From positions 1-32,476 of IMG/VR virus record IMGVR_UViG_3300028802_000047: a stretch of DNA of 32,476 bases; one strand, written 5' to 3'. This DNA comes from a virus. Below the pieces are notes generated by a model. That model was not told the DNA's origin. It saw nothing but the letters and a program-made list of their open reading frames with translations, and searched no databases. Made by a program: the position numbers and the translations under genes. Of this stretch, positions 1-32,476 are shown piece after piece (within the stretch, counting starts at the first letter, position 1; each line of letters opens with the position of its first letter).

Positions 1-35
1 CCCCCCCCCTGACTACCATCGTGTTGTCATACAGG

Positions 36-185
36 TTACTTTTTATCCTGTTTCCGGGACATGCGCCGCCACAATAGCACAACAAACACCAACGTCACAA
101 CATTTAGTATGTTTTTTACTAACAAGAGCACTAATTGTGCTAGTAAAAAGAAGGCAACCATGCCGATCTGGTCTAATTCAAACAT
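36..185 (-). CDS. 49-aa membrane protein with basic tail
   Basis: A minus-strand frame begins 4 bases after the previous stop and encodes 49 residues: an acidic start (MFELDQ), a long hydrophobic region (9-39, with a Lys-Asn in the middle, so one long or two short spans) and a strongly basic tail (RRMSRKQDKK). The charge pattern, acidic outside and basic inside, suits a small holin-like or other inner-membrane protein. It forms a small membrane-protein cassette with the two genes before it. The next bases to the window edge hold no supported gene. Confidence 0.6.
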   Translation of the reverse strand: MFELDQIGMVAFFLLAQLVLLLVKNILNVVTLVFVVLLWRRMSRKQDKK

Positions 186-189
186 TGTT

Positions 190-372
190 TTACCCGAACC
201 TTGGGACGATCCCGACCAGCTTCAGGAGCCAAAGCACCGCGAACAGCACCACCACCACCTGAATCAGAACCTTAACCGTCGAGTCCATCGGCACCTTGGT
301 GAACAGTAAATAAAGCCCGACGCCGACAATGGCGAGCACGATGACCGTCCCTAGCATTGTTCCTATATCCAT
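190..372 (-). CDS. two-span small membrane protein, Thivi_2564-like
   Basis: The 60 residues form two membrane spans (about 6-24 and 33-55) linked by TKVPMDSTVK. The pattern PMD followed by IQVVVVLFAVLWLLKL matches a small membrane protein family widespread in phages and some bacteria (Thivi_2564-like) of unknown function. A holin-like role is possible because of size and position among membrane proteins, but no endolysin is in the window. AAAAAGGAG precedes the ATG closely, a good start. Confidence 0.75.
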   Translation of the reverse strand: MDIGTMLGTVIVLAIVGVGLYLLFTKVPMDSTVKVLIQVVVVLFAVLWLLKLVGIVPRFG

Positions 373-420
373 GAATCTCCTTTTTGTTTTTTGCGCAGCG
401 TTGGGATTTTGAGAATTATT

Positions 421-798
421 CTATTGGCCCTTGAATTCTAGCGAGCGTTCGAGCTTGCGCTGTTCCTGAACTGGTAAGCGTTCCCAGATTTCCCATGGCG
501 TCCGTAACTGTGGCCGTTCCTTGGGGTCTTGTGATAGTAGCCAGCTCTGTATGCGGGCTTCCTTTTCCAGCGCCTTCATGCCGCTGACGATTGCTTCATT
601 GCCCTTAGCTATGGCGATGTGCTCGGCCTGCCTGACTTCAAACTCTTTATGGATTAGATAGCCCAACCCGCCCGAGGTCAGTAGGATGATGATGATTAGA
701 ACAATGATGTCACCGCTCACGTTGAGCGAACCAAACGGGGTGCGCACTGCCATCTGGCTACGGTTTCGCGACTGTTCTTCCTCTGGTGATTCAGTCAT
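421..798 (-). CDS. single-span membrane protein with helical C-terminus
   Basis: The 125 residues start with a charged segment, then TPFGSLNVSG and one membrane span (about 30-49, DIIVLIIIILLTSGGLGYLI), then a charged helix. The TPFGxxxVSG-plus-span arrangement occurs in many small phage membrane proteins of unknown role. An inner-membrane spanin is one alternative, since the helix after a single N-terminal span would suit it, but no outer-membrane partner is seen. The gene abuts the preceding one (TAAATG) and is followed by two more membrane-protein genes. Confidence 0.7.
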   Translation of the reverse strand: MTESPEEEQSRNRSQMAVRTPFGSLNVSGDIIVLIIIILLTSGGLGYLIHKEFEVRQAEHIAIAKGNEAIVSGMKALEKEARIQSWLLSQDPKERPQLRTPWEIWERLPVQEQRKLERSLEFKGQ

Positions 799-2202
799 TT
801 AAGGTAGCAGTCCTTCCATGCCGCCACCTTTGGCCCCAACCATTGCGGCCTTGATCTTGTCCTCGATGGAAATGTTCTTGCTCTTGAGTAGATCGGTAGC
901 GACTCCCTCGTTAGCGAGGTCGGCACGCATGAGCGTTGCCACTCGCCCCATGGTAGCGTTGTCCATGGGGTGGCCCTCTAGGTGCTTCTGGATAACGTTG
1001 CGGCCCCACTTGGTTGTGAGCAGGCGAGCGGCTACGTCTGGAGTGAACGCGGCAGCGACCGCGCCCATCACCTTGACGGGCGGTGAGTTGCTAATCATTG
1101 AGCCTGCGGTTGCCAATATCCCGCGACCGATGACACCGCTACTGCCCGATGGGGTGACGGTGCTCATCTTGTTCATCACATTCTTGATCTCATTCATCTC
1201 GGCTTCGCTAAACGTGCCCTTGAAAAGCCGGTCGCTTTTATTTGTCATTGCCTTTTCCAGCGCCGTCACCGGATTAGGTGAGTGCAAGATGCCGGTCAGT
1301 TTGTCGATGGAGATTTGCCGACGCATGGCGCTACCCGCCTTGGCAAGTTCGGGTAATCCGGCAGCGGTCACGTCATCTAGCAGGGCGCCGCGCAGGTCAG
1401 AGATGGCATTGCCTATGTCAGTCTCGCCAGTCTTGTAAGCGTTGGTGGCGTCAGTGCGTAGGTGGCGCACCATGGTGGCGGCGTCCCTGCTCGCTACGCC
1501 CTGCGAGAACGCAGGGATGAATGGCTCGATCTGTTCCCGTATCTCCTTAGAGATTCGCGTCGGGAGTTGGTTGCTGTTGAGGATGTCGTAGACAGCGAGG
1601 GATGATTTCGGCGTGGGCACTTGGATGTTAGCCGCGGCAGCAATGTCGTACAGCTCCTCGGCTGGCCGTGGTGGCGCAAGGCGACTCTCCATGATGTCAC
1701 CGACGACATTAGCGACGTTCTGCCGCCCGCCAAAGGTTTTGAGAGCGCCAGCCTTAGACAGCCGTGCAGCAGCGACCAGCCCGCGACCAACAAACGGCGC
1801 ACCGCCAGCCATGAGAAGTTCAGGCACGCTCTTTTCAGTGACACCGAAAAGTTGATTAAGGTATTCGCCTAGCGTCGAGCCCATCATCTCGCCAGCGATT
1901 GCACCGGGAGGGCCACCCGCCATGCCGCCAAGCGCAGCGCCGCCAAGCCCGCCAGCTAACGGCATCGCTGACTTCAGCGCCGTGTTACCAACAGCCGAGC
2001 CAACATCGCCCATGCGGCTAAGTGTTTCCTCAACGCTGGTCGGCGGTGGCAATAGATTCTTGGTGACGGTGCCCATCGTGCTGGGCGCGGCGTCCCTGCG
2101 CATGGAGATATTGCCCGCTGGCGCAGCCGTGGGCGCGTCGGGCAGGTCACTGGCTGGAACTAAGTTAGCCGGTAGGTCATCGGCTGGAACGAGTTGGGCC
2201 AT
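799..2202 (-). CDS. ejection-like virion protein with membrane-active Gly/Ala segment
   Basis: The N-terminus has the repeated VPADDLPANLVPASDLPDAP pattern that is common at the start of phage ejection or internal proteins. A Gly/Ala-rich hydrophobic segment (about 72-115, GGLGGAALGGMAGGPPGAI) could insert into membranes. A long helical part follows. No lysozyme or protease motif was recognised in the 467 residues. It is coupled to the previous gene (TAATG) and directly precedes three small membrane-protein genes. The role, transfer of DNA through the envelope together with its neighbours, is inferred. Confidence 0.7.
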   Translation of the reverse strand: MAQLVPADDLPANLVPASDLPDAPTAAPAGNISMRRDAAPSTMGTVTKNLLPPPTSVEETLSRMGDVGSAVGNTALKSAMPLAGGLGGAALGGMAGGPPGAIAGEMMGSTLGEYLNQLFGVTEKSVPELLMAGGAPFVGRGLVAAARLSKAGALKTFGGRQNVANVVGDIMESRLAPPRPAEELYDIAAAANIQVPTPKSSLAVYDILNSNQLPTRISKEIREQIEPFIPAFSQGVASRDAATMVRHLRTDATNAYKTGETDIGNAISDLRGALLDDVTAAGLPELAKAGSAMRRQISIDKLTGILHSPNPVTALEKAMTNKSDRLFKGTFSEAEMNEIKNVMNKMSTVTPSGSSGVIGRGILATAGSMISNSPPVKVMGAVAAAFTPDVAARLLTTKWGRNVIQKHLEGHPMDNATMGRVATLMRADLANEGVATDLLKSKNISIEDKIKAAMVGAKGGGMEGLLP

Positions 2203-3653
2203 TATTTATATTCCCAGGTTTTGCCGCCGTCTTTAGAGATAATCCGCTTGCCGCTCTTGCTGGTTGACTCCATTACCTTAGCGCCACCCGTTGCTGTCGG
2301 CCTATCTACACCGCCTGAGTAGCCGCCCGTGTTGCGCCCCTGCCCGACTATACCCTCCATCTTAATATCCATCGCCGTGCGGTACTGATCCTTGCGCGAT
2401 TGCAGATTGGCCTGCACCTGATCGGGCGCATTGCCAAGCATGAAGCTCGTCAAATTTCTCGTGGCGTCGGCCTCGGACAGCGCACGCTCTGGCGTCAACG
2501 TGTAGAGCGAGCCGTAGATGGTATTGAAGTGCGCCGCGAGTTTCTTTTCCTCTGGGGTGAAAGCATCGTTGGCGGTGATGTTGACAAAGCGGTTGCCGCG
2601 TTGGCTGGTCAATAGCGCGTTTCTAAATGCCGACGAGAAGTTACCGCCCTGCTTTGCTGCGGCGTCGGCGTGCAGCGTTTGCAGCTTGTCCGTCATGTCG
2701 TAGGAGATTTTGATGTTGTCGAGTTCCCTTTTCTCAGCAGCAGGGATACGCTCGCGGTTCTCTTTCATTGCCGCTAGGGTCTGTTGGAACTGCGCGGAGT
2801 GCCTTGCTTCGGATTGCTGGAACTGTTGATGCTGTATCGCTCGCTCTTGCTCACGAAGAACCCGGTCCTGTTCCCGCTGGTCAACGTTCGCTTTGGTCGC
2901 CGCTGATTCAAACGAACCTTTTTTCTCTAGGACATACTTGCTTTGCGCCGCTTTATCGGTGGGGAACTTTTCTTGCGCCTCCTCAATTAGTAACTGGTCA
3001 ACAGTCTTGGGGCTCTTGTCCTCTTTCGTCTTCTCTAGCGCCATGCCTTCTTTAACTATCGTGCTAAACTCATGGTGCGCCCCTGCGCTTAGCATGTACC
3101 TACCGGCGATGCGCTGGTACGCTTTCGGCATGGCTTCGGCTCGCGGCACACCTTCTGATTCAAGTTCGGCAACCGCCGTGTTGAATAACCGATAAGCGCC
3201 CGCCCCCAGAAGTCTGTCCCGCTCTTTAATCAGCGATGGGTTTTTCAACGATCCTTGGGTAAGCTGCGCCAGTTGTTTCTGCTCGCTGGGGTTGAGTTGT
3301 TTAAGGATGTTCTCATCGAACGACATGCCGAGCGCCACTGGGTTGTTCTTGAAGTGGTCAATGAGTCCCTTGGGTATCTTGATCCCAGCCTCTTGTGCCG
3401 CCGCTTGAAAAGCGTCGAGCCGTGGGCCTAAGAACTCAGGGCTGTTGTCACCGGACAGTGCGGCCTCTTTAACCATCTCGGTTAAGCGTTGGAATTCGGA
3501 AAGCTTATTTATCCCTACCCGCTGCTTGCTTTCCTCAATCCCCTGCATCCCGATGTCATGTGGTGTCAGCTTGCCGTCGAGCGCAGCCCCGCCGCGGATT
3601 AGCTGCCCGCCTGCTTCCTGTAAGCCTGTGCTGGTATTGTCAAAGAATCCCAT
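2202..3653 (-). CDS. large helical internal virion / ejection-like protein
   Basis: The 483 residues are mostly helical and Gln/Glu/Lys/Ala-rich, with a long coiled-coil stretch (about 250-330, including REQDRVLREQERAIQHQQ). The C-terminal end (GKRIISKDGGKTWEYK) is a charged beta-rich tail. No enzymatic motif such as a lysozyme or transglycosylase is visible. In short-tailed phages, large helical proteins encoded after the tail hub are injected ahead of the genome and form a conduit across the cell envelope; this fits the position here. It has an AGGAGC site before its ATG and overlaps the next start as TAATG. Confidence 0.7.
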   Translation of the reverse strand: MGFFDNTSTGLQEAGGQLIRGGAALDGKLTPHDIGMQGIEESKQRVGINKLSEFQRLTEMVKEAALSGDNSPEFLGPRLDAFQAAAQEAGIKIPKGLIDHFKNNPVALGMSFDENILKQLNPSEQKQLAQLTQGSLKNPSLIKERDRLLGAGAYRLFNTAVAELESEGVPRAEAMPKAYQRIAGRYMLSAGAHHEFSTIVKEGMALEKTKEDKSPKTVDQLLIEEAQEKFPTDKAAQSKYVLEKKGSFESAATKANVDQREQDRVLREQERAIQHQQFQQSEARHSAQFQQTLAAMKENRERIPAAEKRELDNIKISYDMTDKLQTLHADAAAKQGGNFSSAFRNALLTSQRGNRFVNITANDAFTPEEKKLAAHFNTIYGSLYTLTPERALSEADATRNLTSFMLGNAPDQVQANLQSRKDQYRTAMDIKMEGIVGQGRNTGGYSGGVDRPTATGGAKVMESTSKSGKRIISKDGGKTWEYK

Positions 3654-3661
3654 TGAAGCTC

Positions 3662-4468
3662 CTAGAAGGTGAACTCACCACCATCACCCCAAAAACCGCT
3701 GGTCGGTGTATTGTCACCGCCACCGCCAAACAATCCACCCAGCCAACTGCCAAGCCCGCTACTGCCTAGCCCTTGCAGGCCAACGCCAATCGCGCCGAGC
3801 CCGCTACCGCTCAGTCCGCCGCTCTGGCCGCTGCTCGACTGGGTGAAGTTGTTGTTGTTTAGCCCGAGCCCGATCTGCGAGCCGGTATTAAATAAGCTCA
3901 TTATGCCCATCTGGCGGGTGAGATCCCGGTTGGCATCGCCGTTGTAGAGACTGGAGAACATGGTGTCGCGGTGCTTGCTCCAGTCTGTGCCGATACCCAA
4001 CAGGCTCGCCGCTTCGTTGCCGCGCAACTGTGATTCAAGTAACGCCTGGCCGCGCATGTAAGGGTCACTGACCGGGGTGTCGGTCATGTTGAGGCCACGT
4101 GCGCCGGCAGACTCCACGGCTTTACGGTGCAGCTCTTGACTGCCAAGCTGGCGCTGGGACTCATAGACACGCGACACCGCATCCCGCACAGCCGGGTCGA
4201 TCTGGAACATGTCCATGTTCTGGTTTTGACCACCGAACGCGCCCGTGTCTATCCCCAACAGTGACGCCAGCCCCATCAAGTCCTCATCGTCCAGCGAGTT
4301 GAAATCGAAGGGCTGCGCTATCGTTAGCGGTGTCTCGGGTTCAATGGGCTTGCCCTCGGGCGCGTATGGCCGTGGTAGCGGTGGCCCCTCTATCGGCATC
4401 GTTGTGTTTAAGTCCGTTGGAAGCGGTAGATTGTCAGATTGAACTGTTGGGTAATATGCTGCTGGCAT
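3662..4468 (-). CDS. internal/ejection virion-like protein with Gly-rich C-terminus
   Basis: The 268 residues have a Pro-rich N-terminal part (1-55), a helical middle (about 80-190, including RDAVSRVYESQRQLGSQEL and LLESQLRGNEAASLLGIG) and a Gly/Ser/Leu-rich C-terminus (about 205-250) that could insert into a membrane. The last residues include FWGDGGEFTF. This resembles pilot or internal proteins ejected with DNA. A strong TAAGGAG site precedes the ATG. The family is not recognised; role inferred from composition and position in a row of similar genes. Confidence 0.65.
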   Translation of the reverse strand: MPAAYYPTVQSDNLPLPTDLNTTMPIEGPPLPRPYAPEGKPIEPETPLTIAQPFDFNSLDDEDLMGLASLLGIDTGAFGGQNQNMDMFQIDPAVRDAVSRVYESQRQLGSQELHRKAVESAGARGLNMTDTPVSDPYMRGQALLESQLRGNEAASLLGIGTDWSKHRDTMFSSLYNGDANRDLTRQMGIMSLFNTGSQIGLGLNNNNFTQSSSGQSGGLSGSGLGAIGVGLQGLGSSGLGSWLGGLFGGGGDNTPTSGFWGDGGEFTF

Positions 4469-4481
4469 TTTTCACTGCTCC

Positions 4482-5480
4482 TTATTCGTCGCCGCCATCT
4501 CCACCGTCACCGCCCCCGCCCCCACCGTCGCCTGAGCCATCGCCACCAGAACCGCCACCTTCACCGTCATCCGTTGAATCGCCACTGCCGCCGTAACCGC
4601 CGTAACCGTCATCTGACGGGTCACTACTCGGCTCATCCCCTGCAACCCCGGCAAAGTCGGTGCTGAAATCAAAGCCAGGGTCAGTAAACGATAGGTCGCT
4701 GTAGTCAGGGCCGCTGTAGCCAGCAGCAAAGGCGTCTAGGTCTGTAAAGCTAATACCTGGCGCGTTGCCGACGAATCCCGGTTCGGTCGCCCAGCCGGTG
4801 AAAGCCGGACCTGGTATACTAGGGTCCGGGTTGCTAGGAGTAGGCCCGCCGAGCACAGCCTGCCCTGGAAAATCCTTCTCAGCCCACGCGCTAACCTCTA
4901 CGTTAGGATCCCCTAGTACCGCATCAAGGTCAGATGTCGGCGCGGTCGTTGATGCCGTTGGGTCGTAGCCCTTGGTCGTCATGCCGTAGTCGATTATTCC
5001 TTTAAGGCTCTGCGGCGCGAGCAGGCGGCTCAACGCCTGGACTAATGGCACGCCCGGCAACATGCGGAAGATCGGCGCGAAGTCTTCAATGAACTGTGGC
5101 CCCTTTGGTTGCGGTCCCAACATGCCCAGCTTGTTGCCCAGTCCCATGCCGAGGGCACCGATCTTGCCGACCGCCGCCGTTGTCGGGAACATACTTAGGC
5201 CAGCGAATACCGCCTGCGCCAGCGCGTTCATCGGATTACCATAAGGGTCGTTGATGGATGGCCCCGGTCCCGAGAGTCCTGATAGTCCACTCGCTGCTGG
5301 CCCGCTGGTCCCGTACCCACCCACGCTGCCCAAGCCACCGAGCCCGCCGCTGGAAAGGCCCGCTAGTCCGCCCATACCCGACGGCCCCGGCCCGTTGGGC
5401 GCGTTGCTGCTCGGCCCCTGCTGATCGCTTAGGAACTTCAGGAGCATGAGCAGCTGTTGTGTTTGGTTCTGGTCGAGCAT
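4482..5480 (-). CDS. Gly/Pro-rich internal virion-like protein with acidic low-complexity tail
   Basis: A helical Gln/Leu-rich start (MLDQNQTQQLLMLLKFLSDQ) precedes a Gly/Ser/Pro-rich region, a central hydrophobic/helical stretch (about 85-160), and a C-terminus of repeated Gly, Asp and Ser from about residue 275 to the end. Such composition is usual for disordered or ejected virion proteins. The frame can begin two codons earlier at a TTG (5486); the ATG at 5480 is preferred, though neither has a clear ribosome-binding site. The next gene's strong AAGGAG overlaps the stop. No function is recognised. Confidence 0.65.
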   Translation of the reverse strand: MLDQNQTQQLLMLLKFLSDQQGPSSNAPNGPGPSGMGGLAGLSSGGLGGLGSVGGYGTSGPAASGLSGLSGPGPSINDPYGNPMNALAQAVFAGLSMFPTTAAVGKIGALGMGLGNKLGMLGPQPKGPQFIEDFAPIFRMLPGVPLVQALSRLLAPQSLKGIIDYGMTTKGYDPTASTTAPTSDLDAVLGDPNVEVSAWAEKDFPGQAVLGGPTPSNPDPSIPGPAFTGWATEPGFVGNAPGISFTDLDAFAAGYSGPDYSDLSFTDPGFDFSTDFAGVAGDEPSSDPSDDGYGGYGGSGDSTDDGEGGGSGGDGSGDGGGGGGDGGDGGDE

Positions 5481-5508
5481 TTGCAATTTTCGGTTAGATG
5501 ACTATCAT
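5481..5508 (+). promoter_or_regulatory. promoter-like sequence for the plus-strand 38-aa gene
   Basis: TTGCAA (5481-5486), a 16-base spacer and TATCAT (5503-5508; five of six bases match TATAAT) lie immediately before the ATG at 5516. The predicted start of transcription would be at or within a base or two of the ATG, so the transcript would be nearly leaderless. Prediction only. Confidence 0.35.
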
Positions 5509-5515
5509 GGCCTAG

Positions 5516-5632
5516 ATGAAGTACCTGAAACACTTCTTGTATGCTGGAACGGCCATCGTTGTTGTCTATCTCGTGGTCATCGCCTACGTCATGGGGTCAA
5601 TGTGGTCGTTACTTGCCAAGGCCCTGCCTTAG
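5516..5632 (+). CDS. 38-aa membrane protein on the plus strand
   Basis: In the gap between two minus-strand genes a plus-strand frame encodes MKYLKHFLYAGTAIVVVYLV and onward, 38 residues in all, with one membrane span (about 9-26) after a basic N-terminus. An in-frame TAG sits directly before the ATG, which ends a five-codon ORF (MTIMA), so the start is fixed unless translation is reinitiated. A promoter-like pair (TTGCAA and TATCAT) lies just upstream, and the stop forms a TTAG overlap with the convergent minus-strand stop. Possible roles include a holin-like or superinfection-exclusion protein; nothing in the sequence decides. Confidence 0.6.
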   Translation: MKYLKHFLYAGTAIVVVYLVVIAYVMGSMWSLLAKALP

Positions 5633-6129
5633 CCCATAGTTGTGTTAAGGCCCAGCTTTTGCAGTAGCGCGATTAGCTGCGGATTGATGCCATTGGCCCC
5701 GGTCGTCCCGCCGCCTACCTGCCCGCCCGATCCCATGCGTTCTGTAATAAGGTTGACCAACGATTGACGGTCACGCAGGCCACCACCGCCGCCGCCCTGC
5801 TGGCCCACCATCCCCATCATGCCACCGCCGCCCATCCGACTGCTCAGCCCGCTCATTATCTGATTGCTCAGTTGCGAGCGCATAGCCTCGGCCTGTGTCG
5901 GCATACGGCGGTAGGCGCCGAACGGCCCCGCGGCGTAGCCGATCGCGTCCATGCCGATCTGCTGTGCCATGCCCGCGCTTTCGAGTAGCTTTTGCTGAAG
6001 CGACCTATCACCCCTGCGGCTCGTCTTAGAACTTTGGCTATTGCCGCTGAATAAATTATTGATCCCGGTGGCGACGTTGATGCCGCTCGCTAGTGTTTGC
6101 AGAATATCGCCAAAGCCAAATTCAGCCAT
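5629..6129 (-). CDS. Gly/Met-rich internal virion-like protein
   Basis: The 166 residues have a helical N-terminal part (LQTLASGINVATGINNLFSG, then QQKLLESAGMAQQIGMDAIG) and a Gly-, Met- and Gln-rich section (about 95-140) ending in a short hydrophobic helix (PQLIALLQKLGL). This resembles small internal proteins that travel with the DNA in short-tailed phages. Its place at the head of a group of similar Gly-rich proteins supports that role, but no conserved domain was recognised. AAGGAG precedes the ATG. The stop shares a TTAG overlap with the convergent plus-strand 38-aa gene. Confidence 0.65.
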   Translation of the reverse strand: MAEFGFGDILQTLASGINVATGINNLFSGNSQSSKTSRRGDRSLQQKLLESAGMAQQIGMDAIGYAAGPFGAYRRMPTQAEAMRSQLSNQIMSGLSSRMGGGGMMGMVGQQGGGGGGLRDRQSLVNLITERMGSGGQVGGGTTGANGINPQLIALLQKLGLNTTMG

Positions 6130-6298
6130 CGGCTGTCTCCTTTTCGATCGGTGTCCACGATTTCATCTGTTCCCATTGCTGGGTTTCCTTGTTCCACTCC
6201 AGGCCGTGGACCTTGCCCAGTAGTTCAATCGCTCTGGCGTGCTCGTGGAACACTGTCGTCATCGCGTTCAAGATGTTCGCTATTTTGTCGGCTATCAT
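6122..6298 (-). CDS. 58-aa helical protein downstream of the fibre gene
   Basis: The frame starts within the fibre stop (ATGA) and ends 8 bases inside the next gene. It encodes MIADKIANILNAMTTVFHEH, then a Trp-containing segment (LEWNKETQQWEQMKSWTPIE), total 58 residues. It is soluble, helical and charged, with no membrane span. Tight overlaps on both sides and sensible amino-acid use support a real gene. It may be a fibre-assembly chaperone because small proteins immediately after a fibre gene often are; this is inference. Its 3' part carries the AAGGAG ribosome-binding site for the next gene. Confidence 0.7.
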   Translation of the reverse strand: MIADKIANILNAMTTVFHEHARAIELLGKVHGLEWNKETQQWEQMKSWTPIEKETADG

Positions 6299-7551
6299 TG
6301 CAGTTTAATAATCTCCAAGGTTGAGCCCTTCAGAATCTTCAAGTCAGTGGCGCTCGATGTTTGTTGGCTAAACTGGAGTTGCAGGTTCCCGGCAGTGACC
6401 GAGTTAGTCACTATAGCATAAAGTAGAACACCGTTTGTAACTGCACCAGTGCCCATCTCTAGTGTCTCGGTTTCCTCAAGCAGGGCGGGAGGCGTGGCGT
6501 TGAGCGCCACCGGAGCCCAATAGGCATCAACGATGGTGTCGGCATTAGCCACGGTCGGCAGCGGCCCCCACTTAATGTCGCAGCTCGCCGGATAGGTCCA
6601 GCCTATCTTTAAGTCGTGGGTGGTGTTGGCACCGAGAAAATGCAGGTAGCCTTTGACCAGATATTGTTTAAGCGCCTCGACCGGGAACACTAAGTCGGTG
6701 ATGTTTTGCAGTGTGGTGTTGGATTGTGTCGCGGTCTGGTCGGCGGTCTTGACAACGTAGCTCGTGGTTCGGCTGTAGAAATTTACCCGTGCCTTCTCAG
6801 TCCCGTTGATCTTGAAGATATGCTCGCCCGCGCCCTTGGTGTCGTAGTTCACATTGATGTCGGTGTCGCTGCCCTCGGCGTCGATGATGACCCCGCTACC
6901 GCTTGCCACCGAGCCACTTATGGCGACACGGTTGACAGCAGAGGCAACGCGTTTCACTGCCACGCCATCAGTGCCGCCCGGCTGTAGGAGAATGGACCCC
7001 GCTACTTGTGAGCGTAGGCGCAAATCAACATCGGTGTCGGAGCCCGCCGCCTCGATGATCGGCCCCTCGGCTGTAATGGCCGGGGTGACGTTGGCATAGT
7101 TGACGGCGCTGGCGAGCGTGTTCACGAGCAAGCCGCGAATGTTGCCTGGGCGGAGCTCCGCTGTTGCGGTGTTGACGTTGAGGCCGCGAAGCGAATCGGT
7201 GGTAAGGTCCACGTTCCCCGCGCCGCTGGAGTAAAGCCCCGTGTTGGTGTCCCCGGTAAACCCTAGCGACGGTACGGCTACAGTGCCCAGCCCTAGGCCG
7301 GTGACGATGAACCCGCCCGCGTTTAAGTTGCCGGTGAGAGGATTAATCAGCGATAGCGCATTCAGGTAAATATTATCGAACTCGGCTTCGAGCGCTGAGT
7401 CAGTTAGCACGTCGCCTGCGTTCCAGTCCGTCAATCTCGTTAGGGCGCAGAGAGCTAATGGCCCGGCGTACTCGAAGCTTTGAGCTTCGACAACGCTCCC
7501 GCTCTCAATGTCGATACTTACTCTTGTATAAATTTTCTTGGGCGATGGCAT
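6295..7551 (-). CDS. tail fibre/tail protein
   Basis: The 418 residues combine an N-terminal region with ALTRLTDWNAGDVLTDSALE and INPLTGNLNAGGFIVTGLGL. The GDTNTGLYSSGAGNVDLTTD stretch is very common in phage tail-fibre shafts. Tandem beta repeats follow (about 125-250, with AAGSDTDVDLRLRSQ and DAEGSDTDINVNYDTKG) and a beta-sandwich C-terminus (about 265-418). Only two cysteines and no signal peptide, so it is assembled in the cytoplasm, unlike the three exported proteins. It abuts the hub gene (TAAATG) and overlaps the following 58-aa gene by ATGA, which suggests the small protein could be its assembly partner. Confidence 0.8.
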   Translation of the reverse strand: MPSPKKIYTRVSIDIESGSVVEAQSFEYAGPLALCALTRLTDWNAGDVLTDSALEAEFDNIYLNALSLINPLTGNLNAGGFIVTGLGLGTVAVPSLGFTGDTNTGLYSSGAGNVDLTTDSLRGLNVNTATAELRPGNIRGLLVNTLASAVNYANVTPAITAEGPIIEAAGSDTDVDLRLRSQVAGSILLQPGGTDGVAVKRVASAVNRVAISGSVASGSGVIIDAEGSDTDINVNYDTKGAGEHIFKINGTEKARVNFYSRTTSYVVKTADQTATQSNTTLQNITDLVFPVEALKQYLVKGYLHFLGANTTHDLKIGWTYPASCDIKWGPLPTVANADTIVDAYWAPVALNATPPALLEETETLEMGTGAVTNGVLLYAIVTNSVTAGNLQLQFSQQTSSATDLKILKGSTLEIIKLQ

Positions 7552-9162
7552 TTAATTTAGTTCCTCTTGCTTAAACCCGACGGGCTTCCAGTCGAGCCCC
7601 AATTCAAATAGGTGTGCGTCCTCAAGCCAGCCGCCTTGAGTGATAGAGAATTGCACCGAACGCGCTTCGCCGTACGCATCGCTAAACATCAACTGCGGCC
7701 CGGCTGTAGCGCCACCGCCAAAGGTGTCGATGCTTAACCGCGAGGTGCCAAGGATGAATCCGCCTGTAGTCGTTAAGAGCGCCCCTTGATTGAACGTATG
7801 GCCGGTGGACTCCACGGTATCGCGCTGCATGGATATGTTGACGTTCCAGTTGCCGGTCGATAGCGAGCGCAGCGCCAGCCGGGTAACCGTACCCATGCCG
7901 TAGGGGCGCGGCCTGCCCGCTGCGTCCTGCTCGGCAAACAGCAAGTGCGGCGTGACGATGCGCATGGAGTAAGCCGTGTTGGGCGCTACTTCCCGAGCTG
8001 CCTGATCCTGCAAGGTGACAAAGCCATCGGCTACGCCACCATAGGCTACCTCGTGCAGCATCGATGATGGGTTGATTCTGATCGTCGCTGACGCCCCGCC
8101 ACGGGTCCAAGTAAAAGCCTTCAGCCCCTTCTCGGCGTTTAGATACGACAGGCCGAACGTGCGGTTGTTGGTGGCACTGCCGTTGCCGGGGTATACCCAC
8201 AACGCGCAGCCCTTCTCGGCGTGGTTGACGCCCTGGACACGGGAGAACCCGGCGCGGTTGATCTGGTTACGAAAGAAGCTATGGAGAAAGCGGGTCAGGA
8301 ACGCGCCGGCGAAGTTGCCGAACTGTTGGGTTGCTGCCAGGGAGTGAATACCGCGGTTGCTCCAGAACCAAATATCGTCATTAACGGCAAGGATCGACTG
8401 ATGCGACTGAAGCGCGATGCCCCTGGTCAGCGGAGTTCTTGCGAAAGCGTCACCGCCAGTCGGTGCCGTACCCGAGATAATATGGATGCTGCCGTGGTTA
8501 GGCCCCTTAAAGATAATGAGGTGTTTTTTATAAACAGCACATCCGATGATTCTGTCTCCATCGTCGGGGTCGATGTCGATGAATCCTGTGTCGGCTCCAG
8601 TGTAGTCCTCGATGTCGGTAGACGATCCAAAGGTGATTCGTGAGGGGAAATCATTTCCGCTCCATATCCAGACGCGGTTAAGGTGGAAGATCCCGCCCCG
8701 GCCTGCCGGTGGCGTCCCACCCAAGGTGTCAACGTTGCCGGTCTGTGTCCACTTCAGCGGCGTGTCATTCAAATTGGTAAAGATCAGCAGCGTATCGCGG
8801 GCCTGACAGAACACAGGGATGGCGCTGGAGGTAATAACCGCGCTGCCGGTGATGTCGTCAAAGGTGCCGTCCATGTCGTCTTTGTAAATCTTGCTGTTCG
8901 ATGTCATTACGACAAACTTCTGTGTGAACGTGCCGTTAGTGCCGGCCCGCCAGAAATCAAACTCGCCTGTGATGGTCGGGCTTGACGCAATCGTCGTGGC
9001 GTTCACCCGGCTGTCGCCGCCGCACTTACGAATCGCCCCGCTCTGCTCGTACATGACGTTCTCGTTAGTACGATAGTGCGTAAGCTGCCGCTCCTGCATT
9101 GGCAAGTCGGTTGCCAGGCCCACGTCGCCTAGCGGTAGAACTGCGGGGTAGTTGCGTTCCAT
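7552..9162 (-). CDS. P22 gp10-like DNA stabilisation / tail hub protein
   Basis: The 536 residues resemble packaged-DNA stabilisation proteins that plug the portal channel and form the tail hub. The signature is RVWIWSGNDFPSRITFG followed by IDIDPDDGDRIIG and HLIIFKGPNHGSIHIISG (about residues 167-235), part of a beta-propeller-like region. ILAVNDDIWFWSNRGIHSL and a beta-rich C-terminal part follow. The N-terminus (MERNYPAVLPLGDVGLATDL) fits the extended start seen in such proteins. Its neighbours are the adaptor and a fibre. The lack of tail-tube and tape-measure genes agrees with a short tail. The family assignment is by motif layout, not a search. Confidence 0.7.
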   Translation of the reverse strand: MERNYPAVLPLGDVGLATDLPMQERQLTHYRTNENVMYEQSGAIRKCGGDSRVNATTIASSPTITGEFDFWRAGTNGTFTQKFVVMTSNSKIYKDDMDGTFDDITGSAVITSSAIPVFCQARDTLLIFTNLNDTPLKWTQTGNVDTLGGTPPAGRGGIFHLNRVWIWSGNDFPSRITFGSSTDIEDYTGADTGFIDIDPDDGDRIIGCAVYKKHLIIFKGPNHGSIHIISGTAPTGGDAFARTPLTRGIALQSHQSILAVNDDIWFWSNRGIHSLAATQQFGNFAGAFLTRFLHSFFRNQINRAGFSRVQGVNHAEKGCALWVYPGNGSATNNRTFGLSYLNAEKGLKAFTWTRGGASATIRINPSSMLHEVAYGGVADGFVTLQDQAAREVAPNTAYSMRIVTPHLLFAEQDAAGRPRPYGMGTVTRLALRSLSTGNWNVNISMQRDTVESTGHTFNQGALLTTTGGFILGTSRLSIDTFGGGATAGPQLMFSDAYGEARSVQFSITQGGWLEDAHLFELGLDWKPVGFKQEELN

Positions 9163-10164
9163 CTATTCCATCCGGTCCCATCGCCCGTTGCCCACATCGA
9201 ACCGCTGCCGTAGCCGCCGCCCGCCCCTGGTCATGGGGATAATTATCGCCCGCTGCTCGCCGCTCCACTTGTCGCCAAGGGCGCGGGTCATAATGTCGGT
9301 GTACTCGGCCTTGGCCTCGCCGCTTCTCGCGTCGTCCTTGATGTCGCGATACCAGTGATAGAGCGCGTGAAAGACTAGCGCGTGACGGAAGCGCAGTGGT
9401 ACAATCGGCTCGTCTGTGTCGTTTACCAGCGCTTCCTGTGCGGCGCCGGCAGCGGTTACTGCCAGATTTGAGGTGTAGTACCAATAGGGAATAGCATATG
9501 TCCCGTCGGGCACCGGACTGAGTACCACACGTGGTCGCTGGCTAGTAGAGCCTGAATAGTTGAGTTGTATGAAACAAGCGATGCCGGGTCGCCCTGGTCG
9601 GGAATTGCGAACGTTTGCTCGTCTGAAATCCATTGCCCCGACGATTGGGATGTTCCAGTCCGAACTAAACAAGCTAAAATCCAAAGGGCGAATGAAGTCA
9701 GAAGCGAGCGCATATTCATCCTCAAAGTAGGTGTAACCCTGGCCGGTAATCGTGTCGCCGGTATAGATCGACTCAAGCGTTAGAGCTGTGTCGGTTGTGA
9801 CCGCAGACACCGTATAAACCTCAGAACTCCCGCCCGGCGCGATCTTCCCGCCGACGCGCACATTGTTAAAACCAAAGCCGGTCACAGCGGTGTTCCATAG
9901 TGTGCCGGTGCCAACAACGGTCGAGCGTGCGCTGGCGCTGATCGCCATAGTGCCCGTGGTGTAGGGCGCGTGAGTAATCAGCGTGCCCCGGCGCTGCTGC
10001 CAGATAAAATTATTGCCCGGCGATACGTGCATGTCCTGCAAGGCCGTGTTGATGTAGCGCTTGGCAAGCGTAACCGTGCCGGTGACGGTGGTTGAATCTC
10101 GCACACGGTTTAAGAGGTCGGTGTAGAGATCGGCAAACGTGGTTACTTGTGTTGCGCTGCTCAT
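9163..10164 (-). CDS. head-tail adaptor / tail accessory protein (probable)
   Basis: The 333 residues open with TTFADLYTDLLNRVRDST and RYINTALQDMHV, the N-terminal helical signature of adaptor proteins that dock under the portal in short-tailed phages. A beta-rich central part follows (about 60-230). A C-terminal helix with FRHALVFHALYHWYRDIKDD (about residues 268-287) is also typical of this group. It abuts the stabilisation/hub gene (TAGATG), matching the order adaptor then hub in P22-like and related phages. The exact family (P22 gp4-like or another) cannot be fixed by eye. Internal virion structure is assembled in the cytoplasm; there is no signal peptide. Confidence 0.7.
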   Translation of the reverse strand: MSSATQVTTFADLYTDLLNRVRDSTTVTGTVTLAKRYINTALQDMHVSPGNNFIWQQRRGTLITHAPYTTGTMAISASARSTVVGTGTLWNTAVTGFGFNNVRVGGKIAPGGSSEVYTVSAVTTDTALTLESIYTGDTITGQGYTYFEDEYALASDFIRPLDFSLFSSDWNIPIVGAMDFRRANVRNSRPGRPGIACFIQLNYSGSTSQRPRVVLSPVPDGTYAIPYWYYTSNLAVTAAGAAQEALVNDTDEPIVPLRFRHALVFHALYHWYRDIKDDARSGEAKAEYTDIMTRALGDKWSGEQRAIIIPMTRGGRRLRQRFDVGNGRWDRME

Positions 10165-10244
10165 GGGTTACTTGTCCAATTCAGTTCGGCGCACCGTTTC
10201 TTGTTGGCTACTGTCGTGGCGAAGCTGTCGCAAATTGATTTCAT
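10161..10244 (-). CDS. possible 27-aa micro-protein before the adaptor gene
   Basis: The 140-base gap upstream of the adaptor gene holds a frame starting MKSICDSFATTVANKK and ending with a TGA that overlaps the adaptor ATG (ATGA). The same frame is open back to the stop of the exported beta-helix gene, and the longer stretch (SARIDALIVQNRQIM) has the spacing of an amphipathic helix. A GTG (10262) is an alternative start. No ribosome-binding site is seen for either. A second frame across the gap is also open, so coding is uncertain. Confidence 0.3.
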   Translation of the reverse strand: MKSICDSFATTVANKKRCAELNWTSNP

Positions 10245-10304
10245 TATCTGTCTGTTCTGCACTATTAGCGCATCGATACGCGCTGACAGCGCGTCGCACT
10301 CCGG

Positions 10305-12428
10305 TCAAGCCTGTTGAATCCCAGGGTTAACCACGGTCAAAGTCGGGTAGACGGTGTAGGTATCAAACGGCGTGGCCCCGTCCTTAATCATGCGGAAGCG
10401 AATCGTCGTGCCGACCGCGACGCTCGAATCAACCTTGATGCCATACTCGCACTCTGTCTCGCTGTCTTGGCTCAGGTCTATCAGCGGCACCGCCGAGGAT
10501 GTCAGCACCACCGCGCAGGCAACATTGGTTGATAGATCGCTGGTCAACTGTTCGGTGGTCGGTGTCGTGTTGGTGACGCCAAGCGCCATGCCCGCGCCGA
10601 CCGCGCACACTACCGTTGATGCCGAACAGGTATCTGTCCAGGTTGACCAGCTCCCGCTGCTATTGAGATCGTATTGTAAGGTCGGGTTAAAAGCTGCCGG
10701 ATCTGCGGTGGTTGCCTTGGCTTTTATCCTCACCCGCGCCGCGCCACCGGGAATGATCGTGTAGGCGGTATCAACCGCCGCCTTCCAATCGGAGACTACA
10801 GCCACTTCAGCGCCGTAAAGATTCCTGATGCGCCCATGGGTTTGAGTAGCTACCGACGCGCTTGGGCCGCTCACCGTGTTGGTGCAGGGCGTTGACGTCA
10901 CCGCGTTTAACCGCTGATTGTGTGAGTTGCCGACCAGGGACGAATCGCTGGCGGTGCCGGTGGTCGCATAGGTAAGATCGCAGCTCGTGCCTGAGCCGTA
11001 GTTGATCGTGGTGGTAAATTCCAGCACGCTGCCGCCGCCCAAAACCACCGGCCCGGTAAACGCCTTGGCCCCGCCCGCTTCCAATGGACTCCAGCCGGTG
11101 GCAGACGGTGCCAGCACAGGCGGTGCAACGTTGTTGGCGACATTACACCGCAGCTTGTTGGCCGCTACGTCGCCTACATTGCAGTTAGCTATGCCCCAGG
11201 TTTCAAACGCGCCGATGTCGGGAGCCGCACCGTTGTAGGGTACAGTGATGGTTCCGCTAAGAGGCGCGGGAAGTGGCGCGATAGATGCTATGCCTACATT
11301 GATAGCCGCCGAACCTGCCTGTAAGTTCAAGTCGGTGCTAGAGACAAACAGCGGGTTGCCGACTATATCGCAGCCGGTGCCAGCGGCGTTGCAAAGGTTG
11401 TGTGAGCGTGTCGCCGTAGCGGTTATCGGCGTGCGAGATGCGTTGCTAACGATGTTGTTTTTGGCAACCGTTGTCAGCCCGCCTGCATTGGGGTCAATGT
11501 AAATGCCGTCCAGCGTTACGCTATGGATCGAGTTGTTATAGATGATATTTCGGTACGCGTATGTGCCGTTGCAGATGCCGCTCGATGAGCTATTAAAAAT
11601 CTCATTACGAGTGATTAGGTTGTCGTCACCGTTGTTAAGAGTGATCGCGCATGAGCGCTCATCGCCCTCGCCGTAGTTATAAAACCGATTCCTACTAACA
11701 ATATTCTTGCTTGGGTACGGCCCGCCGCCGTTAAAGTGGATACCCCAGGACGGAAAATCATGGAATGTATTGCCGCTGATAATCGAATTTGAGCCGGAAA
11801 AATAAAGTGGATACCCCCAACAATGGATCTGGCCACAACTGGTGCCGTCGTCGCCAAACTCCCCCGTGCCCTTGGTAATAGTGTTGTTGAGTATTTCTAT
11901 ATGGTCGCCGTCGCCCAACATCCCGTTGGTGCTATTGTTAGTGATGGTATTATTTTGGAAACGAAGATACCGCGACGGTATGCAACAATCGCTGCTGTGA
12001 ACACTGGCCGAGCCTGTACTGTTGACACCATCGAAGATGAAGCCCTCCACGATTGCGTATTGTGGGAAAGATGACGATAGCTGAAGGATGCCGGTGCTGG
12101 TGCCCCGAAGTGTGACCGTATCACCCGACTTAGCCCGAAAAGTAAACGGCGCGGCCCATGACGTACCGCTGGGAAAGCGCGTGCCGCCGTCTATATATTG
12201 CAAGAACCCCGTGTACGTGCCCGCCCATACCTCAACTACGTCATTGGCACCGTCACCCTGAGTCGTGCCGACGCACGCCAGGGCAGCGGGAATGTTTGGC
12301 GCGGCGGTGGTGCTGGTTTGATATTGAGTGCAGTTAGCTCCCGTGCCGCCGACCCTGACGTACCAAGTCACGGCGTTAGCCTCTGCGGCAAACAGCATCA
12401 ACAGTGTAGCGAATAAAATCTTTCTCAT
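10305..12428 (-). CDS. exported beta-helix protein with Sec signal peptide
   Basis: MRKILFATLLMLFAAEANA is a Sec signal peptide with ANA cleavage after residue 19. The mature protein starts TWYVRVGGTGANC and contains a right-handed parallel beta-helix (about 50-370, pectate-lyase/NosD type) with repeated Asn-rich turns such as NNTITNNS and ISGNTFHDF. The C-terminal 300 residues form beta-sandwich modules. Many cysteines, often in pairs, fit disulfide formation outside the cytoplasm. A good AAAGGGA ribosome-binding site precedes the ATG. Lyase residues are not evident. Its TGA stop is followed in the same frame by 47 open codons. It is the last of three exported proteins; surface glycan binding or degradation is plausible. 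Confidence 0.8.
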   Translation of the reverse strand: MRKILFATLLMLFAAEANAVTWYVRVGGTGANCTQYQTSTTAAPNIPAALACVGTTQGDGANDVVEVWAGTYTGFLQYIDGGTRFPSGTSWAAPFTFRAKSGDTVTLRGTSTGILQLSSSFPQYAIVEGFIFDGVNSTGSASVHSSDCCIPSRYLRFQNNTITNNSTNGMLGDGDHIEILNNTITKGTGEFGDDGTSCGQIHCWGYPLYFSGSNSIISGNTFHDFPSWGIHFNGGGPYPSKNIVSRNRFYNYGEGDERSCAITLNNGDDNLITRNEIFNSSSSGICNGTYAYRNIIYNNSIHSVTLDGIYIDPNAGGLTTVAKNNIVSNASRTPITATATRSHNLCNAAGTGCDIVGNPLFVSSTDLNLQAGSAAINVGIASIAPLPAPLSGTITVPYNGAAPDIGAFETWGIANCNVGDVAANKLRCNVANNVAPPVLAPSATGWSPLEAGGAKAFTGPVVLGGGSVLEFTTTINYGSGTSCDLTYATTGTASDSSLVGNSHNQRLNAVTSTPCTNTVSGPSASVATQTHGRIRNLYGAEVAVVSDWKAAVDTAYTIIPGGAARVRIKAKATTADPAAFNPTLQYDLNSSGSWSTWTDTCSASTVVCAVGAGMALGVTNTTPTTEQLTSDLSTNVACAVVLTSSAVPLIDLSQDSETECEYGIKVDSSVAVGTTIRFRMIKDGATPFDTYTVYPTLTVVNPGIQQA

Positions 12429-12437
12429 AGAATCCCT

Positions 12438-13211
12438 TTAGTGCAACATCATTACGCCAATGGGGCGTCTTATGGCTGCGTCCGACTCTGACTGTTGGGC
12501 TATCGCGGTCAGCTCGCCGCTGGTGATGGCGCGGTTATAAAGCCGCACGTCATCAACAATGCCGTTGAAATAATTGTTGGGCGTACCGTCAGCGGAGCCC
12601 GAGCCGATTAAAAACTTTTCAGTCGTATGCTGCGGTATGGTGCTATCGGTGAGCGTGGCAACCTGCACATCGTCCACATACACCTTCCAGGTTGTGCCGT
12701 TAAAAATGCACGCGATGTGATACCAGACCCCGGTGGAGAGCGGATCGCCAAATAGGCTGTATTGCGCGATGTGCTCCACGCCCGCCGCATAGGTGCCGCA
12801 TTGCAGTAACGGGTCGCCGCCGCCCTGAATGAAGCGTAGAAGGTATTGAACCTTGTCAGTGCCGCTTGAATACCCCTTCCCTAAGATTACAAATTGGTGT
12901 CCTGGGGCTGTCGGCAGTGTGGTTGGATTGACCCATACGGTGATTGATAGATTGCCGGTGATGTCAACCGCCGTATCGTCGGTGCAGTCGGCGTACTCAG
13001 ACGATGCCGAGGCAAAGCTAAGCGAGCTGACGCCAACCTTCGGCGCTGACCATGTGGGTGTATTGACGAGCGTGCAGTCGTTGGTGCCGCTGCCCGAGTC
13101 CACCGCGACGGTGCCGGTGTTGTCGTCCATCTTCGCCCAGAACACCGGATCGACCACGGCATACGCGGGCGTTGCAATCAGCAGGCTTAATATTAGGGCT
13201 AGGTATCTCAT
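12438..13211 (-). CDS. exported LamG-domain protein with Sec signal peptide
   Basis: The N-terminus MRYLALILSLLIATPAYA is a clear Sec signal peptide ending in AYA (predicted cleavage after residue 18). The mature 239 residues form one LamG/ConA-like jelly roll: VDPVFWAKMDDNTG, then SLSITVWVNP-like and WYHIACIFNGTTWKVYVDDV segments, and the closing IVDDVRLYNRAITSGEL. Four cysteines are present. LamG domains bind glycans or proteins, so outside the cytoplasm it could coat the cell surface, bind envelope sugar or act as a released decoy. It is the middle of three signal-peptide genes, starts within the preceding stop (TAATG) and ends 9 bases before the next start. Confidence 0.8.
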   Translation of the reverse strand: MRYLALILSLLIATPAYAVVDPVFWAKMDDNTGTVAVDSGSGTNDCTLVNTPTWSAPKVGVSSLSFASASSEYADCTDDTAVDITGNLSITVWVNPTTLPTAPGHQFVILGKGYSSGTDKVQYLLRFIQGGGDPLLQCGTYAAGVEHIAQYSLFGDPLSTGVWYHIACIFNGTTWKVYVDDVQVATLTDSTIPQHTTEKFLIGSGSADGTPNNYFNGIVDDVRLYNRAITSGELTAIAQQSESDAAIRRPIGVMMLH

Positions 13212-14881
13212 TAATCTGAGCGTGATCCTTTTGAGTATTCGAGCTTGAAACCCAGCATGTGGAGAGTCGCCACCGCCGTAGTTGTTCCCGTGGCGTCAAG
13301 CTGCCAGCGAAATTGCAGGAGCATACCGCCACCTGTACAGGTTCCATTGGGCGTGATCGCCGCGGTTGTTACCGTGTTGATAGCGTTGGAGCCGGTCATG
13401 TTGGTAATGTCCATGGCGACTTCAGTGCCCCAGGTATTATTGATTGTGGTCGGCGCGGCGCGGCAGGCCATCGCTACGTCACTATTCATGGCGCTGGTAT
13501 TGGCGGCAGTCTGGACAAACATGCCCATGAGCGTAACGGTCCCACCGTCCCAGCTATCCGGCATCGCCACCTCGCCGTAGATGGTTGACGAATCGTTGTC
13601 GGCGCAGATGATCGTCCAACGCTTGGACCCTGAGTTGATGGTGACTTCGCCGGGTGCCGCGCATTGCGTGCCATCGGTGGAGAGCGCACCGGCAGGCCAG
13701 TAAACCGAGCCCTTGGGCTTGAGCGCGTTGTAGCTATGGACACCAGCGCTGGTTATCGTTTCGGCGGTGACGCCGTTCAATTTAAGTATCCAGTTGAAAG
13801 TATCAGCGACGTTCTCGATATGATCGCACTGGTTATAAGTGTTGCCGCTGACGTTGTAGCACTGCGTCACGATGCCGTCCGATGCATCGCCATGGACGGA
13901 CAGTTGCCAGTTGGTGTCGCCAATCTTGACCGATGTGGCCGTGCTGGTGGCTGTGGTGTCGGTGCGGCCCAAGGCCAGCACGTTAGCCAATGTCTGGACT
14001 TCAGCCGGTGATAGATCGGTCGCTACGCCGTTGGTGCATTTCTTGAACTTGGTTTCCGATAGGTCGGCAAAGATGTTGTAATTACCAGCCGCGCATGTGG
14101 GGTTGGTGTCGGACTCCTCGAACTCGATGCCGAGATTGTCTGTAATGAGCTGGCCGGTGAGAGTGCCGCCAGCGAGCGGCAGAACCGCAAAGCAGGACTC
14201 CACCGCGCCACTAGCGTCCACGCCCAGCGGAGCCGAGCCCGCGCTACAATTCGCACCGTTGGCGGCTAGGGCTGTTGATGTCGAGGCGTTGCCGACGACA
14301 CCGCCCGTCACAGTCAAAACATTAGTTGCTTTGTTAAAGGTCATCCCGGCATCGCCGCCGAGATTGCCACCATCGTTGAATTGCACTTGCGTGTCAGCGC
14401 CGCCTGGCGTTGCCGTGATCGCGGTACAGCTTTCCACTGCTCCCGAGGCATCGACGCCCAGCGGATAATTGCCCGCGGTACAATTCGCACCGTTCGCTGC
14501 CAATGCGGAAGCAGTCGAGGCGTTGCCACTGAGCGCACCGGCAACCGTTCCCACCGTGAGTGTGTCGGTCCCGGCGTTGTAGGTCATGCCAGCGTCACCG
14601 GCAAAAGCGCCAACTGAATTGTATTGCACCTGAGTGTCAGCCCCGCCCGGTGTACCCGAACCGCCCGTACCCGATGCAGCGCTAACCCAGGTTGAGCCGT
14701 TGTAAACGTACAGTCCGGCGCTTCTGTCCACAGTGGTTGTCGTCTGCCCGCAATAGGTTGAAAGCGCTACCGGCTCAAGCGTGTTACAGTCGGTGCGAAA
14801 GAACAGGCCGACATCTTGGGCCTGCGCAGATGTGGCAAACAAGAGCAGCGTGAGTGAAAGAATGGTCAGGATTATTTTCAT
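13211..14881 (-). CDS. exported tail-fibre-like protein with Sec signal peptide
   Basis: The first 21 residues (MKIILTILSLTLLLFATSAQA) have the form of a Sec type I signal peptide: a Lys start, a hydrophobic core and an AQA cleavage end. The mature part has two copies (about 78-152 and 159-230) of a fibre module containing GGADTQVQ and GVDASGAVESC. Then come LPLAGGTLTGQLITDN, a motif common in phage tail fibres, and a beta-rich C-terminus. Cysteines come in pairs (32/44, 134/152, 212/230), which fits disulfides after export. A signal peptide on a fibre-like protein is unusual because fibres are normally assembled in the cytoplasm. It is coupled to the next gene by TAATG. Confidence 0.8.
   Translation of the reverse strand: MKIILTILSLTLLLFATSAQAQDVGLFFRTDCNTLEPVALSTYCGQTTTTVDRSAGLYVYNGSTWVSAASGTGGSGTPGGADTQVQYNSVGAFAGDAGMTYNAGTDTLTVGTVAGALSGNASTASALAANGANCTAGNYPLGVDASGAVESCTAITATPGGADTQVQFNDGGNLGGDAGMTFNKATNVLTVTGGVVGNASTSTALAANGANCSAGSAPLGVDASGAVESCFAVLPLAGGTLTGQLITDNLGIEFEESDTNPTCAAGNYNIFADLSETKFKKCTNGVATDLSPAEVQTLANVLALGRTDTTATSTATSVKIGDTNWQLSVHGDASDGIVTQCYNVSGNTYNQCDHIENVADTFNWILKLNGVTAETITSAGVHSYNALKPKGSVYWPAGALSTDGTQCAAPGEVTINSGSKRWTIICADNDSSTIYGEVAMPDSWDGGTVTLMGMFVQTAANTSAMNSDVAMACRAAPTTINNTWGTEVAMDITNMTGSNAINTVTTAAITPNGTCTGGGMLLQFRWQLDATGTTTAVATLHMLGFKLEYSKGSRSD
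14192..14650 (-). repeat. two tandem fibre modules within the exported protein
   Basis: Two direct repeats of about 75 codons encode the GGADTQVQ...GVDASGAVESC module. Both retain the Cys pair and the ALAANGANC segment, indicating duplication of a folding unit. Confidence 0.65.
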
Positions 14882-15630
14882 GCTAAAAGCGGCTCCGCGG
14901 TAACGATGTCCAAGTTTTGGCCGACCTGTGGCTCGACTTGATAGCGCACTTGAAAGCTTGTGTCGGTGCGCGTACGGTCAATCGGGACCACGGTCGTGTT
15001 CCATGACGGTGTGAAAAACGCATGAGTGAACCGGCCTTGATTGTGCGTAATCAAATCACTGCCCGCGCCCTGTACCGGATTGATGAACTGGCCTAGGCCA
15101 AACCCGTCCCAGCCAAATCCGTCCCGCACCATCGACTGGCTATCGGCGTTAAATCTCACGTAGCGAATCGTTCGCGCCCTGATCGGCTGGTTAGAGAACC
15201 CAAGCGTGATCGTGTTCGCGGCCTTCACCTTGGCGTAAATAGTCGTGTGCCAGTCGGGAGTGAATAGATAAATCGCTGTGGCGTCGTTCAAGTTGTGGGT
15301 GAGCGTTGCCGAGGTATCCGCTGCTGTCACCGACAAGCTCCCGCCGTAAACCGAGATGCGATAAGTGAGCGCGGCATTGAGTCCCGCTGCCGTGCCGAAA
15401 CGCACCTTGAATTGTGTCTCTGTAATCCAGTCGAGAAAGACTGTCGTATTCCAGTTGGGCGTGAATACGGGATAAATCGCTGCCGTATGAAAATAGTGAT
15501 CGAACACTTTTTCATAGCTGCCAGCGTCAATGCCGGTATTCATTACGGCGTATTCCTGCAACCCCTGGACGCGGCCCTGCTTGACCACGTTCAACAGTTG
15601 CAGTTTGGCCGGGGTGACAAAGCCGCTCAT
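14878..15630 (-). CDS. triple-module beta-rich structural protein
   Basis: The 250 residues contain three copies of an FTPxWxTTV motif (at about residues 56, 123 and 206). Each is followed by an alternating strand with the pattern TxTxFxVxF, and the last two are preceded by HNxN/HNQG. This points to three related small beta domains. Between the second and third is a Gly/Phe-rich stretch (DGFGWDGFGLGQF). No signal peptide. No known family is recognised; it is probably a structural or adhesin protein. It overlaps the following signal-peptide gene by ATGA, tying expression of a cytoplasmic and an exported protein together. Confidence 0.7.
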   Translation of the reverse strand: MSGFVTPAKLQLLNVVKQGRVQGLQEYAVMNTGIDAGSYEKVFDHYFHTAAIYPVFTPNWNTTVFLDWITETQFKVRFGTAAGLNAALTYRISVYGGSLSVTAADTSATLTHNLNDATAIYLFTPDWHTTIYAKVKAANTITLGFSNQPIRARTIRYVRFNADSQSMVRDGFGWDGFGLGQFINPVQGAGSDLITHNQGRFTHAFFTPSWNTTVVPIDRTRTDTSFQVRYQVEPQVGQNLDIVTAEPLLA

Positions 15631-16145
15631 TAGACGAGTGCCTTTAGTTGGGCCAGCTTAGCCTCGTACTCAGTCTTAATTGCGTAAGCCGCGCTGCTCT
15701 CCGCTTTGACTTTATCGCTCCACTTGGCAATCTCGTCGCTTCGCGAAATAACACTGGATTCAAATTCGTCTAGCCGCGCCTGCCGCTTGGTCACATCAGC
15801 AACCATCGTGTCAACCCGGATGCGCTCGGCAGCGAGCTTTGCCATGGCCTGGGATATGTCCTGTTGGGCCTTGGCCTTCAGTTCGTCGGTTTGCTGTTGC
15901 GCATCAGCCAGCAGCGCCGCCGCATCTTTTTCCTTAGCCTTGGCAGCGGCCAACCGGGACTGCGCTTCCTCCTCGGCATTAACCGCGCCTTGGAGGTGGC
16001 TGTATTGGTCGGCCTCTTTCTTGATCTTCTCGTAGATGTCCACGAGTAGGGTCATGCGCTCTTTATAAAGCGGGGAGTTGGCGACTAGATTGATAAGTTC
16101 GCTAGGCTCATCGATTTCAGGGATAGCTGGTAACTTGATTGCCAT
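15630..16145 (-). CDS. coiled-coil protein of the fibre block
   Basis: Most of the 171 residues form one long predicted coiled coil (about 25-165) rich in Ala, Glu, Lys and Gln, after a short Pro-containing N-terminus (LPAIPEIDEPSE). No membrane span or enzymatic motif is visible. Long coiled coils in tail blocks often act as fibre shafts, trimerisation elements or assembly chaperones. It is coupled on both sides: TAAATG with the jelly-roll gene and TAATG with the following gene. Function is inferred from structure and position only. Confidence 0.7.
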   Translation of the reverse strand: MAIKLPAIPEIDEPSELINLVANSPLYKERMTLLVDIYEKIKKEADQYSHLQGAVNAEEEAQSRLAAAKAKEKDAAALLADAQQQTDELKAKAQQDISQAMAKLAAERIRVDTMVADVTKRQARLDEFESSVISRSDEIAKWSDKVKAESSAAYAIKTEYEAKLAQLKALV

Positions 16146-17177
16146 TTACATATTCCTTAATTGCGGCTGGACAGCCTTAGTTTTGAGCCCGCGGTTGACG
16201 TAAGCAGCCTCGCTCACCATGCCGCCGTTCTCGATGGACAAAAATACCTGGGTCGCCGTGCCGGTGATAACGACATATGCGCCGTGCTGTACTTCAAAGA
16301 TGTCGTGGCCGGGCACGAATTCATTTGCCGTCAAGTTGCGTAGCAACACCGCCGGGCTAAGTTCGCTCGGCACGCCGTCAGTATCGTAGACGGTGGCAAC
16401 AGCATTGGTGCCGGTGCCGGTGACGCCTATGGAAAAGCGGCCAGGGCCGATAAGCGGGTGATTGCTTGCCGCGGTGCAGACTACATTGGCGGTCTTAAAG
16501 CGCTGCACATCGGGGAATATCCGCGTATCGTCGGCGTAGATTTTATCGAACAGGATCGTGCCGCTTGTGCCTGCGTCGGGACCGATAGCGCCAAACCTGG
16601 CGTTGACAATCGCGCCCTGGTCAATCGCGGTGATTTGAGTAAGGGGCGTGCCGTCAATCCAACTATCAATCGTGCCGTCATTGTTACCAGCGTTGTCGAT
16701 GACCGCTTTTAACTCTGCGCGATACCAGCGGCCCACTGCTGTGGTAGTCGTGCCGAGCGTGAGCGTTACGGCGGTGGACGCTGCGGTTTCGGCTACCCAA
16801 AAGTTGATGTTGGTGCCTGTGCGAATCAGCCCACAGGAGACTTCGGACGTGGTGTTGAGCGTCGATTCAAGATCGTGCAACATCACCTTGTCGCCATCTG
16901 CCATGCGGAAATCCTTGCCGATGTAAAAGTTAAACCGGCTAAAGATCGTAGCTGCGCCAGCAGTGTCAAAGCCATCCGACTCAATCACATACCCGGCAGT
17001 CGTCCCGCCGTTGAGCACAACGCGCATACAGTAAGCGCCGCCGTAGGGTGCCATGCCGGAACGGGCCAGCTCGCTGTAGTGCGGGAAGTCCAAGATGCTT
17101 GCCGTATCAGTCTCAGTATTGAACAGCCCTTTAGTGCCGTCCTCAAAATTTTCCTCAAATAACCACGCGAACGCCAT
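16146..17177 (-). CDS. ConA-like jelly-roll (lyase/lectin-like) virion protein
   Basis: The 343 residues open with LFEENFEDGTKGLF, a first-strand motif of many jelly-roll glycan-binding domains. A beta-sandwich follows (to about residue 225) with GRWYRAELKAVIDNA, GTIDSWIDGTPL and ILFDKIYADD, a typical back half of polysaccharide-lyase- or lectin-like folds. The C-terminal 120 residues form a second beta-rich domain. There is no signal peptide and no clear catalytic set, so binding is more likely than cleavage. The ATG has a strong GAAGGAG site. It abuts the coiled-coil gene (TAAATG) and is likely one component of an elaborate host-recognition apparatus. Confidence 0.7.
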   Translation of the reverse strand: MAFAWLFEENFEDGTKGLFNTETDTASILDFPHYSELARSGMAPYGGAYCMRVVLNGGTTAGYVIESDGFDTAGAATIFSRFNFYIGKDFRMADGDKVMLHDLESTLNTTSEVSCGLIRTGTNINFWVAETAASTAVTLTLGTTTTAVGRWYRAELKAVIDNAGNNDGTIDSWIDGTPLTQITAIDQGAIVNARFGAIGPDAGTSGTILFDKIYADDTRIFPDVQRFKTANVVCTAASNHPLIGPGRFSIGVTGTGTNAVATVYDTDGVPSELSPAVLLRNLTANEFVPGHDIFEVQHGAYVVITGTATQVFLSIENGGMVSEAAYVNRGLKTKAVQPQLRNM

Positions 17178-17180
17178 TTT

Positions 17181-17531
17181 CTATCTCCTTCGCCGCTTTA
17201 CGCGGGCCATGTTGTGGGTGATCTGCACAAAGTAACGTCGATGAATTCCTGCCGCCGCCTCGTCGGATGCTTCCTTGCCCGCGAAGCTGCCGTACATCAT
17301 CATGGGCAGGCCGTGCGGCCCATACTGAATTAATCGCGCCGGTGTGTGCGCTCCGTCGCTCGATGCCGACTTGGCTAAAAAGCTGTAGCGCGATAGCGGC
17401 AGGCCATGGGGGCCGTAGTGAGTAATCCGCCCCGGCGTGTGTGGCCCATCCGCCGATAGTTCCTTGCCCGCGAAGCTGCCGAACCGCCTGAGCGGTAATC
17501 CATGCGGGCCGTATTGTGTGATTCGAGCCAT
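17181..17531 (-). CDS. small protein with three tandem YGPHGLP repeats
   Basis: The 116 residues contain three near-copies of a 31-32-residue unit built on a RITxYGPHGLPL core followed by an aromatic FGSFAGK-like segment and DGxHTP. Copies are at residues 3-34, 35-65 and a shorter third at 66-90. A basic tail ends RVKRRRR. No known enzyme motif. The repeated conserved Tyr-Gly-Pro-His-Gly suggests a short beta-prism or receptor-binding repeat, or a trimeric connector. The reading frame with the protein-level repeats is preferred over a slightly longer overlapping frame (17155-17535). No good ribosome-binding site precedes the ATG, which diverges from the HNH gene start 42 bases away. Confidence 0.7.
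   Translation of the reverse strand: MARITQYGPHGLPLRRFGSFAGKELSADGPHTPGRITHYGPHGLPLSRYSFLAKSASSDGAHTPARLIQYGPHGLPMMMYGSFAGKEASDEAAAGIHRRYFVQITHNMARVKRRRR
17262..17525 (-). repeat. three tandem ~95-base coding repeats
   Basis: Direct repeats correspond to the YGPHGLP units of the 116-residue protein, with boundaries near 17525-17430, 17429-17337 and 17336-17262. Copies have diverged in sequence while the protein core is kept, indicating selection at the protein level rather than a recent DNA duplication. Confidence 0.7.
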
Positions 17532-17573
17532 TCATTTGTTGCTTTATCTGCCTAACGGTGATACAGCTATGTT

Positions 17574-18065
17574 ATGACGCACAAACAATTCTGGACTAAG
17601 GTTGAAAAAACGGAGACGTGCTGGCTCTGGACTGGCAGCACCGCGACTAATGGATATCCACGATTCAAAGAAAACCAACGTCATTTCGCCGCGCATCGTT
17701 TTGCTCTTGAGATAAAACTTGGTCGCCCAATTCATAAAGGGCTGCTTGCTTGTCATCATTGCGATGTAAAAAGATGCGTCAGACCTGCCCACCTGTTTGA
17801 AGGCACATGCGCGGACAACCTTGCCGATGCTGCACAAAAGGGTCTTATGCCAAGAGGCAATAAACATGGCTGGCGCACTAAGCCGTGGTCTTTGCCAAGG
17901 GGTGAAAAGCATGGGCTTTCCAAGCTGACAGATAGCGACATCAGGGAGATTCGCACACTGCGACAATCCGGCCTCCGCCAACAGTCCATCGCTAACAAAT
18001 TCGGCGTTACTCAGGCCAGCATCTCCTCTATTCTTGTTGGCAAAACTTGGATTCATGTTGTTTAG
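17574..18065 (+). CDS. HNH homing-type endonuclease
   Basis: HNH endonucleases cut DNA and often spread as free-standing homing genes between related phages. The 163 residues show a KTETCWLWTG opening, AAHRFALE (39-46), and the core CHHCDVKRCVRPAHLFEGT (60-78) with His61/62, Cys63/Cys68 and His73; the usual Asn of the CVNP form is Arg here. A C-terminal helix-turn-helix (about 119-160, LTDSDIREIRTLRQSGL and FGVTQASISSI) would bind DNA. It lies on the plus strand in a minus-strand operon and appears more A/T-rich than its neighbours, consistent with insertion. Its stop overlaps the fibre gene stop in TTAG. Confidence 0.9.
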   Translation: MTHKQFWTKVEKTETCWLWTGSTATNGYPRFKENQRHFAAHRFALEIKLGRPIHKGLLACHHCDVKRCVRPAHLFEGTCADNLADAAQKGLMPRGNKHGWRTKPWSLPRGEKHGLSKLTDSDIREIRTLRQSGLRQQSIANKFGVTQASISSILVGKTWIHVV

Positions 18066-19306
18066 AGAATGTGAAACGAATCCCCTGATACAGGAGCAGT
18101 CGTCAGCGCAGTGACCGTCATGGTTGTTGATGCGTGGTCGTAATCGGTTATGTCGGTGGCCTGACCGCGCAAGTTGGTTGTCGTGGTCGCTCTATCGAAA
18201 ATGATAATCCGCCCGTTGAATTGATCGTTTACCGCTGAGGCCGGAACAACAGCGGATAGGACAATGCTGGTCGTAGTGCTGCCGGTGCCGACTGTGCCGG
18301 TGCCGATGGTGGCGGTAAAAGTCAAGGCGTCCAGTGCGCCGTCAGCGATTGACGCAGCGGTGATGCCGCCAGCGGCAACCGAGCCAACAGAGCCGGTCAC
18401 GTTGCCGCCCACGCCACCCGTCACGCTGCCCACCGCGCCAGTGACAGAACCGACTGCTCCCGTGACGCTGGCAATGGTCACATCGCTTGCTACTTTGGCA
18501 TCGGTGATGGCATCGGAAGCTATCTTGTTGGCCGTGATGGCGTTATCCGCTATGACTGTCGAGGTGATCGCGTTGGCTGCAAAGGTCGCGGCATCAATCG
18601 CACCATCAGCAATAGCCGTTGCGTCAATCGCTCCAGCCGCAAACGTCGCTGCATCTATGGCCGCGTTGGCAATCGCTGTCGCCGTGATGACGTTGGCAGC
18701 TAAACCGTTCACAGTCGTTACGTTGGTCGTGGTGGTGATCGTGCCAGCCGTGATGTTGGTTGTGCTCGCTACCGTGGCATCGGTCGGGAATGTGATCGTT
18801 CCGGCATTGACAACCGGATTGGTTTTAATCGTGTCAACGTTGGCGTGTTGCCGGATCGTGCCGCCCACATAGCCGGTGCCATCAAAGAAATCTTCCAGGT
18901 TGGTCGATGCCGTGGAGCCCTCGATCATCAAGTCGTTTAGTGCTGCGCGTCTAAAACCGATAGTCGGCCCGCGCCATGGCAGGACTCCCGTAGCCACGCC
19001 GGTAAACCAACCGAACCCTTCCGTATCATTGTTGATCGACGCGCCACCCGATGCCGGGATCTCAATCGTGTAGATTCCCGAGTCACCCTGATCGGTCCAG
19101 TCATAGTTGCCGCTGGTGGTAGGCGTGACGGTGGTAACGGTGTAAGCGCCGGCACAGGTGACGAAATGCCAACGCAGCGCCATACCGGCAGCGTCGTAGG
19201 CAACCGCGCCCTCGATACTCTTGAAATCCGAATCGTCAATGAGCGGTAGAATATTTACCGGCACTTCCGACAGCGCCGCATCTACATCGAGCCAAAGATC
19301 TGGCAT
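18062..19306 (-). CDS. tail fibre-like protein with Ala-Ile and Val-Thr-Gly repeats
   Basis: The 414 residues have an N-terminal domain (1-150) with an aromatic beta-rich part. A repeat section follows (about 206-276) of short units such as AIDAATFAAGAIDATAIADG, the pattern of many phage fibre shafts. A VTGAVGS/VTGGVGG stretch (about 281-310) resembles a collagen-like or beta-spiral linker, and a beta-rich C-terminal domain closes the protein. Such repeats trimerise into fibrous shafts; host binding is expected at one end. Its stop overlaps the stop of the convergent HNH gene in TTAG. No signal peptide. No enzymatic motif seen. Confidence 0.75.
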   Translation of the reverse strand: MPDLWLDVDAALSEVPVNILPLIDDSDFKSIEGAVAYDAAGMALRWHFVTCAGAYTVTTVTPTTSGNYDWTDQGDSGIYTIEIPASGGASINNDTEGFGWFTGVATGVLPWRGPTIGFRRAALNDLMIEGSTASTNLEDFFDGTGYVGGTIRQHANVDTIKTNPVVNAGTITFPTDATVASTTNITAGTITTTTNVTTVNGLAANVITATAIANAAIDAATFAAGAIDATAIADGAIDAATFAANAITSTVIADNAITANKIASDAITDAKVASDVTIASVTGAVGSVTGAVGSVTGGVGGNVTGSVGSVAAGGITAASIADGALDALTFTATIGTGTVGTGSTTTSIVLSAVVPASAVNDQFNGRIIIFDRATTTTNLRGQATDITDYDHASTTMTVTALTTAPVSGDSFHIL

Positions 19307-19334
19307 CTACAAGCCTCTTGTGTTACTAAGCATC

Positions 19335-19484
19335 ATGGAAAACAAACCAGAATACTGGGACGGTGAGATTGACTGGATTGAGATACTGCCTAGCCGCCCT
19401 CTCACCGATGAAGAAATAGAATTCCTGAAAAAGCCCATGGAGTTTAATTTCAGCAATTATCCTCGCAGCTTCGCAAAAAGCTGA
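19335..19484 (+). CDS. 49-aa acidic protein on the plus strand
   Basis: In the 150-base gap between two minus-strand genes a plus-strand frame encodes 49 residues, beginning MENKPEYWDGEIDWIEILPS. It is rich in Glu, Asp, Trp and Pro, unlike the antisense translations seen elsewhere in this window, so it looks like a true protein. The frame is open further upstream (to 19221), but that part is antisense to the fibre gene; the ATG at 19335 is the natural start. No clear ribosome-binding site is seen. A weak TACTAA -10-like sequence lies 7 bases upstream. Its end overlaps the neighbouring minus gene by 28 bases. Function unknown. Confidence 0.5.
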   Translation: MENKPEYWDGEIDWIEILPSRPLTDEEIEFLKKPMEFNFSNYPRSFAKS

Positions 19485-19807
19485 TCCCGTGCAGCCCGCA
19501 CGTTACTAACCGAGCCGTTGCCGCTGGTCTTGCTAAACGCGCTGTCCAGTTCTTCAAATGCCGCCCGCGCCTTGGCATTCTGCGCATCGGTTGGTGCGCC
19601 GGCAGTAGGATCGTAGTCGCCAAAGCCGTATTTCCTGGTCACTTCCGCATAATGGACATTCTGCGAGCCGTCGCCGTCGCGCATCTGCACCATCGTGTCG
19701 CGCACGTCGCTAAAGAGATCGTCTGACTGTTCAAGCATGGTTAGCAGCGAGCGCAGTTTGCTGCCGAACTGATTAGTTTGATTGAAGCTGATATGAGCGA
19801 AGGCCAT
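19457..19807 (-). CDS. small helical protein of the fibre block
   Basis: This 116-residue protein begins MAFAHISFNQTNQFGSKL. The ATG at 19807 is chosen because AAGGAG lies just upstream; the frame continues to 19861 but would then overlap the previous gene and lack a site. It is predicted mostly helical with an acidic middle. No motif of known function was recognised. It is in the late fibre block and on the same strand as its neighbours. A chaperone or connector for the adjacent adhesion proteins is possible but unproven. Its 3' end overlaps by 28 bases the end of the plus-strand 49-aa gene. Confidence 0.7.
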   Translation of the reverse strand: MAFAHISFNQTNQFGSKLRSLLTMLEQSDDLFSDVRDTMVQMRDGDGSQNVHYAEVTRKYGFGDYDPTAGAPTDAQNAKARAAFEELDSAFSKTSGNGSVSNVRAARDQLFAKLRG

Positions 19808-19817
19808 TAGATTCTCC

Positions 19818-20537
19818 TTACTGTTGAGCGTAGGCGTGATACGGCTTGCCGCCACCACCACCGACCATTGCCGCGTAGGTCATCCCCGCGCCGCCGTTGT
19901 AGAGGGAAGTGATGTCAGCGGGCGTGTCGAACAAATCCCGTTTATAAAAAAGCAACTGATCGATCATGCCGCCCCAGTAGCGCCCGCCGACTTGCTGGTT
20001 AAAGCCGATGTACAGATCGGCGTTGCTGTCTCTCACTCCCGCCGAGTAGGAAGCCGAGTCCACCGTCCCATTGTTCACGGAGCCCTTGAGTGTATTGCCG
20101 GTGGCGTTGTGCGAAACCACGACGAAGTACCAAGTGTTGTTCGTTGGGGTGCCGCCGCTGCTTAGTAAATGGTTGGTGTTGTTGTCTGCCGCATCCCACA
20201 CCCGAAAGCGGTACGCGCTGCTTGCCGGCGACCATTCCAGAAAATGCTCGCTCTGCGTGTTGGTCTTTGCGAACGCCGTGCAGGTTTGAGAGTTGTCGGT
20301 TACATAAAGCCACGCTGCGAATGAAAAACTAATGTCGCCACAACTGAGTAACGCGGTGTCAGCATGAACCAGCGACTGACTGCTGGCGATGACGAAATTC
20401 CCCGCATTGCCGACTTTGCCGCTGACAGAAGTGACCACGTTATTGTTGGTGAACGCGGTATTTTGGCCGGTGGCATCGGTGCCGATAGCGCCCGATTCGA
20501 ATTCGAGCGCCAAAGCGAGGTTGTCAGTTAGCGCCAT
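19818..20537 (-). CDS. LamG/ConA-like jelly-roll protein
   Basis: LamG-type domains bind carbohydrates or proteins. This 239-residue protein begins MALTDNLALALEFE and shows the typical run SQSLVH...FSFAAWLYV (residues about 53-78), then NTWYFVVVSHNA and GMIDQLLFYKRDL, the classic closing strands of a LamG_3-like jelly roll. There is no signal peptide. A Gly-rich tail (GGGGGKPYHAYAQQ) ends it. It is likely a cytoplasm-assembled virion protein, perhaps the head of a fibre or a capsid-surface adhesin. It sits 11 bases upstream of a small helical protein gene. Confidence 0.75.
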   Translation of the reverse strand: MALTDNLALALEFESGAIGTDATGQNTAFTNNNVVTSVSGKVGNAGNFVIASSQSLVHADTALLSCGDISFSFAAWLYVTDNSQTCTAFAKTNTQSEHFLEWSPASSAYRFRVWDAADNNTNHLLSSGGTPTNNTWYFVVVSHNATGNTLKGSVNNGTVDSASYSAGVRDSNADLYIGFNQQVGGRYWGGMIDQLLFYKRDLFDTPADITSLYNGGAGMTYAAMVGGGGGKPYHAYAQQ

Positions 20538-20541
20538 CTAA

Positions 20542-22386
20542 TCATGTCCAGTCGATGTCTAATTCGTCCACGTTAATCTCGCCGTTAGCGCCGAGCCTGC
20601 TCTGATCTTCAATCGGCACATTGGTGTCGCCGGTGCAGCGGATGAATACAATGCGGTCGTTAGCGCTGCCGGTACGCCAGCCGCCGGATGCCAGCCAGTT
20701 TGCGGGATCTATCGGGTCTTCATCGGCGCGGTTGAAGTTATCTAAGAGCGCCGTGGTCGCTGTCGCGCCGCCGCCAAAATCGTTGATGCTGGTGGTAGCG
20801 CCGAGAATATTTACCCCGACATAGCCAGCGCCCGTTACGCTTGAGTCCGTGCGTGTGGCAACCGACGCGCCGTTTTTATAAACGGTAAGCGTTGAACCGG
20901 CAGCTCTGAATTTCCACTCATCGTTGCTTGCGTGAGTGATCGTGATGTCAGCGCCGAGCTGCGTGTAGACGGTGCCGAGTCCTGCGGTTACGCTTTTGTA
21001 AATCTGCGCGGTGGTCGTGTTGACGAAGTAAAATTCATAGTGCGCGCTGTGCCTGTCGTTCACATCCTCGATTCTGATATTCAGCGAAAGATCGGTTGGG
21101 TTTGTGATCTTGGCGTAAACCTCTTGATCGGCTGCATAAGAAGTTCGCCAAGTGGCGTAGCTGGCCGATGCGCCACGGACACAAACATTGCCGACGACCT
21201 GCGGGGCAGGTTGCTCCACTGAATTAGGATAAATGTAGTAAGGCGTGCCGCAATTAAGAAATGTAACATCGGTGTGAGTGACGAGGGTTTTCTGCGCCGG
21301 TAACGCCCCTTGGGTGTGATTCGGCGCGGGATAGTACGCGCCAACCGCGGCACCATTGATGGTGACATTGTTGTAACGGATCTTATCGTACCAGCAATTA
21401 CCTCTTGGAGAGTTTGAAGCGTGGACGATTCCAAGCGATGCGCTGTTGCCGCCGCCGATTGACGCCGTGCCGGTGAGTACCAAGCTGCAATCGCTGGCCT
21501 CGAAGTTCTCGAAGCTGCCGACCGTTTGCTCGATATTGAATTCAAAAAGCATCGGCCCTTGGTAGCCGACGTGGGCCTCGCCAGCGGCTATATGAATGTT
21601 CTTGGCGTGGCCGTTCTGCCCCTTGCCTCCGTGCCAGTTGAGCCCACCTTCGTACATGCCGGTGATTTCAATGTCCTCTATCACCAAGCCGTCACAGCCC
21701 ATCTCATCCCATGGGGAAGGACGACCGATAAAGAAATCGCTGGTTAAGTTGATGCCCTCAATATTGTCGATTTTCAGATTGTCGCAATGGTAGTAAAGGT
21801 CGATTGCCGCGCTGCGCATGTCGGGCGATACCACCCTGTCGTGCTCAATGGCAAAGCCACTAATACGCACGTTCTCAATTCGCGTTAGCGAATCCTTGCC
21901 GATCATGATGGTGTGCGATGTACCCAGGCCATCGTTGATGTCATTAAGCTGTAGAAGTTTTGATGTGCCATCGGCATGACCGCGAAACCATAGGTCACTT
22001 CTTGCGATATTAGGCACCGCCGTAATCGTCGTTGTTCCCGATGGGAGAGTTACCACTGGGCCAAAGCTCTCATCATCGAGCGCGGCTTGAATGACAGCAG
22101 ATGTAGCACCGTCAGGAAGTTGGCCCGCAGCATCGCCGTCATCAGCTGAAAAAAAAACCCAGTCGGTGTTTGCGCCGTTGCGAACCCCTGCCCGTTCCAG
22201 GGTCGTATCCCACCACCTGTCCTTAGCGATAACACCGTTGGCGGCATCTAGTGCCGGGTCGGTGGCCTGGACGAAATCAACCCCGTGGCCGCGATGGGTG
22301 CCATCGGTTTTATGCTCGACGTTTAGATAGTCGAGCATCAACTGAGCCCACGGGTATTCGCCTATTTCTGGAAGTCGCGCCGTCAT
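20542..22386 (-). CDS. tailspike-like beta-helix protein with jelly-roll C-terminus
   Basis: Tailspikes bind and sometimes cleave host surface glycans. The 614 residues show an N-terminal region (1-110) suited to virion attachment. A right-handed beta-helix follows (about 110-390), marked by repeats such as NVRISGFAIEHD, NLKIDNIEGINL and GLVIEDIEITGM. A beta-sandwich of ConA-like jelly-roll type (about 405-540) contains GSTLTVYKNGASVATRTD and ends in INDFGGG. The last part restarts with LLDNFNRADEDP, which looks like the first strand of another jelly-roll cut short. Catalytic residues were not identified. It is the longest member of the adhesion block except for the exported 707-residue protein. 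Confidence 0.8.
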   Translation of the reverse strand: MTARLPEIGEYPWAQLMLDYLNVEHKTDGTHRGHGVDFVQATDPALDAANGVIAKDRWWDTTLERAGVRNGANTDWVFFSADDGDAAGQLPDGATSAVIQAALDDESFGPVVTLPSGTTTITAVPNIARSDLWFRGHADGTSKLLQLNDINDGLGTSHTIMIGKDSLTRIENVRISGFAIEHDRVVSPDMRSAAIDLYYHCDNLKIDNIEGINLTSDFFIGRPSPWDEMGCDGLVIEDIEITGMYEGGLNWHGGKGQNGHAKNIHIAAGEAHVGYQGPMLFEFNIEQTVGSFENFEASDCSLVLTGTASIGGGNSASLGIVHASNSPRGNCWYDKIRYNNVTINGAAVGAYYPAPNHTQGALPAQKTLVTHTDVTFLNCGTPYYIYPNSVEQPAPQVVGNVCVRGASASYATWRTSYAADQEVYAKITNPTDLSLNIRIEDVNDRHSAHYEFYFVNTTTAQIYKSVTAGLGTVYTQLGADITITHASNDEWKFRAAGSTLTVYKNGASVATRTDSSVTGAGYVGVNILGATTSINDFGGGATATTALLDNFNRADEDPIDPANWLASGGWRTGSANDRIVFIRCTGDTNVPIEDQSRLGANGEINVDELDIDWT

Positions 22387-23151
22387 TTATTCTTTGTTTA
22401 ACTTCGCTTCCCGCTTGGCTTGCGCGGCAGCGGCCAGCTTCAAATCGTTCGCTAACTGCTTTTCTGAGCGCGGTTTCTTAACTCTGGTCTGATCCTCGGC
22501 GCGGGTAGCCTGCTTCAATGGCGTATCAATCTTTGGTTCACCCAGCGGCCAGTTCTCTTTAGCTAACGGCGTCATGGCGAAGTGGCCAGGTATCTGCGCG
22601 TCGGCCATAAATGTCGATGTCCCGGTTTGCGTCAGTGCCGCGCTGTGCGGGCGGATCATGTCAATGTTGGTTAAATCCTTCTCATCGTTGCCGGGATTGA
22701 GCGCGATAATGGCGTTGCGCCGCTCCAAGATCGCCGCCTTATTCAACCGCTCCCACCGTCTGTGCGCGTCCACCGCGCCGGCAGGATTGCGCCGCATATC
22801 CTCGTGTGTCGGCATCCCCTGGCGGATCTTGTCGTTTAATTCATTGACGCGCCGACTGAGCACATCCCTAGCTTCCCCAGAGAGTTCGGGGGCGACGTGC
22901 TGCTCTATTTTGTCCTCTAAAAAAATCTGCCGGGTGTGAATCGCCTTGATCCCTTCCTGATCCATATCCTTGCGGGCAAAGGCGTTAGCCGGCGACATCA
23001 TAAGTTTGATGTCTTCCAGTTCTTTCTTGACCTCTGCGGCCTCTCTTGCCTTCAGATAGTTGGTTGCCCCCTTGATAACTCTCCCGCGCTTGTCGGCTAC
23101 GTTGTGAACCCGTGCCACGTCCTGCAAAACCTGTTCTGTAGAAACTTCCAT
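22387..23151 (-). CDS. charged helical protein, function unknown
   Basis: The 254 residues are strongly charged and largely helical, with Lys/Glu-rich segments at both ends and a Lys/Ala-rich C-terminus (KLAAAAQAKREAKLNKE). The middle contains a Trp/Pro-containing region (about 185-205). No signal peptide, membrane span or catalytic motif is visible. It has a near-perfect TAGGAGGAG ribosome-binding site about 9 nt before the ATG, one of the strongest in the window, so it may be made in quantity. It abuts the tailspike-like gene (TAAATG). A minor head or internal protein is possible; no family is recognised. Confidence 0.75.
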   Translation of the reverse strand: MEVSTEQVLQDVARVHNVADKRGRVIKGATNYLKAREAAEVKKELEDIKLMMSPANAFARKDMDQEGIKAIHTRQIFLEDKIEQHVAPELSGEARDVLSRRVNELNDKIRQGMPTHEDMRRNPAGAVDAHRRWERLNKAAILERRNAIIALNPGNDEKDLTNIDMIRPHSAALTQTGTSTFMADAQIPGHFAMTPLAKENWPLGEPKIDTPLKQATRAEDQTRVKKPRSEKQLANDLKLAAAAQAKREAKLNKE

Positions 23152-23189
23152 ATTTTCTATCTCCTCCTAAAAATTTAAGTTAAGTGCTT

Positions 23190-23236
23190 ACCGGGGGCGT
23201 GTGGGTGGGGGAGGCACCAATCACCGTTTCCCCGGT
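23190..23236. other. G/C-run intergenic segment with 7-bp inverted repeat
   Basis: ACCGGGG (23190-23196) and CCCCGGT (23230-23236) can pair across 33 bases. Between them the plus strand carries runs of five, three and five G. On the minus-strand transcript this gives a C-rich loop, followed about 13 bases later by a short T-run (ATTTTT) and the strong ribosome-binding site of the next gene. A weak terminator or processing site is possible. Confidence 0.25.
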
Positions 23237-23247
23237 AGCGTGCGCCA

Positions 23248-23739
23248 CTAGGGCGCGACTCTCTCCGGCAACGCCGGATCGTTGATCTCAATAATTCTCG
23301 CTGGCACTCCCACGACTAAGGCGTAGTCGGGCACGTCATGCGTGACCACCGCGCCTGCTCCCACCATCGCGAATTTGCCAATGTAGATCCCCGGTAAAAT
23401 CGTTGCCCCTGCGCCGATGCTGCAATGGTAGCCAAGCGTCGGCGGTTCTGGCTTGTAATGGATATTTCCAGCCCGTGGATATTTGTCGTCTGTGCAAACA
23501 ACCCCAGGCCCCATGAAAACCATGTCGTCAAGCACTGAGTTGTTAGGTAGAAAGACGCCGTGCTGTAGACGACACCCGCGCCCCATTCTCGTGCCCCAGC
23601 CCACATAGGCGTTGCTGCCAATCACGCAGTCCTCACCGATCTCGGCAAACTGGCCGATGACCGCGCCGCTCCACACCTTAACGTTGCAGCCTAGCCTTGC
23701 GTCCTGTGAGACAACCGCTGAAGGATGGATATCTGGCAT
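23248..23739 (-). CDS. left-handed beta-helix acyltransferase, WlbB/PglD-like
   Basis: The 163-residue sequence consists of hexapeptide repeats (for example VIGSNAYVG, SIGAGATIL, YIGKFAMVGAGAV) that fold as a left-handed beta-helix. It ends in PDYALVVGVPARII, the hallmark end of sugar N- or O-acetyltransferases that act on nucleotide-amino sugars. The insert MVFMGPGVVCTDDKYPRAG (residues 73-91) matches the layout of WlbB/WbpD-type enzymes making 2,3-diacetamido sugars. It uses acetyl-CoA in known relatives and acts as a trimer in the cytoplasm. The partner glycosyltransferase is immediately upstream. Which sugar is modified cannot be told from sequence. Confidence 0.8.
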   Translation of the reverse strand: MPDIHPSAVVSQDARLGCNVKVWSGAVIGQFAEIGEDCVIGSNAYVGWGTRMGRGCRLQHGVFLPNNSVLDDMVFMGPGVVCTDDKYPRAGNIHYKPEPPTLGYHCSIGAGATILPGIYIGKFAMVGAGAVVTHDVPDYALVVGVPARIIEINDPALPERVAP

Positions 23740-24471
23740 CTATGCCACCTGCCGGATGTTATAAATTTTATCTTCGTGGCCCTTGTAGACCATCTCCGGT
23801 TCGTCCCAAATAATCGGCCCACGTGGCGTCATGTGGCCCGCGTACCAGCGGCCATTGAAACGCTGCGGTGTGACCGTGACGTTGGCGATATGGCCCATCA
23901 CTTGGTCACAGTCGATCCACACCTTGACACCCAGCTCGTGCATCCGGTTGATAAAATCCATGTCCTCGTTGACGCGTCCCGGCACTAACTGCCCAGCCCG
24001 GAACCAGGGATCGCCAAGCATATCCAATACGGACTTGCGAATAACCGCGCCCGCCTGCCCTGCCGAATCGCCCACCGGCAACTGGAACAATCCAGTGATC
24101 GGCAAGTCGAGCCATGAGTAGCGCCGCATGAGTTCGGACAACGGGCCGTGCATGAGCACGGGGACGAACGGCGAATCACGGCGCGGCACCACCGGCATGA
24201 CTAAATCCACTTCGCGGTCGAGGAGCTTCATTAGGATGTTGGGGTTGAACGTGTGATCGTCGCCAAGGATGAACACAAATTCCCCGCTCATCTTTCTGAT
24301 GCCTTCGTTGAACGCAAAAACGAAATCCGCCCCGCGTGTGTTGATGATGCGCGTGCCATGAGGCACCTGAAGCGCCTCGACGCACATCCAGAATTCCGAA
24401 TAACGGGCCAGGGACGCGCAGGCTATAACCACGGTCCCCGGCCCATGCTTCGTGTCGGTAATATGCTGCAT
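23740..24471 (-). CDS. GT2-like glycosyltransferase
   Basis: GT-A fold glycosyltransferases transfer a sugar from a nucleotide donor. In the 243 residues, an N-terminal strand (TVVIACASLA) is followed by GEFVFILGDDH (about 63-73), whose GDDH is the DxD-like metal/nucleotide site. EDMDF (169-173) with downstream GVKVWIDCDQVMGH is the acceptor-side motif common in GT2 enzymes. No membrane anchor is present. It is coupled to the preceding beta-helix gene by TAATG and touches the acetyltransferase gene (TAGATG), which suggests a joint role in decorating a virion protein or host glycan. Substrate unknown. Confidence 0.75.
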   Translation of the reverse strand: MQHITDTKHGPGTVVIACASLARYSEFWMCVEALQVPHGTRIINTRGADFVFAFNEGIRKMSGEFVFILGDDHTFNPNILMKLLDREVDLVMPVVPRRDSPFVPVLMHGPLSELMRRYSWLDLPITGLFQLPVGDSAGQAGAVIRKSVLDMLGDPWFRAGQLVPGRVNEDMDFINRMHELGVKVWIDCDQVMGHIANVTVTPQRFNGRWYAGHMTPRGPIIWDEPEMVYKGHEDKIYNIRQVA

Positions 24472-25421
24472 TATCCGCCGTTGACAGCACCGCCTGTGCC
24501 GCCCTGGATCGTGCCGAGGAAGTTCATGTTGACGATGACATCGCTAGTCGCTGTCGCTTCGCTCAAGTCACTTCCGACGCCGAAGTAACAGCGCATAATC
24601 CAAACGCTGTCATCGGTGGTGTTACCTGTCGAATCAACGATGTCGGTGAAAACCGCTCCGGTAGAGTTCACAAAATCGATGTCGCGAACTACAAAGTTCG
24701 TAACGCCAGTGGTGATCTCAACAACGTCATCCCAGGCTGTGCTACCAGCCAAAACCACCAAGCTGTTTTGCAACATGCCGCCGTCCATGCCAGCAGTCGC
24801 GGAAGCGGCACGCAGGAAAGGTCCCTGATTGTCGCTGACATAGACATATTGGTTGCTGATGCGCGGGCGCGGTGTCGCGCCGGTAACGCTGATACCAATG
24901 GTGTCGGTAGCAGCCGCGGTAGCCATAACCCACGTAATGTCGTGGATATTCGCGTCTGCCGCTGCGCTGATCGCGATGCCGGTGCCGCTGATGATCGGAA
25001 CAATGTGCAGGTAGGCGATTTCGACGCGGGCAGCGGTCACGGTAAACACCGCAGTCGCAGCCGCCGAAGTCGTCACCGCCGCATCGTATCGCGTGGTGCG
25101 CGTGCCCCGTGCCGCGGGATCAATCGGTCCACCGGGGATGCCAAAAACTTTCACGCCCGCCTTGCTAAGAGTCTGCGTTGTGCTCCAGCTATGGGAGCCG
25201 GGCAGCAGCAGGATAATATCGCCAACGTCGGCGGTAGCGAGTGACACCGCAGCATTGACGGTCAGCAACGCACGCTCGGGCGATAGCCCATCGTTGTCAT
25301 TGCTGGCGGCATAAGAACGGCCTTCGAGCGTATAGGTTGCCGAAGGCGCGACGAAAAACTGGCGTCCGGTCATGAGGGCGATGTCGCCCCAGCCGGAACC
25401 CCATTTTGTTAGATAACCCAT
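24471..25421 (-). CDS. parallel beta-helix (pectate-lyase-like fold) virion protein
   Basis: This 316-residue protein has the entry motif SNDNDGLSPERALLTVNAAV (residues 40-59) followed by GDIILLLPGSHSW, the pattern that begins many right-handed beta-helix proteins. Repeated short strands and Asn/Thr turns then run to the C-terminus. No catalytic residues of a lyase are evident, so a structural or glycan-binding role is more likely than an enzyme. It starts after a strong GGAAGGAG site. Its TAA overlaps the glycosyltransferase ATG (TAATG), so the two are probably made together. It could be a head fibre or a tailspike component; the position right after capsid genes slightly favours the former. 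Confidence 0.65.
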   Translation of the reverse strand: MGYLTKWGSGWGDIALMTGRQFFVAPSATYTLEGRSYAASNDNDGLSPERALLTVNAAVSLATADVGDIILLLPGSHSWSTTQTLSKAGVKVFGIPGGPIDPAARGTRTTRYDAAVTTSAAATAVFTVTAARVEIAYLHIVPIISGTGIAISAAADANIHDITWVMATAAATDTIGISVTGATPRPRISNQYVYVSDNQGPFLRAASATAGMDGGMLQNSLVVLAGSTAWDDVVEITTGVTNFVVRDIDFVNSTGAVFTDIVDSTGNTTDDSVWIMRCYFGVGSDLSEATATSDVIVNMNFLGTIQGGTGGAVNGG

Positions 25422-25443
25422 TTCAAATCTCCTTCCCGCGATT

Positions 25444-25488
25444 GCCTCATACCCGTTCCAAACGCGGGGAATGTCGGGATTACGAGGC
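25444..25488 (-). promoter_or_regulatory. long imperfect hairpin between capsid block and beta-helix gene
   Basis: The gap holds nested inverted repeats: GCCTC (25444-25448) with GAGGC (25484-25488), then CCCG (25452-25455) with CGGG (25475-25478), then TTCC (25456-25459) with GGAA (25468-25471), about 13 pairs in total with small bulges. There is no T-run on the minus-strand side, so it is more likely a processing, stability or rho-linked element than a simple terminator. It marks the end of the highly expressed capsid block. Confidence 0.4.
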
Positions 25489-25490
25489 GG

Positions 25491-25679
25491 TTAGTAAGCT
25501 GACTTGACGGAGGTTTTTACCTGCTTGGAACCAACCTTATTTCGATTCGGTCCTGTCGGGCCGATGTTGGTTTTCCAATTCGCCGTCGAGTCGCCATGCG
25601 AGACAGCATGGTTAGCGCCGGATTTAAGGCCCGGCGCTTTCCCTGCTGACAGCTTGCCGTTGTGGTATTTGTTCGGCAT
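25491..25679 (-). CDS. small basic protein downstream of capsid gene
   Basis: A 62-residue, Lys/Gly/Asn-rich protein beginning MPNKYHNGKL. It has no hydrophobic core of note and may be largely disordered. The frame can be extended upstream to 25712, but that would overlap the capsid 3' end; the ATG at 25679, two bases after the capsid stop, is the better start although its ribosome-binding site is weak. Small basic proteins next to the capsid gene are sometimes cement or DNA-binding head proteins. That is inference; no function is recognised. Confidence 0.6.
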   Translation of the reverse strand: MPNKYHNGKLSAGKAPGLKSGANHAVSHGDSTANWKTNIGPTGPNRNKVGSKQVKTSVKSAY

Positions 25680-25681
25680 GG

Positions 25682-26593
25682 TTAGACGTTCGAGCCTAAA
25701 ATAAACCGCCAATCCACCCAGCCGTTACCGTGACGCGCATAACAGCGCCACTTACCAACCAGCGAGTCGAAGTCTTCGACAAAGCCGAATTCGCCTTTGA
25801 CCCGATCCATCCAGACAAGGCCCTTGCCGTCCTTCACCATCGAGCCGTCCATCAGCCACCAGTTATTGGCGTCGGTCAGGTATTCCCAATCGCTGACGCT
25901 GTACTGATCTTGATGTACGTTGGCGTTATTGTTGGCGGTATCGACCTTGCCTTGGGACTTGGTGATCTCGTAGGCGACTTCGTAAAGGTCGATGGGGATC
26001 AACAGTTTGTCGGGCTTAATCGAAATGATCTCGGCACGGTCGCCGCGGAACTGGCGCATTTGAATACGCGCAGCCGCCAAGGAAACTGCCGAAAGCGACG
26101 TGGTAACGAGATTGTCGAAACCCGCCGCGGTGGAAGCGCCCGAGGTCGTGGTGTGCGAGTTCGAACACATCGCCACGCCTTCACTGTTGCTACCGAAGAA
26201 AGCATCAACGCTAAACGCCTGGTTGAACGGGCGTGCGGCGTCGATCTGACGGCGGCGGAACAAGGAACCGGCCAGCGCTTTGGGCTTCTGGTCGATGAGG
26301 GAGAACTGATCATCGTCGAACAGCCGACGCTGGACTTGGATGCCCATGCCGAATTCCAACGGAGTGATCAGCGTGTCGTATCCGGCGCTGACATCATCGT
26401 AGGTGATCCCGCCGTTAAACAGCGGCATTTCACCCGTGGTGCCGATGGTGGAAAAGCGCGAGGTCGGGAGCTTGTCTGTTTGAACGTCGTAGAAGTCTGA
26501 GATGCGGTCTGGTACGTCTGTGAAGCGTTCGTCAAAAATACGTTTGAAGCGCGGGTCTAGGACCTGCACGAAATTTTCTGCAATTAAAGCCAC
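25682..26593 (-). CDS. major capsid protein (HK97-fold type)
   Basis: The 303-residue protein has the length and composition of a phage major head protein: an N-terminal segment with FDERF and SDFYDVQTDK, a central region with GITYDDVSAGYDTLITPLEF, and a C-terminal region rich in Trp/Asp ending in WVDWRFILGSNV. It resembles Mu-gpT-like and related HK97-fold coat proteins in layout; the fold itself is inferred. It follows the scaffold and the probable decoration gene. The start is GTG with a TGGAG ribosome-binding site about 8 nt upstream. No N-terminal delta domain or protease gene is seen, consistent with the separate scaffold gene. Confidence 0.85.
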   Translation of the reverse strand: MALIAENFVQVLDPRFKRIFDERFTDVPDRISDFYDVQTDKLPTSRFSTIGTTGEMPLFNGGITYDDVSAGYDTLITPLEFGMGIQVQRRLFDDDQFSLIDQKPKALAGSLFRRRQIDAARPFNQAFSVDAFFGSNSEGVAMCSNSHTTTSGASTAAGFDNLVTTSLSAVSLAAARIQMRQFRGDRAEIISIKPDKLLIPIDLYEVAYEITKSQGKVDTANNNANVHQDQYSVSDWEYLTDANNWWLMDGSMVKDGKGLVWMDRVKGEFGFVEDFDSLVGKWRCYARHGNGWVDWRFILGSNV

Positions 26594-26665
26594 GGTATTT
26601 CTCCATAGTGGTTATGGGCGCAACCCTCGGTGGCCGATGCGCTGGCCAAATCCCTAGTTTAACGA

Positions 26666-27382
26666 TTACGCAGCTTGTGTATCGCTATCGTGGACGTGCA
26701 TACGGAGCTTGAACAAAACGAAACTGTTGCCAGAGCCGTTTAGTTCGAGATCAACAACGCTAACCTCGCCGCCAGTGCCGGAAGCGCGGATCGTGTCAGC
26801 CTCAAGGAACAGCGTGGTGGTCGAGACAAAACCGCAACCGTCAGCGCCGTCTGCGCCCGTGCCGTGAATGTTGAACGGGATGATGTGGAAAATATCGCCC
26901 ACCGCAATCGCTCGCGGGAACGGCACGGTGACGGTACAACTCGCATTGGACGAATACGCGGTAATCGACCGGGACAGTCCAACGTTGTTGCCGTACACGC
27001 ACCACATCGTTCCGCCGTCGATGTCATGGGTGCCGACCGCCGCGGTTAGCGCGGTGCCACCGGCAGAAGCCGAGGTATTGGTGTGACTCACCAACGCGCC
27101 GCCGTCAGCAGCGGTGCCGCTCAAGCGAGCTTTGATGAGTTGGTCAGGTCGGGTGTTGACGGTAACGATACCCTCAGTCGCGCCCTGCGTGGATGAATAA
27201 ACCGCCTCGTCCTGCGCCAGTCCATAGGCGGAAACGAAAGAAGTAGCGGTGCAAGGGATGACGCCCAGCGAAGTGCCAGCGCCGCCGATCATAATAATGC
27301 CGGGGTCAACCGCTGCCGCGCCAAGTTTCAGCTTTTGAAGTCTTGCGGCCCCAACATTGCTAACGTGTCCTGCTGCATACAT
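26666..27382 (-). CDS. probable capsid decoration / minor head protein
   Basis: The 238 residues are rich in Gly, Ala, Thr and Ser, with alternating hydrophobic strands and few charges, typical of beta-rich virion surface proteins. There is no signal peptide or transmembrane segment. It lies directly upstream of the major capsid gene, where many phages encode their head-decoration protein. No family motif was recognised, so decoration is inferred from position and composition. The ATG is preceded by GGAG at about 12 nt. A 72-base gap separates it from the capsid gene; it holds the capsid ribosome-binding site and nothing else that I can recognise. Confidence 0.6.
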   Translation of the reverse strand: MYAAGHVSNVGAARLQKLKLGAAAVDPGIIMIGGAGTSLGVIPCTATSFVSAYGLAQDEAVYSSTQGATEGIVTVNTRPDQLIKARLSGTAADGGALVSHTNTSASAGGTALTAAVGTHDIDGGTMWCVYGNNVGLSRSITAYSSNASCTVTVPFPRAIAVGDIFHIIPFNIHGTGADGADGCGFVSTTTLFLEADTIRASGTGGEVSVVDLELNGSGNSFVLFKLRMHVHDSDTQAA

Positions 27383-27386
27383 ATTT

Positions 27387-27797
27387 TTAGTAGCTCCATG
27401 CCGGAAGCGCGTAGGCTTTCGCCCTGCGTTCTCGGCGTGCTGTCACCGGGTCAATGCACGTAACGGCATAAGTCGTTTCGTGAACAAACGCGGTGCCCGT
27501 TGGTCCTGTCTGCTCTTTGCAAGCGTCGCACATGCCTTCATGCTCATAGCCGCTAGTCAGACCCGAACCATCGGGAATGTAAAATTTTCGATAGTTATGT
27601 TTGCGAGGGTTGAAGTTGGAGCGGCAGAAAGTACAGAGCAGGATTAGCTTTTTAGTATCGACTAAATCGGCAATCCAGCTGGCGGGACTCTGGCTGCCAT
27701 CGGTACGACGCCCAGGATGCTCATCGGACTTGGCTTTTTCTCGCCTGGTGAATCCTTCACCCATCCGGTGGTATTTAGGGACAATTACGATTGACAA
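27387..27797 (-). CDS. four-cysteine (zinc-ribbon-like) protein, function unknown
   Basis: This 136-residue protein has a basic N-terminal region and two CxxC pairs (Cys55/58 in LCTFCRS and Cys90/93 in MCDACKE), about 31 residues apart, with many aromatic and basic residues between them. That spacing fits a treble-clef or ribbon-type zinc site. Its role is unknown; the place between scaffold and capsid genes suggests a head-assembly or minor structural role. The frame opens with TTG directly after the scaffold TAA. An ATG at codon 12 (27764) is an alternative start but has no ribosome-binding site. Confidence 0.7.
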   Translation of the reverse strand: MSIVIVPKYHRMGEGFTRREKAKSDEHPGRRTDGSQSPASWIADLVDTKKLILLCTFCRSNFNPRKHNYRKFYIPDGSGLTSGYEHEGMCDACKEQTGPTGTAFVHETTYAVTCIDPVTARRERRAKAYALPAWSY

Positions 27798-28652
27798 TTA
27801 GCCTGCCCTGCCTGCTTTACGCGCTGGTTGCAGATGGTAAGCCCATTCCTTGGCTCGTTGAGCTGGCGTGGTGTTGGTGCGGTCCCAAACGCGCTTCATT
27901 GACTCGGGTGCGTTGGCGATGTCGTCCGTCTTGCGTGGGACGTTGCCCCCCGCTGGAGTCTCGCTATGCGCCGTCGCTGCCCTGGCCTGGCGTGTCTGAG
28001 TCGCTACCTGCATACGCTGCTTAATTTTCTCCAAGGGACCGGCTACCTGCTTAATCGCCACCAACTGCGTCCTGATGTCATCGGCGTACCCGAAATCTCT
28101 CACAAGGCTTTGATACTCGGCTTTTACCTGCTTGAACTCGGGACTGGTTTGGTCCTTGGTCCATGGCAGATGAGCTATGTATTCGTTCACTTCGGTTACG
28201 GCCCGCTTGAACGGCTCTGCTGCCGCCGCCACCTGCACCGCCTGCGCTTGCAGACGTTTGGCTTTTACTTCAGCGAAATACTCGGCGGCTTGCGCCACCG
28301 TGAATTGCCCGGCATCGATAGCCGTTTGGACTTCCTCTGCCGTGTATTCCCGCTCTGCCGGTGCTGCCGGTGCCGCTGGCCGATATTCCTCTAGTGCCCT
28401 AAGCCTTTCCTCCACGCGGACCCGTTCAATACGCTCAGATTCAAGCTGCTTTTCGAGCCCTCGTCGTGCCCGGTACTCTTTCCTGGCCCTGATTTCTTGG
28501 GGGCTGGAACCGCCCGGCTCTCCTTCGTCATCCGCTGCTTCAGCGGCGATGTCAGGGATTGGCGTTTCGGGGACTTCATTGGGTTCTGGTGCTGGCTCGG
28601 TTACTGGTGCGTCTGTAGGGATCTCTGGAGTTACCTCGGGTTCGTCTGCCAC
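27798..28652 (-). CDS. capsid scaffolding protein (probable)
   Basis: Scaffolding proteins guide procapsid assembly and then leave or are cleaved. The 284-residue sequence has the usual make-up: an acidic Pro/Glu-rich N-terminus (1-50), a strongly charged coiled coil (about 52-92), further Ala/Gln/Lys-rich helices (104-150 and 172-230) and a basic C-terminal end (from about 260) that could bind the coat. It lies downstream of the portal and upstream of the major capsid gene. The start is a GTG, chosen because GAGGTGA (28659-28665) lies 6 nt upstream. The call rests on composition and position rather than a conserved motif. Confidence 0.7.
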   Translation of the reverse strand: MADEPEVTPEIPTDAPVTEPAPEPNEVPETPIPDIAAEAADDEGEPGGSSPQEIRARKEYRARRGLEKQLESERIERVRVEERLRALEEYRPAAPAAPAEREYTAEEVQTAIDAGQFTVAQAAEYFAEVKAKRLQAQAVQVAAAAEPFKRAVTEVNEYIAHLPWTKDQTSPEFKQVKAEYQSLVRDFGYADDIRTQLVAIKQVAGPLEKIKQRMQVATQTRQARAATAHSETPAGGNVPRKTDDIANAPESMKRVWDRTNTTPAQRAKEWAYHLQPARKAGRAG

Positions 28653-28696
28653 TTCTTCTCACCTCGTCCGATCATAGAGCTTGGCCTGGTCGGGTT

Positions 28697-28743
28697 GGCC
28701 GCGCTACAGATAGGGGGTAGCGGCCCCGCGCATACAATATGCG
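28697..28743 (-). promoter_or_regulatory. two hairpins in the scaffold mRNA leader
   Basis: Two inverted repeats follow the predicted promoter. CGCATA/TATGCG around a 3-nt loop (28729-28743) would sit at the very 5' end of the transcript. GGCC-GCTAC paired with GTAGC-GGCC (28697-28725; 9 bp with a 2-nt bulge and 9-nt loop) follows. Neither has a T-run, so intrinsic termination is unlikely. A 5' stabilising stem, an RNase processing site or a translation control element are possible. Confidence 0.4.
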
Positions 28744-28751
28744 GTTGTCTT

Positions 28752-28781
28752 GTTATAACGCTGTTATGTATCTGAAGTCAA
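28752..28781 (-). promoter_or_regulatory. sigma70-like promoter for the scaffold/capsid genes
   Basis: Read on the minus strand, TTGACT (28781-28776) is separated by 18 bases from TATAAC (28757-28752); each hexamer matches five of six consensus bases. The start point would be near 28745, giving a leader of about 92 bases before the scaffold GTG. It lies in one of the few sizeable intergenic gaps of the head module, where a separate, stronger transcript for scaffold and capsid would make sense. Predicted from sequence only. Confidence 0.55.
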
Positions 28782-29120
28782 TGGTTTGCCCCTGCCGATC
28801 AAGGAATCGACTATCTCAAGGGCTTGCGTGTATGTTTCAAACCGTGTTTTAGAAATAGCGTACTGGCGCTTGAGTTCGTAGTGGTCATAGTCGGCGGTAA
28901 TCATCCCGCCCAACAGTTCGGCTTCTAACCGCTTGGTCAGGGCCTCGGCCTGCTGGCGTAGCGGCTCGATGTGGTCGCAATAGAGCTTCCAGTTGGGATC
29001 GGCCTTGAGTTCGGTCATGGCGACCGCCACGCCGTTTATGATCGAACGTTCGATAGATTTTGGCGACGTAACTGTGTGTTTTCGTTCGTATGCCTGGTAG
29101 TCTTCGAAGGTTACACTCAT
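28764..29120 (-). CDS. small helical protein between portal and scaffold, function unknown
   Basis: This 118-residue protein is mostly charged and helical. A stretch of heptad-like residues (about 48-70, rich in Leu, Glu and Gln) may form a coiled coil. No catalytic motif is visible. It is coupled to the portal by an ATGA overlap and has a GGGAG ribosome-binding site about 9 nt before its ATG. Many phages carry small proteins of unknown role between portal and scaffold; that context suggests a part in head assembly, but nothing in the sequence proves it. The end of the gene carries the -35 element of a predicted promoter for the scaffold gene. Confidence 0.8.
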   Translation of the reverse strand: MSVTFEDYQAYERKHTVTSPKSIERSIINGVAVAMTELKADPNWKLYCDHIEPLRQQAEALTKRLEAELLGGMITADYDHYELKRQYAISKTRFETYTQALEIVDSLIGRGKPLTSDT

Positions 29121-31480
29121 ATCGGCAAACTCCCATCCATCTGTTCATTCATGCCAACCGGCGTCTGTGCTTCCGGCCCTGGCGGGGTCATGTTGGACGG
29201 TACACCGCCGGGGCCTTCACCACCCCCACCCTGCTGCGGCGGGGTGCCGCCTGCGGCCTGGGCCATCATCGCCCGCTCCTGCATCTGAATTTGCATCATC
29301 TGCTTTACCTGCTCGAAATACTGCATGAAAAGCTGCGTGCTGATCGGGTCGAGCATCCTGGCGTCGGGCGTCTGGATAAACGCCACCAATTTCTCGAAGT
29401 GCATCTGCACATGCTCAAGCGGCTGGCCGATTGGCGCTTTGTGATCCATGATTGCCGTGATCGCGTCCTCGGCAGTGATCTTCGGCCCCATGAGAGCCGA
29501 CATCGGACGTTTCAGGAACTCATCTGGGTCCTGGTCCTGTGACTGGACGCCTTTCCTCATCAGATGATAAATCTCGTCCACGGTAACGATGCCCGCCTGG
29601 ATGGCGATAGGTGAAATGCACAGGCCGGCGATAAATTGAATCTGCTGGGCCAACATTTGCTTGTTGGTGTTGAGCATGGTCGCGGTGAATTCGAAATCCA
29701 TTTGACCATCGATCTCGGTTGGGCCTATAGTCCGGTATGGACTCTCACCCTTCTCGGAATAGCCGATTACGCGAATCTCCTTCTTCTCAGGAAGATAGGC
29801 CCTGTTCAGCCTGTGGAACATCTGGTACAGGCGGCATACGGCATGGAAAAGCCTACGAAGAATTTGCTCGCTTCTTACATCTCCCTGAGCCAAGAGGCCC
29901 ATGGTCGTGCCGGCAGTGCGGAAGGCGCTTGACTTCCCTGTAGGCACTCGCCCGAACATAGCGTCATTCATCATCGACAACCGCTCGCCAAACTGCTGCA
30001 AGACGGCCATCGTGTTGAGCGCGAAGCCTGAGTCTTTAGTGGGGAACTGCGGGAACGCGAGATCGGCCTGCGGGTTGTCAAGCGGGATGCCCTGCCCCGG
30101 TTGCATGTGAATTGGCTCTGGCTTAAATCCCGACGCGGCGCGGTAAGCAAACCACGGCATATTTGTAATGGTGCCCCAGTCTACATGCTGATTCATCAAG
30201 GTTTCGCTGGTGTCCTGCTGCCATTCCAGCAGCTCGGGCAGGCTCATGCCGTAGACGCGGCCAGGGATCGGGGAAAAGCTGTCATGCATGAACGGGCGCA
30301 TGACGGGCAGGCCGGGGTAGACTTCGGTTAATGCGCGAGCACGAAGAACCACTTTTGATGCTCTGGCGATTGTGATGATGACATCTTCTTCCAACCCGTC
30401 GCCGTCGATGTCCATACGTCCATAGTGCTCGACGAGTTGTCGGTTGTCGTCAGTGTCGCCAGCCCAAGTAACCTCGACTCCCTCCATTTCGTCTTTTTGC
30501 TGCTTGGGCTCGTCTTCGCTACCCCCGCTGCCGACGCTGGATTTTGACACTTTGATCGTTTCAAAGTCTTTTTTCTTGGCGAGGTCATAAACTCCACTTT
30601 CTATGCGGCGTTTGATGGTGTCAAGGGAGGCGGTGCAGAATCGATTAACATATGCTGCGCCAAGTGGGTTTGATGGTCCTGGCGGCTGTAGATTCGCTGA
30701 CCGCACCGGAAACACGACATCTTCGAAGTCGAGGACTTCGAAAGCGGGTCCGTTGAAGGTAACGTCATCTGAGGTGATGCACATGTCCCATCGTCCATCG
30801 TCTTTGTCATAGAATTCCACCGTGGCGGTTTTTAGCTCGCCCTCCTCCTGCTTTTTATAATCGACATCCCACGAGTAGCCTTCCTCGTCGGTCATCGTGG
30901 CGTTAAGTACACCGGGGATGTGGGTCTGGATGGCCTTTAGGGCTTGAGCAGTAATCGGCTCAACAGGATCTGGCTCCGGCAGCACTTTAATATCAACCAC
31001 CGTCTGATTTTCTTTGACCCAATGGGTAAATATAAAGGCAGCTTCGTCGTCCACAAAATTACTGACAAAATCATCGAATTTCGGTTCACCGTTGTTCTCC
31101 ACATAAACTTGATAGTCGAGCAGCTTGTTAATATTTTCTTCCTTGGCGTTGCCCATCTGCTGGCGGGCTTTTGCCAAAACAGTCGGGCGGGTGGACTTGA
31201 TGGCGTTCTCCAGCGTGGCCTTGGTGCGCAAGGAAGCCGTCAGCATGATCGGCAGCCAGATGTTACTGGCGTCGGCCCAGGGCCAATCCTTACCCGGCAA
31301 CCAGCCGCGCAGCTTGGCGTAGCGCTCCATGCGTTTGCGAATACGCTCCTCGCGGTCGTTAAGGTCTGTGTCGAGGTTTTTAAGGATTCGATTAACCTGC
31401 TCGTCCGTAACCTTGATGGATTTCTTTTTGCGCTTTTTGCGCTCGGGGATTTCGGGGGTTGGTTCGGTGTATTCAGCCAT
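29117..31480 (-). CDS. portal protein
   Basis: The portal forms the dodecameric ring at one capsid vertex through which DNA is packaged and ejected, and which nucleates head assembly. The 787-residue length suits the large portals of short-tailed phages (P22 gp1 is 725). After a basic N-terminus, the segment at about residues 66-77 (WPWADASNIWLP) followed by a helix is the typical N-terminal signature of this portal family. The C-terminus is Met/Gln-rich and then Gly/Pro-rich (about 720-787). It follows terminase and precedes scaffold and capsid, the canonical order. The start has a good GAGGAAAG Shine-Dalgarno. Its stop overlaps the next start as ATGA, implying coupling. Confidence 0.9.
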   Translation of the reverse strand: MAEYTEPTPEIPERKKRKKKSIKVTDEQVNRILKNLDTDLNDREERIRKRMERYAKLRGWLPGKDWPWADASNIWLPIMLTASLRTKATLENAIKSTRPTVLAKARQQMGNAKEENINKLLDYQVYVENNGEPKFDDFVSNFVDDEAAFIFTHWVKENQTVVDIKVLPEPDPVEPITAQALKAIQTHIPGVLNATMTDEEGYSWDVDYKKQEEGELKTATVEFYDKDDGRWDMCITSDDVTFNGPAFEVLDFEDVVFPVRSANLQPPGPSNPLGAAYVNRFCTASLDTIKRRIESGVYDLAKKKDFETIKVSKSSVGSGGSEDEPKQQKDEMEGVEVTWAGDTDDNRQLVEHYGRMDIDGDGLEEDVIITIARASKVVLRARALTEVYPGLPVMRPFMHDSFSPIPGRVYGMSLPELLEWQQDTSETLMNQHVDWGTITNMPWFAYRAASGFKPEPIHMQPGQGIPLDNPQADLAFPQFPTKDSGFALNTMAVLQQFGERLSMMNDAMFGRVPTGKSSAFRTAGTTMGLLAQGDVRSEQILRRLFHAVCRLYQMFHRLNRAYLPEKKEIRVIGYSEKGESPYRTIGPTEIDGQMDFEFTATMLNTNKQMLAQQIQFIAGLCISPIAIQAGIVTVDEIYHLMRKGVQSQDQDPDEFLKRPMSALMGPKITAEDAITAIMDHKAPIGQPLEHVQMHFEKLVAFIQTPDARMLDPISTQLFMQYFEQVKQMMQIQMQERAMMAQAAGGTPPQQGGGGEGPGGVPSNMTPPGPEAQTPVGMNEQMDGSLPI

Positions 31481-31558
31481 CTAATCTTTCCTCGTTAACA
31501 TCATGCACAAAGCAAAACCAACCAGAACGCCCGATGACCAAAAGAGAAGTTCAAGCAT
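31481..31558 (-). CDS. 25-aa single-span membrane micro-protein
   Basis: A short reading frame fills the gap between the terminase stop and the portal start. It translates to 25 residues: a central hydrophobic stretch (WSSGVLVGFALCMML) followed by a basic TRKD end, which fits one membrane span with a positive tail. An AGGGAG ribosome-binding-like sequence lies inside the terminase 3' end, about 11 nt before the ATG, and the stop codon directly touches the portal ATG. It matches no family I can name. A chance ORF is possible at this length, but the hydrophobic pattern and exact fit in the gap favour a real gene. Confidence 0.45.
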   Translation of the reverse strand: MLELLFWSSGVLVGFALCMMLTRKD

Positions 31559-31561
31559 CGA

Positions 31562-32476
31562 TCAGTACGCTCCCTTGCGGCGCGTGCGTGTGCCGGAAAT
31601 AAACCTTCCGGCGCCACGCAGGCCGGCGTAGGTGGGATTGGAGTTGACCATGTATTGCGCGAGGGCGGGAAAGTCGTCATTCTTTTGCGCCGGTAAGGCT
31701 TTGGGATCTTTGTTTGCCGCGGATCTTGCCGCCATGTGCTCGTCCCACACGTAGCGGTGAAACATATAGTTGGTTCTCGTGCAGGTATTGAACACAAAGA
31801 ATCGGGGCTCCCTGGTGCGCGGGTCGGGCTTTAAGTACGCTGTCAACCTAGCTCGGGCCGTCTCCCGATTATCATCGGCCAGATCGCAGCGCAGGCCCAC
31901 GGCGTCAAATTCGTCGCGAACGGTTCGGCCACGCTTATTGGTGACGCCCGCGGGCGATTTCGCCATGTTGGGGTCCATAAGGCGTCGTACCACGTCAATA
32001 CCGAGCTTTGTTTCCAAGTCGCGGGCCTTTTGCCACACCATGTCAGGCTCCCCGTCAACCTCTAGCTCGGCCACTTGGAATATGTCGTCTGAGGGGGCGA
32101 CCACGTACCACGCCATGGCGTGAGGTTTACGGGGGTGCGGGTCAAGGCAAAATATCCCAGGATAACCGTAGATGCTGCTAATAGGCTCGATATAATGGCA
32201 AAATTGGACAGTTGAGTTCCCGCCGCACTTCGCACATAACCCTTCTAGCACTAAACTAACGTTTTGACAAGTAAAACACCAAGTAGAGGCCCGATCTGAG
32301 TAAACCGGGTAGATTCTACCCGATAAGTGCATGAATTGGCCCTCTAACCTCACCGCTAACTGCTGCGCGGACAGTCCCGAGGTCACTTTGGCGATCATTT
32401 CGGGGTCTAGGATGCGATTCTTGACGGTAAAAAGCTGAAACACGTCAATATTGGGGTCGTCGCGCTTTTCCCACAG
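31562..32476 (-). CDS. terL: terminase large subunit, C-terminal nuclease part (5' end beyond window)
   Basis: Large terminase subunits cut concatemeric phage DNA and pump it through the portal. Only the nuclease half is here: the frame stays open to the window edge, and the 11 codons upstream of the internal GTG at 32443 are coding-like, so that GTG is not the true start. Counting from it, candidate RNase-H-type nuclease acidic residues are Asp101 (in CLDPHPRK), Asp157 (in RLMDPNM) and Asp256/257 (in KNDDFPALAQY). A CxxC...CxxC pattern (Cys56, 59, 70, 73) lies between the GRIYPVYS strand and the first catalytic strand and looks like an inserted zinc ribbon. It ends with a basic tail. The position just upstream of the portal gene supports the call. 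The ATPase half cannot be checked here. Confidence 0.85.
   Translation of the reverse strand: MWEKRDDPNIDVFQLFTVKNRILDPEMIAKVTSGLSAQQLAVRLEGQFMHLSGRIYPVYSDRASTWCFTCQNVSLVLEGLCAKCGGNSTVQFCHYIEPISSIYGYPGIFCLDPHPRKPHAMAWYVVAPSDDIFQVAELEVDGEPDMVWQKARDLETKLGIDVVRRLMDPNMAKSPAGVTNKRGRTVRDEFDAVGLRCDLADDNRETARARLTAYLKPDPRTREPRFFVFNTCTRTNYMFHRYVWDEHMAARSAANKDPKALPAQKNDDFPALAQYMVNSNPTYAGLRGAGRFISGTRTRRKGAY

Follow-up and report, generated by a model that had tools for sequence, protein, structure and literature searches.

Three adjacent phage genes with Sec leaders and paired cysteines recur as a set on phage contigs

The leader-bearing genes and their products

Three adjacent minus-strand genes, which according to an ORF check of the window (the whole stretch of DNA that was analysed, 32,476 nucleotides) code in transcription order for proteins of 556, 257 and 707 aa, sit within the virion-gene operon of an uncultivated phage and precede an adaptor-like gene (SU10_adaptor match). 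There is an overlap of 4 nt between gene 1 and the gene upstream of it and one of 1 nt between genes 1 and 2, while a gap of 9 nt separates genes 2 and 3. A consensus scan for sigma-70-like promoters, the one promoter type covered, gave none above chance for the trio. Coordinates, frames, lengths and leaders of the three genes proved to be as described in the first-pass annotation (Table 1).

Leaders were detected with a home-made scorer for n-, h- and c-regions. The trio reaches scores of 4.55-4.95, and none of the 28 other likely genes of the window was found by the scorer. In 73 phage loci taken as control, 7 of 729 ORFs (of at least 120 aa) reach a score of 4, and none of these loci has two consecutive leader-scoring ORFs. 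A leader is also present on 58 of the 60 complete IMG/VR ORFs that carry the paired-Cys repeat of gene 1 (control: 29 of 594), and in 20 of 37 cases the gene downstream of such an ORF is leader-bearing too. Chance hydrophobic N-termini are ruled out by the leader rates in control loci and control ORFs, and judged from their sequences the trio leaders are textbook Sec leaders of type I. The cleavage sites (AQA/Q, AYA/V, ANA/V) show no lipobox with Cys at +1, which rules out that the trio proteins are lipoproteins, and no recognised surface anchor was found in them.

Paired cysteines had been claimed for the first and third proteins as against cysteine-poor fibres nearby, and the counts bear this out: the three proteins have 14, 4 and 18, each an even number, with the leaders free of cysteine, and the 418-aa fibre in the window has 2. 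When the window and the other carriers (see below) are taken together, 29 of 31 mature trio proteins have an even count, compared to 203 even and 144 odd counts for non-leader ORFs of the same loci; the trio proteins are relatives of one another, so that a nominal probability is overstated. Cysteine density is mostly about 13-29 per 1000 aa in mature trio proteins and averages 9.4 in the non-leader ORFs. From this we infer that the trio proteins are disulfide-bonded. A higher cysteine density does not mark leader status among paired-Cys ORFs (17.9 against 18.7 per 1000); the values are alike with or without leader because most of the leaderless ORFs are truncated.

All three folds that had been claimed were recovered by profile searches. 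The fibre repeat of gene 1 matches phrog_9942 (E=2.7e-6), and the protein also matches cyanophage structural proteins. Its conserved C-terminal domain (identity of the window's copy to those of other carriers 33-83%; AF2 pLDDT about 50-87) is predicted to resemble carbohydrate-binding modules and lectins, with CBM15 (1gny), CBM61 and the Nictaba lectin as Foldseek matches. Gene 2 matches Laminin_G_3 (PF13385, E=1.8e-24) well above the gathering score (87.1 bits, cut-off 27.6), and gene 3 codes for a beta-helix (PF13229, E=2.1e-14). For the latter, Foldseek retrieved PL6 lyases, AlgE4 and tailspikes, and there is weak profile similarity to AlgG and PL6 in PDB. No family-specific PL6 or epimerase match to Pfam was obtained for gene 3, and its match to choice-of-anchor Q is weak (E=0.0028, under its cut-off). 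The models suggest a PL6/AlgG-like beta-helix of the glycan processing type. As the structure models are modest (mean pLDDT 48 and 53), interpretation was confined to confident domains. LamG and beta-helix folds alone do not imply export, because leaderless look-alikes share the window (Table 1).

The C-terminal tail of gene 2 resembles the RRPIAPM/ARPIxPIxFQ ends that were found on otherwise unrelated gene-2 proteins of other carriers. It is not general to leader-bearing proteins (under a strict rule, 7 of 141 against 5 of 1172, gene 2 for the most part). Dependence of this tail on the C-terminal domain of gene 3, termed the TECEY domain, was considered as L092 lacks both, but was rejected because gene 3 of L099 is without the domain and yet its gene 2 has the tail. 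A SGNH-like motif in gene 3 of L098 had no Pfam support.

Table 1 Features of the trio and of leaderless look-alikes in the window
Feature	Position	Strand	Basis and remarks
Gene 1, fibre-like, with Sec leader	13211..14881	(-)	556 aa; leader score 4.55; 14 Cys in mature part
Gene 1 Sec leader, 21 aa	14819..14881	(-)	...SAQA/QDV, MKIILTILSLTLLLFATSAQA/QDV; n/h/c-region scorer
Gene 1 first paired-Cys repeat	14426..14506	(-)	ALAANGANC(18)C; Cys spacing 18
Gene 1 second paired-Cys repeat	14192..14269	(-)	ALAANGANCSAGSAPLGVDASGAVESC; Cys spacing, motif search
Gene 1 conserved C-terminal domain, ~170 aa	13214..13726	(-)	predicted beta-sandwich
Gene 2, LamG, with Sec leader	12438..13211	(-)	257 aa; leader score 4.95; 4 Cys
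Gene 2 Sec leader, 18 aa	13158..13211	(-)	...PAYA/VVD, MRYLALILSLLIATPAYA/VVD; n/h/c-region scorer
Gene 2 C-terminal tail	12441..12470	(-)	RRPIGVMMLH; likeness to RRPIAPM/ARPIxPIxFQ ends
Gene 3, beta-helix, with Sec leader	10305..12428	(-)	707 aa; leader score 4.61; 18 Cys
Gene 3 Sec leader, 19 aa	12372..12428	(-)	...EANA/VTW, MRKILFATLLMLFAAEANA/VTW; n/h/c-region scorer
Gene 3 right-handed beta-helix, residues 20-328	11445..12371	(-)	AF2, Foldseek
Gene 3 conserved C-terminal domain (TECEY domain)	10323..10763	(-)	39% identity to L002
Ordinary fibre-type gene without leader	6295-7551
LamG-like protein without leader	19818-20537		sequence reading, not curated family match
Beta-helix-like protein without leader, also fibre-type	20542-22386		sequence reading, not curated family match
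Beta-helix-like protein without leader	24471-25421		sequence reading, not curated family match

Recurrence and diversification of the trio

A search of related phages for the trio, as had been proposed, was successful: the same three-gene order with leaders kept occurs on at least 10 other phage contigs. Genes 1 and 2 are found on three further contigs, on two of which a third leader gene begins as well. Most carriers keep the C-terminal domains of genes 1 and 3 and the short tail of gene 2, and leaders with their cleavage-site motifs are kept in relatives at about 30-45% identity. Leader-bearing relatives of gene 1 are found in L002, L082, L083, L085, L087, L088, L089, L092, L096 and L098, full-length relatives of gene 3 in L002 and L087-L089, and the TECEY domain was located in 6 IMG/VR loci. 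An artefact or host contamination is ruled out, because many contigs have the trio embedded in runs of phage genes. In L002 it lies between a phrog_2913 gene and a phrog_778 gene, and in L087 and L099 it adjoins lysis-type genes.

One carrier, L092, is bacterial, being a contig from the MAG of a proteobacterium. None of 395 genomes of the same phylum has the paired-Cys DNA motif in exact form; this MAG itself is without the motif, so that the repeat and not the trio is tested here. The paired-Cys repeat family was likewise not found in 50,697 phage records, and for cultivated relatives INPHARED gives fibre-repeat matches only.

The carriers are podo- and siphovirus-type phages and often have no other detectable gene in common, which identifies the trio as a cassette passed horizontally between phages. 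Between G003 and the siphovirus-type G002, for example, the three proteins are 60, 82 and 56% identical, with no other match at E<=1e-8. Between near-identical phages, genes 1-3 show 26-57% identity while the flanks mostly show 89-99% (two flanking genes have 83 and 69%). The trio locus is a diversity hotspot. The cassette being common to otherwise unrelated phages suggests a host link and could aid host prediction.

The N-terminal module of gene 1 is common to the siphovirus-type loci L002, L107 and L113, and its C-terminal domain is common across phage types. An N-terminal module shared by group, combined with a C-terminal domain shared across types, is how receptor binders attached to the virion are usually built.

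Proposed role and alternative readings

Adhesins of tailed phages are usually regarded as components of the virion that are synthesised in the cytoplasm. For the trio, export by Sec is very likely, and we tentatively prefer the explanation that it is a horizontally exchanged set of periplasm-folded proteins that act on glycans at the envelope or after release. Three late-expressed proteins would exit the cytoplasm via the host Sec pathway, lose their leaders and undergo disulfide-bonded folding in the periplasm. Gene 1 would provide cysteine-stapled tail-fibre repeats, followed by a carbohydrate-binding-type beta-sandwich end, gene 2 a binding domain that can be exchanged (here LamG) and is joined to a short conserved tail, and gene 3 a beta-helix of polysaccharide lyase, epimerase or tailspike type. 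The proteins would act outside virion assembly, at the envelope in late infection and mostly after release by lysis, and would bind, perhaps process, glycans of host cells and of cells next to them, with receptors or matrix being cleared or masked. The folds (CBM-like beta-sandwich, LamG, PL6/AlgG-like beta-helix) suggest glycan binding or processing, from which we infer the glycan targets; late timing, release by lysis and a benefit for the phage are presumed. Against this explanation speak the equal cysteine densities of paired-Cys ORFs with and without leader, and that the trio yielded no assignable active site.

The first-pass annotation had read the trio as exported adhesins that form a coherent set within a tail operon, and conserved leaders, paired cysteines and carbohydrate-type folds uphold this. 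It had also set aside a virion role, and in this it is not upheld: the fibre repeats and the module sharing of gene 1 are two signs of export combined with use in the virion. It is possible, if on balance unlikely, that the proteins are virion fibres matured in the periplasm, i.e. that they are exported and disulfide-bonded and then dock onto tails as receptor-binding or depolymerase spikes when lysis mixes periplasm and cytoplasm. The tail-fibre repeats of gene 1 and its matches to cyanophage structural proteins argue for this, as do its group-specific N-terminal module with a C-terminal domain found across groups, the location in tail gene runs (e.g. L002), diversification like that of receptor-binding genes and the tailspike-like beta-helix of gene 3; the conserved tail of gene 2 could be a docking peptide. 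However, ordinary leaderless fibre-type genes also occur in the window, a described precedent was not found in our searches, and a single recombination tract can explain the N-terminal sharing of gene 1 because the upstream gene is also common to L002 and L107. That the trio represents swappable three-gene cassettes of exported, periplasm-oxidised fibres which join the virion only at cell burst is doubtful; if true, virion fibres would gain access to oxidative folding, which assembly in the cytoplasm cannot offer.

The exported trio might also stay in the envelope and mask or alter a receptor, like T5 Llp (PMC9586334), but we consider superinfection exclusion or envelope remodelling of this kind improbable. 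Beyond the Llp precedent, it would be consistent with a cassette common to unrelated phages, perhaps of one host, and with the weak choice-of-anchor Q match of gene 3 and the tail of gene 2, which are at bacterial surface-anchor positions. Against this, the trio proteins lack a lipobox and a recognised anchor and are several times larger than Llp, and a position in the virion operon without a recognisable sigma-70-like promoter of their own fits late expression, when exclusion helps less. That the leaders are inert or otherwise used, and that ordinary virion proteins are folded in the cytoplasm, is very improbable: the genes do sit amid virion genes, and virion proteins with hydrophobic N-termini exist, but the conservation of leaders and cleavage-site motifs in distant relatives, the near-universal leader on paired-Cys ORFs and the even cysteine counts speak against it.

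The trio points, as far as its sequences tell, to a largely undescribed phage action on sugars outside the infected cell. Together with the wider leader-bearing fibre family of uncultivated phages, it suggests that many phages put resources into proteins which act extracellularly or mature in the periplasm. The annotation of fibre-like virome genes would change, and with the trio the question of how phages cope with glycans of surfaces and matrix becomes open to testing.

Relation to known systems

In agreement with the first-pass annotation, no description of such a system came up in the phage records and open-access literature that we searched. Phage tailspikes and tail fibres (Det7, CBA120, Sf6, YadA-domain proteins of cyanophages) are alike in beta-helix, fibre repeats, location among tail genes, rapid diversification and module exchange, and the trio shares their fibre repeat and beta-helix (phrog_9942, PF13229, Foldseek tailspikes). 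It differs in that its cysteines are dense and paired, that the three genes form a fixed set and that otherwise unrelated phages share it, and while tail fibres are leaderless and assembled in the cytoplasm, strong Sec leaders on the trio and its relatives argue for export.

Morons of the lambda type (lom, bor) are accessory, envelope-exported proteins among late genes and are horizontally mobile. The trio is alike in being accessory, located among late genes, horizontally exchanged (it alone is common to G002 and G003) and probably exported. In contrast to lom and bor, it is a fibre/LamG/beta-helix set for which no autonomous sigma-70-like promoter, outer-membrane barrel or lipobox was recognised. 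The T5 Llp and Cor lipoproteins are exported phage proteins encoded beside a receptor-binding gene; Llp, encoded next to pb5, has a disulfide (PMC9586334). Llp is small, is a lipoprotein and has a defined receptor, whereas the trio proteins have type I leaders, are far larger and appear to be directed at glycans.

Bacterial AlgG, PL6 lyases and choice-of-anchor Q surface proteins, which are extracellular or periplasmic, combine a leader with a right-handed beta-helix, as does gene 3, a likeness known from fold and profile only; gene 3 differs in being phage-borne and in its conserved C-terminal domain. A soil viral chitosanase is a glycan-active phage gene from uncultivated viruses, for which secretion is not mentioned (PMC9485262). 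It is a single enzyme gene, whereas the trio is a conserved, apparently exported set with fibre modules.

Three leader-bearing genes in the window

The window record comprises 32,476 bases and is classed as linear; it is probably a virus fragment. Genes are directed along the minus strand and begin with a terminase-like end, a portal (phrog_1216) and a capsid-like protein. These are followed by an extended stretch of genes related to fibres, lectins and sugars, then by the trio, and further downstream by an adaptor-like gene (SU10_adaptor), a tail-type gene (phrog_3287), a fibre and internal-type proteins.

The three adjacent genes with Sec signal peptides (leaders) described in the first-pass annotation could be confirmed. 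They are genuine, closely packed ORFs, with leaders ending in AQA, AYA and ANA. Leaders were detected with a simple scorer of n-, h- and c-regions written for this analysis, which was positive for the trio and for no other gene of the window. As controls, 729 ORFs from 73 phage loci were scored; 7 pass score 4, and none of these loci has an adjacent pair of leader-positive ORFs at this score.

Features of the window and of two other trio-type loci
Locus	Position	Strand	Feature
Window	1-9		Nine C at the start of the record, probably due to an assembly end effect
Window	10305-12428	minus	Gene 3, beta-helix protein (707 aa)
Window	12438-13211	minus	Gene 2, LamG protein (257 aa)
Window	12441-12470		Short tail of gene 2
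Window	13211-14881	minus	Gene 1, fibre-like protein with paired-cysteine repeats (556 aa)
Window	17181-17531		Protein of 116 aa in which a unit like RITQYGPHGLPLRRFGSFAGKE occurs three times
Window	23248-24471		Left-handed-helix acyltransferase-like and glycosyltransferase-like genes within the virion gene run, by sequence reading, suggesting that the phage may modify glycans
L098	11360-15154		Third leader gene: 94 cysteines in about 1260 residues, CxxDxxC-like repeats, SGNH-like DNVHFNTLGG stretch
L099	10965-13527	minus	Three further leader genes in a row (456/249/149 aa) in the same phage as the trio

Conservation of the trio and its cysteines

With gene 1 as query, the phage locus L002 was found, where three adjacent leader-bearing genes occur in the same order as in the window (44% identity for gene 1, 32% for gene 3). 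Further trio loci came from C-terminal domain alignments. The full order of leader-fibre, leader-binding domain and leader-helix is found in L002, L082, L085, L087, L088, L089 (=L090/L091), L096, L099/L083 and L092, a contig of a proteobacterial MAG; gene 1 of L099 runs across contig ends. The three genes are conserved together: the search for the trio in other phages, proposed for related ones in the first-pass annotation, recovered it in L002 and the further loci with order and leaders kept, counting leaders that failed the scorer and were called by eye (L085 genes 1 and 3, L082 genes 2 and 3, L098 gene 1, L099 gene 2). L098 carries a divergent cysteine-rich version, the third gene of which is without a Pfam match. 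Genes 1 and 2 are present in L107, L108 and L113, with the third leader gene truncated in L107 and L113. When the 456-aa protein of the second L099 run was used as query, no other phage matched.

An even number of cysteines is present in 29 of the 31 mature proteins of trio type. The 619 leaderless ORFs of these loci average 9.4 cysteines per 1000 residues; when only ORFs with two or more cysteines are counted, the number is even in 203 and odd in 144 (58.5% even). Against this background the trio value remains far from chance, with a significance below that of a simple binomial, as the proteins are related. For the DTQVQFN fibre repeat, 66 complete proteins were compared: 8 with a leader average 13.4 cysteines per 1000 residues, and 57 without one 3.0 (Mann-Whitney p=0.003).

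The paired-cysteine repeat of gene 1 (NC-x-AG-xx-PLGVDASGAVExC) was sought in IMG/VR as a DNA pattern, which yielded 85 stretches. Sixty repeat ORFs have their N-terminus inside the stretch, and a leader is present in 58 of these under the lenient threshold and in 51 under the strict one, compared to 29 and 18 of 594 control ORFs in the identical test. The next gene is also leader-bearing in 20 of 37 cases. No match to this repeat was found in 50,697 phage records, where gene 1 matches represent a common fibre repeat of cyanophage proteins; the exact motif occurs in none of 395 genomes from the phylum of the sole trio-bearing MAG.

Exchange of the cassette between phages

Morphotypes of the carriers were read from neighbouring genes. 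The phage genome G002 is siphovirus-type, with tape-measure, phrog_2913 and phrog_778 tail genes, and in the all-against-all comparison (E<=1e-8) the trio proteins are the only ones it shares with G003 (60, 82 and 56% identity). The window shares only genes 1 and 3 with most other carriers; it also has a LamG-like protein, a small protein and part of a beta-helix-like protein in common with G003, and a capsid-like protein with G007, all such counts of genes shared besides the trio being lower bounds because several contigs are fragments. G005 and G006 form a close pair in which the genes flanking the trio show 98, 95, 83, 69, 99, 89 and 95% identity, but trio genes 1-3 only 57, 26 and 39%. Trio-only sharing and this divergence amid similar flanks show that the cassette passes from phage to phage and diversifies quickly, in the manner of surface-interaction genes.

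Folds and possible action

Structure prediction, also proposed at first pass, yielded a beta-sandwich for the C-terminal domain of gene 1 and a helix for gene 3, with low mean model confidence (48 and 53) because long linkers were unmodelled. For the predicted sandwich, Foldseek places Eph-receptor ligand-binding domains on top and also returns CBM15, CBM61 and the Nictaba lectin. The helix of gene 3 is similar to PL6 lyases, to the epimerases AlgE4 and AlgG and to tailspikes. Gene 2 codes for a Laminin_G_3 protein, with an S-layer protein and an arabinanase domain as distant PDB matches.

Exported phage proteins and tailspikes are each already known. The literature searched yielded no exported, disulfide-rich trio of fibre, lectin and helix that passes between phage types, and the initial impression that no such system had been described is borne out to that extent. 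There is a real chance that the mechanism of the trio is categorically new. According to one paper, phage DGR target proteins are without the leaders that bacterial ones carry (PMC6199706).

We infer with best support that the trio proteins are exported and oxidatively folded. Beyond this, we tentatively favour that they would be released, or would act in the envelope, on glycans, since the cassette is exchanged between phage types, the window has further ordinary leaderless fibre-type genes, the proteins have no recognised anchor, and lysis-type genes adjoin the cassette in L087 and L099. The fibre modules in gene 1, and its layout, in which N-termini follow phage groups and C-termini are shared widely, would also fit virion fibres that mature in the periplasm and attach at lysis, which we consider rather unlikely. 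Superinfection exclusion, for which Llp of T5 is a precedent (PMC9586334), seems less probable still.

Gene 2 proteins of differing folds end in one short tail, [AR]RPIxPIxFQ, in the window and in L002, L085, L087, L089, L099 and L107. This tail possibly serves docking.
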